DNA of 64,000 bases from contig NZ_VCNC01000002.1 in the NCBI RefSeq assembly GCF_006210265.1, positions 62,001 through 126,000 of the forward strand, given 5' to 3'. The notes beneath the pieces were generated by a model that worked only from the letters and a program-made list of their open reading frames with translations, had not been told where the DNA came from and made no database searches. How positions within the stretch are numbered: the first letter of the stretch is position 1; every line of letters starts with the position of its first letter. The stretch is from Desulfovibrio sp. UCD-KL4C (lineage in GTDB: Bacteria > Desulfobacterota > Desulfovibrionia > Desulfovibrionales > Desulfovibrionaceae). A program made the position numbers and the translations under genes. Shown here in pieces: positions 1-64,000 of the stretch.

Positions 1-111
1 GCCTGCGGCTTCTTCTTTTGTCCCGCATCCTGTAATCAGGAGTGTAAGAACTAGGGATGTTCCCATAAGTGTGACTGTTTTCAGTAGTCTATTTGAGGAA
101 TTATTCATCAT
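1..111 (-). CDS. Putative lipoprotein, N-terminal part (runs off the left edge)
   Basis: Only the first 37 codons are present. They read as a lipoprotein signal peptide: MMNNSSNR, a hydrophobic stretch, then a lipobox I-T-G-C with the lipidated Cys at residue 29, followed by GTKEEAAG. The reading frame stays open to the window edge. AAAGGAAC lies about a dozen bases upstream as a weak ribosome binding site. The mature protein is outside the window. A periplasmic adaptor of an efflux pump would fit this kind of N-terminus, but that is only a guess. Confidence 0.6.
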   Translation of the reverse strand, partial: MMNNSSNRLLKTVTLMGTSLVLTLLITGCGTKEEAAG

Positions 112-289
112 AATATGTGGCTGTTCCTTTTGTACGAAAAATGGGTTTAGTTGTTTTTCGCTTCTTATTCGATAATGCCCTAATCTTTTGGAATGAGCAA
201 GTTTAAGCATATGGCAGGAACATAATAATGATTAAATTACGTGCTAGTTTTGGTTAGATGTAGCAGGTGTACAGAGTGGATATATCATA

Positions 290-1561
290 TTATTTTATTT
301 TAACTAGTTCTGCCCAGCATGTAGTATAATTTTTTGATTTAAAATTTCTAGTCATTTGCCAAGGTTTGTTAGTTCCTTCCGAAGCATAACTTAAAATTCC
401 TTTGCCGAATCTGCTGTTAGCTGCATCAAGTATTTTCATCAGGTTGTCTTTTTTTTCTGTTTGTGACTCATGGGTAAGTTCCAGAAGATTTGCCTGTCTG
501 TTATATTTATTGATAATATCCAGCAGAATTACCCCTGTTTTTTTAAACTTATATCCTGATTTGTAAATTGATCTAAGGAGGGTTAGGGCTACTGAAATGA
601 GTTCCGGCGTGTAGTCCGTTGCTACTTGTAGCGCTATTTTTGCGCTATTTGAATATTGCGGAAGAGAGTTGTGTGGGTTGGTCTCAATATATATCATTAC
701 TCCTTTGGCAAGCGATTGTTGACTTCGCAGTTTCTCAGCTGCTCTGGTCATATATGACGCCACTGATTCTTCAAGTTCTGGTAGACTGGAGACTGGTTTG
801 CCAAAGGATCTTGAGGTCACAATTGTTTTTTTCGTTGACTGGTACTCATCCAAAGGGAAGCATGTAACTCCACGTAACTCCATTGCTGTCTGTAGCCCTG
901 TAACCGTTAAATTATTTCGAATCCACAAATCCGGAAGTTCTTTGAAAAGATACGCGGTAAGAATGTTACGGTCTGTTAATTTCTTACTATTTTTTCTACC
1001 TATTCCCCAAATATCATTTATTGGAATTTGTTGGAGAAATTTATCGTTTTTATGAGTATTAGACAGTGCGAAAACGCCATTTGTCCATTTCTCTTTTTTA
1101 GCAAACCTATTCGCCGTCTTGGCAAGAGTTTTGGTTATTCCGAATCCAACAGATACGGGAATTCCTGTCCATTTAAGAACCTTGCGGCGTATTTTTTGTC
1201 CGATTTCATTTAAATTATCCAAATCAGCATCAGCGAATTCTAAAAATGATTCATCTATAGAATAGACTTCCATCGCGGGAGAAAAAGTTGCGAGTGTCTC
1301 AACAACCCGTTTTGAAAGGTCTCCGTATAGTTCGTAATTTGAGGAAAATACGTGCACTCCATGTTTTTCAAAAAAAGATTTGTATTTGAATGCAGGGGCA
1401 CACATTGGAATTCCTATATCTTTTGCTTCCTGCGAACGGGATATGACACAACCGTCATTGTTAGATAGAACTACAACCGGAGTATTTTGTACGGAAGGCG
1501 CAAAAAGTCGCTCACATGAAACATAGAAATTATTACAATCAACTAGAGCTAAAATTTTCAT
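290..1561 (-). CDS. umuC: DNA polymerase V catalytic subunit UmuC
   Basis: Y-family translesion DNA polymerase, the catalytic part of Pol V in SOS mutagenesis. About 423 aa, like E. coli UmuC (422). The N-terminus reads ALVDCNNFYVSCERLF, with the first metal-binding Asp, then NNDGCVISRSQEAK, and the catalytic SIDES motif in MEVYSIDESFLEF. A helix-hairpin-helix region (IWGIGRKNSKKL) and a little-finger domain follow. The open frame extends 13 codons further upstream, but those codons overlap umuD. The Met at 1561 begins the conserved sequence and lies 2 nt after the umuD stop, suggesting translational coupling, as I see no separate ribosome binding site. Confidence 0.95.
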   Translation of the reverse strand: MKILALVDCNNFYVSCERLFAPSVQNTPVVVLSNNDGCVISRSQEAKDIGIPMCAPAFKYKSFFEKHGVHVFSSNYELYGDLSKRVVETLATFSPAMEVYSIDESFLEFADADLDNLNEIGQKIRRKVLKWTGIPVSVGFGITKTLAKTANRFAKKEKWTNGVFALSNTHKNDKFLQQIPINDIWGIGRKNSKKLTDRNILTAYLFKELPDLWIRNNLTVTGLQTAMELRGVTCFPLDEYQSTKKTIVTSRSFGKPVSSLPELEESVASYMTRAAEKLRSQQSLAKGVMIYIETNPHNSLPQYSNSAKIALQVATDYTPELISVALTLLRSIYKSGYKFKKTGVILLDIINKYNRQANLLELTHESQTEKKDNLMKILDAANSRFGKGILSYASEGTNKPWQMTRNFKSKNYTTCWAELVKIK

Positions 1562-1563
1562 AG

Positions 1564-1998
1564 TTAAGCTTTGTGAATTATATAGGTTACAACTCCCCAT
1601 ATTTCGAAAGAGGTTTCTTCTGTTACTTCCAGAGCAGGGTAGTCTTCATTTTCCGGCATGAGGAACAGCTTCTCCCCAGTATTTTTTAACCTTTTTACTG
1701 TTAATTCACCATTATATACTGCAATTACTATGGAATTATTAGTTGCATCCAACGCCCTATCTACAATTAATATATCTCCTGATTTAATATTAGCATCCCG
1801 CATAGAATCACCATATGCTCGGACGAAAAAAGTTGCAGTGGGGTGGTTTATAAGATGCTCATTTAAATCCATTTTTTTGTCGATATAATCGTCGGCAGGG
1901 GAAGGGAATCCCGCGGCTACTTCCGATAGGAAAAATGGGAGAGCTGTCTTCTTATTTAGTTCCGGTGAAAAAAAAACAGTATTTTTTATATAGCTCAT
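1564..1998 (-). CDS. umuD: SOS mutagenesis protein UmuD (self-cleaving)
   Basis: 144 aa LexA/UmuD-family S24 peptidase, which cleaves itself on RecA filaments to UmuD-prime and joins UmuC to form Pol V. Visible features: the cleavage site Ala29-Gly30 in EVAAGFPSP, the catalytic Ser65 in AYGDSMRDA, and the general-base Lys102 in LTVKRL. E. coli uses Cys24-Gly25, Ser60 and Lys97, so the spacing agrees. It is the first gene of umuDC. A promoter overlapped by a short dyad lies about 50-80 bp upstream, consistent with LexA control. Confidence 0.95.
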   Translation of the reverse strand: MSYIKNTVFFSPELNKKTALPFFLSEVAAGFPSPADDYIDKKMDLNEHLINHPTATFFVRAYGDSMRDANIKSGDILIVDRALDATNNSIVIAVYNGELTVKRLKNTGEKLFLMPENEDYPALEVTEETSFEIWGVVTYIIHKA

Positions 1999-2048
1999 GT
2001 GGAGTAAAGGTTCTCATAATTGGTTTCTGTGTTTGAACGATGTCTATT

Positions 2049-2077
2049 TATTATTAACAAAAGGACAAACTTGTCAA
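2049..2077 (-). promoter_or_regulatory. umuDC promoter with overlapping dyad (candidate SOS operator)
   Basis: On the minus strand TTGACA (2077-2072) is followed 17 bp later by ATAATA (2054-2049), a good sigma-70 pair. A perfect inverted repeat GACAA-AC-TTGTC (plus strand 2064-2075) overlaps the -35 element, where a repressor would block polymerase. LexA is the expected regulator of umuDC, but I cannot confirm that this is the local LexA motif. Confidence 0.5.
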
Positions 2078-2101
2078 TCTTAGATAAACACAAAGGCTAA
2101 A

Positions 2102-2130
2102 AAAAGAGCTGTCATTAATGACGGCTCTTT
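2102..2130 (-). terminator. Rho-independent terminator of the DHH phosphoesterase gene
   Basis: A 13-bp stem (AAAGAGCTGTCAT / ATGACGGCTCTTT, one G-T wobble) with a 2-nt centre, followed on the minus strand by a T run. It lies 20 bp past the stop codon at 2151 and separates that gene from umuDC. Confidence 0.85.
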
Positions 2131-2150
2131 ATAAAATTAATTTATTGTGG

Positions 2151-3065
2151 TCATTTGTTTATTAATTTTGCGACCAGCTCTCCGAGAATTGCATCAGCTT
2201 GTTCATGTGGAACTTGGCAGGTGCCGACTTGCTTGTGGCCACCACCGCCATACTCTAAAAGGGTGCTGCCGACATCTACTGTGCAGGTGCGTTTAATAAT
2301 ACTGTGTCCGACAGAGAAAACTGTGTTTTGTTTCTGTTTACCCCACATAATTTGAATACTTACATCGCATTGAGGATACATAGAATAGATAGTAAATCTG
2401 TTACCTGGATAAATTTCTTCCTGCTCACGAAGGTCTAGGACCAAAACGTTTACGAACACTTCAGTATGTCTTTTTAGCATATCTCGGAATTGTAAGTCTC
2501 TTTCAAGGTAAAGAGCTATCCTTTCTTTAATATCAGGCAGTTCAAGAATTTCGGTAATATTAAGAGATCTACAGTAGTCGATCAAGTTTTCCATTAATTT
2601 ATAGTTACTTATATTGAAGTGTCTGTAACGTCCCAGCCCTGTTCGAGGATCCATAATGAACCCTAACAGAATCCATCCTGTTGGATTTTTGATTTCTTCC
2701 GCTGTCAGGTCACCGCTATCAACCTTATCGACGTAATGTAGCATTTCATCGAATTTATCGCCGAATTTATCGTGTCCTCCGAAGTATTCCCATATGACTC
2801 GTGCGGCACTTTTGGCTTTTCTGGACATTCCTTTGTAATCAAGGTCCATTCCAAGTCTTTCATCTTCACTGGAATGATGGTCAAACCAATATCCGCAACC
2901 TTTAATATACGGTACGTTTGCAACTATATCGTTTGGATCTCCCGGGTACTTACCATCCTGAACATCTTTAGGATGAATAAATATCCAGTTATCCATAATT
3001 CCGATATCAGTCAGAAGGACTGCGCAAGCTAAACCGTCAAAGTCAGATCGTGTCAAAAGCCGCAT
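2151..3065 (-). CDS. DHH-family phosphoesterase (exopolyphosphatase-like)
   Basis: About 304 aa, DHH superfamily. The N-terminus carries the first metal motif SDFDGLAC, the DHH motif appears as YWFDHHSSEDE, and the C-terminal DHHA1 region has the glycine-rich GGGGHKQVGTCQ. These are manganese-dependent phosphoesterases acting on polyphosphate, oligonucleotides or cyclic dinucleotides. The substrate cannot be told from sequence here. The open frame begins 13 codons earlier, but the Met at 3065 (MRLLTRSDFDG) has GGGAGAGGTG just upstream and starts directly at the conserved fold. It is a single gene with its own terminator and no signal peptide, so cytoplasmic. Confidence 0.85.
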   Translation of the reverse strand: MRLLTRSDFDGLACAVLLTDIGIMDNWIFIHPKDVQDGKYPGDPNDIVANVPYIKGCGYWFDHHSSEDERLGMDLDYKGMSRKAKSAARVIWEYFGGHDKFGDKFDEMLHYVDKVDSGDLTAEEIKNPTGWILLGFIMDPRTGLGRYRHFNISNYKLMENLIDYCRSLNITEILELPDIKERIALYLERDLQFRDMLKRHTEVFVNVLVLDLREQEEIYPGNRFTIYSMYPQCDVSIQIMWGKQKQNTVFSVGHSIIKRTCTVDVGSTLLEYGGGGHKQVGTCQVPHEQADAILGELVAKLINK

Positions 3066-3189
3066 GCACCTCTCCCTATCGGTTAAGAAATATAATAAAT
3101 TCAAACTAGAGATTTAAGTTACGTAGAATACTAGTGTCAGTTTAAAATAAATTATATTTAATTACAACCTGATTCTTAAAGAAAGGTGT

Positions 3190-3612
3190 CTACTTAATTA
3201 TCATTACAGGGCAGCGTGCGGTGTTTAGAATTTTATGCGTGACGCTTCCTACGAGTAAACCTTCAAGGTCCGATTTTCCTTTCGAACCCATTATAATCAA
3301 ATCGCACTTTTCTGTGTCTGCAACCGTTACGATTGATTTAGTCGTTTCTCCGCCAATGATTTTATCTTGGAGGGGTAAATTCGCAGCTTCAGGAGTTTTC
3401 AGGTGTTTTTGGAGTATAGCGTATGATTTACGTGTTGCGTCATCTATAGCTTTTTGAAAGTTAGGTTCACCAAGCCCTGATGGTATCGGGGCATGGCAAT
3501 GTAAAAGGATAACTTTTGCTCCGCACATTTCAGCGAGAGAAAACCCATATTTTACAGCGTTGTCAGAATGCTTTGAGCCGTCAACAGGGATTAGGATTTT
3601 TGAAAAGATCAC
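3190..3612 (-). CDS. Universal stress protein, UspA family
   Basis: About 140 aa, a single Usp domain. The N-terminus ILIPVDGSKHSDNAV and the C-terminal nucleotide-binding pattern G-x2-G-x9-G-S (in MGSKGKSDLEGLLVGSVT) identify an ATP-binding type. The strongest Shine-Dalgarno, AGGAGG, directly abuts an ATG at 3618, leaving no spacing. The in-frame GTG at 3612 has a 6-nt spacing and is the better start (MIFSKILIPVDGS). Monocistronic. The role is inferred from the family: stress survival or signalling. Confidence 0.9.
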   Translation of the reverse strand: MIFSKILIPVDGSKHSDNAVKYGFSLAEMCGAKVILLHCHAPIPSGLGEPNFQKAIDDATRKSYAILQKHLKTPEAANLPLQDKIIGGETTKSIVTVADTEKCDLIIMGSKGKSDLEGLLVGSVTHKILNTARCPVMIIK

Positions 3613-4115
3613 GTTCATCCTCCTTCTGAAATTTTATTTAGAATACTTGAACCTCGAGTGAGGTGCAACTGGCAAAGATATTAATATCCACTTTATGGTT
3701 AAAGTTTGGAGTTGTGCTGAAGTGGGGTATACACTTAAACTGAATGAGTGTTCAATAGCTTTTTAAGCTAAAAAATGATTATTTTTGATGAATATATGTC
3801 TGTTAAAATACAAAAAGATAAGGTCTTTTTTATTAATTAAGTCTTTAAAATCAAACATTTATAAAAAAATATATTTTTATTAAATAAAATTTTACTTTTT
3901 GTTGACAAAACGAAATACTGAACGTAGGTATTGTCTCAGTTGATGTCGTTCAATATTGATCTGAGCGGATTTTACAGGGTTATATGTCGTCTTTTGTTGC
4001 TGTATAATTCCTTCAATGCGGACTGTAGGGGTCTTAAGTTGGAGTGTGAATGGCGGCTGCAAATAACGTAGAAATTTTCTACCGCATTTAAATTTGTAAA
4101 GTAGCTTGGATGCAA

Positions 4116-4146
4116 TCTTAAAATACGACCGCATCGTATTTTAAGA
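4116..4146. repeat. 13-bp perfect inverted repeat
   Basis: TCTTAAAATACGA (4116-4128), a CCGCA spacer, then TCGTATTTTAAGA (4134-4146). There is no T run on either side, so this is not an ordinary terminator. It could be a protein-binding site or a structural element of a transcript running to the terminator at 4270. Confidence 0.8.
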
Positions 4147-4269
4147 TAGTTTAGACCTCAATTAGATCATTTTGAATCACTGTTTAGTTGCGATTATATG
4201 ATTGTTAGCAGCAGTTTTTTGTTGATCGTTAGTACACCCCACCTTCTGTTTTCTATTCCTTAAAGCAGT

Positions 4270-4299
4270 AGCCCCTCCCCACAGAGGGGCTTTTGTTTT
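4270..4299 (+). terminator. Orphan Rho-independent terminator
   Basis: Stem AGCCCCTC / GAGGGGCT (8 bp, loop CCCACA) followed by TTTTGTTTT on the plus strand. No plus-strand protein gene precedes it in the window, so it probably ends a non-coding transcript. Confidence 0.8.
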
Positions 4300-4384
4300 G
4301 TCACGTTGTAATGTTGACGTTTTATGGGTTTTGCGTAAAATTATTAAGATTGTATATTTTTAAAGTTAAGCAAAGAGATACTCG

Positions 4385-4957
4385 ATGACAAAAAAAGAAA
4401 TAGTTTTAAAATCAGCTAAAGAAGTCTTCGGTGAACTGGGATACTCTGGTACAACTTTTAAGAAAATTGCAGATCGTGCCGGTGTTGCCGTCGGATTACT
4501 TTCGCATCATTACGGAAATAAAGAAAAACTTTTCAGAGAAGCTGGATTTGATGTAACAGAAAGGCTTAGCATTGCTTTGCGTGACGAAGTTTTGCAGGCT
4601 GAAAACGGTTGTGATGCTGTTTACAGATTTGCCAAACGTTATCTGGAATTTTCAATTGATAAAGATGAAGACTTTTTAATGCTTATTCGTTGCTCACCGT
4701 TTAGTGATCTTAAGACAGGCGCTGACAGGGATGCTATGGTTCATAAATTTGCTCAGATTCCTGTTTTGCTGGAAAATTGTGTAGCGCGCGGTGTTCAGGA
4801 CGGCTCCCTTCCCGATGTTTTGGTCGCGGAGACTTCTTCAGTTGTTTTATGCAACCTTGTTGGCGCAGTCAGAACTAAGCTTTTAACTCCTTACAGCCCA
4901 CCCAATTTATATGAAGCAGCTCTAACATTTTTGATGCGCAGCTTAAAAAATGCTTAG
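4385..4957 (+). CDS. TetR-family transcriptional regulator
   Basis: 190 aa. The N-terminal 50 residues form a TetR DNA-binding domain: KSAKEVFGELGYSGTTFKKIADRAGVAVG, followed by LSHHYGNKEKLF. The remaining 140 residues are a helical ligand-binding and dimerisation domain I cannot assign to a ligand. It is monocistronic with its own terminator at 5009-5033, and the neighbours do not show an obvious target. It could regulate the downstream epimerase-like gene or an efflux system elsewhere. Confidence 0.9.
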   Translation: MTKKEIVLKSAKEVFGELGYSGTTFKKIADRAGVAVGLLSHHYGNKEKLFREAGFDVTERLSIALRDEVLQAENGCDAVYRFAKRYLEFSIDKDEDFLMLIRCSPFSDLKTGADRDAMVHKFAQIPVLLENCVARGVQDGSLPDVLVAETSSVVLCNLVGAVRTKLLTPYSPPNLYEAALTFLMRSLKNA

Positions 4958-5008
4958 TTTTAATGATTTTTAAATCAAATATTTTTAGTGCTTGTCTGCA
5001 TTTTTTAT

Positions 5009-5033
5009 AAGGTCTTAATTGACCTTTTTTTTT
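5009..5033 (+). terminator. Terminator after the tetR-family gene
   Basis: AAGGTC-ttaatt-GACCTT followed by a run of nine T residues, 50 bp past the stop codon. Confidence 0.8.
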
Positions 5034-5146
5034 GCGATCTGGACATCATGTTTAAAAATGGTCTACTATAAATTATCAATCTCAGTTCAGCATAAGAGTT
5101 TGATCATGTTGTAAAATCTAGTTTTAGAGTTGAGCAGGAGGGAGGT

Positions 5147-6049
5147 ATGCGAGTTGTTATAACTGGTGGAACTGGGTTTATAGGTAGAAAACTAAGTAGA
5201 GCTCTGGTTGCGAAAGGGTATCAGGTTATTGCTTTAACGCGTTCAACACGTGTTTCAGATATTTCTGGAGTAAGGAATGTTGTTTGGGATGGTGAGTCTT
5301 CATCCGGTTGGGAAGAATTTATTGATGGAGCTACGGCAGTTGTGAATCTTGCCGGGGAAAATATTGCTTCAGGTCGTTGGAGTACTGCTAAAAAAAATAG
5401 AATTCTGCATAGCAGGCTGGCAGCCGGACATGCTGTAACTGAGGGAGTTACAAAGGCAAAAAATCGCCCGAAGGTTGTTGTACAGGCTTCTGCAATAGGT
5501 TTTTATGGCCCTAGAGGTGCTGAACCAGTGACTGAGGAGACTCAGTCTGGAGATTCGTTTCTGGCGGAAGTCTCTAAAAAGTGGGAAGCTTCAACTGCCG
5601 GAATTGAATCTTATGGAATTAGAAGGGTAATTGTCCGGACAAGTATGGTTTTAGGCTGCGGCGGAGCTCTAAGTAAAATGATCGGTCCTTTTAAACTGGG
5701 ATTGGGCAGCTATCTTGGTCATGGTCATCAAGGTGTTTCTTGGATTCATATTGATGATGAAGTGTGGGCTATTATTTACCTGATTGAAAACAAAACTTGT
5801 AGTGGTGTTTATAATTTATCTTCAACACATCCTGTCACTTCAAACAAATTTACCGATACGCTTGGGGAAGTTTTAGGTAAGCGTGTTTTTTTGCGGGTTC
5901 CTTCTGTTCTTTTGAAGCTCATACTTGGACAGATGGCAGAAGAGGTTTTGTTAACCGGTCAATTTGTATTACCTGAAAGGTTGATTACAGCAGGATTTAA
6001 TTTCGAGCATTTGGATCTTAAAGAAGCGTTAACTCATTTTGTTGATTAA
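5147..6049 (+). CDS. TIGR01777-type NAD-dependent epimerase/dehydratase-like protein (YfcH family)
   Basis: 300 aa short-chain dehydrogenase-like protein. The Rossmann dinucleotide motif GGTGFIG lies at residues 7-13, and WDGESSSGWEEFIDGATAVVN and NLAGENIASGRW are typical of this group. The C-terminal part (DTLGEVLGKRVFLRVPSVLLK through GQFVLPERLITAGF) matches the extra domain of YfcH-like proteins. The family is widespread in bacteria and close to a plant cell-division homologue, but its reaction is unknown. A very strong ribosome binding site (GGAGGGAGG) lies 1-2 nt before the ATG. Confidence 0.85.
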   Translation: MRVVITGGTGFIGRKLSRALVAKGYQVIALTRSTRVSDISGVRNVVWDGESSSGWEEFIDGATAVVNLAGENIASGRWSTAKKNRILHSRLAAGHAVTEGVTKAKNRPKVVVQASAIGFYGPRGAEPVTEETQSGDSFLAEVSKKWEASTAGIESYGIRRVIVRTSMVLGCGGALSKMIGPFKLGLGSYLGHGHQGVSWIHIDDEVWAIIYLIENKTCSGVYNLSSTHPVTSNKFTDTLGEVLGKRVFLRVPSVLLKLILGQMAEEVLLTGQFVLPERLITAGFNFEHLDLKEALTHFVD

Positions 6050-6178
6050 AAAGATCAAAATTTATTCTTAAGTAATATTTCTATGATAATTTTGCATTAG
6101 TGTTTCAATTGTAACTTAATCGAAACCATTGTTTTCCAGATAAGATGTAGCTGATTATTAAAAATGGAGGCTACATTC

Positions 6179-7558
6179 GTGATTAAAAAAATTATTGCTG
6201 CTGGAACATTGCTGGCTTTAAGTGCCGGATTTGCATGTGCTGCTGATTTTCAAATTGATAAGTATGAAATAGAAACTCCTCTCAAATACAATGTCCCGTA
6301 TAGCGGAAAATACGTTGATAATTTTCCTCAAGGTTTTTCTATAGGTATAGGATCAGGCATGACTTATGTCGGATTGGCTAAAGACGGAACCAGAATTTTT
6401 TATGCCATTGGTGATCGCGGACCTAATGCTAGCAGTCCTTATGTTTTAGTTGATGGAAAGAAAATTCCTTCAAAAGTTTTTCCTGCCCCAGATTATACTC
6501 CTTCATATGGCGCAATCGGACTCAAAAACGGAAAAGTTACTCTTTTGAGTCGTATTGAGATTAAAGATGTTAAAGGTCATAAAATCTCCGGTCGTCCTCT
6601 TCCTCCGAATTTCGTAGGATCTACAGGTGAGATTCCTCTGTCTGATTCATATAAAATACTCAGTTACGATAAAGAAGGGCTGGATACCGAAGGAATTGCC
6701 ATTGATAAGAAAGATGGTAATTTATGGATTTGTGATGAATACGGACCATTTATCGTTAAAATAGATGCTAATACTGGCCGTATAATTAAGAAGTATTCTC
6801 CTGGTAAGGAATTGCCTGCCATTATAGCGAAACGTCAGCCCAATAGAGGGATGGAAGGTATTGCTGTTACTCCATCTAACAAAATTCTTGGAGCTGTTCA
6901 GTCTATATGCGACATAGATGGGAAAGTTTCAGCCAGTAAAGCTCCGTTTACCCGGTTGGTTTGGCTTGATCCAGAAACAGGAGAAACAAAAATGTTTGCG
7001 TATCCTGTTGACGTAGAAGCTTATAAGAAATGTAAAGATGTCAAGATTGGTGATTTGCAAGCTGTAAGTGATAGTAAGTTCCTTATTGTTGAACAGGGAA
7101 AAGGTAAAGACGGTTTGCGTAATATTATTTATTTGATTGATATTAACGGGGCAACTGATCTTACCAATAAAAAAACAGTTAAGGGTGATGAGTTAGAGAT
7201 GGTTTCCGGTGTTGATGAGTTAAAATCTCTCGGGATAAAAATGGCTACAAAAAAGGAAATTATAAGCCTTCGTGAGCATGGCTGGAAGCCTAGTAAGGCC
7301 GAAGGTTTGGCACTTCTTCCAGATATGAAAACTATTGCTGTCTGTTCTGATAATGATTTCGGGTTTGGTTCTGTTGCAATAAATCCAGCAAAGGATAAGG
7401 ACGGAAAATCTGTTAAAAAAGTAACCAAATACGTTCTTGATGACGGAAAGATGACTTATGGTGGGGCTGCTGTTGATACTACGTTTGAGCTTAAACCTAC
7501 TGGTGAAAAAGCTGGTTTCTGGATGATTACTCTTCCCAAAAAAGTTACAAACTACTAA
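6179..7558 (+). CDS. Exported phytase-like esterase domain protein
   Basis: About 459 aa, secreted. The signal peptide is MIKKIIAAGTLLALSAGFACA, then ADFQIDKYE. The mature protein is a phytase-like beta-propeller domain (Pfam PF13449-type), with YAIGDRGPN, EGLDTEGIAID, LWICDEYGPFIVKID and RGMEGIAVTPS as the conserved blade motifs. I chose GTG at 6179 over the ATG at 6164 because the Shine-Dalgarno TGGAGG falls between them and the GTG begins the signal peptide. Substrate unknown, probably phosphate or organic esters in the periplasm. Ends in a shared convergent terminator. Confidence 0.85.
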   Translation: MIKKIIAAGTLLALSAGFACAADFQIDKYEIETPLKYNVPYSGKYVDNFPQGFSIGIGSGMTYVGLAKDGTRIFYAIGDRGPNASSPYVLVDGKKIPSKVFPAPDYTPSYGAIGLKNGKVTLLSRIEIKDVKGHKISGRPLPPNFVGSTGEIPLSDSYKILSYDKEGLDTEGIAIDKKDGNLWICDEYGPFIVKIDANTGRIIKKYSPGKELPAIIAKRQPNRGMEGIAVTPSNKILGAVQSICDIDGKVSASKAPFTRLVWLDPETGETKMFAYPVDVEAYKKCKDVKIGDLQAVSDSKFLIVEQGKGKDGLRNIIYLIDINGATDLTNKKTVKGDELEMVSGVDELKSLGIKMATKKEIISLREHGWKPSKAEGLALLPDMKTIAVCSDNDFGFGSVAINPAKDKDGKSVKKVTKYVLDDGKMTYGGAAVDTTFELKPTGEKAGFWMITLPKKVTNY

Positions 7559-7580
7559 TTGCTTAATTTATGAAATAAAG

Positions 7581-7605
7581 AAGACCGCTCAATTCGAGCG
7601 GTCTT
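7581..7605. terminator. Bidirectional terminator between convergent genes
   Basis: AAGACCGCTC / GAGCGGTCTT, 10-bp perfect stem with loop AATTC. U-rich on the minus side (TTCTTTATTT). It lies between the convergent phytase-like gene and rsgA. Confidence 0.75.
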
Positions 7606-7645
7606 GCTATATAATAAATATAAATAATTTTAGAAAGGATAAAAG

Positions 7646-8695
7646 TTATCCTATCCATTTAGACTTAGCTTTTCGCTTTTTATTACTGGAGCTGGCTTTT
7701 CTTTTTGTTTTTTCAGAAATATTTTCTGTGTTTTGCTGTGTTTCGCTTAACAGTTTAAGGTAGTTGTTAAGTCTTCTGCTATCAATTTTGTCTTCATTAA
7801 GAGCATGCTGAACTGCACATCCTGGCTCAGTTGTATGGCTGCAATCAGTAAATTTACATTGTTCAGCCAGTTCAGTGATTTCTGAAAATGCATTATATAG
7901 TCCGTTTTCGCAATCGTGAAGTTGTAATTCTCTAATTCCCGGCACATCTATTAAAAGTGCACCGGAAGGCATAACGTGAAGAGAGCGTGTTGTTGTCGTA
8001 TGGCGTCCTTTATCATCGGCTAAACGTATTGAGCCTGTTTTATCTTTTACCGTTCCGTTAATAGTATTCAGCAAGGTGGTTTTTCCAACTCCGGATGAAC
8101 CTAAAAGAACCAGTGATTTTCCTTTGCTGAACCACTTTTTTAAGCAGCTTACACTTTCATTGTTTTTGGCATTAACAACCATGATCGGCATGGTTTCATG
8201 CAGTTGTCTGGCTTTAGTCTTAAAGGCTTCGATGTCATCAGTTAAGTCCGCTTTGGTCAGCACCATTACAAACTCAACTCCGGCATCAATGGCAAGGCAT
8301 ACATAACGTTCAAGTCTGTTAAGATTAAATTCCGTGTTGCAGGATGAGACAATCAGCAAAGTGTCAATGTTGGCGGCAATCGGTTGGAGTTTAACTTGCT
8401 GCCCGGGACTCATTCTTTTCAGAAGGCTGGTACGTTTCAGTAAACGTACGGGAACAAAAGACTCTGCATCAAGTAAAAGCCAGTCGCCAACAGTCGGTTG
8501 TTCTCTTAGGCTGCCGATACCAGTTTCTGCAATTTGCAGAAGATGTTCAGTTTTTCCAGTTGAAACAACGAGATGTCCTTTGTGAGTTTTTATAACTCTG
8601 GCAGGTATGGAAGTTGCCTTATCATCGGCAGAGTATTGGTCACGGAAAGAGTTCTTCCAGCCAAGATCAGCTAAAGAATATTCATTTTGATTCAA
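7646..8695 (-). CDS. rsgA: Ribosome biogenesis GTPase RsgA
   Basis: 349 aa circularly permuted GTPase that matures and checks the 30S subunit. The G motifs occur in the permuted order: G4 LTKAD, G1 GSSGVGKTTLLN, G3 DVPGIREL. An OB-fold region precedes them, and a zinc-binding segment follows (CKFTDCSHTTEPGCAV, Cys-Cys-His-Cys). The tail is very lysine-rich (KTKRKASSSNKKRKAKSKW), plausible for rRNA contact. The start is a TTG at 8695 with AGAGGT five bases upstream. Monocistronic, convergent with the preceding gene. Confidence 0.95.
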   Translation of the reverse strand: MNQNEYSLADLGWKNSFRDQYSADDKATSIPARVIKTHKGHLVVSTGKTEHLLQIAETGIGSLREQPTVGDWLLLDAESFVPVRLLKRTSLLKRMSPGQQVKLQPIAANIDTLLIVSSCNTEFNLNRLERYVCLAIDAGVEFVMVLTKADLTDDIEAFKTKARQLHETMPIMVVNAKNNESVSCLKKWFSKGKSLVLLGSSGVGKTTLLNTINGTVKDKTGSIRLADDKGRHTTTTRSLHVMPSGALLIDVPGIRELQLHDCENGLYNAFSEITELAEQCKFTDCSHTTEPGCAVQHALNEDKIDSRRLNNYLKLLSETQQNTENISEKTKRKASSSNKKRKAKSKWIG

Positions 8696-8960
8696 AGAAA
8701 CCTCTTACAAAAATATGGGGATGCTGAATTTGTTTTCAATCTGAAAACTTACGTAAGAAATAAATAACAAGCAAGAACCATTTATAGGAATTTTATCACA
8801 TCTGTTTCAAGAATGTTTGTTTCGTTTATTTACAAATATGCCGTTGTTTTTGATTAATGTAATAGACGAAAATGTTATAGTTTGGTAATTTTTACACTAA
8901 GATGATATCTAAATTGGCTACGTAGTGTTTACTAATTTCAATATATCTGGAGTTGCTAAA

Positions 8961-9701
8961 GTGAGAAAACTTTTTATCGCTTTCACTTTAATTTTATTTC
9001 TTGGAGTTAGTGTTGTTTATGCTGCAGAATTAACTATAATTACCGAAAATTCTCCGCCTCTTAATTATAAAAAAAATGGGAAAATTATAGGCGTTTCAAC
9101 AGAACTAGTACAAGAGATTATGCGTCGCACTAATAAAGTGTATCCTATTAAAGTTATGCCATGGGCAAGAGGATATGCACTTGCTTTAAAAAAGCCGAAT
9201 GTTGTTTTGTATTCCACAGTGCGTACTAGATCAAGAGAAAATCTTTTTAAGTGGGTTGGCCCTATTGCAACTTTGAAGTGGGTTTTGTTTGCAAAATCCG
9301 GTTCCGGTTTAAAAATATCCAATTGGGATGATGCAAAGAAGGTCGGATCTATTGGAACATATATTCGTGATGCAAGGGAGCTAATGCTTAAAGCTAGAGG
9401 GTTCACTAATTTAAAGAGTGCACCTGATTCTCTAACCAATCTTAAAAAACTTATGGCAGATCGGATCGATCTATGGGTAGTGGGGGAGAATGAAGGTTAT
9501 TTGTTAGCGAAACAAAATGGTTTTTCTCCTTCAGATTTAGAAAAGGTTTTTGTAATTAGAGAAGTTAATCTTTATATAGCGTTTTCTAAATCAACATCTG
9601 ATACAATTGTTAATGTTTGGCGGAAAGCTTTTGGCGAAATGATTGATGATGGTTTTGTTCAAAAAACTTGGGATAAGTGGGCAAAGTTAATATCTTTCTA
9701 A
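8961..9701 (+). CDS. Periplasmic solute-binding protein, family 3
   Basis: About 246 aa. The signal peptide MRKLFIAFTLILFLGVSVVYA is followed by AELTIITENSPPLNYKKNGKIIGVS, a typical opening of amino-acid-type binding proteins (SBP_bac_3). The GTG at 8961 has GGAG eight bases upstream and starts exactly at the signal peptide. An ATG 36 bp earlier would add a hydrophilic extension with no ribosome binding site. No permease or ATPase lies nearby. The next gene is a chemoreceptor only 17 bp away, so this protein may present a ligand to it. Confidence 0.85.
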   Translation: MRKLFIAFTLILFLGVSVVYAAELTIITENSPPLNYKKNGKIIGVSTELVQEIMRRTNKVYPIKVMPWARGYALALKKPNVVLYSTVRTRSRENLFKWVGPIATLKWVLFAKSGSGLKISNWDDAKKVGSIGTYIRDARELMLKARGFTNLKSAPDSLTNLKKLMADRIDLWVVGENEGYLLAKQNGFSPSDLEKVFVIREVNLYIAFSKSTSDTIVNVWRKAFGEMIDDGFVQKTWDKWAKLISF

Positions 9702-9718
9702 ACATGTAAGGATTAATC

Positions 9719-11386
9719 ATGAGCACTGCAAAACGAACTGGAAGTATTCAGCTATTGATGGCCGGAGTAATCGCTTTAACTATAACTGTAGTTTTAGGAC
9801 TACTTGGCAGTGCGGATTATTTTAAGGCTCAGGAAAGACTTACTGAACAGTTGCATAGTGAGCTTGCAGGTATTTCCGGGCGACTTAAGGTTAATCTTAT
9901 CAGTCCGCTTTGGGATATGAATATGGATAGTGCCCGGGGCGTTTTAGAAAGTGAAATGTCAAACCGTAATTTATTCTCAACTGTCATTATTCATAAAGAT
10001 AAAATCGTTATAGGTGTAGGCAGGGATAATAACTGGAACGTTGTTGAGCGTAAAACAGCGGTAACTAAAGGTAATTATGTTATAGCCACTGTCCCGTTGG
10101 TTTATGAACGTAACAAAAAAAAGAATGATCTCGGGACACTGAATATCTATATGAGCAAAAAGTATCTTAATGAGGCTTTGAATGAAAACCTTATGGGAAT
10201 CATAGTGCGTGTAGTTGTAATGGATTGTATTTTGGTACTTGCTCTTTTTATTTTAATTCGAATTTTTATGATGCGTCCGTTAAATATTATTCAAACATTT
10301 ACTGCCAAAGTGCAGGACGGAAATTTAGATGCTGTGCTTGGGCAGGGTCGGTTTATTTTTGAATTGAAGGATCTTAAAAATGGAGTAGAGTCCATGGTTA
10401 AGATTTTGAAATCGAAAATGAATGAGGTTAAGCAGAAACAGGAAGAGGCTTTAGAGCTTGCCGATCAAGCGAATGAATCAGCAAGAGCAGCCGATGAAGC
10501 CAGAGCCGCAGCTGAACTGGCTCGCAAAGAAGGGCAGGCGCATGCCGCTAATGTTCTTGAAAATATAGTCAGAAATATTGACGGGTCGATGCAAGATCTT
10601 TCCGAATTAGTTGAACGAGTAGGCGATGGAGCAAATCGACAATCTTTTCAATTGGCTGAAACTGCTACAGCCATGGACGAAATGAATGCAACCGTTCTTG
10701 AAGTTGCTAAAAATGCAAGTAACACTTCAGAGCAAGCTTTGCTTACTAAGAATGAGGCTCAACGGGGTAGTACTGTTGTAGATCAGACATTATCAGCAGT
10801 AATCGGAATGAGTACGCTGACTCAGCAATTAGTTGGGAATATGACTGATCTGGATCATCAGGCAGATGGAATCGGTGCTATTTTAGCTGTTATTTCTGAT
10901 ATTGCTGATCAAACAAATCTTTTGGCTCTTAACGCAGCCATTGAAGCTGCAAGAGCTGGTGAAGCAGGGCGAGGATTTGCAGTTGTAGCCGACGAAGTTC
11001 GTAAGCTTGCTGAAAAAACTATGAATGCGACTCAACAGGTTGATCAGTCTATTAGGGGACTACAAAATGGTGCAAAAACTAGTACAGATACTACTAATAA
11101 GGCTGTAATCTCTATTAACGAGACTAAAGAATTATCTGAGGAATCCGGCAAGGCTCTCATAAAAATCAGTGAATTGGTTGAGCTTACTTCGGGATTAGTT
11201 ACATCGATTGCCACTGCCGCTGAAGAACAGTCGGCTACAAGCGAGGAAATTACTCGTAGTACTAATGAAATAAGTGAAATAAGTGAACTGACTGTTGAGC
11301 AGATGAATCTTGCATCATCTTCTATTGAAACAATGACTGCGCAAGTTGATGAGTTGAAATCTTTAATTAGAAGTTTGAGCGAATAA
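9719..11386 (+). CDS. Methyl-accepting chemotaxis protein
   Basis: 555 aa transmembrane chemoreceptor. First membrane helix about residues 11-30, a periplasmic sensor of about 130 residues, second helix about 160-180, HAMP next ([19 protein letters not shown]), then the cytoplasmic signalling domain with its hairpin tip [20 protein letters not shown] and [13 protein letters not shown]. No CheR-docking pentapeptide is visible at the C-terminus (RSLSE). Ribosome binding site TAAGGA. It sits 17 bp after one binding-protein gene and 68 bp before another, which suggests sensing through a bound periplasmic protein. Confidence 0.93.
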
Positions 11387-11454
11387 GGTCAGAAGGTTTA
11401 TATTATATTGGGCTGAAATTATTTCGATAAATCTTAAACTATTGGAGATTCAAC

Positions 11455-12201
11455 ATGAAGAAAATTGTGCTTTTTGTAATGTTGTTGGCGAGTATACTGC
11501 TAATGGCGTCTGCTGGATCGGTATTAGCTGAAGAGACCATTGCGTTTGATGAAGCTAATGCTCCATTCATGTATTTGAATGGAGATGCCGTTTCAGGTCT
11601 TTATCCAGTTTTAGTTGGCGAAGCCTTTAAACGGATGAACTCTGATGTTAAATTGGAATGCAGGCCTTGGAACAGGGTTATTGCAGGTGCAGATGCCGGC
11701 AACTGGGGAGTGGGCGGTATTTATAAAAATGCTGATCGTTTAAAAAAATACGACTACTCTGAGCCTATTTTTGAAGAGAAACTCATGATTTTTGTAACCA
11801 AAGGTGGAGAATTTAATTTTTCAGGAGTGAATGATCTTACGGGTAAATCCGTTGGAGTTATGCGCGGGTGGAGTTATGGTGATGATTTTGACAAAGCCGT
11901 TGCAGATGGAAAAGTTTCCAAGGATGAAGTTGAAAATGATAAATTAAACTTTACTAAACTTATTGCAGGTAGAGTTGATGCTGCCATTGCTTCACCGGAA
12001 ACGTGGTCTGGGTTGAAGGCAGAAATGGATCCTGGTGGACAGGTTGTAATGCTACCGACTCCACTTGCCGTTAATAATACTTATCTTATTTTCAATAAAT
12101 CAGCAGATAAAAAAGCTGTGCTCGCAAAATTTAATCAAATAATAGAGTCAATGAAGGCAGATGGAACTGTAGAAAAAATAGCTGTTGAAAGTTTTAAATA
12201 G
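11455..12201 (+). CDS. Periplasmic solute-binding protein, family 3
   Basis: 248 aa. Signal peptide MKKIVLFVMLLASILLMASAGSVLA, then EETIAFDEANAPFMYLNGDAVSGLYPVLVGEAFKRM, the usual first lobe of SBP_bac_3 proteins. Later conserved stretches include GGIYKNADRLKKYDYSEPIFEE and LTGKSVGVMRGWSYG. It differs clearly from the binding protein upstream, so the two are not a recent duplication. Ribosome binding site GGAG. It closes the cluster with the chemoreceptor and is followed by a terminator. Again no transporter genes are adjacent. Confidence 0.88.
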   Translation: MKKIVLFVMLLASILLMASAGSVLAEETIAFDEANAPFMYLNGDAVSGLYPVLVGEAFKRMNSDVKLECRPWNRVIAGADAGNWGVGGIYKNADRLKKYDYSEPIFEEKLMIFVTKGGEFNFSGVNDLTGKSVGVMRGWSYGDDFDKAVADGKVSKDEVENDKLNFTKLIAGRVDAAIASPETWSGLKAEMDPGGQVVMLPTPLAVNNTYLIFNKSADKKAVLAKFNQIIESMKADGTVEKIAVESFK

Positions 12202-12212
12202 TTATTTGAATC

Positions 12213-12256
12213 AAGGGCGGTTGTAACTTGTAGTTCCTCCGCCCTTTTATTTTTCC
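12213..12256 (+). terminator. Terminator after the chemoreceptor cluster
   Basis: AAGGGCGG (12213-12220) pairs with CCGCCCTT (12239-12246) across an 18-nt loop, followed by TTATTTTTCC. Confidence 0.75.
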
Positions 12257-12358
12257 AATTTTTCTTCTTTATAAAAATCTATCTTGCTCTATAAATATTA
12301 CGCCATTGCTAACAGTTAAAATATTAACTAAAAATAAATGATAAGGATATTATTCAAA

Positions 12359-12802
12359 GTGGTCAAAAAAATAAACGTTCTTTTTTTGTGTACAGGAAAT
12401 TCATGTAGAAGTCAGATGGCTGAAGGATGGGCGCGCCATCTCAAAAGTGACCAGATTAATGCTTATTCAGCTGGTATTGAAACGCATGGTTTGAATCCTT
12501 ACGCTGTTAAGGTCATGGCGGAATCCGGCGTAGACATTTCTGGACATAAATCTAAACTTCTTAAAGAATTTAATGACGTAGTACTGGATGTGGTTGTTAC
12601 TGTTTGTGGTCATGCGAATGAAACATGTCCGTATTTTCCAGGTAACTGCAAAGTTACTCATGTAGGCTTTGATGACCCTCCTAAGATTGCCAAGGATCTT
12701 GCGGAAAAAGGCGCTTCAGAAGAGGAACAGCTTGATTGTTATAGAAGGGTGCGCGACGAGATTAAAGCCTATATTGAAGCACTTCCAGAAAGTTTTAAGT
12801 AA
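12359..12802 (+). CDS. arsC: Arsenate reductase, low-molecular-weight phosphatase type
   Basis: About 147 aa. The N-terminal phosphate-binding loop CTGNSCRSQMAEGWARHL is that of thioredoxin-coupled arsenate reductases. The further redox cysteines are in TVCGHANETCPYFPG, seven residues apart as in the ArsC of Gram-positive plasmids, so reduction of As(V) to As(III) by a Cys relay is expected. The GTG at 12359 begins at the conserved strand (KKINVLFLC) and has AAGGA upstream. The ATG at 12338 would have no ribosome binding site. No arsenite exporter or ArsR gene is adjacent. Confidence 0.88.
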   Translation: MVKKINVLFLCTGNSCRSQMAEGWARHLKSDQINAYSAGIETHGLNPYAVKVMAESGVDISGHKSKLLKEFNDVVLDVVVTVCGHANETCPYFPGNCKVTHVGFDDPPKIAKDLAEKGASEEEQLDCYRRVRDEIKAYIEALPESFK

Positions 12803-13056
12803 GATCATTATGATGTTAATTGTGGTATGAGTTGTCGTTGTTATATTGATTTAAATAATATTTGATTTTCGGTTAACCAATTTATCTATTAGTTTAAATT
12901 AAGTTTGACCTAGTTTATTTTACATATATTATGCTGGCAACTCAGCTGTGGATAAATATAGTTAAATTGCAGTTATCCGCTATTATATATCTAAATAATT
13001 TTATTATATATAATAATAAAACTCAAAGTCTTACTCGATAATATAAGGATCAGATA

Positions 13057-14274
13057 ATGGAATCTTTAAAAGAATTGTATCGTATCGGAGTCGGCCCTTC
13101 TTCCAGTCACACCATGGGGCCGAGGATGGCCGCTGAATGTTTTCTGGAAAAAAATCCTGATGCACCTTTTTTTCGTGTAACTCTTTTTGAAAGCCTTGCA
13201 GCAACAGGAAAAGGACATCTTACAGATTGGGCTGTGCTTAGTGTGCTTGGTGAAGATAAAACTGAAATAGTCTGGAAAGCCGAAGAAAAAATGGTTGAAC
13301 ATCCTAATGGTATGTTCTTTGAATCATTAAATGCAAATAAGGAAGTTGTTGATTCATGGAAAGTATATAGTGTCGGTGGTGGCGCTATCCGTGAAGAAGG
13401 TAAACATTGCTCAAATGTTAATCCTGTTTATCCTTTGCAGAATATAGCTTCAATCATGGCTCATTGTGAAGATAAAGGAATAACTTATTGGGAGTATGTT
13501 GAGCAGTGCGAAGGTCCTGAAATTTGGGAATTTTTGCGTGAAGTGTGGGTGGTAATGGAAAAAGCCCTTGAACGTGGTCTTGATGCTGAGGGAGTCCTTC
13601 CAGGATCCATCGGGCTTAGGAGACAGGCTAAATCCTATTTGCGCAGGACAAAGCTTTCCAGCCCTGATATGCAGTTTACCGGTTTGACTACAGCTTATGC
13701 GCTTGCTGTTTCGGAGGAAAATGCTGCGGGTGGTGTAATTGTAACAGCTCCGACTTGCGGTTCTTGCGGAATTATTCCTGCTTCACTTAAATATCTAAAA
13801 GATCTTTATGAGTTAAAGGAAAATGATATTGTCCGTGCATTGGCGACTGCAGGGTTATTTGGAAATGTTATTAAGACGAATGCGTCAATATCCGGTGCAG
13901 AAGTTGGTTGTCAGGGAGAAGTTGGTTCTGCCTGTGCTATGGCGTGCGCTGCTGCAACTCAGTTGATGGGTGGAACTCTTCGTCAAATAGAATATTCTGC
14001 TGAAATGGGCCTTGAACATCATCTGGGTCTTACATGTGATCCTGTTGACGGCTTAGTACAGATTCCTTGTATTGAGCGTAATGCCTGTGCTGCAACCCGT
14101 GCACTTGCACGTGCTCAAATGTCAATCTTGTCTGACGGTTCTCATAGAATTTCTTTTGATGAGGTCGTAACGGTTATGAAAGAAACAGGGCATGATTTAC
14201 CAAGTCTTTACCGTGAAACATCAAATGGCGGTTTAGCCAAGGCATATACTGCTCGTTGTAGTTGTAAATGTTAA
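13057..14274 (+). CDS. sdaA: L-serine dehydratase (iron-sulfur type)
   Basis: 405 aa single-chain L-serine ammonia-lyase, which converts serine to pyruvate and ammonia using a [4Fe-4S] cluster. The beta domain opens with YRIGVGPSSSHTMGPRMAAE. The alpha domain carries TAPTCGSCGIIPASL and LTCDPVDGLVQIPCIERNA, which supply cluster cysteines. Both domains are in one chain, somewhat shorter than E. coli SdaA. Ribosome binding site AAGGA. The next gene starts 6 nt after the stop, so the two are probably co-transcribed. Confidence 0.93.
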   Translation: MESLKELYRIGVGPSSSHTMGPRMAAECFLEKNPDAPFFRVTLFESLAATGKGHLTDWAVLSVLGEDKTEIVWKAEEKMVEHPNGMFFESLNANKEVVDSWKVYSVGGGAIREEGKHCSNVNPVYPLQNIASIMAHCEDKGITYWEYVEQCEGPEIWEFLREVWVVMEKALERGLDAEGVLPGSIGLRRQAKSYLRRTKLSSPDMQFTGLTTAYALAVSEENAAGGVIVTAPTCGSCGIIPASLKYLKDLYELKENDIVRALATAGLFGNVIKTNASISGAEVGCQGEVGSACAMACAAATQLMGGTLRQIEYSAEMGLEHHLGLTCDPVDGLVQIPCIERNACAATRALARAQMSILSDGSHRISFDEVVTVMKETGHDLPSLYRETSNGGLAKAYTARCSCKC

Positions 14275-14280
14275 AATATT

Positions 14281-15384
14281 ATGTCTTTTTACCTTAAAGC
14301 CACACTGATTTATTTCTCGTGCTATTTTTACATACGGCTATGGATATGCCGTATGTTAAGCGAGAAATCTAAGACTAAGCGCGGAATTCTTCTAGCTGCT
14401 GATATTATGACTGTAGCATTGCCATTGACTCTTTTTTTCAGGGCAGAGATCCCGTATTCACTCAAGCTTATTTTGCAAGGTGCCGGATATACTTGGGCGA
14501 CAATCATAGTTTGCTTCGTTCCGTTTGGGCTATGTGCGGAGCCTATTCGTTTCGGTATGAAACTTATGGCTCCGGATTTAGCGGTTCCCAAGGTTAAAAT
14601 ATTTGCATGTCTTTGTCTTTTGTCTGCTTTGATGGTTATCGGTGGATATATAAATGCAACTTCACCGATAGTACGCGAACTAAGCTTTGATTTACGGACC
14701 GGCAACAGTACCGGAGTTGAATATGACATCGCCGCAGTGACTGATCTTCATGCCGGAAAGCTTATGAGCCGCAAACGTGTCGGGAATATTGTTACATCAA
14801 TAAATCAAATGACACCGGACCTTGTTCTTCTGGGCGGAGACATTCTTGATGACTTTGATGTTAAGCAGAGCGGTGCGGCTGAAGAATTTAAGAGGCTGAA
14901 AGCTCCTCTTGGTAAATATACAGTCTTAGGAAATCACGAATATTATTTGGGCGGTAAGTGGTCAAAAGAGTTTCTTGAAAAGCATGGTCTTACTGTTCTT
15001 GTTGATGAAAGCGTGATTGTCGATGGTAAGTTTATTCTAGTAGGGCGTAATGATTTTGCAGCCTTACAGCGCGGAGGAACTAGAGAACCGCTTGTCCAGC
15101 TAATCTCTCAAGGGAACAAGTTGCCTGTAATTGTACTTGATCATACACCTGCCCAGCTTGAAGAGGCTCAGAAAGCCGGAGTTGCACTGCAAATATCAGG
15201 GCATACTCACTATGGTCAAATATTTCCTATTAATTTTATAATTGATCATCTGTATGAAAAAGGCTGGGGCATACTTCAAAAAGGTAAAACATGGTATTAT
15301 GTAAGTTGCGGTGTTGGATTCTGGGGACCACCTCTTCGTACAAACAGTCGGCCTGAAATTTTGCTTATTCATATTAAGGTTTAG
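14281..15384 (+). CDS. Membrane-anchored metallophosphoesterase
   Basis: 367 aa. The N-terminal 130 residues hold about four hydrophobic segments. After them comes a calcineurin-like phosphoesterase domain with the dimetal motifs in order: DLHAGK, GGDILDD, GNHEYY, and SGHTHYGQ. This is the YkuE/YaeI-like group, some of which act on membrane lipids such as lipid A precursors; the substrate here is unknown. No clear ribosome binding site precedes the ATG, so coupling to sdaA 6 nt upstream is likely. A terminator follows. Confidence 0.88.
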   Translation: MSFYLKATLIYFSCYFYIRLWICRMLSEKSKTKRGILLAADIMTVALPLTLFFRAEIPYSLKLILQGAGYTWATIIVCFVPFGLCAEPIRFGMKLMAPDLAVPKVKIFACLCLLSALMVIGGYINATSPIVRELSFDLRTGNSTGVEYDIAAVTDLHAGKLMSRKRVGNIVTSINQMTPDLVLLGGDILDDFDVKQSGAAEEFKRLKAPLGKYTVLGNHEYYLGGKWSKEFLEKHGLTVLVDESVIVDGKFILVGRNDFAALQRGGTREPLVQLISQGNKLPVIVLDHTPAQLEEAQKAGVALQISGHTHYGQIFPINFIIDHLYEKGWGILQKGKTWYYVSCGVGFWGPPLRTNSRPEILLIHIKV

Positions 15385-15424
15385 TATCTTTCTATAAAAT
15401 GTAGGTTGTTGAACCTGTGTAGTA

Positions 15425-15460
15425 AAAAGGCGTGAAAATAAAATCACGCCTTTTGGTTTT
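15425..15460 (+). terminator. Terminator after the sdaA-phosphoesterase unit
   Basis: AAAAGGCGTGA / TCACGCCTTTT perfect stem with a short A-rich loop (aaataaaa), followed by GGTTTT. Confidence 0.85.
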
Positions 15461-15582
15461 GCCATGGATAAATGAAATATTAATTTATATGATTTTGTAT
15501 ATTGTTTTAGCTCAATAAATCTAGCTTGATTTGCAAGAAAGAAATGCTATACTGCAAGATATTCTTATACTCTGGAGTAAAA

Positions 15583-16701
15583 ATGCATATAAAAGTAGAT
15601 TTGACAGGCTCAGTTCAAAATTTTGAAGAAATATTGCACGAGATAAATCTGCTTTCCTCAATTACAGGTATTATTGTTTTTGCCTGTACTGCAAACGGTT
15701 TCACTCCAGAACTCCTTAACCCTATTTTGACAAGGTCGCGTACACCGATAATAGGCGGTGTTTTTCCTTCTGTTTTTCATAATGCTGAAAGAATAGACAA
15801 AGGTACTGTTGTTGTAGGGCTGACATGCCCATTTTATGTTCATACTATCAATGGTTTAAGCGATTATGAATTGGACTATACAGATTGTATAGAACAAGCA
15901 TTTAATCAAGATCAGATACCGTCAACTTTGCTGGTTTTTGCTGATGCAATGTCTAAAAGAGTGTCCTCATTTGTTCAATCCTTATTTGAAGTTTTAGGAC
16001 TGGGATTAAATTATATTGGAGGCGGTGCCGGAGCATTGGATTTCAAACAGGCTCCTTGCGTGTTGTGCAATGATGGCATGCTTGTCGATGCAGTTATCCT
16101 TGCAGGAATTGACTCAGCCAGCTCGATTGGAGTGAAACATGGTTATAGTTCTGTTTGTGGTCCTTTTAAGGTTACTGAGTCCGATCATAATATTATCAAA
16201 TCATTAGATTGGAAGCCTGCTTTCGAGATTTATAGTAATGCTATTAACAAACATTCAGAAGAAGACACAAATCTCATAGACTTTAATGAATTAGCCATAA
16301 CTTATCCTTTTGGTATAGCGCGACTTTTCGCTGAGCCGGTTGTTCGTGATCCGGCTGTATTAGATGAAGATGATAGTATAATTTGTGTCGGCGAAGTTCC
16401 TGAAGGAGCATTTGTAGAAATTTTATATGGAGAGCCTGAGGACTTGATTACAGCTGCCAGAGAGGCCAAGCAAAATGCGCTTGGAAAGCTGGAAGGTATA
16501 GCCTCTCTAAGTTTATGTATCGATTGTGTGTCGAGATTTCTGTTTTTACAGGACAAGTATAAGCGTGAGCTCTCTATTGTCCAAAGTGAAGGCATTCCTC
16601 TCGTAGGAGCACTAGCTTTGGGAGAAATTGCCAATATCGGAGATGAATATTTAGATTTTCATAACAAGACTGTTGTGCTGGCTTTGCTGGAGAATGTATG
16701 A
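15583..16701 (+). CDS. FIST domain sensory protein
   Basis: About 372 aa with FIST_N and FIST_C domains, a predicted small-ligand (amino acid) sensor module. Typical N-terminal pieces are IIVFACTANGF and IIGGVFPSVFHN, then GGGAGALDFKQAPCVLCNDG in the middle. The C-terminal part has VGALALGEIANIG. The Met at 15583 has GGAG five bases upstream and begins the conserved strand (HIKVDLTGSV). The first 19 codons of the open frame are unsupported. The stop overlaps the kinase start (ATGA), so the two proteins probably form one signalling pathway. No membrane segment or signal peptide. Confidence 0.85.
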   Translation: MHIKVDLTGSVQNFEEILHEINLLSSITGIIVFACTANGFTPELLNPILTRSRTPIIGGVFPSVFHNAERIDKGTVVVGLTCPFYVHTINGLSDYELDYTDCIEQAFNQDQIPSTLLVFADAMSKRVSSFVQSLFEVLGLGLNYIGGGAGALDFKQAPCVLCNDGMLVDAVILAGIDSASSIGVKHGYSSVCGPFKVTESDHNIIKSLDWKPAFEIYSNAINKHSEEDTNLIDFNELAITYPFGIARLFAEPVVRDPAVLDEDDSIICVGEVPEGAFVEILYGEPEDLITAAREAKQNALGKLEGIASLSLCIDCVSRFLFLQDKYKRELSIVQSEGIPLVGALALGEIANIGDEYLDFHNKTVVLALLENV

Positions 16702-19637
16702 GCATACGTATTCAAGAGCAAATCCTTTTTGATTTAATAATGGCTTTTGGAAATAGTTTGGATCTTGAACAGGATCTTTCTGAAGGAATGTCAGTTTATT
16801 TGCGACGTCTAGGATGTATGGCTGGTGCAGTTTTTATGGAGACAAAAGATACTGATGGAATTCTTCGGCATGAACTTGTTTCGGCTCTTCCGCGTTTAGG
16901 TCGCCCTGGTAAAGCAATTAGTTTATTTTCTGGCATGATAACGGATTGTTTGAATCGCAAGGATTTAGATGAGTTTCGCCAACTTCTCCCTCTATATAAA
17001 ACTGTTGATAATCGTCATTCTTATCTATTTGATTTGCCTGGATTCGGCTTTATTGTCTTGGTTAAAAGTGGTGAACCGTTTGAAGATTCGTTGGTTAAAT
17101 CTTTATTACTTTTAAATATGAAGATAGCTAACGCTTGTATTTCATGCATAAGTTATCAACGTTACGCCAAACTTAACACTGATCTGTATAGAGAGGTTAC
17201 AGATCGAAAACAGAAAGAGCTTGAGCTTAGTGCAAATGAACGTCGCTTACGTGTTATTTTTGAAAGATCTCCTTTGGGTATGATTCATTTTAATTCAGAT
17301 GGAATAATTGTTGATTGTAATGAACAGTTCGTTCAGCTCATGGGATCTACCAGAGAAAAATTATTAGGATTTAATACCGCCCGCCATAGTTCTAGGGAGA
17401 TGGCAGAAGCATTGGCTAAAGCATTATCAGGTGAACCTGCATGTTATGAAAATTTTTATACATCTGTAACGGGGGGCAATACACGATATCTCCGGGCTGT
17501 ATTCAATCCAGTTACTCCTGAGCTTATCCCCTCTGAGGTTATCGCAATTGTTGAAGATTTTTCAAAACGCAAGCAGATTGAAGAGTCGTTTAAACAGAGT
17601 GAGATTAGACTTAACACAATTCTTGGGTCTATTCAGGCCGGAGTTATGCTTATTGATCCGCAAAGTCGGATTATAATTGATTCTAATGCAGAGGCTTGTC
17701 GGTTAATTGGTCTTAAAAAAGAACAAATAGTCGGCCGTATCTGTCATGACTTTATATGCGCTGCAGAAAGAGGAAAGTGCCCTGTACTGGATCTAGGGCA
17801 GGGAGTAGATAAATCTGAGCGAATTCTTTTGACATCAACAGGTTTAAAACTGACAGTTTTAAAAACTGTCAACACCGTTATAATCAATGGTAAAGAACAG
17901 TTGCTTGAATGTTTTGTTGATATTAGCCAGCGAAAAGAAGCAGAAGAACAGCTTCTTCGAGCTAAAGAAGATATTGAGCAATATGCTGAAAATCTGGAAG
18001 TTATTAATAAGAAACTTACTGAAACAACTGCTTCACGTGATGAGTTAGAGCAGGAAGTTAGGGAACGTAATCTTGCTGAAAGTAGGCTCAGGGAAAGTAG
18101 GCGTCTTTATCAGGAACTTGTAGAAAATGCTGCTAGTATTATCTTACGTCTGAATAAAGACGGGCGTATAACTTTTTTTAATGAGTTTGCAGAGAAATTC
18201 TTTGGCTATTCACGTGATGAAATATTGGGGGAAAACATTGTTGGAACCATTGTTCCTGAAGTAGAGAGTTCCGGGCGTGACCTTGCCCAGATGATACAAA
18301 GTATATTTGATACACCGGAAAAGTTTATAAATAATGAAAATGAGAATATGCTTAAAGATGGTAGTCGTGTTTGGGTTAATTGGTCTAACAAAGCATTATA
18401 TAGTTCGGATAATAAGTTGTTAGAAATACTGTGTATTGGTTCTGATATTACCGAGCAGAAGAAAACTATAAAAGCTTTAGATTTGGCGAAACGTCAGGCA
18501 GAGGCAGCCAACAAAGCTAAGTCTGAATTCTTAGCCAATATGAGCCATGAAATACGCACTCCAATGAACTCTATTCTTGGGGTAGCTGATTTGCTTTTAG
18601 AAACTAAGCTGACAGAAGATCAAAAACGTTACATAAATCTTTTTGAGTCCGCAGGGAAAAGTCTATTATCACTAATTAATGAGATACTTGATTTGGCAAA
18701 AGTTGAAACAGGACGCATTGAACTGGAATCAGTCTGTTTTGATTTAGGTTTTGTTTTAAAGGATATAGAATCAATCATGCGTATTGTCACCAAAAGTAAA
18801 GGGCTTGAATTTTTTTGCAAACATGAAGCAGGTAGGCCCATATTAGTTTTAGGAGATCAAGTCCGTTTGAAGCAGATTCTTCTCAACCTCACTGGAAATG
18901 CAGTAAAATTTACCGAGCATGGATCTGTCTCCGTTATTGTTTCATCTGTTCCTTTAAAGCAGAATATTAGTCTTTTTACTTTTAGCATCATCGATACAGG
19001 AATAGGTATATCTTCGGAAAAAATGCATACTATTTTCGAAAGTTTTGCTCAGGCTGATTCATCCACTACACGTAGGTATGGCGGAACGGGACTGGGGCTT
19101 ACTATTGCAAAACGATTTGCCGAACTGATGGGCGGGGAGATTCTTGTCGAGTCAGAAATTGGCACAGGTACAATATTTAAACTTGTTGTCCCGTTCAATG
19201 TTTGCAATAAAATTAATAAGGAAGCTTCTTTTAAAGCAGAAGAGAGAATATCAGTTGACTCTGAGCTAAAGAAAAAAAGAATCCTTATAGTTGAAGACTC
19301 TGAAAGTAATAGAATGCTTCTTGAGCTTTATCTTGAGCCGTCCGGGCATGAAGTTGTTCTGGTGGAAGATGGACTCCAAGGGGTAAATGCATTTAAAAAT
19401 GATAAGTTTGATTTAGTATTTATGGATATTCAGATGCCGGTAATGGATGGACTTGCCGCGACAAAAGCTATTCGCGAATACGAAAAAGAAAATTCACTAT
19501 CTCCAAAACCTATAGTCGCTTTGACAGCCAATGCTTTTGAGGAAGATAGAGAACGTTGCTTTAATGCCGGATGTTCCGGATTTCTTGCAAAACCGATCAA
19601 AAAAAAGAAACTCCTATCTGAAATTGACAGTTTTTAA
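16698..19637 (+). CDS. Hybrid sensor histidine kinase with PAS domains and receiver
   Basis: 979 aa, soluble. Order: a unique N-terminal region (about 1-170), three PAS domains (about 180-295, 300-415 and 470-590) separated by coiled-coil stretches, HisKA with the phospho-accepting His in [16 protein letters not shown], an ATPase domain with N box [12 protein letters not shown] and G boxes DTGIGI and [14 protein letters not shown], then a C-terminal receiver with the Asp in [13 protein letters not shown]. The translational overlap with the FIST gene implies that FIST supplies the input. Partner output protein not in view. Confidence 0.93.
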
Positions 19638-19712
19638 ACTGATCTAATTATCATATCATGTCTTTATACTGATAACAGTGACTGTGCTATTCAAGAAGTT
19701 AATTTACAAAAA

Positions 19713-21461
19713 CTAATCGTTTGAAAAATCGAGTGTTGTATCAAGTTGAGTAGAAAGGTTACTGTATTTTGACAATAGAGAGTCAAGTGTTGCGTATTTA
19801 GCTTTTAAGGATTGATTTAAGGAATCTAGCCTAGCTGTTTCATCGTAAATTTCATTTTGAAGTTTAGTGTTTGAATCTTCATAGCTTTCAATCAACATCG
19901 GAATAGACCCTGTTTCAAAGTCTGTAGACTGTGAACAATAATCTGCAAGTTCTCCTAATTTTCCTTGTTTTACTGAGATTTTTGATGAATATATTCCATC
20001 TGCAGTCTCCAGTCCCTGCAAATATAGTCCGTTTGCATCGCTGTCTCTTTGCGCAAGCATAGTACTGCCGTCTATTTTCATAGCAACACCGTTAATTGTT
20101 GCAGATGTTATTTGTCCGCCTGAAATTTCATATTCAACGTTATAGTCGCCTGCGGAAGTCAGTCCATCAATAGTAGATATAACCTGAAGGGAGGAATTGT
20201 CTACGGAGTTTTCTCCAGATGCAGAAAAAATTTGGGCTACACTTTCTGGTGATTCAGTAAGAGCCGCATCAAGCACATCATAATCAAGTACAAGTTGACC
20301 GAATGTCTTGGAACCTTGAGTTGAATCAGTTGAAATACCGATCATCGAAAGTGAGGTATAAAGATCTCCAAAATCAGTATCCTCTTTGTAACTATTAAAT
20401 CCCTGTCCTGGTGAAGATATAATGTTTTTAAGCTGGTTATAAAATAAGTCTAGCGTACTTTCTTTTAACACAAAAGGCTCGTCATCATCATCAATATCAA
20501 CGTTAATATTTTCTGATGGCGTATCAAAAACTCCGGTTACACTTTGAATATCATAAATAATCTGATTTACGTCCGCGACAAATGATGCAACTTTTTCGCT
20601 CATAGCCGTAGTGTCATAGCTGATACCTATTTCAATACCATCAGAATCTGTTTTGGAAGTTAAATTTAAAGTTACATTATCAATAATATCATCTACAGAA
20701 TTTGAAGAGCGTTCAAGCCAGCTATTTACATCAGATGGGTAACCGTCAATTTTTAGTTTTGCATTCTGTGCTACCTGCGTATTCGTAAAGTCCGTAGCGG
20801 AGGCTGAATCAAGGGCACTTAGATCTTTTAATTCAACAATATTATCACTGCCTGTTTCCATTCCTGTGAAACTGAGGTGATAGTTGCTACCATCATAAAT
20901 TAGTGAAGCTTCAATACTCTTATTAAAATTACTGTTGTTGTTAATAAGATTTACAAAATCTTCGGCTGTCGTTCCGGCAGGAATATCCATTGAAATATCT
21001 TCACCGGCATAAGCTAATGTTACTGATGAATTGGAACTGCAAATTACAGTTTCGTTTGATGCAATGTTATAGTTTTCTGCGACCCATTTATCTTTTTTGG
21101 CAATTTGCCCCACAACTATATTATGTGTACCGGGCTTGGCTCCATCTTCAGCTACAGCATTTACCTCGTCTCCTGAAATATTTCCTGAGTATGAATAAAA
21201 TTCAGAAATTTCATCCATTTCCCCTAATGTATTACTTAGTGAAATTAATTCCTCATTGAGGGTTGTTAAAACATTTGTTGCATTTTGTGAGTATTTAAGA
21301 TCCTTTTCATATTCTTCTTTTCTGTAGCTTTCTGCTTCAATCGTTGCTTCTCTTATGTTGTCAAAATCAGTTCCGTTTCCTAAACCGGAAAAGTTATTTG
21401 AACCCGAAGTCGTTGTTGATGTATACGCTAATACATCTGATGAAAGTGAAGATATCGACAT
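19713..21461 (-). CDS. fliD: Flagellar filament cap protein FliD
   Basis: 582 aa filament cap (hook-associated protein 2). The N-terminus has the typical FliD lead GLGNGTDFDNI followed by a heptad region. The middle has FliD_C pieces such as NAKLKIDG and TLNLTSKT. The C-terminus is a long coiled coil (ETARLDSLNQSLKAKYATLDSLLS). Last gene of the hook operon: it starts 10 nt after the flgL stop with AAGAGG as ribosome binding site. Fairly acidic and Ser/Thr-rich, common for marine flagellar proteins. Confidence 0.88.
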   Translation of the reverse strand: MSISSLSSDVLAYTSTTTSGSNNFSGLGNGTDFDNIREATIEAESYRKEEYEKDLKYSQNATNVLTTLNEELISLSNTLGEMDEISEFYSYSGNISGDEVNAVAEDGAKPGTHNIVVGQIAKKDKWVAENYNIASNETVICSSNSSVTLAYAGEDISMDIPAGTTAEDFVNLINNNSNFNKSIEASLIYDGSNYHLSFTGMETGSDNIVELKDLSALDSASATDFTNTQVAQNAKLKIDGYPSDVNSWLERSSNSVDDIIDNVTLNLTSKTDSDGIEIGISYDTTAMSEKVASFVADVNQIIYDIQSVTGVFDTPSENINVDIDDDDEPFVLKESTLDLFYNQLKNIISSPGQGFNSYKEDTDFGDLYTSLSMIGISTDSTQGSKTFGQLVLDYDVLDAALTESPESVAQIFSASGENSVDNSSLQVISTIDGLTSAGDYNVEYEISGGQITSATINGVAMKIDGSTMLAQRDSDANGLYLQGLETADGIYSSKISVKQGKLGELADYCSQSTDFETGSIPMLIESYEDSNTKLQNEIYDETARLDSLNQSLKAKYATLDSLLSKYSNLSTQLDTTLDFSND

Positions 21462-21471
21462 GGTGAACCTC

Positions 21472-22674
21472 TTATAAATAATCTAAAATGCTTGTGCTTA
21501 TGACTTGTGCTGCTGACTTAATAACAGCCTCATAAACATAGTTAGCCTGACTGAGTTCAATTGAAAGCTGCGCTGCGTTAATATCTTCTTCTGAGCTTAT
21601 TGCATTTGCAACTCTGTCTCTGGAAAGACTTAGACTCGTCATTACAAATGTGTTTTTCTCTTCACTCGCACCTACTTCAGCGGATACATTTGTTAAGTTT
21701 TCATTTCCTGCTCGCAGTTTTTCCAAACATTTCTGAACTCCGGCTTTATCTCCAACTTCAAGGTACGCAATTGTGTCACTCATTGTTTCAAACAGATTGG
21801 GGCCATCATAAGGTTCACCTGTTTTAGAATCGACTCCTCCGAAAGCTGTATATCCAACAGTATTGGCATTAACTTCAGTTTTTTCAGAAATTGCAACAGA
21901 CATAGCATTGTCTGAGCCATTATATGATAATGCACTACGGATAATAAGCTTACTGCCTTCCTCACCATTTACCGCTGTAACAGCAACTCCTGAATTCATT
22001 TCAACCGAGACTGTTCCAATATTTAAAGTCGTTTCAGGGGGTAGAGTCGTTCCATCAAGTGTTCCGGTATCCCATGATACTCCACCGTCAGTTGAAAAAC
22101 GATAATCTACTGAATCTACGCCAATAGTACCGTCAGATGTGAATTCAACAAGAGTTGCTTCATCAAGTTCTCCTGTAATTTCAGCTATATTTGTCAGATC
22201 AAGTGTGTCGTTTGGGAAAGTTACTCCAGTTGTATATTCATATGGAGAGGTATCAGTTGCTTCCCCTGAAAAAAGGTAATCGTTACCAGATTTGGAATTT
22301 GCAATATTTACTAGTGAATCTAGATAACTCCGCATTTCTTCGGCCATCATTTGGTTTTGTTGAAGGTCATAAGTGCCTGTTGAACCCTGTGAGGCCTGTT
22401 CAAGCGCAGAAATCATGACCTCGCTTGCCTGAGACAGTAGGTCATCTGCTGACCCTAGAAGGCCGTTTACAACTGTTCCATTTTCAACTTGAGCAGCAAG
22501 ACTTTCATCATATGTACGTAGTTCCATCACGTTGCCCATTCCGGCAGCATCATCTGATGGTTTATTAATTCTTTTTTGAGAGCTGGTTTCTAAATTTAAT
22601 TCATTCAATCTCACCAATGATGAATTAACATTATTCAGACTTTGAGCATAAACTTGTGTGGTGCTGATTCTCAT
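21472..22674 (-). CDS. flgL: Hook-filament junction protein FlgL
   Basis: 400 aa, hook-associated protein 3. The N-terminus is flagellin-like (MRISTTQVYAQSLNNVNSSLVRLN, then INKPSDDAAGMGNVMELR) and so is the C-terminus (ISLELSQANYVYEAVIKSAAQVISTSILDYL-like), forming the helical core. The central, variable beta-rich domain is about residues 140-300. It lies 12 nt after flgK with AGGAG as ribosome binding site, in the conserved flgK-flgL order. Confidence 0.92.
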   Translation of the reverse strand: MRISTTQVYAQSLNNVNSSLVRLNELNLETSSQKRINKPSDDAAGMGNVMELRTYDESLAAQVENGTVVNGLLGSADDLLSQASEVMISALEQASQGSTGTYDLQQNQMMAEEMRSYLDSLVNIANSKSGNDYLFSGEATDTSPYEYTTGVTFPNDTLDLTNIAEITGELDEATLVEFTSDGTIGVDSVDYRFSTDGGVSWDTGTLDGTTLPPETTLNIGTVSVEMNSGVAVTAVNGEEGSKLIIRSALSYNGSDNAMSVAISEKTEVNANTVGYTAFGGVDSKTGEPYDGPNLFETMSDTIAYLEVGDKAGVQKCLEKLRAGNENLTNVSAEVGASEEKNTFVMTSLSLSRDRVANAISSEEDINAAQLSIELSQANYVYEAVIKSAAQVISTSILDYL

Positions 22675-22686
22675 AACTGCTCCTGA

Positions 22687-24714
22687 TTACATCATGCCTA
22701 AAATTGTATCGAACATGTCGCGGGATGTTGTAATAATTTGACAGGCTGCTTGGTACTGCTGTTGCTGTCTCGTTAAATTTATCATCTCTTCATCAACGTT
22801 TACTCCGCTTATAGATTGCTGCTGGTCATACAACATCTGGGCAGCAGCAGTATCGCAGGTAACCTGAGTTTCTGCGGTTGAGGCCGCAGCGCCAACTCTG
22901 GATACAGTTTGAGAAAGATATTCTGATAAAGATGAGACTTGATAAAATGTATTATCACCTATTTTGACAGCCTTATTCATTAGTTCATTTATCGTTTTGG
23001 CAGTGTTATTGCTTCCGGCTGAAACTTTTCCGTCAGTTCCGACTTCTCCGCAATTTATGTGTGACGAATCATTTTGAATATATGAATTAATTGAGATGTC
23101 AGAGGCATTACTACCATCAAAAAAAGTATTTACGCCTGTTGCAGCAAGAAAGCCGGAAGTGTCATTAGATAATTCAAAACTTGTATCTGTGGCAGATTGA
23201 AATACGAGGTGTCCTTCTGAGTCTACAGAAGCAGTTACAGAACCGGGGAAAGCTGTATTTATACTATTAACAATATCGTCAAGAGAATCTGTAGAAGGAT
23301 CAACAGATATTGAAGCGTTGGAAACGAACGCACCGTCTGCATCATAAATAGATATTGTAAATTCTCCAGACTCAATATTCTCGGCATAAGGAAGTCCGCT
23401 ATCTGAGAGTGGAGCAGTCTGATTGTCAGCGCTGTAAGTTCCTTCAATGGATATGTGGGAGGTTAGTCCTGCACCTTGAGAGTGGGATTTATTTACTTCC
23501 CATATAAGGGAAGAAGATATTGCATCAAGATCATCCATTGTAGGGATAAGTTCGTCATCTCTAAACTTAAAAAGTCCAGCTAAACTACCACCAGTACTGC
23601 GGTTATCGACATCGTTTCCGCTTGCATTGGTTAATGGAGTGCAATTTCTTAATGAAGAATCATTTCCCTGCCAGTACACACCGCTTTTGGGGACAACCGT
23701 GTAGCGGTCACCTTCAGTATGGTCGGTAGTAGAACCTGAAAAAGATATTTCAACACCATCGATTATTGCAGGATTATTTATATCACCTGCTGTATAAATG
23801 AGGGTATTCCCGTTTGCGTCTTTAGCCCATGTGTTACCACCGTCAAAAGATACTTTGAATTCAGCATTTCCATCAGGTCCGGATGATGTGAATTCTAATA
23901 GCATTTCTTCGCTTGATGAACCTGAAAAATTTAGCTCTCCGTCATAGGCAGATGCGGGCATGAGAGATTCAGTACTACGTGCAGAAGAATAGACAAGCTT
24001 ATGAGTCTCAGAACCCTCTACAAGGGGCATTCCACTCTCAGTATATACCTTTACTTCTCCGTTACTTGGAGTAATGACCGTGACACCAATTATTTCATCG
24101 AGTTCACGGATCATTTGGTCACGGTTTGATACTAAATCGTAATCCTCTGGGGATGCTGCAATTTGGTCGTTTAATAACGCTATGCCATCAATATATTTGT
24201 TTGCTTGATCTACCTGATCGTTGATTTCATCTTCGACCGTATATTGCATTTTTTCAAGTTCTGATTGAGTGGAATTTAAAGCATAAACTAAAGATTTTGC
24301 TTCACCCAGTAAAGCTTCTCGCTCTGAAGAAGAATCAGGATACATGGATAACTCAGCCCATGATTTCAGAAAAGCATCCTGAGTTACTCCAAGACCATAA
24401 TCCTCGGTTTGATTAAATATTGAATCCATCTGTGATAGATATGTGGAAGATGATTTACTGGCGGCAAGGTCAGCAGATGAGCTCAGGTATTGATCTTCTA
24501 TGAAACTATTCCAGCTAGATTCAACTGAAGTAATATCTGCCCCTGTTCCAAGGCTTTTTCCTCCGGCATTAATATTGTCTGAGGTTGCATAAACAGCTCC
24601 AGCACGTCTATAACCAGGTGTTTCTGCATTCGCTATGTTATTAGACGTAGTTGCGATAGAAACTTGAGCATTATTAACGGCTTTTGTGCCGAGATTAAAC
24701 AGGTTGCTGATCAT
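22687..24714 (-). CDS. flgK: Hook-associated protein FlgK
   Basis: 675 aa, hook-associated protein 1. The N-terminus has the rod/hook family signature FNLGTKAVNNAQVSIATTSN and NNIANAETPGYRR. The C-terminus has NLTRQQQQYQAACQIITTS, shared by FlgK and other axial proteins. A large inserted beta-rich domain spans about residues 230-560. Separated from flgE by 97 bp that contain a 10-bp inverted repeat, so it may be partly independent of the upstream genes. Confidence 0.93.
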   Translation of the reverse strand: MISNLFNLGTKAVNNAQVSIATTSNNIANAETPGYRRAGAVYATSDNINAGGKSLGTGADITSVESSWNSFIEDQYLSSSADLAASKSSSTYLSQMDSIFNQTEDYGLGVTQDAFLKSWAELSMYPDSSSEREALLGEAKSLVYALNSTQSELEKMQYTVEDEINDQVDQANKYIDGIALLNDQIAASPEDYDLVSNRDQMIRELDEIIGVTVITPSNGEVKVYTESGMPLVEGSETHKLVYSSARSTESLMPASAYDGELNFSGSSSEEMLLEFTSSGPDGNAEFKVSFDGGNTWAKDANGNTLIYTAGDINNPAIIDGVEISFSGSTTDHTEGDRYTVVPKSGVYWQGNDSSLRNCTPLTNASGNDVDNRSTGGSLAGLFKFRDDELIPTMDDLDAISSSLIWEVNKSHSQGAGLTSHISIEGTYSADNQTAPLSDSGLPYAENIESGEFTISIYDADGAFVSNASISVDPSTDSLDDIVNSINTAFPGSVTASVDSEGHLVFQSATDTSFELSNDTSGFLAATGVNTFFDGSNASDISINSYIQNDSSHINCGEVGTDGKVSAGSNNTAKTINELMNKAVKIGDNTFYQVSSLSEYLSQTVSRVGAAASTAETQVTCDTAAAQMLYDQQQSISGVNVDEEMINLTRQQQQYQAACQIITTSRDMFDTILGMM

Positions 24715-24758
24715 AGTGCGTGCTCCAGTGAAAAAATCATAACTTCACGATGGTCTCC

Positions 24759-24789
24759 GCGTACAAGCCTAATAGTTAAGCTTGTACGC
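24759..24789. repeat. 10-bp inverted repeat between flgE and flgK
   Basis: GCGTACAAGC (24759-24768) and GCTTGTACGC (24780-24789), 11-nt spacer. There is no T run, so rather than a full terminator it may be an mRNA-stabilising or processing hairpin between hook and junction genes. Confidence 0.75.
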
Positions 24790-24811
24790 AGGGTAGGGTA
24801 TAGATTATTTA

Positions 24812-26368
24812 TTAGCGTTTAAGACCTATTGCTGTGGTGAGCATTGTATCTGCGGTGGTTACAACCTTACTGTTGGCTGAATATGCCGCTTGAATTATAA
24901 TTAATTTGGTCATTTCTGAAGCGAGGTCGACGTTTGATGCTTCAAGTGAATTTGAAACAACCTTTCCGAAGCCTCCTGAACCCGCAGTCCCTACGACAGC
25001 ATCTCCTGATTCAGTTGTAGCCCTGAAGAGATTGTTCCCCTCTGCTACAAGTCCATCACGGCTGGCAAAGTCAGCTAGGCCGACTTGATATAGCTCAATG
25101 GTTTGATTATTTGAATAAACACCACTTATTATACCATTTTTATCAACAGTTACTGAAAGGAGTGATCCCGTGGCATACCCGTCCTGATTATTTGTATAAG
25201 TTGCAGACTCGCTGTCTTCATAACTTGTAGTTGCACCAGGCATTATTGCATTTTTATAAAATGAGGGCAGGTCTGAGTAGTCAGTTGTTGAAGTAATATT
25301 AGCTAAAGAAGTAATGGTTGAACTGGTGGACCAACCTCCATTACCACCAACTGATGAACTGGGGTTTGATAAACCGAAATTAAAGGATATATCCTGACCT
25401 GTTGGACTGCCGGTAAAGTTAACATTCATCTCAGGTTCGCCTGAATCACTGAAAGAGCTTAGAACCCAGTTTGCGGGATCTTTTGGATTTGTAGAAGCAG
25501 GTGTGTCTGTTAGAGTGAATGCTGTTTGCGAGACAAGCTGTCCCTTTGAGTTAAAAGTCAGGGTTCCAGTCATCAGCAAACCAGCTCCACTAGTCGTATT
25601 CATATCGACACCGCCGAATGTACGTTGGTCTTGTTCAGGATCACAACCAACTACATATTCCCAGATTATATTACCATCTGAATCAGTATCCACTGGGTCC
25701 ATATAAACGGTAAGATCATGTGAAGCACCATTTTCATCGTAAATAGTCATCGTTGTATTATAGCTGCTTCTGGAATCATCAAGTGGAGGGTTTGAAGTTC
25801 CATCATATAATTCAAATTCAGAAGTATAAGGATTGGCAGTTATAGCTTTGTCAGTACTATGAGAGTTTAAGTTCATAGAGACGCTGACTTCACTTGTTGC
25901 TTTTGGAGGAGACTGTGATTGATCTAGCTGAATATTAGCAAGCGTACCTGAAGCTGAGCCTTCTTTGACTTCCCATCCTTGTACCATATTGCCATATGGA
26001 TCTACCAGATATCCATCTTTATCGAAATCAAAGTTACCGGCTCTAGAATAATGTGTCGACCCATTATCAGGATCAACAACAATGAAATATCCATCACCGT
26101 TTAAGGCCATATTAGTAGATGTGCTGGAGCTTTCATATGAACCTTGAGTGTAGTCAGTATTAATAGATGCAACACCTGCTCCGTTACCTACCTGACCTCC
26201 TCCGCCACCGGTTGTAATTGCAGAGTAAAAAATATCTTCAAATGTTGTATATGAACTTTTAAACCCACAAGTGCTTGAGTTGGCTAAGTTGTTACTTACA
26301 ACTGAAGTGGCTTGGCTGTTGACATTCAGTCCGGATATTCCGGTATATAATGAACTGGTGATTCCCAT
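24812..26368 (-). CDS. flgE: Flagellar hook protein FlgE
   Basis: 518 aa major hook protein. N-terminal axial signature LYTGISGLNVNSQATSVVSN with NNLANSSTCGFK, and C-terminal SNVDLASEMTKLIIIQAAYSANSKVV, the ends that form the helical core. The sequence ADGYFIVV-like block (LNGDGYFIVVD) and DKNGIISGVYSN are typical for FlgE. Good ribosome binding site (GGAG). Starts 23 nt after flgD. Confidence 0.93.
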   Translation of the reverse strand: MGITSSLYTGISGLNVNSQATSVVSNNLANSSTCGFKSSYTTFEDIFYSAITTGGGGGQVGNGAGVASINTDYTQGSYESSSTSTNMALNGDGYFIVVDPDNGSTHYSRAGNFDFDKDGYLVDPYGNMVQGWEVKEGSASGTLANIQLDQSQSPPKATSEVSVSMNLNSHSTDKAITANPYTSEFELYDGTSNPPLDDSRSSYNTTMTIYDENGASHDLTVYMDPVDTDSDGNIIWEYVVGCDPEQDQRTFGGVDMNTTSGAGLLMTGTLTFNSKGQLVSQTAFTLTDTPASTNPKDPANWVLSSFSDSGEPEMNVNFTGSPTGQDISFNFGLSNPSSSVGGNGGWSTSSTITSLANITSTTDYSDLPSFYKNAIMPGATTSYEDSESATYTNNQDGYATGSLLSVTVDKNGIISGVYSNNQTIELYQVGLADFASRDGLVAEGNNLFRATTESGDAVVGTAGSGGFGKVVSNSLEASNVDLASEMTKLIIIQAAYSANSKVVTTADTMLTTAIGLKR

Positions 26369-26390
26369 TTTATTACTCCTTATTTGTTGT

Positions 26391-27047
26391 TTATGATGTA
26401 AAGCTTACATCTGCAGTAGTTGTTACTCTTCCGTCAGCAAGTGTTAAAATCACTTGACTACCTTGCTGACTTACACCCGAGACTGTTCCCTGAGATGTAA
26501 GGGTTGCCCCGATATCAGCACCGTTTTCATCATAGGCCATAGCCTTTAAAGTGTATGTTTCACCTGATGTTAGGTCATTATCTGCGTTAAGTGCTGCTTG
26601 TCCCAGTGGGTAGCTTCCTGCAGAGACATTTGAAAATAATTTGGTATCAACTATGGTTCCTTCGGAATCATAAATATTCACTACGAGTGTGGTTGTATCT
26701 TCATCAAGAGTGATCTTGGCGTCTGATGCTACGCCGTCTGTAACTGTGATGATTCCACCTTCAGCAATAACGTCTTTACCTATGTAGCTTGAGCTGTTCA
26801 TAGCTGACATGGCGTTAAGCTGGCTGGCTATGGTATCTAGTTTTTCGTTAGTCGAAACTTCTTGTTCCAATGAAGAATATTGAGTCATCTGGTTAACCAT
26901 CTCAGTATTATCAACCGGATTTGTAGGGTCCTGATACTGCATCTGAGTCGTTAGCAGTGTCAGAAAATCAAGTTGATTAAGCGAGGAGTTGCTTGACGAC
27001 GATGATGTACTAGCTGATGTTGAAGAACCTACTGCCTCGACACTCAT
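26391..27047 (-). CDS. flgD: Hook cap / hook assembly scaffold FlgD
   Basis: 218 aa. The conserved N-terminus (NQLDFLTLLTTQMQYQDPTNPVDNTEMVNQMTQYSSLEQ) is the FlgD signature. The C-terminus folds as Ig-like/Tudor domains (NIYDSEGTIVDTKLFSN, YTLKAMAYDENG). It caps the growing hook and is removed on completion. Its ATG overlaps the stop of the sigma-factor gene (ATGA), so it is translationally coupled to it, which is unusual. Confidence 0.93.
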   Translation of the reverse strand: MSVEAVGSSTSASTSSSSSNSSLNQLDFLTLLTTQMQYQDPTNPVDNTEMVNQMTQYSSLEQEVSTNEKLDTIASQLNAMSAMNSSSYIGKDVIAEGGIITVTDGVASDAKITLDEDTTTLVVNIYDSEGTIVDTKLFSNVSAGSYPLGQAALNADNDLTSGETYTLKAMAYDENGADIGATLTSQGTVSGVSQQGSQVILTLADGRVTTTADVSFTS

Positions 27048-27589
27048 GATACGATCCTCCGTTCTGTTTCCGCTCCGAAGTAGCGGCGCAATTTTGCAAT
27101 TGCCTGGTGTTTAATACTGCGTACTGTTTGAGGAGAAATCCCGAGTTGTTCGGCAACTTCAACTGAACGCATATCTCCCCAGAAAACCATTTTGATTACT
27201 TGGTTTTGCCTTTCGGAAAGCAAACCATTAGGAATGGTTATTGTTGACTTTGGAATGTCTATTGTTGGAGATTCTTCATATTCATCTATATATTGAAAAT
27301 TTTTCTGTAACTTACGCATGTAATCGATGCTTACAGAACGACTTATTATGTATAACCATGTATTGAGTGAACTTTTATCAGAGGAGTACTTTGACAAATA
27401 ATTATTTTTAATTATTTTGAATGCTACTTCTTGAAATATTTCTTCTATATCAAATTTAGTTATGTAGTGAAATTTTGTTTTTAAGAAGTTACCAATATCA
27501 TTTTTAATTTTAATATTGTTATCTTTAAAGAATTTTTCAATATTACATAATTCATTACTATTATATAGTTGATTTATATTTGCGCTCAT
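27044..27589 (-). CDS. ECF-like RNA polymerase sigma factor at the head of the hook operon
   Basis: 181 aa. Region 2 is visible in KFDIEEIFQEVAFKIIKNN through LNTWLYIISRSVSIDYMRK. Region 4 is a helix-turn-helix: LLSERQNQVIKMVFWGDMR followed by EVAEQLGISPQTVRSIKHQA. No region 1.1 or 3, so it belongs to the small sigma-70 group (ECF-like). No anti-sigma factor is adjacent. The stop overlaps flgD. The position usually holds a structural flagellar gene such as the hook-length protein, so a dedicated role in flagellar gene control is inferred. AGGAGG ribosome binding site. Confidence 0.85.
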   Translation of the reverse strand: MSANINQLYNSNELCNIEKFFKDNNIKIKNDIGNFLKTKFHYITKFDIEEIFQEVAFKIIKNNYLSKYSSDKSSLNTWLYIISRSVSIDYMRKLQKNFQYIDEYEESPTIDIPKSTITIPNGLLSERQNQVIKMVFWGDMRSVEVAEQLGISPQTVRSIKHQAIAKLRRYFGAETERRIVS

Positions 27590-27856
27590 ACTTCCTCCTA
27601 TGCATGGAATTAAGCAACTAATGGTCCGCAGTACATTAATACAATATTATGTATTGTATATAATTATCAAAGATAAGTTTGTTATTTGTTAAAAATATAA
27701 AGAAGCAATAAAGAGAAGTGGGGTAAAATTAATAATTCTTAATTGAAATTTTCGTAAAAATCTTAAGTGAGCAGGTTGCGTCAAGCAGATGAATGGGGTG
27801 GGAAGAATTTACCTAGTCAGTAGGTATGCAGTTCGCAGGAACAATGACAAAAAAAA
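27590..27856. other. Upstream region of the hook operon
   Basis: About 270 bp with no gene. It contains the inverted repeat ATACAATA-N5-TATTGTAT (27639-27659), placed 50-70 bp before the sigma-factor start and thus a possible regulator site. I found no convincing sigma-54 or sigma-28 promoter here. Confidence 0.4.
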
Positions 27857-27875
27857 GACCCGGATAAACCGGGTC
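27849..27875 (-). terminator. Flagellin terminator
   Basis: On the minus strand GACCCGG / CCGGGTC with a 5-nt loop and a following run of eight T residues, about 30 bp past the flagellin stop. Confidence 0.88.
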
Positions 27876-27907
27876 CTAGTTTTGCTAAGTTACTTTATAG
27901 AAAGCGA

Positions 27908-28765
27908 TTAGCCAATTAGCGAAAGAGCCATCTGTGGCAGGGAGTTAGCTTGTGAAAGCATTGCTACACCTGCTTGAGTAATGACCTGCTGCTTTGAGTA
28001 GTTGGTCATTTCAGTTGCAACATCAACATCAGAAATCTGAGATTCAGCAGACTGAAGGTTTGTTCCCTGAGTTTCTAAGTTGGATATTGTTGCATCGAGT
28101 CTGTTTTCAAGAGCTCCAAGGTTTGCTCTAATTTTATCCTTTGAGGTGATTGCGTTATCAAGGGCAACCAGTGAGGCCTGAGCTTGTTCCTGAGTAGAAA
28201 CAGTGTATCCTGCCCCCTTAGTACTTTGGTTACCGACTCCGAGAGCTGAAGCTGTGCAGCAGCCTATTGTGACATTGTACTTGTCTTCAGCGGAATCATT
28301 ACCAGTTCCGAAATGGATGACCATAGAAGTGTCACTGCTTAGGTTACCATTTAATAAATGGATACCATTAAAGTCCGTAGCGCTTGAGATACGAGTTATT
28401 TCTGATGCCATTGATTGGTATTCTTGGTCAATCAAAGCGCGCTGATCACTCGTATATGTTCCGGTTGCGGCCTGTTCAGCAAGTTCTTTCATACGAATAA
28501 GCTTTTCATCCACAACAGAAAGAGCGCCGTCAGCGGTTTGAATCATAGAAATACCGTCATTCGCATTCTTAACACCCTGACTGAGTGTCGCAATATCAGA
28601 CCGCATAAGTTCGCGAACAGCTAGTCCTGCTGCATCATCTGCGGATGAGTTGATTCTTAGGCCGGAAGACATTTTTTCTGTTGATGAACCAAGAGCTCCG
28701 TATGCATCATTAAGATGTTGAGCTGCAGAAGTTGCCATTGTGTTGTTGTTAATTACTAAAGACAT
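27908..28765 (-). CDS. fliC: Flagellin
   Basis: 285 aa filament subunit. The N-terminal D0/D1 region reads SLVINNNTMATSAAQHLNDAYGALGSS with SSGLRINSSADDAAGLAVRE. The C-terminus is QISDVDVATEMTNYSKQQV followed by QAGVAMLSQANSLPQMALSLIG. The central domain is very short. It contains an adjacent Cys pair (IGCCTASAL), uncommon for a flagellin. The start at 28765 has a strong GGAGG; the open frame extends 19 codons further without support. Single-gene unit with its own terminator. Confidence 0.95.
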   Translation of the reverse strand: MSLVINNNTMATSAAQHLNDAYGALGSSTEKMSSGLRINSSADDAAGLAVRELMRSDIATLSQGVKNANDGISMIQTADGALSVVDEKLIRMKELAEQAATGTYTSDQRALIDQEYQSMASEITRISSATDFNGIHLLNGNLSSDTSMVIHFGTGNDSAEDKYNVTIGCCTASALGVGNQSTKGAGYTVSTQEQAQASLVALDNAITSKDKIRANLGALENRLDATISNLETQGTNLQSAESQISDVDVATEMTNYSKQQVITQAGVAMLSQANSLPQMALSLIG

Positions 28766-28833
28766 AAAACCTCCGTGTTTTTGTGTACATCCATGCACTA
28801 GGTGAATGACCGATTCATTCAAACCTTTAACAA

Positions 28834-28863
28834 GTTATACGACGTGAACACGGAAAACGTTTA
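28834..28863 (-). promoter_or_regulatory. Candidate sigma-28 promoter of the flagellin gene
   Basis: Minus strand: TAAACGTT, then after about 16 nt GTCGTATAA, resembling the flagellar sigma-28 pattern TAAA-N15-GCCGATAA with two to four differences. It is about 70 bp before the start codon. A dyad GAATGA-N5-TCATTC (28804-28820) lies in the leader. Confidence 0.35.
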
Positions 28864-29015
28864 TAGTGGTATTTTTTACCCATTTAATTGACAGGCGACG
28901 GTCTTTATATGTAAGCGATGTTTCTTAATTCTTCTTAATATTTTTAACATTTTTTAATATTAAATTCTTATGCTTATTCCTTCTAAACAATTAGTATGTC
29001 GTCAGGAGAAAAGTT

Positions 29016-29723
29016 ATGAACAAAATACTTCTTATTGATGATGATCCAGAACTAGGAGAACTTTTAAATACATATCTTGGAGGAGAAGGGTATAGCGTAC
29101 AAACTGAATGTAACGCTACTAACGGTCTAAAGACATTCAATAATGACACTTTTGACTTGATTCTTCTTGATATTATTCTGCCGGACCTCAGTGGACTTAG
29201 CGTACTCGATCTCATTAGATCAAAATCACATATTCCAGTAATAATGCTTACGGGAAAAGGTGATGAGGTGGATAGGGTCGTTGGTTTGGAAATGGGAGCC
29301 GACGATTATATATGTAAACCTTTTCAGCTGCGTGAGCTGCTTGCTAGAATGCGTGCAGCGTTACGCAGATGTGCAATGGTTTCCGAAGATTCAACTCAGT
29401 CTGTTAGAACTAGTAGAGGAACGATAAAAGTCGGCGGAATAGAAGTTAATCTTGATTCTCAATCAATTCTTGTAGAAGGGGAAGAGACTCATTTCACTGC
29501 TGCTGAATTTAGTATTATTGAACACTTGGCTGTGAATTGTGGGAAATTAGTAGAGCGTGATGACCTTATGGAAATTGCCTTAGGTCGTACTGTGGATTTT
29601 GACGACTATGTGCTGAATGTTCATATGAGTAATTTACGGCGTAAAATAGGCGAGTCCGTAAGTATTAAGACAATTCGTGGTCGCGGATATATGATGACAG
29701 CAAAAAATATGGCTGGCGCATGA
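29016..29723 (+). CDS. OmpR-family response regulator
   Basis: 235 aa. Receiver domain with acidic pocket DDD at 8-10, the phosphorylated Asp52 in LILLDIILPDLSG, Thr in MLTGKG and Lys in CKPFQ. The C-terminal winged helix (VEGEETHFTAAEFSIIEHLAV through HMSNLRRKIGE, then IRGRGYMMT) is OmpR/PhoB-like. First gene of a four-gene operon, and its stop overlaps the receptor gene. Partner kinase is probably the last gene of the same operon. AGGAG ribosome binding site. Confidence 0.93.
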   Translation: MNKILLIDDDPELGELLNTYLGGEGYSVQTECNATNGLKTFNNDTFDLILLDIILPDLSGLSVLDLIRSKSHIPVIMLTGKGDEVDRVVGLEMGADDYICKPFQLRELLARMRAALRRCAMVSEDSTQSVRTSRGTIKVGGIEVNLDSQSILVEGEETHFTAAEFSIIEHLAVNCGKLVERDDLMEIALGRTVDFDDYVLNVHMSNLRRKIGESVSIKTIRGRGYMMTAKNMAGA

Positions 29724-31654
29724 TTTTTTCAAAGCAATTTTTTTTTAGTGTTTTCTTTTTCACCTTGATTCTAAACGGGGTGGTTACGCCGTGTTTAGCC
29801 CAGGAAAAAGAAACAAATAATCCGCAGCTTGAAAAACTTGAGCTTGAAGACCTGCTTGATGTTGAAGTTGTTTCTACGACACGGCGGAAGCAATCATTAG
29901 AAAATATTGCCGGTTCTTACACAATCCTTACTGCTGAAGATATTAAAGCCAGCGGGGCGCTGTCTATTCCTGAAGCTCTTAAAGTTGTTCCAGGAGTCCT
30001 TGTAACACGTATGGACACAGATAAATGGTCTATCGGTATCCGCGGCTTTAATGGTATTTTTAATAGCAAACAGCTTATACTTATAGATAATCGCCCTATA
30101 ACCTCTCCTTATTATTCAGAAGTTATCTGGTCAAATCAAGATCTTCCAATCGAACTTGTCAAACGAATTGAAGTTGTCCGGGGACCATGGACTAGTCTCT
30201 GGGGGGCAGAATCTTTTAACGGCGTAATAAACATTATTACAAAATCTGCGAAAGAATTACAGGGAACTCAAAGCGTTTCAGTTGTAGGTAATGACATAGG
30301 TTCACAAATGATTCGTCAAGGCGGAAAACTCTCAGAGGATGGTTACTTTATGGTCTATGCTAAAGGTAGCTATGAACCAGGAAAATATTATACCGTCCGA
30401 GGAGAAAAGCATAAAGGTTCCAAAGATTTAGTTCAGGGAACTACTGGTTTCAGAGCAGATTGGCAGAATGTTTTTACTGATCAATTTACAATTCAGGGTG
30501 ATATTTCAACTTCAAGTATTACAGAGCAGTCTCCTCCAGGGAATCCTTTTTCTGCAGATAAAGAGAAAAAAGGTTATGGCGGTTATGTTCAGTTCACATG
30601 GGACAGAGCAACCGGTTTAAATTCAGGCATGCAGCTCAGAACCTCGTATTCAAGGTCTCAGGCAACTTTTGATGACCTTGAAGGCGTATCAAATACTATT
30701 GATACTGAATATATTTATTCAACTGATCAGATTGGAATGCATCTTTTTACCTTTGGCGTTGGAGGACGGTACTTTTGGGATGCATTTGAACAGGGGCGTC
30801 ATGTACGGGTTCGTAATGAAAAATTCAGCCGTCTGGACTTCAGTTCTTTTGCTCAAGACAAAATGACTCTCATCGAGGATAGTCTATTTCTGACGATCGG
30901 TCTTAAGATGGATTATTCAGAAGATGGAAATCTAGAGCCTCAATCTACCGCACGACTTCTTTATACCGCAGATGAGGATGAATACTGGATAGCCTTTTCT
31001 AAAGCAACAAGAGTTCCTAGCAATTGGGCCCATGAAGGTAGGTATGAAGTTAACTATAATGGGAACAAGTATGAAATTGATGCCTCAGGAAATCTTGATT
31101 CAGAAGAACTTACTTCAGTAGAGGCAGGGTATCGTAGAATCTTCAATGATGATTTAAAACTTGATCTTTCTTTATATTTTAATAGTTATGATAAGCTGAT
31201 AACACTAAATTATGATGCCGATACTCGTATTGCCACACCTGTAAGTGCTCTATGCGGATTGACTTATGGCACTGAAGTTGCCCTTGACTGGAAAGCTTTA
31301 CCACGGCTGACACTTCGTCCTTCTGTGAGTTTGTCAAATCAGGATTTCTCAAGTGCAACTTTGAATAATATTGGATTTTCACCTCCGCTTAACTGCCCAG
31401 TATACAATCTAAAAATACAAGCGTTAATTAATTTAGCGGAAAAATGGGATCTTGATCTTTTTGGTTCATATCTGAATACGGTGGATAACAAAGATCTTTC
31501 TACCGGATTTGGAGTAGATGCTCGTCTTGCATGGCATCCTGCTGATAATCTTTCGCTTGAACTTATTGGTTCAAGTCTTCTTAGTCAAATTAATGAAGGT
31601 GACTTCGAGGCAACCGAACCTTCCTGTTCTTTGAGGGTCATATGGGACTTCTAG
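29720..31654 (+). CDS. TonB-dependent outer membrane receptor
   Basis: 644 aa. Signal peptide ending CLAQ, then a short N-terminal stretch with LEDLLDVEVVSTTRRKQ, the TonB-box-like region common to a subgroup of receptors. Plug domain about 60-170 (SIPEALKVVPGVLVTRM, RIEVVRGPWTSLWGAESFNGVINIITK), then the 22-strand barrel ending with an aromatic residue (LRVIWDF). The match to colicin/cobalamin-type receptors is general; the ligand is unknown. Its setting between a response regulator and YfiR/kinase genes is unusual and suggests a sensory role. Confidence 0.9.
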   Translation: MIFSKQFFFSVFFFTLILNGVVTPCLAQEKETNNPQLEKLELEDLLDVEVVSTTRRKQSLENIAGSYTILTAEDIKASGALSIPEALKVVPGVLVTRMDTDKWSIGIRGFNGIFNSKQLILIDNRPITSPYYSEVIWSNQDLPIELVKRIEVVRGPWTSLWGAESFNGVINIITKSAKELQGTQSVSVVGNDIGSQMIRQGGKLSEDGYFMVYAKGSYEPGKYYTVRGEKHKGSKDLVQGTTGFRADWQNVFTDQFTIQGDISTSSITEQSPPGNPFSADKEKKGYGGYVQFTWDRATGLNSGMQLRTSYSRSQATFDDLEGVSNTIDTEYIYSTDQIGMHLFTFGVGGRYFWDAFEQGRHVRVRNEKFSRLDFSSFAQDKMTLIEDSLFLTIGLKMDYSEDGNLEPQSTARLLYTADEDEYWIAFSKATRVPSNWAHEGRYEVNYNGNKYEIDASGNLDSEELTSVEAGYRRIFNDDLKLDLSLYFNSYDKLITLNYDADTRIATPVSALCGLTYGTEVALDWKALPRLTLRPSVSLSNQDFSSATLNNIGFSPPLNCPVYNLKIQALINLAEKWDLDLFGSYLNTVDNKDLSTGFGVDARLAWHPADNLSLELIGSSLLSQINEGDFEATEPSCSLRVIWDF

Positions 31655-32178
31655 GAAGGTGCAAAGTTTTAGCGGTTGTTATTGCCGTTTTTATTTTTTT
31701 TCATTCCTCGCTGGTTATTGCTGCGGATACTAAAATTACGGCTACTAAAGCACAGTTGCGTGCTTTATTTATTAAAAAAATACCTAAATATGTGCTTTGG
31801 CCTGAACAGAGTAACGTTAAAAAGAACGTGGAATATACAGTAGCAGCTATTGATAAAGAAGAATTGGCTCCATATTTTAGCAAGCTAGGGCCTTATAAAT
31901 TAGTACGGTGGCCTACTGACTCTTGCCATGTCCTTTTTATTGATAGCTTAAATCCTCGTGTAATTGCCGCAATTATTAAACAAGTACAAAATAAGCCTAT
32001 CCTGACAATTGGACAGAACTCTGATTTCCTGCGTATGGGAGGAATTATCAACCTTGTAGAGTCCGGTTCAAGAATGAAATTGCAAGTTAATATTTGCGCT
32101 GCCCACAAAGCAGGACTGTCTATCAGCTCAAAATTGCTTAAACTTTCTGAAATATTTTGCGGAGATCATTTGAAATGA
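31642..32178 (+). CDS. YfiR-like periplasmic protein (DUF4154)
   Basis: 178 aa. Signal peptide (CKVLAVVIAVFIFFHSSLVIAAD), then the YfiR fold: LFIKKIPKYVLWPEQ, CHVLFIDSL, PILTIGQNSDFLRMGGIINLVE, and a C-terminal AGLSISSKLLKLSEI. In Pseudomonas YfiR is a redox-sensitive periplasmic repressor of a membrane diguanylate cyclase. Here the partner is a CHASE8-type kinase encoded next. It overlaps the receptor gene by 13 bp and the kinase gene by 4 bp. Confidence 0.88.
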   Translation: MGLLGRCKVLAVVIAVFIFFHSSLVIAADTKITATKAQLRALFIKKIPKYVLWPEQSNVKKNVEYTVAAIDKEELAPYFSKLGPYKLVRWPTDSCHVLFIDSLNPRVIAAIIKQVQNKPILTIGQNSDFLRMGGIINLVESGSRMKLQVNICAAHKAGLSISSKLLKLSEIFCGDHLK

Positions 32179-33677
32179 CCGTTTTCCAAAGCAGCCTAGG
32201 GCGCAAAATAGGAGCGGCAATTCTTGGGACAACTATTTTCGCTATTATTTTATCAATGGCTCTTACTATTGCATCATTTGTTCACTCGTACAGAATGAAT
32301 ACTATTCAGAAAGCTAATGGTCTGGCGCAAATAATGGCGACTTCCACTATTTCAGCATTAGATTTTAATGACAAAGAGTCAGCCTTAGAAGTTTTAAATT
32401 CACTTTCATTAATTCCAAATGTTGCTGGAGCTACAATATTTACTACTACTGGTGAAGTCTTCGTCTCTTGCGGTAGCAAAGCATCAGTCTTTTCCAAGTT
32501 TAAAAGAGAACCATACGTTAATTTAAATTCATTCTCTGTAATTCAGCCAATTCAGTCCGGAGATGAGTTATTAGGATACCTGACACTTGAAGGAACATTT
32601 TCTGACCAAGGTGATCTACTATATCATGTTGCGGCTACTTCTGCGTTGATACTTATCATCGTCCTAGGGATAGGAATTATTGCTGCGAATTATTTTAGGA
32701 AAAAAATTACGCATCCTATCTGGCAGTTAACCGATACAGTTCGTGATATTTCAACGCGGAAAGATTATTCTAAGAGAGTTGCATACAAAAGTCAGGATGA
32801 GATAGGGTATCTCGTCTCCGAATTCAATTCAATGCTCGGCAAAATTGAACTACGTGATTCGTGGCTTAACAGCCATCGTGAAATGCTTGAAACGATAGTT
32901 TCTCAACGTACTAAGGAACTTCGCGCTAAGCAAAAACAATTAAGTGAAAAAAATTCTCAACTTGTTAAACAAATTCATGAAAGGCGCACTGCAGAAATGA
33001 TTCGCGAAGAAGTTGAACGTATAAATCGTCATGACTTAAAGTCTTCTCTTAATCTTGTTATTGGTTACCCTGAATTGCTTCTTAATAAAGGTAACCTTAC
33101 TCCAGAACAATCAAAATATATTAAACGAATAGCCGCCGCTGGATATCGTATGCTCGATATGATTCAATTTCATCTTGATATCTTTAAGATGGAGCAGGGA
33201 ATCTATTCATTAAGGACAATGTCTGTTGATATCGTAGAATTACTTTGTTCGCTGGAAGAAGAAATGTCCTTATTGTTGACTCAGGAAGAAGTTTCGCTTT
33301 CTATAATACTGAATGGTAATGAGATAAATGGAACTGAAGAAATTACGATAAAAGGCGAAATGGTTCTGTTGCGAACTATGTTTAGAAATTTAATAAAAAA
33401 TTCGATTGAAGGATCTGTTAAAGGTGATGTTGTCTCTATTATAATAGAAAAAGGAACGTACACAGTTGTTAGCATAAAAAATAGTCTTCCGGTTCCAGAA
33501 GAAATACGTAATAGATTTTTCAACAAATATGTTTCTGTAGGTAAAGAGGATGGAACAGGTCTTGGCACTTATTCTGCCCAGCTAATTGCTAAAACTCATA
33601 ACGCTGAAATAACGATGGAAACATCGAATGAAACAGGGACAGTTGTTTCAGCTAAATTTGAAGCAGATATTTCATAG
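32175..33677 (+). CDS. Membrane sensor histidine kinase (CHASE8-HAMP)
   Basis: About 500 aa. Two membrane helices (about 12-35 and 155-178) flank a periplasmic CHASE8-like sensor (ANGLAQIMATSTISALDFNDKE). HAMP follows, then a coiled coil. The phospho-acceptor region is atypical, RINRHDLKSSLNLVIGYPELLL, with the His in HDLKSSL. The ATPase domain has LIKNSIEGS and EDGTGLGTYSAQ. The Met at 32175 overlaps the yfiR-like stop (ATGA) and follows GGAG. CHASE8 kinases and cyclases are the usual partners of YfiR proteins, so periplasmic control by the preceding gene is likely. Confidence 0.9.
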   Translation: MTVFQSSLGRKIGAAILGTTIFAIILSMALTIASFVHSYRMNTIQKANGLAQIMATSTISALDFNDKESALEVLNSLSLIPNVAGATIFTTTGEVFVSCGSKASVFSKFKREPYVNLNSFSVIQPIQSGDELLGYLTLEGTFSDQGDLLYHVAATSALILIIVLGIGIIAANYFRKKITHPIWQLTDTVRDISTRKDYSKRVAYKSQDEIGYLVSEFNSMLGKIELRDSWLNSHREMLETIVSQRTKELRAKQKQLSEKNSQLVKQIHERRTAEMIREEVERINRHDLKSSLNLVIGYPELLLNKGNLTPEQSKYIKRIAAAGYRMLDMIQFHLDIFKMEQGIYSLRTMSVDIVELLCSLEEEMSLLLTQEEVSLSIILNGNEINGTEEITIKGEMVLLRTMFRNLIKNSIEGSVKGDVVSIIIEKGTYTVVSIKNSLPVPEEIRNRFFNKYVSVGKEDGTGLGTYSAQLIAKTHNAEITMETSNETGTVVSAKFEADIS

Positions 33678-33750
33678 CGTTATCAGTATTTATATCTTTT
33701 AAGAAAAATAGCCCAGCTATTAAACATTAAATACCTTTCTGTCTTAAAAA

Positions 33751-33800
33751 AAGATACCCCAGTCTGATTTCTCAGACTGGGGTATCTTCTTGTTTTTTAT
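33751..33800 (+). terminator. Strong terminator of the sensory TonB-receptor operon
   Basis: 17-bp perfect stem (AAGATACCCCAGTCTGA and its complement) with loop TTTC, then TCTTGTTTTTT. Confidence 0.92.
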
Positions 33801-34300
33801 TATATATTTCCTGTTTTAAGTTGTTTTAGTCTTTTTTTTAGGAATTTGAGTATATTTTCACAAGTAAATTGCATTTAAAAAAAAGTACTAAATGACTTTC
33901 GTACTATTTTCACTCGTATTAAATAATATTTATTCTTTTATGTTAGTTGTTTGTGGAATAATTGTGATATTTTTAACTAAGTTTGGCATGTTCATTGCTT
34001 GTACTTGCTGAATGAGTGATCAATTACAAAGGTGTTAATTTTATACATATTTTGTGTATTGACACAATGTAAATTGTATGAAGATCCAATTATTCCGACT
34101 TGAATACATCTTTTCAATTTAAAAAAGATGTGTTCTAAGTGAAAAAAGACTGATTGATTGACCAATCTGTATTTGCTCCATCTTGCATCATTAATCTTAA
34201 GGAGGATGACGCTGCATCTGAAGCATAACTTTGTTTACTGTAATTAGTTTCAGGCCATTGTGCCTTAACCGTCAATTTTTCAAAATCAAGGATTGGTTCG
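33801..34300. other. Upstream region of the Rnf operon
   Basis: 500 bp, very AT-rich, no protein gene seen. It holds a TTGACA at about 34059 next to the small dyad ACAAT-N4-ATTGT, a 9-bp inverted repeat ACATCTTTT-N8-AAAAGATGT (34106-34131), and AAGGAGG at 34199-34205 that precedes only a 13-codon frame. Regulatory sites for rnf probably lie here. Confidence 0.4.
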
Positions 34301-34777
34301 TTGAAAAACAGATATACTCCTTTAACTTTAATCGTCGCTGTCTTAGTAATTGCGGCAGCATCTGGATTTCTTTTCGCTCCGCCAGTGGAGGAAAGTCCGG
34401 TTCGTGTTGTTATGGATAATAGTGGCGGAAGAGTTATTTTTTCCCACGCTAAGCATGTTGAAGATTTAGGTTATGATTGTGCTGATTGTCATCATGACAA
34501 TATCGGTCAAGATAAACCTTTAGCTTGTGTTACATGTCATCCCGTTGCGTTTGATAAAAAGTTCCGAAGTGAACATCAAAAGAATTTTCCTGACAAAAAA
34601 GCATGCTTGCGTTGTCATGATGAAGTTCCGACAGGTCCTCTAGCAAAAGAAGACAGGCCGGATACTGAGAATATTCCTTTGTTGTCAGATGCTTTTCATC
34701 AGCAGTGTATGGGATGCCATGAACAAGACGGTGGTCCTTATGGTGCCGATTCCTGCTACAAATGCCACGCGAGGTAG
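34301..34777 (+). CDS. Rnf-associated multiheme cytochrome c (five heme motifs)
   Basis: 158 aa. N-terminal signal or anchor (TPLTLIVAVLVIAAASGFLFAPP), then a cytochrome c3/c7-like chain with FSHAKH and five CxxCH motifs: CADCH, CVTCH, CLRCH, CMGCH, CYKCH. It starts at a TTG with AAGGA nine bases upstream and ends 5 nt before rnfC. In Desulfovibrio species such cytochromes are found with rnf and are thought to pass electrons between the periplasmic cytochrome pool and the Rnf complex. The heme count here is from the motifs only. Confidence 0.9.
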   Translation: MKNRYTPLTLIVAVLVIAAASGFLFAPPVEESPVRVVMDNSGGRVIFSHAKHVEDLGYDCADCHHDNIGQDKPLACVTCHPVAFDKKFRSEHQKNFPDKKACLRCHDEVPTGPLAKEDRPDTENIPLLSDAFHQQCMGCHEQDGGPYGADSCYKCHAR

Positions 34778-34782
34778 GTTAG

Positions 34783-35922
34783 ATGCTTAAGATTCACTAT
34801 TCACTCGAATCCGATGTCCAAAATATAATACACGATATTACCGTACCGTCTGAAATTAATATTCAGGTGCGTAATCTTGTCCTGAAAGCCAAAAAAGGAC
34901 AGAGCGTTGCCCGTGGCGATATGATTGCTGAACATCCGTCAAAGTTTGGCGGTGCATATCATACTTCTGTTTCCGGCAAGGCTACAAAAGTCAATTACCA
35001 TCACCTCACTATAAAGTGTGATCACGAACAGAATTCAGCTGAACCTGTTGATGTTAAATCTATGGGGCCAGGTAAGGATTTGCTGCGCACGTTGCAGGAG
35101 CTTGGTATTGATGTCGCCCCTCTTAGTTCACGGTGCGATCAGCTGGTTATTAACGGGTTAAATCCTGAGCCGGGCATTTTTGTAGCTGAACTGCTGCTTG
35201 AATGTGAAAATGATATTCTTGAAGCCGGATTGAATATTGTTAAGTCGTTTATTCATCCAGTGCATACAAAACTTGCAGTGGCTAAAAAAACTTCAGTGAC
35301 CCTTTCCGGAACAGAATCTGTTTTTATTAAACCTAAGTATCCTAACTCGCTTAATTCTCTTGTTATTAAAGCTGTCACCGGAAAAGAAACCTGTGATGAC
35401 ACTAAGATTATGAGCATCATGGATATCTATAATATTGGGCTTGTTGCGACGTCCGGTTTGCCTGTGACTGATACAATTATGACCATCAGTGGACAAAATT
35501 ATCGCGTTCCTTTGGGAACACCTATTCGTCATTTACTTAATGAATTGGATATGACTGTTAAATCCGGTGACAAAGTCGTTCTCGGTGGACCTTTCCGCGG
35601 AGAGGCTGTTTATAGTCTAGATGAAGGCGTGAAGAAAGACGATCATGGATTGTTTATTATTTCCGTTGGTCAATTTCCTGCAGTAGAAGATGTAACCTGT
35701 ATCAACTGCGGCGAATGCGTACTTAGTTGTCCGGCGAGAATCCTCCCTAATATGATCAGCCGTTATGCGGAATATGAAAGATTTGAAATGGCTGAGAAGT
35801 ATGACTTGCACAGCTGTTTTGAATGCGGTTTATGTTCCTTTAACTGTACGGTCAGACGACCTATTTTGCAGTATATACGCTTTGCCAAAGATCAGCTCAG
35901 GATCAGCGGTAATGCTGAATAG
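34783..35922 (+). CDS. rnfC: Rnf complex subunit RnfC
   Basis: 379 aa, shorter than many RnfC. Membrane-peripheral subunit with the NADH/flavin-binding-like fold and two [4Fe-4S] sites: CINCGECVLSCP and CFECGLCSFNC. The N-terminus contains RnfC barrel-sandwich sequence (GQSVARGDMIAEHP). The conserved glycine-rich NADH/FMN loop of longer RnfC proteins (GVGGAGFPTHVK-like) is not evident, so the flavin site may be altered. The RnfB fusion downstream could supply an alternative flavin module. Rnf couples ferredoxin oxidation to ion pumping. Confidence 0.9.
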   Translation: MLKIHYSLESDVQNIIHDITVPSEINIQVRNLVLKAKKGQSVARGDMIAEHPSKFGGAYHTSVSGKATKVNYHHLTIKCDHEQNSAEPVDVKSMGPGKDLLRTLQELGIDVAPLSSRCDQLVINGLNPEPGIFVAELLLECENDILEAGLNIVKSFIHPVHTKLAVAKKTSVTLSGTESVFIKPKYPNSLNSLVIKAVTGKETCDDTKIMSIMDIYNIGLVATSGLPVTDTIMTISGQNYRVPLGTPIRHLLNELDMTVKSGDKVVLGGPFRGEAVYSLDEGVKKDDHGLFIISVGQFPAVEDVTCINCGECVLSCPARILPNMISRYAEYERFEMAEKYDLHSCFECGLCSFNCTVRRPILQYIRFAKDQLRISGNAE

Positions 35923-35992
35923 TTTTAAAGTCATGGTACAAGTCACCGGATTTGCCGGTAAAATATACAAGTTTAGATTCAAGGGTTAAAAT

Positions 35993-36964
35993 ATGACTCC
36001 ACCAGTAATTAAAGCAATGTCGGACATTGCAGTCAGGCTCACGGTTTCGCCTGCTCCTCACTGGCGCAGCAGACGTACTTTGACGAAGATGATGCAGTAT
36101 CATCTTCTAGCTCTGCTGCCGGCAATGGTCATGGCTTTCAATATGTTCGGGCTGTCCGCACTTTCAACCATAGGTCTTGCCGGATCTGTGGCAATATTGA
36201 CTGAAGCTCTCTGCCTCAAAATGCAAGGGCGTGATATTAACGTAGATAATTTCACAGCATTATATGAAGGCATCCTTTTTGCCTTTCTTCTTCCGGCAAC
36301 CGCTCCATGGTGGGTTGTCTGTTTTGGAGCTGCTTTTACAATTGTAATGGGACGCACCGTATTTGGCGGATTCGGAACCAATCCGATCTGTGCACCACTG
36401 GTCGCCTGGGCATTCTGTCGTTTGTCATGGCCTGCCGCCATCGATATCGATATGAATCTTTCTCATTTCGCGATCAATGCCCCTTTGGATCAACTTAAGT
36501 TCTTCGGCTTAGAAAGCCTTGATCAGTTTAATTATACTGACCTTTTCCTCGGACATCAGCTTGGTGGTCTTGGATCTTCACAGATAATTGCACTGCTTGC
36601 AGGTGGAATTTTCCTTATTGCAACCGGATGGGTGAGGGTTTTCATTCCTGCCGCCTTCCTGATCGGTGTAACTGTAACATCCGGTGTTTTCTGGATGATT
36701 GATCCTGAAGTCTACGCCAATCCTTTGTTTCATTTACTGACAGGCTCAGTGATGTTCGGAGCTTTCTTTTTGGCTCCTGATGTTTCTTCCAGTCCTGTAG
36801 GCAAAATTCCGCAGCTCCTATTCGGCCTAATTGCCGGAGCCATGGTTATAGTTATTCGGGTCTACGGCGTTTATCCTGACGGTGTGCCTTTTGCCATAAT
36901 GGTGGCAAATCTGCTTACACCATTGCTTGACAGGGTACGTCCGAAACCATTTGGAGGCAGATAA
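35993..36964 (+). CDS. rnfD: Rnf complex subunit RnfD
   Basis: 323 aa polytopic membrane protein of the NqrB/RnfD family, with about eight to ten hydrophobic helices. Family sequences: ALLPAMVMAFNMFG, VVCFGAAFTIVMGRTVFGGFGTNPICAPLVAWAF, and LTGSVMFGAFFLAPDVSSSPVG. The region expected to hold the covalently bound FMN threonine reads AINAPLDQLKF, without a clear Thr. It begins 70 bp after rnfC. Confidence 0.92.
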   Translation: MTPPVIKAMSDIAVRLTVSPAPHWRSRRTLTKMMQYHLLALLPAMVMAFNMFGLSALSTIGLAGSVAILTEALCLKMQGRDINVDNFTALYEGILFAFLLPATAPWWVVCFGAAFTIVMGRTVFGGFGTNPICAPLVAWAFCRLSWPAAIDIDMNLSHFAINAPLDQLKFFGLESLDQFNYTDLFLGHQLGGLGSSQIIALLAGGIFLIATGWVRVFIPAAFLIGVTVTSGVFWMIDPEVYANPLFHLLTGSVMFGAFFLAPDVSSSPVGKIPQLLFGLIAGAMVIVIRVYGVYPDGVPFAIMVANLLTPLLDRVRPKPFGGR

Positions 36965-36967
36965 ATC

Positions 36968-37537
36968 ATGCGTGAAATACTTTATATGCTTGTGGTCCTT
37001 TCTGTTATCTGTGCTTCTTCCGGAGCTCTGCTTGTTAATTTGAAGCAGGCTACCAAAGGGCAGATTGAGCAGCAGGTTCTCACTTATGTACAGGGGCCGG
37101 CACTTCTTTCTGTTCTTGAAAACAGGGACAATGACCCTATTACGGAACGTGTAAAGGTTAAGGATGTGACTGTGTTTCCGGCAATTAAAGACGGTAAACT
37201 TGTCGGTGTTGCCATTGAAACTTTCGCTCCGGGGTATTCCGGCAACATCGGAGTTATGGTTGGATTCGATGTGCAAAAGGATGAACTCCTCGGTATCGGT
37301 ATCACTACTCAGACTGAAACTCCTGGTCTTGGATCGCGTGTTGTGGATCCTGCTTTTACTAGCAAGTTCACAGCTCATGGTCTTGAATCCATGCAGCTGA
37401 CAGCTAAAGGCGGAGATATCGATGGTATTTCAGGTGCAACATATTCTTCTACCGGAACAGTTGATGCTGTCCGTAAGGCCATTGAAGTATATCAGTCTAT
37501 TAAGCCTGAGATCACTCAGATCTGGCAGAAGTCATAA
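36968..37537 (+). CDS. rnfG: Rnf complex subunit RnfG
   Basis: 189 aa. One N-terminal membrane helix, then a periplasmic FMN-binding domain with the covalent FMN attachment motif SGATYSST (Thr) in IDGISGATYSSTGTV, and PGLGSRVVDPAFTSKF. FMN is expected to be attached by ApbE encoded at the end of the operon. GGAGG ribosome binding site overlaps the end of rnfD. Confidence 0.93.
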   Translation: MREILYMLVVLSVICASSGALLVNLKQATKGQIEQQVLTYVQGPALLSVLENRDNDPITERVKVKDVTVFPAIKDGKLVGVAIETFAPGYSGNIGVMVGFDVQKDELLGIGITTQTETPGLGSRVVDPAFTSKFTAHGLESMQLTAKGGDIDGISGATYSSTGTVDAVRKAIEVYQSIKPEITQIWQKS

Positions 37538-37546
37538 GGAGATTCC

Positions 37547-38242
37547 ATGAGCCGTATAGTCAAAGAATTTGTAAAGGGACTTTGGGCGGAACTGCCTCCT
37601 TTCAGAGTGCTTTTAGGGTTGTGTCCTACACTTGCCGTTACTTCCACAGCGGAAAACGGTTTAGGTATGGGGATAGCAGTTCTATCAGTTTTGACATTGT
37701 CCAATATGATCATTTCATGTCTTAGAAAAATAATTCCAGCGAAAGTACGTATCGCCTGTTTTATTGTAATTGCAGCGTCATTAGTTGTTGCTGTTGAATT
37801 GCTTATGCAGGCTTATGTCTATCCGCTTTACCTTAAACTTGGTATTTTTGTACCTCTTATTGTTGTTAACTGTCTTATTTTGGGACGTGCTGAAGCTTTT
37901 GCTTCCAAAAACGGAGTCGTTTTATCTATTGCGGATGCTCTCGGCATGGGAATCGGTTTTACCGCTTCTCTGACCTTTTTAGGCGCAATTCGTGAAATAC
38001 TGGGACACGGAACAATCTTCGGAAATCATATCATGTGGAGTTCTTTCCATCCTGCCGAATTGATGGGAAAAGCGCCTGGCGCATTTATCGGGTTGGGAAT
38101 AATTCTGGCTTCCATGAATGCTCTCAACAGATATCTGAGTCGTAGAAAAGGTGAAACTCCACCAGATGTTATGAATTCCGGTTGTGCTTCATGCGGAGCT
38201 TGCGGCGCATGCGGCGACATTAAAGACCTAAACTCCAAATAA
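37547..38242 (+). CDS. rnfE: Rnf complex subunit RnfE with cysteine-rich tail
   Basis: 231 aa, six-helix membrane subunit of the RnfA/RnfE/NqrD/NqrE family. Typical motifs: LGLCPTLAVT, PLIVVNCLILGRAEAFASKN, and SLTFLGAIREILGHG. In this family half-channel cysteines hold a membrane-embedded FeS centre (Cys in GLCPTLA and VNCLILG). The last 22 residues carry an unusual additional CxxCxxCxxC cluster (GCASCGACGACGD), on the side expected to be cytoplasmic. AAGGAG ribosome binding site. Confidence 0.93.
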   Translation: MSRIVKEFVKGLWAELPPFRVLLGLCPTLAVTSTAENGLGMGIAVLSVLTLSNMIISCLRKIIPAKVRIACFIVIAASLVVAVELLMQAYVYPLYLKLGIFVPLIVVNCLILGRAEAFASKNGVVLSIADALGMGIGFTASLTFLGAIREILGHGTIFGNHIMWSSFHPAELMGKAPGAFIGLGIILASMNALNRYLSRRKGETPPDVMNSGCASCGACGACGDIKDLNSK

Positions 38243-38250
38243 GATAAAGG

Positions 38251-38835
38251 TTGATTACAATGGAATACTTCCTGTTATTTATATCTGCTATTTTTATCAA
38301 TAACATCGTACTTGTTCAGTACCTTGGAACATGTCCTTTTATGGGAACTTCCAAGTCCACAGATGTTGCAATGGGAATGGGCGGAGCAGTTATATTTGTT
38401 ATTTTGATGTCTACGGCTCTCACTTGGCCTTTGCAACACTACGTACTCATTCCTTTTGGGCTTGAGTATCTGCAAACCATTGTTTTTATTTTGGTCATTG
38501 CATCACTTGTACAGTTTGTTGAGATGTTCCTTAAAAAGATCATCCCGCCGTTATATAAATCTCTGGGCCTTTTTCTGCCGCTGATCACCACCAACTGTGC
38601 GGTGCTTGGTGTGGCGATTATGGTTCAGCGTAGTGAATATTCATTCATGAAATCTATGATGTACGGACTTGCTTCAGGTATCGGTTTTCTGATTGCTTTA
38701 GTTATTATTTCGTCCATCCGTGAAAGAATGGATATTGCTCCGGTTCCGTATGTTTTCAGAGGCGTTCCGATCGCACTGATTATGGCTGGTATCATGTCAC
38801 TGGCGTTTTTCGCTTTTCAGGGAATGGCCGCTTAA
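38251..38835 (+). CDS. rnfA: Rnf complex subunit RnfA
   Basis: 194 aa, six membrane helices, homologous to RnfE with inverted topology. Conserved: FINNIVLVQYLGTCPFMG and LPLITTNCAVLGVAI, the two Cys regions that form the intramembrane FeS site with RnfE. Ends FFAFQGMAA. Placed between rnfE and rnfB, as in other Desulfovibrio-type operons. Confidence 0.94.
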   Translation: MITMEYFLLFISAIFINNIVLVQYLGTCPFMGTSKSTDVAMGMGGAVIFVILMSTALTWPLQHYVLIPFGLEYLQTIVFILVIASLVQFVEMFLKKIIPPLYKSLGLFLPLITTNCAVLGVAIMVQRSEYSFMKSMMYGLASGIGFLIALVIISSIRERMDIAPVPYVFRGVPIALIMAGIMSLAFFAFQGMAA

Positions 38836-38859
38836 ACGGACAATTGAGGAGATATTAAA

Positions 38860-40974
38860 ATGGTGACTTCTTCTATTCTGGTTTTATTTTTACTAGGTCT
38901 GACTGCCGCAGCGATTCTGGCTGCAGCTTCAAAAGTTCTGCACGTGGAGGAAGATCCGCGTATTGCAAAAGTTGAAGGATGCTTCCCCGGTGCCAACTGT
39001 GGTGGTTGTGGATATCCGGGATGCTCTGCTGCAGCTGGTGCAATTGTTGAAGGCAAAGCTTCTCCTGAAGTATGTGTTGCAGGTGGAGCTGAAATCGCTG
39101 AAAACATCGCCGCAATTATGGGCGTAGAAGCTGCTTTTAAAGAACCTAAGGTTGCAAATAATATTTGTACCGGTGGTTCACGTGCAAATTTGTTGTTTGA
39201 ATACGAAGGCGTTGAAGATTGCCGTGCTGAAGCATTGCTTTACGGCGGTGAAAAGACTTGCGGTCTAGGTTGCATCGGTCTTGGGTCTTGCGTTAAAGTT
39301 TGTGGTTTTGATGCCATACGTCTTAATGAAGACGGTATTCCTGTAGTTGACATGAACGCATGCCGTTCCTGCGGCAAGTGTGCTGATGTTTGTCCTACCG
39401 GAGCTATCCGTATCAGTGGTATGACTATGGACTTATTGCACCTTAATCAGATTGACGATTGTCTGGCCCCTTGTATGCAGAAGTGCCCGGCTCAGATAGA
39501 CGTTCGTACATATATTAATCAGATGAAAAACGGTGATATGCGTGGCGCATTGTTGACCATGAAAGAGCGTAATCCGTTGCCATTAGCTGTCGGTCGTCTT
39601 TGTCCTGCTCCGTGTGAAACTATTTGCCGTCGTAATATTGCGGATGATGGTGTTGCAATTCACACTTTGCATCGATTTGTCGCCGACTGGGAAATGAACT
39701 CAGGATCGCGTCTTAAACTTGATTGTAATCCTTCCACAGGCCATAAGGTTGCGATTATAGGTAGTGGTCCAGCAGGACTTTCCTGCGCTTATTTCTTGCG
39801 TCGCATCGGTCATGAGCCCGTTATTTTCGAGAAACGTGATCAAATCGGCGGCATGATGAAGGGTGTTATCCCTGAATATCGTCTACCTGCAAAAGTTGTT
39901 GACTGGGAAGTTCAGTCTATTCTTGACCTTGGCGTTGATGTTCATTCCGGAGTCGAATTCGGTAAAGATATTACTATCGAGAGTCTTGAGAAAGAAGGAT
40001 ATGAAGCAATCTTTATTGCAACCGGAGCATGGAAAGTTCCTACTCTTGAAATTGAAAATGCCGACGCTGAAGGTGTACTTGATGCCGTTACTTTCCTTGA
40101 GGAAGTAGGTAAATCTATCACAGATTTGAAAGGCAAAAGAGTCGTTGTTATCGGTGATACCAATACTGCTATGGATGTTGTGCGCAGCGCCGCTCGCCTT
40201 AATTGTGAAGTGACTTCTTTAGTCGGTTGTATTCAGCGTAAAATGTCTGCTAATAAAAGTGAAGCCATACGTGCGACTGAACTAGGCAGTGAACTTAAAT
40301 ATTTGACTAAACCTACTCGTATTATTGCTAAAGATGGAAAAGCCAGCGGCATTGAATATTGTGAAGTTCAGTATGATGATCCCAAGAAAGCTCTTGGAAC
40401 GCCTAAACCTGTTGAGGGTACTGAAACTGTAATAGATGCGGATATTATTATTTCTGCAACTACACGTATTATTGATACTGCTCCTTTTGAAGATAAAGAC
40501 GGTTCATCCATGTTTGCAGTAAGTAAAAAAACAGGTGGGCTTGATGCTGACAGCCTATCGCTTCAAACAAAACGTCCTAACGTCTTTGTCGGTGGCGAAG
40601 TCCACACCGGACGCAGCATTATTATTCAGGCTGTCGCTGATGGGCGAAGAGCAGCGCGCGGAATTCATCACTTTGTTACTGCCGGTGCTATCCCTAAACT
40701 TGAAAACCCACAGCTTCGTGTTATACCTGAATCCATTCTTAAAAATATGGATGTCACTTATACAATTCCTAGAATTAAAGTTCCTGAAATTACTATTGAG
40801 GAACGTAGGTCTACATTTAAAGAAGAAGTTAAAGGTTCCATTGTATATGAAGCAGCTCGTAAGGAAGGCAGTCGTTGCCTGCGTTGCGGACTTACTTGTT
40901 ATGACTCCGAAGCTGGAGCAGAATATGCTCAGGATGCAGATGTTAAACCATTTGCTGAATTGGGTAAGGAGTAA
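38860..40974 (+). CDS. rnfB: RnfB fused to a GltD-like FAD/NAD(P) oxidoreductase module
   Basis: 704 aa, more than twice the usual RnfB. Residues 1-25 form a membrane anchor. Residues 41-55 carry the RnfB Fe-S motif (C41, C47, C50, C55 in CFPGANCGGCGYPGC). A two-cluster ferredoxin follows (C134/138/144/148 and C168/171/174/178). From about 195 comes a glutamate-synthase-small-subunit-like part: CLAPCMQKCP, LCPAPCETICRR, the FAD loop VAIIGSGPAGLSCAY (301-306), an NAD(P) loop VVIGDTNTAMDVV, and a last CLRCGLTC. It could let NAD(P)H or FAD chemistry enter the Rnf complex directly. GGAG ribosome binding site. Confidence 0.92.
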   Translation: MVTSSILVLFLLGLTAAAILAAASKVLHVEEDPRIAKVEGCFPGANCGGCGYPGCSAAAGAIVEGKASPEVCVAGGAEIAENIAAIMGVEAAFKEPKVANNICTGGSRANLLFEYEGVEDCRAEALLYGGEKTCGLGCIGLGSCVKVCGFDAIRLNEDGIPVVDMNACRSCGKCADVCPTGAIRISGMTMDLLHLNQIDDCLAPCMQKCPAQIDVRTYINQMKNGDMRGALLTMKERNPLPLAVGRLCPAPCETICRRNIADDGVAIHTLHRFVADWEMNSGSRLKLDCNPSTGHKVAIIGSGPAGLSCAYFLRRIGHEPVIFEKRDQIGGMMKGVIPEYRLPAKVVDWEVQSILDLGVDVHSGVEFGKDITIESLEKEGYEAIFIATGAWKVPTLEIENADAEGVLDAVTFLEEVGKSITDLKGKRVVVIGDTNTAMDVVRSAARLNCEVTSLVGCIQRKMSANKSEAIRATELGSELKYLTKPTRIIAKDGKASGIEYCEVQYDDPKKALGTPKPVEGTETVIDADIIISATTRIIDTAPFEDKDGSSMFAVSKKTGGLDADSLSLQTKRPNVFVGGEVHTGRSIIIQAVADGRRAARGIHHFVTAGAIPKLENPQLRVIPESILKNMDVTYTIPRIKVPEITIEERRSTFKEEVKGSIVYEAARKEGSRCLRCGLTCYDSEAGAEYAQDADVKPFAELGKE

Positions 40975-40977
40975 ATC

Positions 40978-42030
40978 GTGTTTGGCTCCAGTTCTAGCAG
41001 ACGTTCTTTTATGGACGTTCTAGCTGCAACAGGAATAGGGAGCTCATTAGTATCCACTCCGGTTGCCGCCGCCATGCGCATAGCTAACGCTATGCGCATC
41101 GGTGACAGCCGTTATAAAATCTGTGAAACACGTTTTCTAATGGGAACCTATGTTTCCATAACGGCCTTGCACGAATCGAAAGACGTTGCAGAACACGCTA
41201 CTGCTATGGCTTTTGAAGAAATTGATCGTCTTTCTGCACTGTTTGATCGCCATAAATCAAATACGCCTGTTTCTGAATTGAACCGGACTGGCAAATTGAC
41301 AGATGTTGCTCCTGAACTTTTTTATGTTATGAAAAAAGCTCAAATTTTTAACAACTGTTCGAACGGTGCTTTCGATGCCACGGTTCTTCCTGTTGTAAAT
41401 ATGATGCGTAATCAGGCTAATCCAAGCGGTCATATTGATCTGAATAAAAGTGACTTGGACGAAGCCCTATCTCTTGTAGACTCGAAGGGATTGCAAATTT
41501 CAAATAGAAAAATAAGTTTTGATAAGCAGGGAATGGCTGTGACTCTTGATGGAATAGGCAAGGGCTTTATTGTTGACTCAGCCTCTGAAATTTTAGCTGC
41601 CAACGGGGTAACGAACCATCTTATTAATGCAGGTGGTGATATTCGTGCCGGAGGCGAACGTTCAAAAGGGCAACCTTGGATTATTGCTATCGAAGACCCA
41701 GCCAAGAAAGGCAATTATCCGGCAGTGATTAAGCTTAAGGATGCTGCAGTAGCCACTTCCGGAGGTTACGAAGTTTATTTTGATGCTGAAAAATTGCATC
41801 ACCATGTGATTGATCCGCGTACAGCTTTATCTCCGACTCAAAGTTTAAGCGTTTCTGTAACAGCTCGAACAGTTATGGAAGCAGATGCTCTTTCAACTTC
41901 AGCGTTTGTTATGGATTCTCAAAACGGTATTAATTTTGTTAATTCACAGAATAGTAATGAATGTTTGATAGTTAAATCATCAGGAGAGAAGTTGAGTTCT
42001 AAAAAATGGAATGGTCTGCTTAGATTTTAA
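40978..42030 (+). CDS. apbE: FAD:protein FMN transferase ApbE
   Basis: 350 aa. Attaches FMN covalently to RnfG-type (and RnfD-type) threonines. The N-terminus is Tat-like (SSSRRSFMDVLAATGIGSSL). Catalytic-domain motifs: ETRFLMGTYVSIT, FDATVLPVV, LDGIGKGFIVDSA, NAGGDIRAGG, and HHHVIDPRTAL. A GTG start 3 nt after the rnfB stop fits an operon. Residues 34-43 repeat MRIANAMRI, caused by an 11-bp inverted repeat in the DNA. Confidence 0.93.
   Translation: MFGSSSSRRSFMDVLAATGIGSSLVSTPVAAAMRIANAMRIGDSRYKICETRFLMGTYVSITALHESKDVAEHATAMAFEEIDRLSALFDRHKSNTPVSELNRTGKLTDVAPELFYVMKKAQIFNNCSNGAFDATVLPVVNMMRNQANPSGHIDLNKSDLDEALSLVDSKGLQISNRKISFDKQGMAVTLDGIGKGFIVDSASEILAANGVTNHLINAGGDIRAGGERSKGQPWIIAIEDPAKKGNYPAVIKLKDAAVATSGGYEVYFDAEKLHHHVIDPRTALSPTQSLSVSVTARTVMEADALSTSAFVMDSQNGINFVNSQNSNECLIVKSSGEKLSSKKWNGLLRF
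41074..41099. repeat. 11-bp inverted repeat inside apbE
   Basis: ATGCGCATAGC (41074-41084), TAAC, GCTATGCGCAT (41089-41099). It lies in the region encoding the signal-peptide cleavage end of ApbE. May be an insertion or a translational hairpin. Confidence 0.8.
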
Positions 42031-42325
42031 GATTTTTAATTGAAGAAGATTTTATAACGCTCCGTTAACTGAAAGCAAGCGACTCCTCCTTGAGTCCCAC
42101 AAGTCGCTTGCACCTGCAAATCGAAGCAACCTGTACTTCGGTTGGGCACCTGTAGGAAAAATCAGAAAACGGTAGTCTGCTAGTGGAAGTCTAACCTAAC
42201 TTCCCATGCCCCCAAAATGGACCGGAAGCTCACTCTTCCGGTCCATTGCATTTGTACAGCCTAAGCTAGCTGTATCCGGAACAGTAAGTGGCCACAGTCA
42301 TAACAAATAAAAAAGCCCGCCTTGG
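42031..42325 (+). other. Structured intergenic stretch after apbE (candidate RNA)
   Basis: No protein gene. A nested hairpin at about 42074-42112: GCAAGCGACT pairs with AGTCGCTTGC, enclosing GACTC-CTCCTT-GAGTC, whose loop is complementary to a Shine-Dalgarno sequence. A second small hairpin (CAACC...GGTTG) follows. The stretch ends in a 12-bp terminator-like hairpin (42217-42246). I do not recognise 6S, SRP or tmRNA. At 42306-42325 an AAAAAAGCCCGC motif abuts the IS border. Confidence 0.4.
42217..42246 (+). terminator. Terminator-like hairpin after apbE
   Basis: 12-bp perfect stem ATGGACCGGAAG / CTTCCGGTCCAT, loop CTCACT, weak tail TGCATTTG. Likely end of the rnf-apbE transcript or of an RNA gene. 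Confidence 0.6.
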
Positions 42326-42373
42326 TGTGCCTCCGTCAAGTAGACAGGGTAAAAAGTCCCATAAAGGGTGAAT

Positions 42374-42884
42374 TTAAGCGGCCAGTTTTTCCCGGAATTC
42401 CACAGGGAAAAGCTGGCCGAGTCTTTTTTGAAATTGTTCAGTGCTATAAAAAGTTATATATTCTTTTATTTTGGAGATGGTTTCTTGTTCGTCAAAAAGT
42501 TCTTTTGTTGGAAAGGTTTCTGCCTTTAAATGGGAAAACACTGCTGCCTATACGTCCAAAAGTTCTACGTTTTTTACGAATAATTGACCGTCTTCCCATC
42601 TGCTTCATCAAGCGATAAACACGTTTATGGTTCACGCAAATTCCTTTCTTGCCTAGCGCGGCAGTCATTCTGCGGTATCCATAAATTGGATATTTACGAT
42701 GAATATTTCGCAGTTTTATTTCGAGTTCTTGATCGTCCGCAATTTTAGACGGTTCAGCACGGTTGAGCCATTTGTAGTAACTTGATTTTACCAAACCGGA
42801 AACACGAAATAGAATTGCCAACGAATGTTTAAATGACAATTCATGCATAATTGCAAAGAGATAGCTTAATCGTTCGCTCCCCAT
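42374..42884 (-). pseudogene. IS3-family transposase OrfB, internally deleted
   Basis: The N-terminal third is clear (FKHSLAILFRVSGLVKSSYYKW, then HRKYPIYGYRRMTAALGKKG, HTH and start of the integrase region). The true C-terminus is present in another frame: FSHLKAETFPTKELF, QKRLGQLFPVEFREKLAA and a TAA at 42374. The central part with the DDE catalytic residues is missing; the junction near 42550 shifts the frame, so the first frame stops at 42492. Normal length would be about 280 aa. Confidence 0.85.
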
Positions 42885-42949
42885 TCTTCTCCGAACCGGG
42901 AGCGATACAACTTTTTTAGATAATCTTGCTCTGCTTTTACATGAGCTAA

Positions 42950-43192
42950 TTATTCCTCAATAGATGAAAACTTTGTTCGAGGTCGTCCGCGTCTTGGGCT
43001 AATAGTTTTAGCTCGTCCACCTTCTAAAGATTCGTTACGCTGAATTTTAGTAACCCAAGCTCGTAACGTTTTTCGGCAAACTATTCCTAATTCGTCACAA
43101 ATTTCTTGAGAGCTGTTATCTTTATTAAGATATAAATCGACTGCTTCTCTTTTAAATTCTTCACTATAATTCTTGTTTTTACGCTTGGACAT
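42950..43192 (-). pseudogene. IS3-family transposase OrfA (helix-turn-helix), probably truncated
   Basis: 80 codons: KNYSEEFKREAVDLYLNKDN and ICDELGIVCRKTLRAWV form the DNA-binding helix-turn-helix. A TAA at 42950 ends the frame after FSSIEE. The same frame goes on with LAHVKAEQDYLKKLYRSRF, a coiled coil typical of this family, so the stop looks like a later mutation. Complete OrfA is about 100 aa or longer. Confidence 0.7.
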
Positions 43193-43303
43193 AAAGAACC
43201 CCCATCAGATTTAAGGTTAGAGCCTAGAGAGGCCTTTTAACCTTGTCCACCTGATGGGGGCATACCATATTCGACCTTTTTTATTTTAAGATACTGGTAA
43301 TAA

Positions 43304-45559
43304 CTAACTTTTCATCTGAATTATGAGATTCTGGAGAACCTGAGCCTGTTTAGCCATTTCTTCAACCGCTTTGGCGGATTCTTCCATTGCCCTTGTTGTT
43401 TCAGAGGAAATTTCAGCAATTTGAGTCAATGATCTGTTTATTTCATCACTTGCTGCGGACTGTTCCTCAGAAGCTGTTGCTATGCTGTAAACCTGCTCTG
43501 AAGTTTCTTCTACATAGGAAACAATTGCACTGAGGGCTTCTCCTGACTCTCCTGAGAGGTTGGTTGTCTCATTTATTTTTGAAACTGCAGTTTCAACATG
43601 AGTTATATTTGTCTGTGTTCCGCTTTGAATCTCACTAATTGCTTTACCTACTTCTTGCGTAGCAGTCATGGTTTTTTCAGCAAGCTTACGAACTTCATCT
43701 GCAACAACAGCGAAACCTCTTCCTGCCTCACCGGCTCTAGCTGCTTCGATTGCGGCATTCAATGCGAGAAGGTTGGTTTGGTCTGCTATGTCAGAAATAA
43801 CTTCCATTACCTGCCCGATGTTTTCAGCATTCTTTCCAAGTGTCGCAACATCATCTTTTAGTTGTAAAGCGAGTGTCTGTACATCTTCCATGCCAGTAAG
43901 AACTTGGGCTACTACCTTTGAACCTGTTTGAGCTTTTTCTTTAGTTAGATTGGCTGTATCGGCTGAATTTGATGCATTTTTAGCTACTTCAAGGACTGTT
44001 GCATTCATTTCTTCCATAGATGTTGCTGTTTCACTAATCTGGAAAGATTGCTCTTCAGTGCTTCGGTTTGACTGCTGAATTTGTGCGGAAAGTTGTTCAG
44101 AAGCAGCTGTTACAATGCTGACAACTTCTTCAAGCTCACCTGCGGCTTGCAGTTTGCCATCTCTTTCAGCTCTGGCAGCCTGTTCTTTAGCCTTATTAGC
44201 TTCGTCAACGGCTTCATTTGCTCTTATAGCTTCCTGCTCAGCTGCTTTGCTTTTTTCTTCAGCTTCAACAATTTTATGTTTAAGATTTTCAACCATTTTT
44301 TTAAGAGCAGCAGCCAAAACTCCAATTTCATCAATTTTATTAATATCAAGAGTTTGTTCAAAATCGCCTGCCGCGACGCTTTCGGCATAAGTAACAGATT
44401 TCTTTATCGGGGCAACAATATTACCAGCGAGGAACCATAGAACAAAACATGCAAATATAACAATTCCGCTACCAGTAAAAAGGGCTGTTGCCCGACTATC
44501 GGAAGCATTAGCGTCCATTTCTTTATTTAGATTGATAGAGTCTGCAAAAACTACAGAGCGGTCAACTTCAATCAAAACAGACCAAGGAGTTCCTGTTTTT
44601 GCGAGGGGCATTGGAGCCATCACCTGCACAAGTCCGCTTGATTTACCTAAGTTGATATATGTTTTACCTTTTCCGGTAAGATCTTTTACTTCATTAGCAT
44701 TTTTAGAATCTGTTTGACCGATAGGTTTACCTACATTCTCAGGGTTGGAGCTATCAGCAACTATTATACCCAGATGACTGATTACTTTGAGAGTAGCTTT
44801 TCCATCGTAAATAGTCTTTGCTACATTTTCACAGAGGTTTTGTACAAAAGCGAGTCTTAAGTCTGAACCGCCAATACCAAGAAATTTCCCATTTACTTCG
44901 ATAGGTGCGGACATACTGGTAAGCCATTCCCGCTTTCCTTGCACTGTGTATGGAAAAGGATCGAGGATGTTTTCACGTCCACTTTCTTTTGGTGAAAGAT
45001 ACCAGCCTCCTTTTCTTATTCCATTTGCGTAATGGCTGCTGTCTTCATATCCTATCAGAGCCTGATGGCCTATCTTACCACTTTTATCTCTGTTCCAGTA
45101 AGGAACAAATCTACCACTTGAATCATAACCGTCGGCTGTTTTACCGGCGTAGGTTGCATCTGCACCGTCAAGCGCGTTAGGTTCCCATGCACTGTAGGTT
45201 CCCAGAAAATCCTCATTATCTTTTAAAACTGTTAATAGAATATCGTTAAATGTCTTTCTTAAATTGATATTATTTTTGATTTCCGGAGTTGACTGCAATG
45301 TTTTAAATGTACTTGCAATGTTCCTAGCAGTATTGATATTAACTTCAAGTTTTGCGCGGATTACTCCTGCTTCAGATTTGGCGATGCCCATTAGGCTAAC
45401 TTTTGTAGCACTTTCAATAAGTTTATCAACTTCACTAGTAACAAATTTTTGTGTTTTGTTTTGATTGATGATTTGAATACTTATTAAAGCCGCAATTGAA
45501 ACGACAAGACAACATGCTGCCATGACGATAATTTCTGTTTTAATTGATTTAAATTTCAT
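43304..45559 (-). CDS. Methyl-accepting chemotaxis protein with dCache sensor
   Basis: 751 aa. First membrane helix about 10-30, then a periplasmic double-Cache domain of about 320 residues ([56 protein letters not shown]). Second helix about 355-375, HAMP, coiled coil rich in Ala/Glu, signalling domain with [20 protein letters not shown]. dCache receptors mostly bind amino acids, amines or organic acids. No recognisable terminator remains downstream, where the IS element lies. Monocistronic. Confidence 0.93.
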
Positions 45560-45878
45560 ATTTTTCTCTCGATCCTGTTAAGATTTATTAATAAGCAATA
45601 ATCGCATAATAATTTAAATAAGCGTATTATAAAATCTTGTGTTGTATAGCAAGATTAATATTAAATTAAAAATAAAGTGGTTGCTTTGATTTATATAAAA
45701 GTAGTCAAGCTTATTTATGACTGATGCATAAAGTATCCCCCTTGCATTTTTTAGAGCAGCACAGGGGATTTAAATTTGGAAGAATCCAGTCGAATTCAGG
45801 ATGATTTTGGTAAAGTAGGTAGGGGATGTTTAAAGTTTTTTACTAAAAAGATAATAGTTCGATATCTTATACCCTTAA
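45560..45878. other. Intergenic stretch between chemoreceptor and NIPSNAP gene
   Basis: 319 bp, AT-rich, no gene. A possible hairpin with ATCCCC (45735-45740) and GGGGAT (45764-45769) around a 23-nt loop could end the NIPSNAP transcript on the minus strand. Confidence 0.4.
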
Positions 45879-46193
45879 CTACTTAATTGGTGAGAAATTG
45901 GCAGCGAGCATAATTTTATTTTCTTGTTTTTCTAGCATTTGCATTGCGTCTGGCAAGAATTTGGTTTTCCAGTCGGGATCTTCATAAAGTTTCTTGCGGT
46001 TAATTGTTCTTTGGTCGAGACTTTCATATCTCCACACATGAATGACTTGGTTTAATTCACCTATATCTGTAAACCAATAGCTGACTAATTGTGCATATTT
46101 TTCAAGAATGGGTAGTCCTACATCCTCAAATAGTTTCATGTAGGTTGAAAGCATGCCGGGATGTATTGTATAGGTTCGCATTTCAAAATACAT
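45879..46193 (-). CDS. NIPSNAP family protein
   Basis: 104 aa, ferredoxin-like dimeric alpha/beta barrel fold. Start FEMRTYTIHPGMLSTYMKLFE, centre GLPILEKYAQLVSYWFTDIGELNQVIHVWRYESLDQR, the NIPSNAP signature, then DPDWKTKFLPDAM. Bacterial members have no proven function. GGGAG ribosome binding site. A possible promoter (TTTAAA, 18 bp, TATAAT at 46263-46268) precedes it. Confidence 0.88.
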   Translation of the reverse strand: MYFEMRTYTIHPGMLSTYMKLFEDVGLPILEKYAQLVSYWFTDIGELNQVIHVWRYESLDQRTINRKKLYEDPDWKTKFLPDAMQMLEKQENKIMLAANFSPIK

Positions 46194-46262
46194 TTTTAGT
46201 TATCTCCCATCTTTTTAAGATAAATAATTAACAAAGTGGATTTTTTTAAACAGTTATAACAA

Positions 46263-46292
46263 ATTATACAGGTGTAAGTGCGCCACTTTAAA
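46263..46292 (-). promoter_or_regulatory. Candidate promoter of the NIPSNAP gene
   Basis: Minus strand TTTAAA (46292-46287), 18-bp spacer, TATAAT (46268-46263), about 70 bp before the start codon. The -10 is a perfect consensus. Confidence 0.45.
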
Positions 46293-46414
46293 AGAAGTAT
46301 TGTCTACTGTTATGTGTTTTATAGTCAATAGTTTAAATATAACAAAAAATTGCGTTTATTAAATACATTAATATTGTGATCTGCTGTCAGAATGTTAAAA
46401 TTGTCAAACTATAT

Positions 46415-47320
46415 TTACAGCTCTTCGACAGCTTGAGCTAAATGACTATGCCAGATATTTCTAAACTTAGTGTGCTCAAGAGATCCTGTGCGGATAGTTA
46501 CAACTTCGATATTAGCATCTGAGAGGGTGTTTTCCCATGAATGCTTATTCTTACCAAATAGATCTACTTCAACATGGTGTCCAGGAACACACATGAACGG
46601 TACAAGAAATACACGCGTAATCCCATTGCTTAAAAAATGTTCTGCAAAATGGGCAGGGCTTGTTTTGTCCATAAGCGTCCCGACAACAATATTGGGTAAA
46701 GTACGTGAAAGCAAACCTTCAAGAGCCATATAAAAAGTATGTCCTTTGTGGTACGTTCCATGACCGACTAAAATAATCCCATCATTTTCTTTTCGTTCTG
46801 ACGGTAGGTAGTCGGAAATAGCCTGTACAACTTTTTCTAAATCTTCCATTACGTTCAGTAGCGGAGCACCTATACTGATTTTGGTAAGCCCTTTGCGCGG
46901 GTGACACATGGCCTGTGCCTGTTGAACAATCCAATCATATTCCACTCCTGGTAAAGTATGAAGAGATTGAATAGCTACATGGCTATACCCTTCATCGATC
47001 ATTTGAGATAGTGCCTCGGCTACCGATAGACATGGGATATTGCGGCTGCGTAATTTAGCTCGAATTCGATTAGCAGTGAAGGCCCATTTTATATTGATGT
47101 CTGGAAATTTTTGCCTCACTTCATCTTCAAACTGATCGTAGAGGTGATGGGTATGCGTTAAGGCACATCCAAAGGCAGTAAGCAGAATGCCTCTTTTACC
47201 TTCGCGTGGTTTGGGGCAATGGTCATGTGCATGAGCATGATCTTCATGATGAAGGTCACATGTTTCGTGGTTATGGTCGTGACATCCATGGTTGCATTTT
47301 TTGTTAATATCAAGGTGCAT
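46415..47320 (-). CDS. cbiK: Sirohydrochlorin cobaltochelatase CbiK with histidine-rich N-terminus
   Basis: 301 aa. Inserts Co(II) into sirohydrochlorin for the anaerobic cobalamin pathway (possibly Fe for siroheme). CbiK motifs: LLTAFGCALTHTHHLYDQFEDEV, IQSLHTLPGVEYDW, ILVGHGTYHKGHTFY (catalytic His) and FLVPFMCVPGHHVEVDLFG (metal-binding His). The first 40 residues have no signal peptide but a His/Cys-rich stretch (HGCHDHNHETCDLHHEDHA), a likely metal store, so it is probably the cytoplasmic form. GGAGAG ribosome binding site. Governed by the cobalamin riboswitch upstream. Confidence 0.93.
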   Translation of the reverse strand: MHLDINKKCNHGCHDHNHETCDLHHEDHAHAHDHCPKPREGKRGILLTAFGCALTHTHHLYDQFEDEVRQKFPDINIKWAFTANRIRAKLRSRNIPCLSVAEALSQMIDEGYSHVAIQSLHTLPGVEYDWIVQQAQAMCHPRKGLTKISIGAPLLNVMEDLEKVVQAISDYLPSERKENDGIILVGHGTYHKGHTFYMALEGLLSRTLPNIVVGTLMDKTSPAHFAEHFLSNGITRVFLVPFMCVPGHHVEVDLFGKNKHSWENTLSDANIEVVTIRTGSLEHTKFRNIWHSHLAQAVEEL

Positions 47321-47479
47321 AGTTGCTCTCCATGTACGGTTCGAGTTGAGTTGTCTGACGGATGGAGGCGCCTATTGGTGTAAATCTAGTGAAATGGTAA
47401 AAGATAATGCAAACAGGTATTTAAGTATATGGATTCCGTAAAGAGAGCCCTCCCGCTCTGTTGTTCGGATAAAGAAGTA

Positions 47480-47650
47480 GTTGGCAGGTCTCCTGGCTTA
47501 CGAGTCTTGAACAATTTCCTGAGTCTTCCCAGTTTCCCAGTGACTATTAATATGAGGAATTGTCTCGTCGCTTACAGTTGCGGGGGCAGCGTTGGTCTTT
47601 AACCAACTTCCCTGTTCGTCCGGATATGCGGAACCAACTGGTTTTTAGCT
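47480..47650 (-). ncRNA. Cobalamin riboswitch upstream of cbiK
   Basis: Read on the minus strand, the stretch has the conserved cobalamin-aptamer blocks in order: ACAGGGAA, CGCTGCCCCCGCAACTGTAAGC, GTCACTGGGAA, CTGGGAAG, and the B12 box AAGCCAGGAGACCTGCC (47483-47499). It precedes cbiK by about 160 nt. A weak hairpin in the gap (AGAGC/GCTCT, 47444-47459) may serve as expression platform. A possible promoter (TTGACT at 47675-47670) lies just before it. Cobalamin is expected to lower CbiK synthesis. Confidence 0.93.
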
Positions 47651-47973
47651 ATCGTAAAGGGGCAAAAAAAGTCAATGGGATTTGAAGGAGATAATCCCTT
47701 TTAGATCTACATTTTGCATCATTGATTAGACTACTAGCTCCTAAAAGATAATAAACCTAGAAGATGATTATTTTTACTATAAAATCAAAAAGCGAGGACT
47801 TTGTCATCAATCTGGGGTCTGTGGGGGTACCCCCACAGACCTGTAGTAAACCAATTAACCGTCAATCTATTTCAGGACGGGTCAGGTTTTATAAATATAG
47901 TGAAGGCAGAGCATCTAATATGGTTTGTACGTTATTAGAACCTTTTGACACGTCGATAACTTTAAAGCTTCAC
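47651..47973. other. Intergenic stretch with a 26-bp palindrome
   Basis: About 320 bp between the riboswitch and fdhE with no supported gene. A weak GGGATT/AATCCC hairpin lies at 47677-47698. The main feature is the perfect palindrome at 47816-47841. Confidence 0.6.
47816..47841. repeat. Perfect 26-bp palindrome
   Basis: GGTCTGTGGGGGT followed at once by its exact complement ACCCCCACAGACC. It is GC-rich inside AT-rich DNA, 130 bp after the fdhE stop on that strand. No T run follows on either strand, so it is not a standard terminator. Confidence 0.9.
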
Positions 47974-48888
47974 CTATGTAATGCTATTCCAAAGTGTTGG
48001 TGAAATCGGGGCTAAATTTCTTTCATGTGCTAGTACATCAAGGTGAATAAGACCCATCTGGATTGTATCCAAATGTGGCAGGGACGTATATTCACGCATA
48101 TCTATATTAATCATGTATTTACCGCATTTATGGCAAATTTCTATCCGTTCGCGTTCAACGTTATCCAGAAAGAGAAATTCGCGAGTTTCGCTGTCATCAT
48201 TTCCGCATGCTGCACAGGAGTTTCGTTTATGGTGCCAGTCGTGCCCACAAAGAGAACAGTGCAGATATTTTTTGCCTCCTCCGCCAATTAGATATTCAGA
48301 ATTAGCCATATCCTTAGGGGAGAGTTGTGAAATTGAGGGGGATGAACCGCAGACGGGGCAGTAGCTATGTTCCCAAGAAATTAAGGAAAGGTCTTTTCCC
48401 ATGCTGCATTTAATTGCGTTTAAGACTGGGGCCGAAATAGTATCAGAAATATAGTGCAGCATTGCTGGCGTGGTGATGCCAAGCTGTGCAGATACGTTCT
48501 CAAAATGATTCATATTTCCGTCTATACTGGCTTGGGCAAGACCAAGGAGATTCTCAGTAACATCCATATAGGACAGCAGATTTCGGTGTATTTCCGGTTC
48601 CAGTTCCAGAACTTCTGCAATAACGGGAAGAAGGCTTTCATCTGATTGCTTGAAAGCATCGGACCAATAGTAGAGATCCGCCTCGGCAAAGATTGGAACA
48701 CCGGCAGCTAAGCGTGTGGCTTCGATGACTGGAGAGTGGAGTTTCAGGGTGGTCAGGTGGGTACGAACCTGATCAATTTTTTTAAAAAGCGATCCGAATC
48801 TACCAACAAGGTCACCGTATGAGGCATCACGGTTTTTGATGTTTTCGAGCGTGGATTCAATTTGATTTAATTCGGACGTTATTTCCAT
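47974..48888 (-). CDS. fdhE: Formate dehydrogenase accessory protein FdhE
   Basis: 304 aa, cytoplasmic rubredoxin-like maturation factor for periplasmic formate dehydrogenases. Four CxxC motifs in the C-terminal half: CPVCGSS, CSLCGHDW, CAACGND and CHKCGKY. WHHKRNSCAACG and the helical N-terminal half are as in FdhE. It follows the fdhAB genes in the same direction, 72 bp after fdhB, with a GGAG ribosome binding site. Confidence 0.9.
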   Translation of the reverse strand: MEITSELNQIESTLENIKNRDASYGDLVGRFGSLFKKIDQVRTHLTTLKLHSPVIEATRLAAGVPIFAEADLYYWSDAFKQSDESLLPVIAEVLELEPEIHRNLLSYMDVTENLLGLAQASIDGNMNHFENVSAQLGITTPAMLHYISDTISAPVLNAIKCSMGKDLSLISWEHSYCPVCGSSPSISQLSPKDMANSEYLIGGGGKKYLHCSLCGHDWHHKRNSCAACGNDDSETREFLFLDNVERERIEICHKCGKYMINIDMREYTSLPHLDTIQMGLIHLDVLAHERNLAPISPTLWNSIT

Positions 48889-48960
48889 GCGGTTGCTCCG
48901 TATCTTTGTTGAAACAGGGCGCCATTATATGACGCCCTGCATGTTATACAGCTTAAGGTG

Positions 48961-49695
48961 TTATCCTTTCATTGCTTTGAAAGGCCTTGCGAGTGTGGCA
49001 AACAACTGTTTTTTTGACATTGGTCCAAGATTAGACTCGACAGCGGCAAACTCATGATAGTTTTCCGGTTTGTCAATAAGCAGATAGATGACATTGACTG
49101 AATCAGGATCAACTAACTGGGCTTCAGGCCATTTTTTCTTCAACTGTGTCAAACGGCTCTTGGCGAGTTTTAACATCTCTTCCCGCTCACCGAATAGCAT
49201 CGTACCGGTGGGGCAGACTTTCACACAGGCCGGAGGCATACCGTTATGAATCCTATCGTTGCACATGGTACACTTAGAGAGCAAGCCTGTTTTCTCATCT
49301 CGTCTAGGGATATTGTATGGGCAGGCTTCTTTAATCTCATCAAACTGGTCTTTATTAAAACCTTTTGTTTTGGCGGTGAAGACAACTGCACCAGTCTTTT
49401 CATCTTGAATGATTGCTTCTTCAATGTACATATCACCGGTTTCCTTGCAGGCAGCAATTTCACAGTGACGACACTGGTCAGGGAAGAAGTTCCAACGGAT
49501 CGTTCCATTATCAAGATGCTCGTTGAAGCGAACCAGTTTGTAGTTGTTCGGATTTAAATCCTGCGGATTCTGATGGCTGCCCCAGCCGACCTGATAGGTC
49601 TTGTTTGCGGGCAACTCATGCCATTCTTTACAGGCAATCTGGCACCCGCGGCATGCCGTACATCGAGAGGTGTCTATCAGTATTGTTTTGGACAT
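48961..49695 (-). CDS. fdhB: Formate dehydrogenase beta (iron-sulfur) subunit
   Basis: 244 aa ferredoxin-type electron-transfer subunit with four [4Fe-4S] motif groups: CTACRGCQIACKEW, CRHCEIAACKE, CPYNIPRRDEK with CTMCNDR, and CVKVCPTG. It has no signal peptide and no C-terminal membrane helix, so it should be carried out by the Tat signal of FdhA and stay soluble in the periplasm, passing electrons to cytochrome c3. 15 bp after fdhA. Confidence 0.92.
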   Translation of the reverse strand: MSKTILIDTSRCTACRGCQIACKEWHELPANKTYQVGWGSHQNPQDLNPNNYKLVRFNEHLDNGTIRWNFFPDQCRHCEIAACKETGDMYIEEAIIQDEKTGAVVFTAKTKGFNKDQFDEIKEACPYNIPRRDEKTGLLSKCTMCNDRIHNGMPPACVKVCPTGTMLFGEREEMLKLAKSRLTQLKKKWPEAQLVDPDSVNVIYLLIDKPENYHEFAAVESNLGPMSKKQLFATLARPFKAMKG

Positions 49696-49710
49696 GACAG
49701 TCTCCTTATC

Positions 49711-52700
49711 TTATGGTGTATCCAGCTCAGTTACTTTTTTTGCCTTATGGATATTAACACAGCTGGCCTTATATTCCGGAATGGTTGTGTTAGGATCTCC
49801 CACTGAAGGCGTGAGTCTATTGGTGGAGTCACCACATCCTGGAGTGGTCCAACCAAAGCAATAAGGCATGCCTATCTCGTGTATGATGCGACCATGGACC
49901 TTGAGAGGACGCATGCGCACAGTTACCATAGCAACGGCTTGGACCTTGCCTCTGATGCTCTCAACAACGATGACTTCTCCGTTCTTGATTCCTTTTTCCT
50001 TTGCCAGTTCCGGACTCATCTCAACGTAGAGCTGCGGCTCTGCTTCAAGGAGGTTAGGCACGTTGCGGGTTTCACCACCTCCGCACCAGTGTTCGGTCAG
50101 GCTGTATGTCGTGAGCACTATTGGAAACTTCGGATCGGCCGCTTTGGCTAGCACGTCCATATCACTGTCAGTGAATTTGTAGACCGGGCTGTTGAGCTGT
50201 TTTGAGAACAGATTGCTCTTAACTGGCGTTTCGACCGGTTCATAGTGTTCTGGGAAAGGACCGTCCTGTCTGCCCGGACCGAAGAGATGTCCCAGACCAT
50301 GCTGCTGCATGATGAAAGGATATTTACCCTTGCCGGTGGACATTGGTGGCCATCCGCCATCAGGTACGTCACCGATCCACTTGCCGTTTTTCCACTCGAT
50401 AACAGCTTTATCCGGGTTAAACGGTTTACCGTTAAGATCGACAGATGCACGGTTATAGAGAATACGACGATTTACAGGCCAGCACCATGACCAGTTGGGA
50501 TAAAGACCAATTTTTGCCTGCATTGGAGTTTGTTTCGGATCACGGCGAAGGCTTTTGTTTCCTTCTTCCTCAGTCCAGCTGCCACAGTAGAGCCAGTTCA
50601 GGCTGGATGTTGATCCGTCATCTGCAAGGTTAACAAAACTGGGCACTTGCTGTCCCTTTAAGTACTTTTTACCTTTAACGACTACGTCACGGGTAAAACG
50701 TCCATTGATGCGTTGGCACAAATCATCTGGATCAAACTTTTTAGGCCAGTCAAGTTTGAGTATAGGATCAGGGAAGGTTCCTTTTTCCTTAGCATAAAGT
50801 TCACGAACCTTATTCATGATTGGGATATACATTTCAGCAAATGGGCGTGTTTCATACTGAGGTGGTATGACCTGTCCATGCCAAAGCAGCCAGCGTCCTG
50901 AGTTGGTTACAGAACCTGATTTCTCCAGACGATGGGCAGAAGGCAACAGGAAGAACTCTGTTTTGACTTTTTTAGGATCAATATCAGGGCGATGCCAGTT
51001 GTCAGTTGTTTCGGTGTTATGCAATTCTGCACAGACTACCCAATCAAGCTTATCCATTGCTTTACGGATTTTGTTGGTATTGGGCACACTGTTCATGGGG
51101 TTGAGTCCCATAAAGAAACCACCAACCATTTCTCCACGATACATGCGGTCGAACATGAACAAATATGAGTAATCTTCGCCTTTCTCTACCTTAGGCAGGA
51201 GTTCGTAGCAAAATCCATTATCCTGAGTGGCGTTATCGCCGAACCAGCTTTTAAGCAGTGATGCAAAGTATTCCGGTTTATGTTGCCACCAGTTGGCAGA
51301 CTGCGGATCGGTGCTGACTGGCGTGTTAGCCTTATTGTATTTTTCGTAGCTAGACCAGTCTGCATTCGGCATCGCCATATAACCGGGCAGGATATGGTAG
51401 AGCAGTGCGTGGTCGGTGGAACCCTGTACATTTGGTTCACCGCGTAGTGCGTTGATTCCTCCGCCAGCTACACCTATGTTACCAAGAAGGAGCTGAATGA
51501 TACCTGAGGTACGGATATTCTGTACCCCAACCGTATGCTGGGTCCAACCTAGAGCATAAAGGATGGTTCCAGCTTTGGTTCCGGTACCTGTTGCAGCGAA
51601 GTTTTCGTATACTTTCATCAAGGTTTCTTCGGGAACGCCTGTGGTAGAGGCGACTTTATCCAAGGAATAACGAGAGTAGTGTTTTTTCAGTAGCTGGAAT
51701 ACGCAACGGGGATTTTTGAGAGATTTGTCACGCTTAGGCATACCTTTAGAGTCATATTCCAAAGCCCATTTGCTTTTATCGTAAGCACGCTTTTTGGGAT
51801 CGAATCCAGAGAATAGACCATCTTTGAAGTCGAAATCTTTGCCTACGATTAACGAAGCATTGGTGTATTCTACAACGTATTCGTTAAAATATTTCTTCTT
51901 TTCAATGATGTACTTTATCATGCCGCCAAGGAAGGGGATGTCAGTTCCAGATCTCAGGGGAACATGAAAATCGCAGCGTGCAGAGGTTCTGGAAAATTTG
52001 GGGTCAACGTGCATTACGGTTGCGCCATTATCCTTAGCTCTGAGCACCCATTTAAAAGAGATGGGGTGATGTTCCGCAGCGTTACTACCCATAATCAGAA
52101 TGGAGTCGGCATTCTTGATGTCTATCCAGTGGTTGGTCATGGCACCACGACCAAAACTTTCACCCAGTGCGGATACTGTGGAACTGTGGCATACGCGAGC
52201 CTGATGATCCATATGTACCACGCCAAGCCCTCTGGCAAATTGGTGGGTCAGCGCACATTCTTCGTTACTGGCATGAGATGTTCCCATCAGAAACATTGAT
52301 TCTAGACGATTGACCTGTTGTCCGGCTTTATTCTTGCTAATAAAATCCTTATCACGGGTCTCTTTTACCCGGTGGGCAATGCGATCAACCATCCAGTCCC
52401 AACTCTTTTCTTCCCATTTGTCGCTATATGGCGCGCGGTACATGGGTTTTTGCAGCCGATGGTGTGCAGTAGTCATGGTAAACATGGCTGCACCTTTGGC
52501 GCACAAGGAACCTTCGTTGATAGGATAGTCTGGATCACCTTCGACCCCTACTAATTTCCCGTTTTTTACATAGCCGATAGCAAAACAGCTAACGGAGCAG
52601 AATGGACAGACGGTAAAAACCTCCTTCGCTCCGTCGATTTTCAGGGTGGCAGCATAGCTTTTAATCGGAGTCAGACTTACACCGATTTGAGCCAGTGAAA

Positions 52701-52755
52701 GGCACATTGCTGACGAGGCTGTGAGCTTCAAAAATTTTCGGCGGTCACATTTCAT
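49711..52755 (-). CDS. fdhA: Formate dehydrogenase catalytic subunit, Cys-type
   Basis: 1014 aa molybdenum/tungsten bis-pterin oxidoreductase. Tat signal CDRRKFLKLTASSAMCLSLA. One [4Fe-4S] cluster: C50, C53, C57 and C85. The active-site ligand is Cys189 in DHQARVCHSSTV, encoded by TGC, where most Desulfovibrio homologues have selenocysteine; His190 follows. The C-terminal domain that binds the second pterin is present (TEHWCGGGETRNVPNLLEAEP, MPYCFGWTTPGCGDSTNRLT). Oxidises formate in the periplasm with FdhB. AAGGAGG ribosome binding site. Confidence 0.95.
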   Translation of the reverse strand: MKCDRRKFLKLTASSAMCLSLAQIGVSLTPIKSYAATLKIDGAKEVFTVCPFCSVSCFAIGYVKNGKLVGVEGDPDYPINEGSLCAKGAAMFTMTTAHHRLQKPMYRAPYSDKWEEKSWDWMVDRIAHRVKETRDKDFISKNKAGQQVNRLESMFLMGTSHASNEECALTHQFARGLGVVHMDHQARVCHSSTVSALGESFGRGAMTNHWIDIKNADSILIMGSNAAEHHPISFKWVLRAKDNGATVMHVDPKFSRTSARCDFHVPLRSGTDIPFLGGMIKYIIEKKKYFNEYVVEYTNASLIVGKDFDFKDGLFSGFDPKKRAYDKSKWALEYDSKGMPKRDKSLKNPRCVFQLLKKHYSRYSLDKVASTTGVPEETLMKVYENFAATGTGTKAGTILYALGWTQHTVGVQNIRTSGIIQLLLGNIGVAGGGINALRGEPNVQGSTDHALLYHILPGYMAMPNADWSSYEKYNKANTPVSTDPQSANWWQHKPEYFASLLKSWFGDNATQDNGFCYELLPKVEKGEDYSYLFMFDRMYRGEMVGGFFMGLNPMNSVPNTNKIRKAMDKLDWVVCAELHNTETTDNWHRPDIDPKKVKTEFFLLPSAHRLEKSGSVTNSGRWLLWHGQVIPPQYETRPFAEMYIPIMNKVRELYAKEKGTFPDPILKLDWPKKFDPDDLCQRINGRFTRDVVVKGKKYLKGQQVPSFVNLADDGSTSSLNWLYCGSWTEEEGNKSLRRDPKQTPMQAKIGLYPNWSWCWPVNRRILYNRASVDLNGKPFNPDKAVIEWKNGKWIGDVPDGGWPPMSTGKGKYPFIMQQHGLGHLFGPGRQDGPFPEHYEPVETPVKSNLFSKQLNSPVYKFTDSDMDVLAKAADPKFPIVLTTYSLTEHWCGGGETRNVPNLLEAEPQLYVEMSPELAKEKGIKNGEVIVVESIRGKVQAVAMVTVRMRPLKVHGRIIHEIGMPYCFGWTTPGCGDSTNRLTPSVGDPNTTIPEYKASCVNIHKAKKVTELDTP

Positions 52756-53438
52756 AGGATGGCCTCCTTGATTAAGCAGAGACGTTATTGCCGCTGCTGA
52801 ATTGAAAATGAATATTCTTAATGATTCGACTGTATCAAAAAATACTATTATTACAATATGTTAAAAATAACACGTATAAGGATGATGGATTGGTGTTATT
52901 CGAAATGATTTTTGTTTTGGGAGTAAGGTATAGGATTTTATGGGGATTTGGATAGGCTTATTGTATTTTATGTATAGATAAAATCTATTTTAAATTATTA
53001 TGATGACGGGGTTTTGAAAGAAAGATTTCTAAGTGGTGAAAAGGTCGTAGCCACAGCCCTATAAATTATGGACGAACCGCTCCTGTAAAATGCTTCTATT
53101 CAAACTTTAGGCCATGACACTTTAATACTTTTTTAGCGAACAATTTCCATCGGTAGTGAATGTTATTGAATTGGGATACTTCCTGTACGGTATATTGCAT
53201 TTGCTGAAATAATTATTGAAATCTATGAATCGTTATTATGGATTGTCGTTTAAAATTGGGAAAAAATATTCTTCACAAGCTTTTTATTTTTTTAGGTTTT
53301 TTTATAAAATATTCTTTATGATTAGATTTTAGCCACATATTCACGTTTGTTTTTACTAATGGGCTTGTTTGACAAATATTCCGCCTCTCCATATTTGATA
53401 ATGACATTTAATTTTAATTATAATGTAAGGAGAAGGAA
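52756..53438. other. 683-bp divergent intergenic region
   Basis: Between fdhA (leftward) and the cysteine synthase gene (rightward). AT-rich, no open frame with support. It must contain the fdhA promoter; I could not choose one. The cysteine synthase promoter is listed separately. Confidence 0.5.
53369..53397 (+). promoter_or_regulatory. Candidate promoter of the cysteine synthase gene
   Basis: TTGACA (53369-53374), 17-bp spacer, TATTTG (53392-53397), 42 bp before the start codon. Confidence 0.55.
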
Positions 53439-54368
53439 ATGGTATTAGATAATATCCTTGAGTGTGTTGGGAGTACTCCGTGTCTTCGTTTGAAGATTGA
53501 TAATGGGATTGTTCTCGCTAAGGCGGAATTCATGAATCCTAGTGGATCAATTAAAGATAGAGTTGCCGTTAGAATCATTAAGCTGGCACTTAAGAATGGG
53601 ACATTGCGTCCAGGAATGAGAATCGCAGAAGCCTCAAGTGGAAATATGGGTATTTCGCTTGCTATGGTTGGTGCTTCATGTGGTTGCAAAGTTACAATCT
53701 ATATGTGTGAGACTGCCAGCGTTGAGCGACGGAGTATTCTTCGTATGCTTGGTGCTGATTTGGTGTTGACTCCTGCACATGAAGGAGTCGGAGGGGCGGT
53801 TGAAGCTCTCAGGCTGGACTCCATTTCTGATCCGAATGTTTTTTTAGTTAACCAGTTTGGAAACAAAGAGAATATTGCTGCACATTATAATGGGACTGGG
53901 AAAGAGTTATGGGAAGATATCGACAGTCACATTGATTGTTTTATAAGTGGGGTTGGAAGTGGAGGAACCCTGATGGGCGTGGGGGCTTATCTTAGGGAAC
54001 GGAATCCTAATGTTCACTTGGTTGCAGTTGAGCCTAAGGGGGCTGCGGCTCTTTTAGGGCATAAGCCGAAAGCTCATAGTATTGAAGGGATTGGTGATGG
54101 TTTTCTTCCGGAGATAGTGGATCCGCAATTTATTGATTCTGTTGTTGAGATTTCGGACTCTGAAGCTACTGACTATGCTTTGGATTTGGCGAGAGAGAAG
54201 GGTATTTTTGTCGGAATGTCTTCAGGTGCCAATTTAGCGGCCGCTTCCAGCATAATGGAAAAACATCCAGATTGGCGAGTGGTAACTGTTCTCCCAGATA
54301 GAGCAGAAAGGTATTTTAGTACGCAGTTGTTTGCGAACCAATCCGTCTTGGCTCGAACTGCCGCTTAA
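53439..54368 (+). CDS. cysK: Cysteine synthase (PLP-dependent)
   Basis: 309 aa, fold-type II PLP enzyme making cysteine from O-acetylserine (or a related activated serine) and sulfide. PLP Lys in NPSGSIKDRVAV, substrate loop ASSGNMGISLA, phosphate-binding loop GVGSGGTLMGVG, and the Ser that meets the pyridine N in GMSSGANLAA. Compared with CysK the loop after the Lys is CysM-like, so I do not separate the two with confidence. AAGGAGAAGGA ribosome binding site. Terminator follows. Confidence 0.88.
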   Translation: MVLDNILECVGSTPCLRLKIDNGIVLAKAEFMNPSGSIKDRVAVRIIKLALKNGTLRPGMRIAEASSGNMGISLAMVGASCGCKVTIYMCETASVERRSILRMLGADLVLTPAHEGVGGAVEALRLDSISDPNVFLVNQFGNKENIAAHYNGTGKELWEDIDSHIDCFISGVGSGGTLMGVGAYLRERNPNVHLVAVEPKGAAALLGHKPKAHSIEGIGDGFLPEIVDPQFIDSVVEISDSEATDYALDLAREKGIFVGMSSGANLAAASSIMEKHPDWRVVTVLPDRAERYFSTQLFANQSVLARTAA

Positions 54369-54412
54369 TTATATATAAATTAAAATATTTTATTCCAATA
54401 TTAAATCCTTAA

Positions 54413-54466
54413 AAAGGGCAGTGCATAAACGTTAATAAGTGACGTGAATGCTCTGTCCTTTTTTTA
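54413..54466 (+). terminator. Terminator after cysteine synthase
   Basis: AAAGGGCAG...CTGTCCTTT with further inner pairing (GCAT, ACGT), then a run of seven T residues. Confidence 0.82.
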
Positions 54467-54579
54467 GCACAATAGATCCATTCGCTTGAGTATTTAATAT
54501 ATCAGTCTGTTTATTTTTAATGATTTCAAGTTTTTTTTGGGTCAGATGATGAAAGGAATAGTTCATATGATGCAAGACT

Positions 54580-54598
54580 GAGAATGAAAGTCATTGTA
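54580..54598 (+). promoter_or_regulatory. Candidate Fur box upstream of a TonB-dependent receptor
   Basis: GAGAATGAAAGTCATTGTA agrees at 14 of 19 positions with the classical Fur box GATAATGATAATCATTATC, including the inner AATGA...TCATT dyad. About 85 bp before the receptor start. Confidence 0.55.
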
Positions 54599-54681
54599 GA
54601 CACGTTTTGCAATAAACATGGCTACATAAGCAGTAAAAGAAGAAAGCAATTTATGGAGTTATTACTAGGAGTGTAACAAAA

Positions 54682-56745
54682 ATGAAGTTGAAAAGGATTA
54701 ATGGAATTATTGCCTTGCTGGGTGTGATGTTGTTGTCGAGCAATGTCTATGCAGATGAAAAAAAAGAGCATCAGTTAGAAAGTATGACTGTAACTGCTCA
54801 GAAGGTAGGGGAGAATATTCAAGACGTACCGATAAGTATTACGGCTTTTTCTGATGTAATGTTAGAAGAAAAGGAAATAAATGGCTTTAAGGATTTGATT
54901 CAATATACTCCCAACATGTTTCTTCGTAAGAATAGTGTGGACAGTGAAATCGTAATCAGGGGGATTTCGTCGTTCACTAGTTCTTTATTTTCAACAGCAG
55001 GTTTTTATGTTGATGGAGTGAACTATCCTATTCATCAAATGCAGGACATGGATTTTATCGACATTGAGCGTGTCGAAGTCTTGAAAGGGCCTCAGGGTGT
55101 TTTGTATGGCCGCAATTCTCAGTCTGGTGTAATTAGTATCATTACAAAACAACCGACCAATGAATTTTCTGCAAATCTTTATGCTGACATAGGGGGATGG
55201 AATGCCAATGATGGAGAAATGATTTTTAGGGAAGGATTCAATGCCAACATCCCAGTGAAAAAGGATATTTTTAACATGAGGGTAAGTTTTCAAAAAGAAG
55301 ACTCTAAAGGTTGGATGAAAAACGATTATGATAATAGTGACGCTCTAGAGGCTAACCGTATCGGAGGTCGTATTACCGGACTTTGGACACCCAACGAAGA
55401 TCTTGATGTATCTCTTATTGTTGAAGGTCGTAATAGGGACGACGGTCTTGGAGTATACCGATTCAAAGATGGTAAATACGCCACTGATCATAATGAGTTG
55501 GCATGGAATGGGCAGAACCATAATAAAGTCTATTCCGATTCTGAAATAATAAAAGTGGCTTATAGAGCCGAAAGCTTGGACGTAACTTCTGTAACCGGAC
55601 GTCATGGTTATTACCAAGATTTCATCAATGATATGGACTTGAGCACTCAGGATTATGGCAATTCATGGGGCAAATATGATGTACAGGTTATAAGCGAAGA
55701 ATTCAAACTTTCTTCAAAGAAAGATAAAAATGCTGAGATCGACTGGGTAGCTGGAATTTATGGCTATATGGAAAATTTGGATACCCAATACTATGGGTTC
55801 GGTCTCCATGACACTGATCAAGATAATTGGGGGACGGCATTATTCGGTCAGGGAACATGGAATATGACGCCAGATTGGCACCTGACTCTTGGGTCACGCA
55901 TAGACTACGTAAATATAGATGCCAAGAAGGATCTTGATCTTACCGATGTAGGGGAAGGCAAGAGTACACTTGATGGCAATATAAGCTCAGTAGAATTCCT
56001 TCCTAGTGTCACACTTGCCTATGACATATCTTCCGACATAACTTCTTATGCAAAGGTCAGTCGAGGTTATCTCGCTGGCGGCTTTGATTACGCCACGTCT
56101 ATTACGGAAGATCAGTTCAAATACGACCCTGAGTACAGCATTAACTACGAAGTAGGTATGAAGTCGACTTGGTTTGAAAATACCTTAACCGCAAACGCAG
56201 CTCTTTTTTATATAGATATTACTGACAAACAGGTGGCTCAGTTAGAGCCTACGTCTGTAAATCCTGAAAATAGACGTATTGTCAACGCCGCAAGGGCTCA
56301 GTCTTACGGTGGTGAAATAGAATTGCAATACAAACCGATTGACGGACTGCTTCTTACTTCCTCTCTTGGTTACACAGACAGTCGTTTGAGAGATTGGAAA
56401 ACCGAGGATTCTTATAACTATGACGGTAAGAAAACTCCTGGTTCTCCTGATTGGACTTACACCGTGGGCGCTACCTATCGCTGGGATAATGGCTTCATGG
56501 TCGGTACTGATGTTACCGGACTCAGTTCCTTTTATACAGATCCTAAAAATTCAAACAAAGTCGATGGACGCTTTTTGGTCAATCCTAGGATTGGATATGA
56601 AGGCGAAAATTTTGATGTGATTCTTTGGGCAAAGAACGTTTTCAACGAAGAATACAATGAAAATGAATGGGACTGGGGAGAAAGCACTTTGGTTCAACAG
56701 GGTGAACCCGGATCATACGGTGTTCGCATAGGCTACCATTTTTAA
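54682..56745 (+). CDS. TonB-dependent receptor (ferric siderophore type)
   Basis: 687 aa. Signal peptide ...LLSSNVYA, then TonB box LESMTVTAQKV. Plug about 45-160: NIQDVPISITAFSD, FKDLIQYTPNMFLRK, IVIRGISSF, RVEVLKGPQGVLYGRNSQSGVISIITK. Barrel to the terminal GVRIGYHF. This pattern is that of the IroN/pesticin/yersiniabactin-like receptors. Fur-box-like site upstream, AGGAG ribosome binding site. A broken exporter and an AraC regulator follow, together resembling a siderophore or metallophore locus. Confidence 0.92.
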   Translation: MKLKRINGIIALLGVMLLSSNVYADEKKEHQLESMTVTAQKVGENIQDVPISITAFSDVMLEEKEINGFKDLIQYTPNMFLRKNSVDSEIVIRGISSFTSSLFSTAGFYVDGVNYPIHQMQDMDFIDIERVEVLKGPQGVLYGRNSQSGVISIITKQPTNEFSANLYADIGGWNANDGEMIFREGFNANIPVKKDIFNMRVSFQKEDSKGWMKNDYDNSDALEANRIGGRITGLWTPNEDLDVSLIVEGRNRDDGLGVYRFKDGKYATDHNELAWNGQNHNKVYSDSEIIKVAYRAESLDVTSVTGRHGYYQDFINDMDLSTQDYGNSWGKYDVQVISEEFKLSSKKDKNAEIDWVAGIYGYMENLDTQYYGFGLHDTDQDNWGTALFGQGTWNMTPDWHLTLGSRIDYVNIDAKKDLDLTDVGEGKSTLDGNISSVEFLPSVTLAYDISSDITSYAKVSRGYLAGGFDYATSITEDQFKYDPEYSINYEVGMKSTWFENTLTANAALFYIDITDKQVAQLEPTSVNPENRRIVNAARAQSYGGEIELQYKPIDGLLLTSSLGYTDSRLRDWKTEDSYNYDGKKTPGSPDWTYTVGATYRWDNGFMVGTDVTGLSSFYTDPKNSNKVDGRFLVNPRIGYEGENFDVILWAKNVFNEEYNENEWDWGESTLVQQGEPGSYGVRIGYHF

Positions 56746-56892
56746 AATTATACTTATGTTAAATCCTGCTTAAATGTCTTTTCGCGTCAGGATGTCAGTC
56801 CAGATAACGAATTGAAAGAGTTTAGTGAAAGTTGCCGTAAGGTTTATTATGGAAGCAGTCTTACTTTTATAATGTGGAAGCCTAAAAGAAGT

Positions 56893-56920
56893 GATAAGGG
56901 GCCTTTCTAGGCCCCTTATC
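56893..56920 (+). repeat. 11-bp hairpin between receptor and broken exporter gene
   Basis: GATAAGGGGCC, loop TTTCTA, GGCCCCTTATC, with the exporter ribosome binding site AGGAG starting right behind it. No T run, so an intercistronic stability or attenuation element rather than a terminator. Confidence 0.75.
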
Positions 56921-56934
56921 AGGAGAGAAATTAT

Positions 56935-57540
56935 ATGTCTGAACGATCTTACGCCTTCTTTTCTTCTCTAGGTGATTTATCAGTCAAACGAGATGGGTTT
57001 GCCTACTTATCGTGATCCTTTTTAGCGCATTATTTATCTTTTTCTCACAATGGCTGAAGTTTAATGGCTCACTCAAAGTGTGGTTTGTAGATGGTGATCC
57101 CGCCATGCAGCGGTTAGAGGATTTCAAGCAAGAGTTTGGAAATGATCATTTTGTATATCTACTTGTTGAACCTGCCGAAGGCGGAAATACATTTAGCAGT
57201 CTTTTCATTAAGAAAATCCGCGACTTGGCGAATGAGCTGGAAGCAGATGTTCCTGAAAACACCAGTCTCATAGCTGAAAGGAGGCACCGGGCATTAGTAG
57301 AAGATGATTTTGTTGGTCGCTTTATTTCTCAGAATGGAAATGTTGTAGGGATTCTTTTGGAGATGGAAGCCTGTCCTGAAGGCGTAGAGAATCCTGAAGC
57401 CCTAGTCACATCTAAGGTTTATTCGATTCTCAAAAAAGATAAATATTAAGAATTAAAGTCATGGGTGTTGGGTAAACCTGTCTTTATGTTTAATTATAAT
57501 ATGTTGGCCGGTAAGGAAACTCCGATAGATATTCTTTTTA
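56935..57540 (+). pseudogene. RND/MMPL-family exporter, decayed N-terminal fragment
   Basis: AGGAG and ATG at 56935 start MSERSYAFFSSLGDLSVKRDGFAYLS, which stops at 57015. In a shifted frame the first membrane helix follows (VILFSALFIFFSQWLKF), then the RND periplasmic pattern GDPAMQRLEDFKQEFGNDHFVYLLVE. A TAA at 57447 interrupts the same frame, which then continues LGKPVFMFNYNMLAGKETPID before homology ends near 57540 against the AraC gene. So one frameshift, one nonsense codon and loss of at least 600 residues. Intact MMPL exporters release lipids, siderophores or polyketides. Confidence 0.85.
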
Positions 57541-57559
57541 AGAAAAGTAATATTAATAG

Positions 57560-58543
57560 CTATAGTCGATTTTTTTCTTCGGGTTGTTTAAGATGTTCGG
57601 CTTGGTATCGCTTAGGTTGCAGACCATACTGTTCACTAAATGCGCGTGAGAGATGACTGGGGCTTGAGAATCCGCAATTATAAGCCACTTCTGTGACGTT
57701 TTGTATTCCTCCCTGCAGCATTCGGCGTGCGCATTCAAGTCTCTCTTGCCTTAGGACTCCGAAAACAGTTTTCCCATAAATTGTTTTAAAAAGTTGGTTA
57801 AGGCGGGTGTGTGTTATGCACACTTTTTTTGCAAGATTTAAAAGGGACGGTGGAGACGCGAGGTCTTTCATTAATATGTCGTAAGCTTTCATGACTGCTT
57901 GCTGTTCATATGTCGCAATTTTTTTCGTTTTCATTAAGGCGCAATCAAGTAGACTTAGCTGCATATACATTAATTCTAGGGTCTTATATTCAAAGAAAAT
58001 CTTCTTCATCGGTCCACTTAGTGTGCATTCGAGAATTTGCTGCACAGTTATCTGAATTGGTAATGGAAGTGCCGCCTCGACAAAGAAAGGACGAGGATTG
58101 TGTGACTTGATTTTAGCGTAAAGCTGAGGACAAATTGAGCGATCTGCTTCATCAATTAGGTGAAGCAAACTTTCTGGGTGAAATTGAAGTCCGACGGCTT
58201 GTAATGGAGTTCCTTCAGTGTTTACGGATGTTCCTTTTGATTCGGGGAGATAAGATAAAGAATATTTTCCACTTTTTGTTCTGGTTGTAAACTCTTTTTG
58301 ATCTTTATCAACGACTGTCAAGCGTGTATCACCTGATAGACAATACATAAATTCGATTGGAGATAATTGGGAATAAAAATTAAATTGTACTGGTTCTTTC
58401 AAAGGAGGAATATTTTGGACGATTAATTTGATTCCATTTCGTACTTGATATTCTTCCCAAATGATTTCTTGTTGTGACTCTATAAGCCATTTTTTAGAAT
58501 CATTATTGCTTTGTTTCCAGTTATTAGTATTAAGTATGACCAT
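57560..58543 (-). CDS. AraC-family regulator, PchR-like
   Basis: 327 aa. The N-terminal 220 residues are the ligand-sensing part of siderophore regulators such as PchR. The C-terminal 100 residues form the AraC DNA-binding domain with two helix-turn-helix motifs (LLNLAKKVCITHTRLNQLFKTIYG, then VTEVAYNCGFSSPSHLSRAFSEQYG). Such proteins sense internalised ferric siderophore and activate receptor and synthesis genes. TAGGAG ribosome binding site. A 43-bp hairpin containing a 16/19 Fur box lies 29 bp before the start. Confidence 0.92.
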   Translation of the reverse strand: MVILNTNNWKQSNNDSKKWLIESQQEIIWEEYQVRNGIKLIVQNIPPLKEPVQFNFYSQLSPIEFMYCLSGDTRLTVVDKDQKEFTTRTKSGKYSLSYLPESKGTSVNTEGTPLQAVGLQFHPESLLHLIDEADRSICPQLYAKIKSHNPRPFFVEAALPLPIQITVQQILECTLSGPMKKIFFEYKTLELMYMQLSLLDCALMKTKKIATYEQQAVMKAYDILMKDLASPPSLLNLAKKVCITHTRLNQLFKTIYGKTVFGVLRQERLECARRMLQGGIQNVTEVAYNCGFSSPSHLSRAFSEQYGLQPKRYQAEHLKQPEEKNRL

Positions 58544-58571
58544 TATTTTCTCCTAGCGATTTGACTCATAA

Positions 58572-58614
58572 CACTACACCATCGATAATGCAATTCATTA
58601 TCGATGGTGTAGTG
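58572..58614 (-). promoter_or_regulatory. Fur box within a 19-bp perfect inverted repeat
   Basis: The two arms CACTACACCATCGATAATG and its exact complement are separated by CAATT. The central 19 bp (58584-58602, GATAATGCAATTCATTATC) agrees with the Fur consensus at 16 of 19 positions. Upstream of the AraC gene, so iron-repression of the regulator is likely. Confidence 0.75.
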
Positions 58615-58849
58615 AGTTAAAGTTTGCATATGAGCGTAAAACTATTAATCTTGGCAGTTAATGCATAATATATATAGTACTGATTACTTATTTAATGACA
58701 TCAGAGATTTGAGATATAAAGGTAGTATATGTTCTAAACTAGGGAATTTTACAATACTATTTTCTAACGCTTTTTTGTATTAGAATTGTCAAAATAAGTT
58801 GTTTTGAGATCGTTTTAGGGGCTACTTCTTGAGGAAAAATGGGCAGCAA
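58615..58849. other. AT-rich stretch, no gene seen
   Basis: About 235 bp between the Fur-box hairpin and the polyketide-synthase remnant. No open frame or structure that I can support. Confidence 0.5.
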
Positions 58850-59058
58850 TGGTAACCGTTACATGTTTTTCAATATATTAAATCTGCTTTTGCTTTAGCC
58901 CTACATTGTCTAGTGCTTGTTGCAAAATTTTTTGTTGGCCTTCAGAACTTGGCCCAGTAATTTCATTGTTCCGGCCGTCCTAATTCACCGCGTTTTTGTA
59001 ATGACGGGATTGGATATCCCTCCGCTAAAGCCTTATCAAGAGGCTTGAGAATAAGGAC
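58850..59058 (-). pseudogene. Remnant of a polyketide synthase ketosynthase domain
   Basis: Minus strand: LILKPLDKALAEG (from 59058), then after a frameshift AVN-stop-DGRNNEITGPSSEGQQKIL, QALDNVGLKQKQI-stop-YIEKH. Intact modular ketosynthases read LKPLxxALADGD...VNQDGRSNGLTAPS.EAQ...ALxxAGL.PxxIxYIEAHGTGT, so both order and spacing agree. Stops at 58982-58980 (TAG, where Gln is expected) and 58880-58878. Only about 70 of 430 residues remain. Marks a lost biosynthetic gene next to receptor, exporter and regulator. Confidence 0.8.
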
Positions 59059-59128
59059 TCAGAGATCCTCTGATCGGTAATACCAGACGTCTGAATCAGC
59101 ATATTTATGCTGTAGAGATTTTTTAGTT

Positions 59129-59239
59129 TCACAATGAAGGGGGTGAGAATATATCTGCCACAGTTACATCAATTGAAAATTTTTTGGCGGCTTTAACGGC
59201 TATGCTAGAGATATTGAGTGACGATATCTCTAGTATAGC
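59129..59239 (-). pseudogene. Possible carrier-protein domain remnant
   Basis: Minus strand frame of 36 codons: LEISSLNISSIAV, KAAKKFSIDVTVADIFSPPS. It resembles the second half of acyl or peptidyl carrier domains (GxxSISSI..., then ...VxxxDIFxxPT), including the Ser region, though a residue seems lost at the pantetheine site. It lies 70 bp before the ketosynthase remnant in the same direction, as expected for a modular synthase. Short, so only moderate certainty. Confidence 0.4.
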
Positions 59240-59240
59240 C
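59198..59240. repeat. 17-bp inverted repeat
   Basis: GGCTATGCTAGAGATAT (59198-59214) and ATATCTCTAGTATAGCC (59224-59240), a 9-nt spacer and a single G-T mismatch. It overlaps the possible carrier-domain remnant. Confidence 0.8.
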
Positions 59241-59396
59241 AACGGTGTAGAGGTGTAGGTAGTTCCTTGTATTACTCCGAGTCTTTGTCTGGTCAACTAT
59301 TCGGATACATAAATGTAATAATCCAATTGATATCTTGAATATTAAGTTGATGACATATCTGCATGAGCATATCTTCGTATGTACGAGGATATAGTT

Positions 59397-60290
59397 TTAT
59401 GGATTAACTGTGAAACTAACCGTTGCACATGAGTAGATTGTTTTGCACTTTTTAGCCAGTTTAGATAATGGTCCCTTGGTTGAGGTTTTCTGGGATATAT
59501 ATACGTTTGCAACCCAGTGGCCTACTGATGGAATTCTAAAACGGGTTTTGCCGTTCATGATGTATGCTGAAAGGAAAAAGCCGTCAGGACCACCAAATGT
59601 ATCACTAGTTAGGGTCATATAGTGGATAGTATTGCTGTCGGTATTGACGGGAGTCCCCATGAAAGACACATCAAAGGAAACTATGTCTCCCTGTCGAACC
59701 CGAGACATGTCGCAGGTTGGGATGATTTCAAGATCGAATCCAACTGGTTTTGGCTTGGTCCATTTGCCAATACTATAGAATCCTTTAGCGTTCATCGTGT
59801 AACGAAAACTTTCTATTATTTCGCTGACATTTTTTAATTGATCTATTGGCTTAGTCGCCATGCGTTGTTTGCCATTAGTGTCTTTGTAACTAGTGAAAAA
59901 TCCCACTTTACTGGTCGCGATCACTTGGTAGGTTCCTTGTTGGGAATCTTTTTTCAGCGCGATTTTTCTTAGCCCGAGATCTCCGGTCAGAATATCTGCA
60001 TATGGATAACTCGCTTTGGTTTCTGTAGACGAATTAGGGGCAAACAATGAAACTTTCTTACCGGTTGGAGTTATTAAAGAGTATTCTTTTATTGAAACCG
60101 AAGCAGTATCTGATGAGAGTAAATCGTCAATGGGGGAGGTGTGTCCCCACCCGAGAATTGAGAGAACATGCCCTGGTTCGTGCGTATGGGATTCAAATAG
60201 GCTTACCCATAAGGAGTGTGCTTGGACTATCTGTGTAGAAAAAATAAGTGCACATAAACACATCGGTATAATATAAAGTTTTTTTAACAA
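59397..60290 (-). CDS. Periplasmic DUF4198 protein
   Basis: 297 aa. Signal peptide MLKKLYIIPMCLCALIFSTQIVQA, then HSLWVSLFESHTHEPGHVLSILGWGHTSP, the DUF4198 opening with several His. Middle YSLITPTGKKVSLFAPN and C-terminal DGFFLSAYIMNGKTRFRIPSVGHWVANVYISQ. DUF4198 proteins often accompany TonB systems and nickel/cobalt or other metal uptake genes. The His residues near the mature N-terminus suggest metal binding. It follows the small exported protein by 32 bp and lies downstream of the TonB energy genes. Confidence 0.85.
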   Translation of the reverse strand: MLKKLYIIPMCLCALIFSTQIVQAHSLWVSLFESHTHEPGHVLSILGWGHTSPIDDLLSSDTASVSIKEYSLITPTGKKVSLFAPNSSTETKASYPYADILTGDLGLRKIALKKDSQQGTYQVIATSKVGFFTSYKDTNGKQRMATKPIDQLKNVSEIIESFRYTMNAKGFYSIGKWTKPKPVGFDLEIIPTCDMSRVRQGDIVSFDVSFMGTPVNTDSNTIHYMTLTSDTFGGPDGFFLSAYIMNGKTRFRIPSVGHWVANVYISQKTSTKGPLSKLAKKCKTIYSCATVSFTVNP

Positions 60291-60322
60291 AATATTTCTC
60301 CTGAAAGTATTGTTTGTATAAT

Positions 60323-60634
60323 TTAGATTCCGTCTTCTCTGGCTTGGTGTCCTGGTCCTCCATCCAGCTCCACTTCATATGGTTCGTTAGGTCTTGTGAA
60401 TATACATGAGCCAAGATCGTCAGTTTTTCCCTGCCAGATAAGTTTGTTATCTTTAGCCCTGTATATTTTTACAGGCGTTTCTGAAGCTATTTCTCCTGTA
60501 GAATACATTCCTTCCAGCTCCACTGAGTTTTCATCAATTTCGGATAGAGATAGGAATAATGTATGCGCATAGGCTTGCGACCCGAGTAGTAGGATAAATA
60601 ATCCCAAAAGAATGAATGTGAATTTAATTCTCAT
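60323..60634 (-). CDS. Small exported protein, possibly metal-uptake related
   Basis: About 103 aa. Signal peptide MRIKFTFILLGLFILLLGSQAYA, then HTLFLSLSEIDENSVELEGMYSTGE, ending in a carboxypeptidase-regulatory-like beta fold (PVKIYRAKDNKLIWQGKTDDLGSCIF). The mature protein starts with His after Ala, like the DUF4198 protein that follows. Start at 60634 has GAGAGG six bases upstream; the open frame begins 15 codons earlier without support. Function unknown. Confidence 0.75.
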   Translation of the reverse strand: MRIKFTFILLGLFILLLGSQAYAHTLFLSLSEIDENSVELEGMYSTGEIASETPVKIYRAKDNKLIWQGKTDDLGSCIFTRPNEPYEVELDGGPGHQAREDGI

Positions 60635-60918
60635 TTTCAACCTCTCAAAGTTTATGTGTAATAAAGATTTTTTTATCAACTGTACTATTTAAACAAAGAC
60701 AAAGAATTTTTAGCATCTACTGATTATTTTTTGTCAGTTTGAGAATTTAATTACAGGTATTATGTTGTAAATTCTACCTTTTTAATATCATTAATACGAT
60801 ATCATTTTTAACAAGTTCTCTTTATCCTGTTGAGCTTTACAAAATTAAAATTTAAATTTTAAAAAGTTGATGGCATTTTAGAGTTGTTCTTAATATTTAA
60901 ATATTGGTTTTAAGATAT

Positions 60919-62085
60919 CTATTCAATTGCCTCCAGTCTTGCTGTTTCGATGCTTAGTAGCACGTCAAGGTAGCCAGCAGTCCTTCTTTTAAATTTTTTA
61001 ATATTAGATATTTTATCTAGTTCCTCCTTAGCTTTTTTCCAGTCTTTATGTTCCCAAGCGCAAAGAGCTATGTAGAATCTGGCTTCACTTGCATCCTTTG
61101 TGTTCAGAGCTTTGTTAAGGGCTTTTTCAGCTTTATCAAAATTTCTAGCCTTAAAGAGGAGTTTGCCTTTTTTTAAAAAAGTAGATCCATTTTTAGAATT
61201 ATTTTCCAAACAATTTATAGCTTCGCCGATTCTTCCGGCGGAAGCATATAGTGTTGCAAGCTTAAGGGCTTGGTCAGGTTTCATTGATGTTCCATAAGCG
61301 CGTACAAGTGTTTCCGCAGCCAAGAGAGGAGCTTCTTTATAACGATAGATAGAGGCTAAGTTCTCCAATTCCGGTAAAGAAGGCCGCTTAAGGCGGTATG
61401 CAATCTCTAAGGCCGCCGCAGCTTTTGAGAACTGTTCGTTGTCTAGGTGCAGTTTTGCAAAAAGCTTCCAGTAAGCGGAGTCTTCAGGGGTTGATTTTAA
61501 ATATTTCAGTAGCATTAACTTTGTTTTTTCCAACTGTTTATCTTCTAATAGCGCATGGATAGCTAATAATATCCATTTCTTAGATGGGCTTTTTGTTTGT
61601 AATATGAGTTTTTGCAGTACTCGGGCTGAGGATTTGAAGTCTTCTCCTTGATAATAAAATGAGCCAGCTTGAAACAGTGTTTCTGGGTCGTTTTCTTTTT
61701 GTAGGGTATAGGTCTTTTCAAGGAGTTTACCCGCTTCGATGTACCGTTTAAGTTTATATGCTGCTACGGCTGCATTGTGGCAAAGGAGCTCATTTTTGGG
61801 ATAAATTTCTAGTCCTCTTATGAAAGTTGAGTAGGCCTTCTTTTTATATCCAGCTTTATCCATGGTTCCACCAAGCACAAGAAAGACTTGGTCCTCTATT
61901 ACTTCGTTGGATGAATTTATATATTCCTCTAGAATTGAAGCCGCCTCTGCATATTGTTTGTCGTTGAGTAGCAATTGTGTTTTGTATAGAATTTGATGAG
62001 TTTTCGGCGAAAGTTTTGCATGGCATGGAATGCAAAAAAACGTAATAAATAACAGCGTGGTCGTTAGTATATATATTTTTTTCAT
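60919..62085 (-). CDS. Exported TPR-repeat protein of the TonB module
   Basis: 388 aa. Signal peptide MKKIYILTTTLLFITFFCIPCHA, then about nine tetratricopeptide repeats (for example YAEAASILEEYINSS, KKAYSTFIRGLEIYPKN, FSKAAAALEIAYRLKRP, FDKAEKALNKALNTKD). Its ATG overlaps the tonB stop. Similar TPR proteins end TonB2-type operons in Vibrio and Shewanella, where they help the TonB complex in the periplasm. Confidence 0.9.
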   Translation of the reverse strand: MKKIYILTTTLLFITFFCIPCHAKLSPKTHQILYKTQLLLNDKQYAEAASILEEYINSSNEVIEDQVFLVLGGTMDKAGYKKKAYSTFIRGLEIYPKNELLCHNAAVAAYKLKRYIEAGKLLEKTYTLQKENDPETLFQAGSFYYQGEDFKSSARVLQKLILQTKSPSKKWILLAIHALLEDKQLEKTKLMLLKYLKSTPEDSAYWKLFAKLHLDNEQFSKAAAALEIAYRLKRPSLPELENLASIYRYKEAPLLAAETLVRAYGTSMKPDQALKLATLYASAGRIGEAINCLENNSKNGSTFLKKGKLLFKARNFDKAEKALNKALNTKDASEARFYIALCAWEHKDWKKAKEELDKISNIKKFKRRTAGYLDVLLSIETARLEAIE

Positions 62086-62744
62086 CGCGTGAGCTCAAAT
62101 TTAAATGGTAGCAATACCCATGTATCCACGTCTTCTCCGTTGTATCTTCCGGGTTTGAATCTCCAGCGTTTGGCTGCTTTGAGAGCTGCTTGTTCAAATA
62201 TCCCACTCGGTTTAGCTGAATATATGGAAAGGTTAACCGGATGACCTTTGCTGTTAACCAGCATGCGCACCATTACTTCTCCTTCGATAAGTTTACGCTT
62301 TGCGCCGTAAGGGTATTCAGGGGAAATACCTCTTACCACATGTGGCATTTCGTCCACTTCATCCATCTCAAACCCAACTCCTTCTAAATCCATTTTTGGT
62401 ATGGATATTCCACTTTTCATACCGGGGTACATTTCTGCATTAAAGTCAGGAGTACTAATCGACATTCTTGGCTTTGCAGTGTTTTGGCGGTTGGAGTGGG
62501 AAGAGGAGCTCTTTTGCAGTTGTTTAGGAGCTTTCGGCTCTTTTAATTTCTTACGCTCATGCGGTTCCACTGGGTCATTTTTCTGTGCTTGAGCGATCCG
62601 AATTGCGCCTTCGATAACAGGATTGCTGGGTAATATATCGGAAGTATTTAGCATAACAACTCCAATATATATTAGGCCTGCAATCATGACTGATCCAAGA
62701 CTTGCAGCTACAAAGTCTCCTGTGTTTCTTGTTATGTGGGGCAT
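62082..62744 (-). CDS. tonB: Energy transducer TonB
   Basis: 220 aa. One N-terminal membrane anchor (DFVAASLGSVMIAGLIYIGVV), a spacer rich in Lys/Pro/Ser, then the C-terminal TonB domain: PHVVRGISPEYPYGAKRKLIEGEVMVRMLVNSKGHPVNLSI, and AALKAAKRWRFKPGRYNGE. TonB passes proton-motive energy to outer membrane receptors. ATG overlaps the exbD stop by one base (TAATG). Confidence 0.93.
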   Translation of the reverse strand: MPHITRNTGDFVAASLGSVMIAGLIYIGVVMLNTSDILPSNPVIEGAIRIAQAQKNDPVEPHERKKLKEPKAPKQLQKSSSSHSNRQNTAKPRMSISTPDFNAEMYPGMKSGISIPKMDLEGVGFEMDEVDEMPHVVRGISPEYPYGAKRKLIEGEVMVRMLVNSKGHPVNLSIYSAKPSGIFEQAALKAAKRWRFKPGRYNGEDVDTWVLLPFKFELTR

Positions 62745-63154
62745 TAACTTTTCCTTGCCGCAAGACTGATGTTTTTAACTCCGGCGAGACGGCATTGGTC
62801 TAGCACCTGTACTGCTATTCCTGTTACGCTATTTTTATCAGCAACAATGACAACTGATCCTTCTGGCATTTCGGCCAAAAAACGTTCCATATAGGCCCTA
62901 ATAGAACGGATATCTAATGGCCTTCCTTCTATAAAAATCTGTCCATCCGCAGTAATCCCCAAGATTACGTTTGCTTTTTCTTTAGTCTCTGCACTTTGGG
63001 CAGAGGGACGCTGAACCTCTACCCCGGATTCACGCACGAAACTAGTTGTTACGATGAAAAAAATAAGTAAAATAAATACCATATCAATGAGAGGGGTCAT
63101 GTTTATTTCACTTTTTCCGCTTCGTCTAGATCTTGAATATCGGATACTTTTCAT
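62744..63154 (-). CDS. exbD: ExbD
   Basis: 136 aa. N-terminal cytoplasmic tip with many Arg, one membrane helix with the proton-carrying Asp in NMTPLIDMVFILLIFFIV, and a periplasmic domain. Partner of the ExbB proteins in the TonB motor. Starts 5 nt after exbB, ribosome binding site GGAG. Confidence 0.93.
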   Translation of the reverse strand: MKSIRYSRSRRSGKSEINMTPLIDMVFILLIFFIVTTSFVRESGVEVQRPSAQSAETKEKANVILGITADGQIFIEGRPLDIRSIRAYMERFLAEMPEGSVVIVADKNSVTGIAVQVLDQCRLAGVKNISLAARKS

Positions 63155-63159
63155 TTAAG

Positions 63160-63789
63160 TTATTCTCCATAGACGTTCAGCCCGTCAGTCTGTTCTTGGA
63201 GGGATATGCAAAATATCTCCATGCGTGATTTAAGTTTCTCTCCTTTGCTGAAGAGCACCCCTCCTAAAAGCATTCCCGGAATAGCTGCGACTAGCCCGCT
63301 CTGAGTGGTAATTAAGGCTTCTGAGATTCCAGATGCCAAGGCTCGTGCGTTCCCTGTTCCGAATTGTGCTATGACGTCAAAAGATGAAATCATGCCAGAG
63401 ACTGTCCCTAAAAGACCTAATAGCGGTGCCGCAGCAGCTAGAAGCAAAATAGTTCCAATATAGCACATAGTATTGAACTCATGTCGAACGCGGACTGAAT
63501 TTAGTAGTTCTCTGTTCAATTCAGGATCTTTGCAGCTTGTACTCATATATTGTGCGAGGATGTCAAATTGCCATACAGGAAGACCTTTCTTACATCTCTC
63601 CGGTTCATTTTGATACATTTCCAAGCATTTGGCTGGAGTCTTTTCCTTTCGAGCTTCATGAATAAAACAAAGGCCTTTATATAAGGCGAGCGTCCACATC
63701 GTCACCGACAGAAACAGAATTGCAATCATTATATCGCCTCCTGCCAAAAAATGTTCAGTGACACGTTCTAAGATGTTATATTGTTGCAT
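63160..63789 (-). CDS. exbB: ExbB (second MotA/TolQ/ExbB channel subunit)
   Basis: About 209 aa, three membrane helices. Conserved channel helices: YIGTILLLAAAAPLLGLLGTVSGMISSFDVI and SGISEALITTQSGLVAAIPGMLLGG. The Met at 63789 has AAGGA upstream; an earlier ATG lies inside the preceding gene. It overlaps the preceding gene by 14 bp. Forms the proton channel with ExbD. Confidence 0.92.
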   Translation of the reverse strand: MQQYNILERVTEHFLAGGDIMIAILFLSVTMWTLALYKGLCFIHEARKEKTPAKCLEMYQNEPERCKKGLPVWQFDILAQYMSTSCKDPELNRELLNSVRVRHEFNTMCYIGTILLLAAAAPLLGLLGTVSGMISSFDVIAQFGTGNARALASGISEALITTQSGLVAAIPGMLLGGVLFSKGEKLKSRMEIFCISLQEQTDGLNVYGE

Positions 63790-64000
63790 TGTCCTTATCC
63801 TTTTTTTCAAGCGGTCCCTTTTTCATTAGGGCAACTGCGAATCCTGCTCCTTTTTCTTCCATGTCCCCGATTATTTTATCTACGCGTCTTTCAAGCACAT
63901 GGTGGAGGATCATAATTGGGACGGCTACAGCTAAACCCAATTGTGTTGTAACAAGGGCTTCAGATATTCCTCCGGACATCATTCGTGGATCTCCGGTTCC
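63776..64000 (-). CDS. ExbB/TtpC-like protein, C-terminal part (runs off the right edge)
   Basis: 75 codons at the 3-prime end of a MotA/TolQ/ExbB-domain protein: GTGDPRMMSGGISEALVTTQLGLAVAVPIMILHHVLER, then a cytoplasmic tail. The open frame continues off the window. In Vibrio-type TonB2 clusters the gene before exbB2 encodes TtpC, a long protein with an ExbB-like C-terminus, and the order ttpC-exbB-exbD-tonB-TPR is the same as here. Confidence 0.88.
   Translation of the reverse strand, partial: GTGDPRMMSGGISEALVTTQLGLAVAVPIMILHHVLERRVDKIIGDMEEKGAGFAVALMKKGPLEKKDKDNATI

Follow-up and report, generated by a model that had tools for sequence, protein, structure and literature searches.

Does the fusion of RnfB to a flavoprotein give an Rnf complex a new reaction with NAD(P)H? 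The question is raised by an operon in the window, by which we mean the whole 64,000-nucleotide stretch of Desulfovibrio sp. UCD-KL4C DNA that was analysed. A first-pass annotation of the fused gene had proposed that the flavoprotein module may take over the pyridine-nucleotide reaction from an RnfC that seems to lack its flavin/NADH loop, and that this Rnf could use NADPH or bifurcate electrons.

A complete RnfB is fused to an NfnB/GltD-type flavoprotein

The operon (34301-42030) is tight, runs in the order pentaheme cytochrome, rnfC, rnfD, rnfG, rnfE, rnfA, fused rnfB and apbE, and includes all six subunits (ABCDGE) of the canonical Rnf set (Table 1). The fused gene (38860-40974, + strand) is one uninterrupted frame of 2115 bp and 704 codons that encodes a single protein of 704 aa. 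An N-terminal helix was predicted at residues 2-26, and Pfam placed an FeS domain at 43-73, a two-cluster ferredoxin at about 138-184, Fer4_20 at 202-281 and Pyr_redox_2 at 296-594. In sequence searches the RnfB part matched solved RnfBs, and the part from about residue 186 (hereafter the head) had NfnABC and Stn chains as its best solved relatives, followed by NfnB, DPYD and GltD. The fold of the head model (mean pLDDT 63.4; the model gives no basis for claims on the nucleotide pocket) was nearest to the NfnABC, StnC and NfnB chains (Z = 34.0, 32.8 and 31.7, respectively). The frame and the domain search thus confirmed that a complete RnfB is fused to an NfnB/GltD-type FAD module.

The FAD contacts, without which the annotated flavoprotein module would have been called into question, were found intact. 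All 65 fused proteins have the GxGxxG motif and the PEYRLP Arg; at the acidic position that follows strand 2, 61 of them have Glu and 4 have Asp. The window head has both the FAD motif and the Fer4_20 Cys ligands of NfnB/GltD-type modules, and 14 of the 15 Cys residues of the RnfB part are kept in all 65 proteins, the exception being Cys41.

An assembly error or frameshift that joined two genes was excluded, because full-length fused orthologues (80-100% identity) are present in 15 of 17 sampled same-genus genomes, the window's own included, a 49%-identical fused paralogue is present in the same genome, and a fused RnfB at 80% lies on a named contig of Salidesulfovibrio brasiliensis. Among 297 genomes sampled across the phylum, 47 matched the fused RnfB at E <= 1e-100; by our reading of the match table, 32 of these have a full-length fused frame and the rest mainly the flavoprotein part or a partial match. 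The names of the orthologue-bearing organisms suggest a Desulfovibrionaceae-like host.

Table 1. Coordinates of the operon genes and of the features of the fused RnfB in the window
Feature	Position	Strand	Evidence
Pentaheme c-type cytochrome with five CxxCH motifs; opens the operon; proposed exit for electrons in the periplasm	34301-34777	+	Pfam Cytochrom_CIII 8.8e-11; motif count
RnfC, 379 aa	34783-35922	+	TIGR01945, alignment, fold comparison
RnfD, FMN threonine and pocket lost	35993-36964	+	alignment to 7zc6_D; residue counts
RnfG with covalent-FMN motif SGAT	36968-37537	+	domain and motif searches
RnfE with Cys-rich C-terminal tail (about 38150-38242)	37547-38242	+	family match, alignment
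RnfA	38251-38835	+	family match, alignment
RnfB fused to NfnB/GltD-type flavoprotein, 704 aa	38860-40974	+	frame, Pfam, structure-relative search, orthologues
RnfB part, residues 1-190: membrane helix, FeS, two-cluster ferredoxin	38860-39429	+	Pfam, helix prediction, alignment
Fer4_20 two-cluster region, residues 191-290	39430-39729	+	Pfam, alignment
His271 at the FAD-proximal cluster position	39670-39672	+	alignment
FAD GxGxxG, residues 301-306	39760-39777	+	alignment
Remodelled NAD(P) Rossmann motif GDTNTA, residues 432-437 (GGGNTA or similar in NADP-type relatives)	40153-40170	+	alignment
V-G-C replacing the NADP phosphate motif YRR, residues 455-457	40222-40230	+	alignment, rule from PMC7596348
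Glu580 replacing Asp of the FAD-side GGD motif	40597-40599	+	alignment
C-terminal three-Cys motif (673, 676, 680)	40876-40899	+	alignment
ApbE flavin transferase, last gene of the operon	40978-42030	+	Pfam ApbE 6.1e-71

Several cofactor sites of the Rnf core are retained in the window: RnfA and RnfE jointly keep the four Cys residues of the in-membrane [2Fe-2S] site, and the RnfG motif and the two [4Fe-4S] ligand sets of RnfC are also present. Across the parsed loci the RnfA Cys pair is kept in 94 of 94 and the RnfE pair in 89 of 91. The strict RnfG motif [STC]GA[TS] occurs in 61 of 73 derived RnfGs, and of the twelve others, the two that were inspected have AGAT. The first-pass annotation had singled out the RnfE tail and a change in RnfD as companions of the fusion. 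The RnfD change proved real and specific (see below), and the RnfE tail is real as well, but it does not go with the fusion, because a CxxC-type tail is also found in unfused members of this Rnf family (not in L028; none was seen outside the family). We therefore rejected the tail as part of the same change.

Predicted flavin sites are lost from both RnfC and RnfD

We parsed 100 loci with an rnfC-like gene. The loop that carries the FMN/NADH site scored 10/10 in canonical RnfCs, the same 20 sequences from which its columns (GxGVGGAxFPxxVK) were defined, and 0-5 of 10 in all 46 fused operons, which include near-duplicates such as L048 and L116 (probably one genome). The window RnfC retains one of the ten loop residues and all eight cluster Cys; the eight Cys are kept in 45 of the 46 fused operons, the exception (L038) being a broken frame. 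As an independent control, the PduS-like protein of the same genome retains the loop GAGGAGLPTHVK, and the absence of the loop from RnfC that the annotation had noticed is thus borne out. The window RnfC scored 153 bits against TIGR01945, under the cut-off of 246 bits, but its model was nearest to a solved RnfC (Z = 33.6; NqrA, 27.5) and the RnfC fold is kept. One locus outside this pattern, L118, has a loop of 10/10, no visible rnfD and a PduS-like appearance.

Canonical RnfDs have the motif D-x-x-[S/T]-x-A-T, the flavinylated Thr of which corresponds to T153 of the C. tetanomorphum protein and T156 of the A. woodii protein (PMC9588780, PMC11889175). Residue correspondence was worked out by hand from an alignment with the C. 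tetanomorphum protein (7zc6_D) and then checked by letter. In the window RnfD, T153 is replaced by A163, R130 by W139, E185 by S195 and S284 by P299, and the Asn and Asp of the riboflavin side are kept. Of these pocket residues, which had been named by the structure papers rather than chosen from our own alignment, R130 is present in 0 of 54 RnfDs of the derived clade and E185 in 3 of 54, versus 18 of 18 canonical RnfDs in both cases. The threonine column has a bare T in 3 of 41 fused rows, in none of them after Ala, and the A-T motif survives in 21 of 86 rows, all of them outside the derived clade. Both flavins of the return leg, in RnfD and in RnfC, would accordingly lack their predicted sites.

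Three unfused operons without a cytochrome that lie outside the clade (L111, L115 and L140) have an RnfC loop of 2-3 of 10 and a kept RnfD site. They suggest that loss of the RnfC loop alone does not imply a cytochrome exit, and they argue against a tight coupling of the RnfC and RnfD losses.

The losses belong to the whole clade rather than to the fusion

To place these changes, we used a core tree of concatenated RnfA, E, G and D from 86 operons (quick LG+G4, rooted on the canonical group; L030, L032, L035 and L116 were left out). The RnfD threonine changed state once on this tree, the RnfC loop twice, the fused/unfused state twice (with L139, L055 and L105 left out of the count as fragments) and the cytochrome six times. 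Of the 65 derived operons, 50 had a called cytochrome gene; the remaining 21 operons of the tree had none.

The RnfD threonine is already gone from a basal unfused group (L100-L104), in which the RnfC loop is partly lost (4-5 of 10). Another set of unfused operons (L142, L144, L147 and L154-L158) shows the same RnfC and RnfD losses, and because these are nested inside fused relatives on the core tree, the head was probably lost from them. Since unfused operons in the clade have also lost the RnfD site and, wholly or in part, the RnfC loop, the losses go with the whole clade, and the fusion was rejected as their cause. The idea that the fused module takes over from RnfC is therefore unlikely as it was stated.

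The nucleotide site of the window head is remodelled

YRR holds the NADP phosphate in NfnB; DsrL proteins with YRR use NADP(H), and those without it prefer or need NAD(H) (PMC7596348). In the window head, GDTN is found where GGGN is expected and V-G-C where YRR is expected, whereas the paralogue keeps GGGSTA and YRR. The combination of GxG and YRR is present in 40 of 40 NADP-type heads and in five aligned solved relatives. It is present in 0 of 8 heads of the window clade, all eight of which have Thr at the second Gly and have lost YRR. The same division was seen in 15 same-genus species with both copies: YRR is absent from 15/15 window-type copies, which have Thr (14 species) or Ser (one species) at the second Gly, and present in 15/15 paralogues. 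Changes also occurred on the FAD side. The Asp of the GGD motif is Glu in 8/8 heads of the window clade, in 11/17 of a second, independent clade that lost the NADP signature and in 0/40 heads that kept it. The residue at the FAD-proximal cluster is His in seven of the eight window-clade heads and Glu in the eighth (L028), versus Lys in 57 of 57 other heads.

The window head still has the Rossmann domain with its first Gly. Dinucleotide binding could survive the change of the second Gly to Thr, as some reductases have Ser at this position, and the following Arg-Lys could bind phosphate. The median dN/dS of the NAD(P) domain was 0.087 in the window copy and 0.072 in the paralogue, with dS near saturation and only 67 and 45 of 105 pairs, respectively, usable. 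This domain is the least conserved part of the window copy (mean identity 0.749), at a level close to that of the paralogue's NAD(P) domain (0.752). Mean identity was higher in the window copy than in the paralogue for both Fer4_20 (0.956 vs 0.843) and the C-terminal part (0.936 vs 0.707). By its dN/dS, the rebuilt NAD(P) domain appears not to be decaying but to be under purifying selection.

With YRR changed to V-G-C and GGGN to GDTN, the NADPH use proposed in the first-pass annotation finds little support in the window copy. NADPH use by this head is unlikely but may fit the paralogue of the same genome; NADH or a protein donor would be compatible with the window head. The proposal of bifurcation fared no better. 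Inspection of the operon genes and their Pfam domains revealed no second Nfn subunit in the window operon, RnfC has no FMN loop, and His occupies the FAD-proximal cluster position, at which NfnB has Glu and the non-bifurcating StnC has Lys (PMC10482914).

Heads with and without the NADP(H) signature occur in pairs

All 27 genomes in which two full-length fused heads were found combine a kept head with a lost one; 17 of these genomes belong to the window's family and 10 do not. These genomes were drawn from the genus and phylum samples, and outside the family the cut-off of E <= 1e-100 may miss diverged second heads. In genomes with one fused head, either kind occurs. The head tree placed two origins among the NADP-lost heads, so the 27 genomes are not independent cases. 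A single origin was rejected (AU p = 1.1e-9; quick LG+G4 tree, NAD(P) domain excluded), although the p value is indicative because the tested group was named after the sequences were seen. Heads without the membrane part, together with L030, L032, L035 and L055, were left out of the head tree, and L141 was dropped from a second tree owing to its long branch. The NADP state changed four times on the core tree, which samples operon-linked heads only, and twice on the head tree; because of this difference, we read heads and cores as not always inherited together.

The ten two-head genomes outside the family have one derived-type RnfD core each, and seven of them have a single RnfD/NqrB-family gene. 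The second such gene is canonical in G218 (L177) and NQR-like in G289 and G191, the latter judged only by length and by an RnfA neighbour of 40-41%. A second RnfA match (44%) makes the single core less sure in G332, whose second head (L203) was a partial match in the phylum search yet reads as a lost head. G311 was not counted as a two-head genome, since beside an intact lost head (L204) it has only fragments of another (L139). Annotation of the genes around stand-alone lost heads covered L194, L195 and L196, plus a single neighbouring gene at L151 and at L197. In L194 and L196, which belong to the second lost clade, the lost head adjoins NuoE-like, DRTGG and NuoF/HydB-like genes on the same strand. 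Several heads of this clade (e.g. L125, L135 and L137) have no recognisable dinucleotide motif, indicating that the loss of NADPH there would not be simply a switch to NADH.

We tentatively propose, with rather less than even confidence, that the cytochrome-linked Rnf pumps of sulfate reducers and their relatives, which lack the RnfC and RnfD flavin sites, have two kinds of head, one competent for NADP(H) and one no longer so, that the split arose at least twice with a parallel Asp-to-Glu change, and that the heads may be interchangeable input modules on one pump. Interchangeability is suggested because the ten genomes outside the family encode two heads beside an apparently single derived core. 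If this is true, Rnf would be a modular gate between pools of ferredoxin and NADPH (and possibly of NADH or another protein) and periplasmic cytochromes.

A cytochrome-linked electron path and its alternatives

In the solved Rnf, electrons run a U-shaped course through RnfB, RnfA/E, RnfG, RnfD and RnfC (PMC11889175). From gene content, the loss and retention of the named residues, conservation and phylogeny, we favour, at a probability of about 50%, a reading of the window operon as a cytochrome-linked Rnf pump whose return leg is broken and whose rebuilt head does not take NADPH as substrate any more. The fused RnfB would receive electrons on the cytoplasmic side, with reduced ferredoxin as the most likely donor. 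From there the electrons would pass through the membrane via the [2Fe-2S] site of RnfA/E to the covalently bound FMN of RnfG on the periplasmic side, from which they would most likely exit to the pentaheme cytochrome of the operon. We infer this direction of flow, as well as ion pumping. The classical return leg from RnfG through RnfD-FMN and RnfC to NAD+ would be broken because neither the FMN site of RnfD nor the FMN/NADH site of RnfC is left. Since a multiheme cytochrome gene also heads the operon, transfer from RnfG to the cytochrome would be the simplest route. The head would have begun as an NADP(H) port, which that of the paralogous operon apparently still is; its nucleotide site was then presumably rebuilt, and selection would have kept the head as an FAD/Fe-S unit whose partner in electron exchange is most likely a protein carrier.

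In 36 of the 46 fused operons, rnfC has a multiheme cytochrome gene next to it. In the remaining ten it does not; the loci of three of these (L037, L050 and L112) end within about 500 bases of rnfC, and those of the other seven extend farther. Electron transfer along the RnfD/RnfC arm may persist, for instance through a flavin bound non-covalently, because the riboflavin-side residues of RnfD and all cluster Cys of RnfC are kept. The Rnf of M. acetivorans is associated with a cytochrome and does not reduce NAD(P), and its RnfG has been suggested to pass electrons to the cytochrome (PMC4023990). Unidirectional operation was proposed for two-subunit Rnf-like complexes that lack the RnfD threonine (PMC11334425), and the route from RnfG to a cytochrome was named as one option for D. 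vulgaris (PMC10920352). Against a role of the cytochrome, mutants in the Rnf-linked decaheme gene of D. alaskensis were reported to show no change in fitness on ethanol, formate or H2 (PMC4841214). The same report described vesicle assays for ferredoxin:NAD+ coupling in D. alaskensis as unsuccessful. The predicted absence of FMN sites in RnfC and RnfD offers a reason for this failure, with the cytochrome, rather than NAD+, as candidate acceptor.

The rebuilt head might instead be a port for NADH rather than NADPH, in which case the cell would have one NADPH-linked and one NADH-linked cytochrome Rnf. We regard this as possible but on the whole doubtful. DsrL-1, which lacks YRR, uses NAD(H), and DsrL-2, which has it, uses NADP(H) (PMC7596348); the preserved Rossmann domain with its first Gly and the purifying selection on the domain point in the same direction. 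However, in the window-type copies the change extends beyond YRR to the GxG motif (Thr or, in one of the 15 species, Ser) and to the FAD-side Asp, and heads such as L125, L135 and L137 show that the dinucleotide motif can become unrecognisable. The model of the first-pass annotation, in which the fused head assumes the pyridine-nucleotide chemistry as an NADPH-using and perhaps bifurcating module, draws on the fold near NfnABC, StnC and NfnB and on the kept FAD and Fe-S ligands. It is plausible for the paralogue (G000:C2:377418), which keeps GGGSTA and YRR, but unlikely for the window copy, which has lost both YRR and GxG, has no Nfn partner in its operon, stands beside an RnfC without the FMN loop, and has His where the non-bifurcating StnC has Lys (PMC10482914).

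That the fused module is a structural remnant without an electron-transfer role is quite improbable. The unfused L142, L144, L147 and L154-L158 do manage without a head, but dN/dS is low in every domain, the Fe-S and FAD ligands are kept, and the Fer4_20 and C-terminal parts are more conserved than those of the paralogue. A docking of NADP-lost heads on a soluble NADH module of the NuoEF/HydBC type, comparable to StnAB with StnC, would account for the NuoE/NuoF-like neighbours of the lost heads in L194 and L196. The NuoF iron-sulfur domain (PF10589) was not found in 13 of 15 two-copy same-genus genomes, the window's own being one of the 13; of the other two, one had a sub-cut-off and one a full match. 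A HydBC partner of the window copy was therefore rejected, and we consider docking very improbable.

Comparison with known systems

The first-pass annotation was right to suspect that such fusions may be known in the group: the fusion has been published as Tol2-type Rnf, and so has the non-classical working of such complexes (PMC5109826). In Desulfobacula toluolica and in Rnf2 of Desulfococcus multivorans, RnfB has about 700 residues with NAD+-binding sites, RnfC lacks the NADH- and ligand-binding domains, and the mode of action was said to await experimental verification (PMC5109826). The window operon resembles these in its RnfB of about 700 aa, its RnfC without an NADH domain and the cytochrome gene in the cluster. 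It differs in that, with the Rossmann domain present, its NAD(P) signature is remodelled; moreover, the RnfD FMN site is lost in the window, a loss that goes unmentioned where the Tol2-type complex is described (PMC5109826). Many Desulfovibrionaceae have been described as having lost rnfB and having an FAD-dependent oxidoreductase instead (PMC11434368); by our reading this oxidoreductase is the fused rnfB itself, the operons being the same by description. The RnfB of D. vulgaris is listed at 30.9 kDa, i.e. unfused (PMC10920352).

In the open-licence literature we found no account of the RnfD loss, of the loss of the NADP(H) signature or of paired heads. What appears to be new, as far as we searched, is the clade-wide loss of the covalent-FMN threonine and pocket from RnfD. 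New as well are the loss of the NADP(H) signature from the window head while FAD and Fe-S ligands stay, the repeated occurrence of paired kept and lost heads with a loss that arose at least twice, and the sharing of the RnfC and RnfD losses with unfused relatives, by which these losses are not fusion-driven. This residue-level result bears on how Rnf works in sulfate reducers.

Like the window operon, M. acetivorans Rnf has a multiheme cytochrome in its operon and RnfG as proposed exit, with no NAD(P) reaction; it is archaeal, and no mention of a fused RnfB was seen in its published description (PMC4023990). The window head shares its fold, Fer4_20 clusters and FAD site with the GltD-type NADPH modules StnC, NfnABC and NfnB, but it is fused to a membrane RnfB, has lost the NADP(H) signature and has His at the FAD-proximal cluster. 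Na+-NQR offers a parallel in that an FAD input module was recruited and the RnfC/NqrA subunit lost its flavin site (PMC4014512); its module is unrelated, however, and the cluster Cys are still present in the window RnfC. In the window's genome, SGATPL is retained by the NqrB-like protein (L025). Another related system is the paralogous operon of the same genome (L024: decaheme cytochrome, rnfCDGEA and fused RnfB). No ApbE match was found in the 16-kb stretch parsed around it. It has the same gene order and the same RnfC and RnfD losses, with a fused RnfB of 49% identity, but it retains GGGSTA and YRR and has a decaheme instead of a pentaheme cytochrome. The paired heads provide a ready comparison within one organism, with the same gene order, between heads with and without the NADP(H) signature.

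A second rnf operon and related loci in the same genome

The genome that contains the window carries a second rnf operon (L024), located outside the window. It encodes a decaheme cytochrome and a fused RnfB in which the NADP(H) signature is kept. The first-pass annotation had proposed that the Rnf with the fused flavoprotein head could use NADPH or bifurcate, and for the NADPH part of this proposal L024 is a better target than the window copy.

Coordinates of loci and neighboring genes
Feature	Position	Strand	Remark
Response regulator, TonB-dependent receptor, YfiR-like protein	window 29016-32175		upstream of sensor-like gene
Transposase-like fragment	window 42492-42884	-	a short way downstream of rnf operon; from translation
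Formate dehydrogenase-N alpha subunit-type gene	window 49711-52755	-	1326 bits vs 814-bit cut-off
Second rnf operon (L024)	G000:C2:377418-379478		outside window
RnfC-like protein, PduS-type	L215:6060-7388 (G000:C1)		
RnfA, E, G, D and C matches (L025)	G000:C3:518000-532000		

Within the window, the transposase-like fragment is, by eye, presumably IS3-type, and the top match of the TonB-dependent receptor, the TOL_0244 family, scored under that family's cut-off.

Fused and partial RnfB proteins in relatives

In several sampled loci (L120, L128, L131 and also L149-L153), rnfCDGEA operons and stand-alone fused rnfB genes were found; no rnfB was found with these operons within the fetched stretch, and the two co-occur in some of these genomes. 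Relatives of ~600 aa (L034, L085-L088, L091) have the ferredoxin and flavoprotein parts and lack the RnfB membrane part. At L194 and L196, a fused RnfB whose head has lost the NADP(H) signature immediately adjoins NuoE-like, DRTGG and NuoF/HydB-like genes, an arrangement that could possibly represent an NADH-fed or bifurcating module on membrane RnfB.

In the genome that contains the window, the PduS-type protein of L215, which served as a within-genome control for the RnfC FMN loop, keeps this loop (GAGGAGLPTHVK); judged by eye, its surroundings look like a microcompartment locus. At L025, the D-type protein (399 aa) keeps the SGATPL motif, and this locus is probably a Na+-NQR in that same genome.
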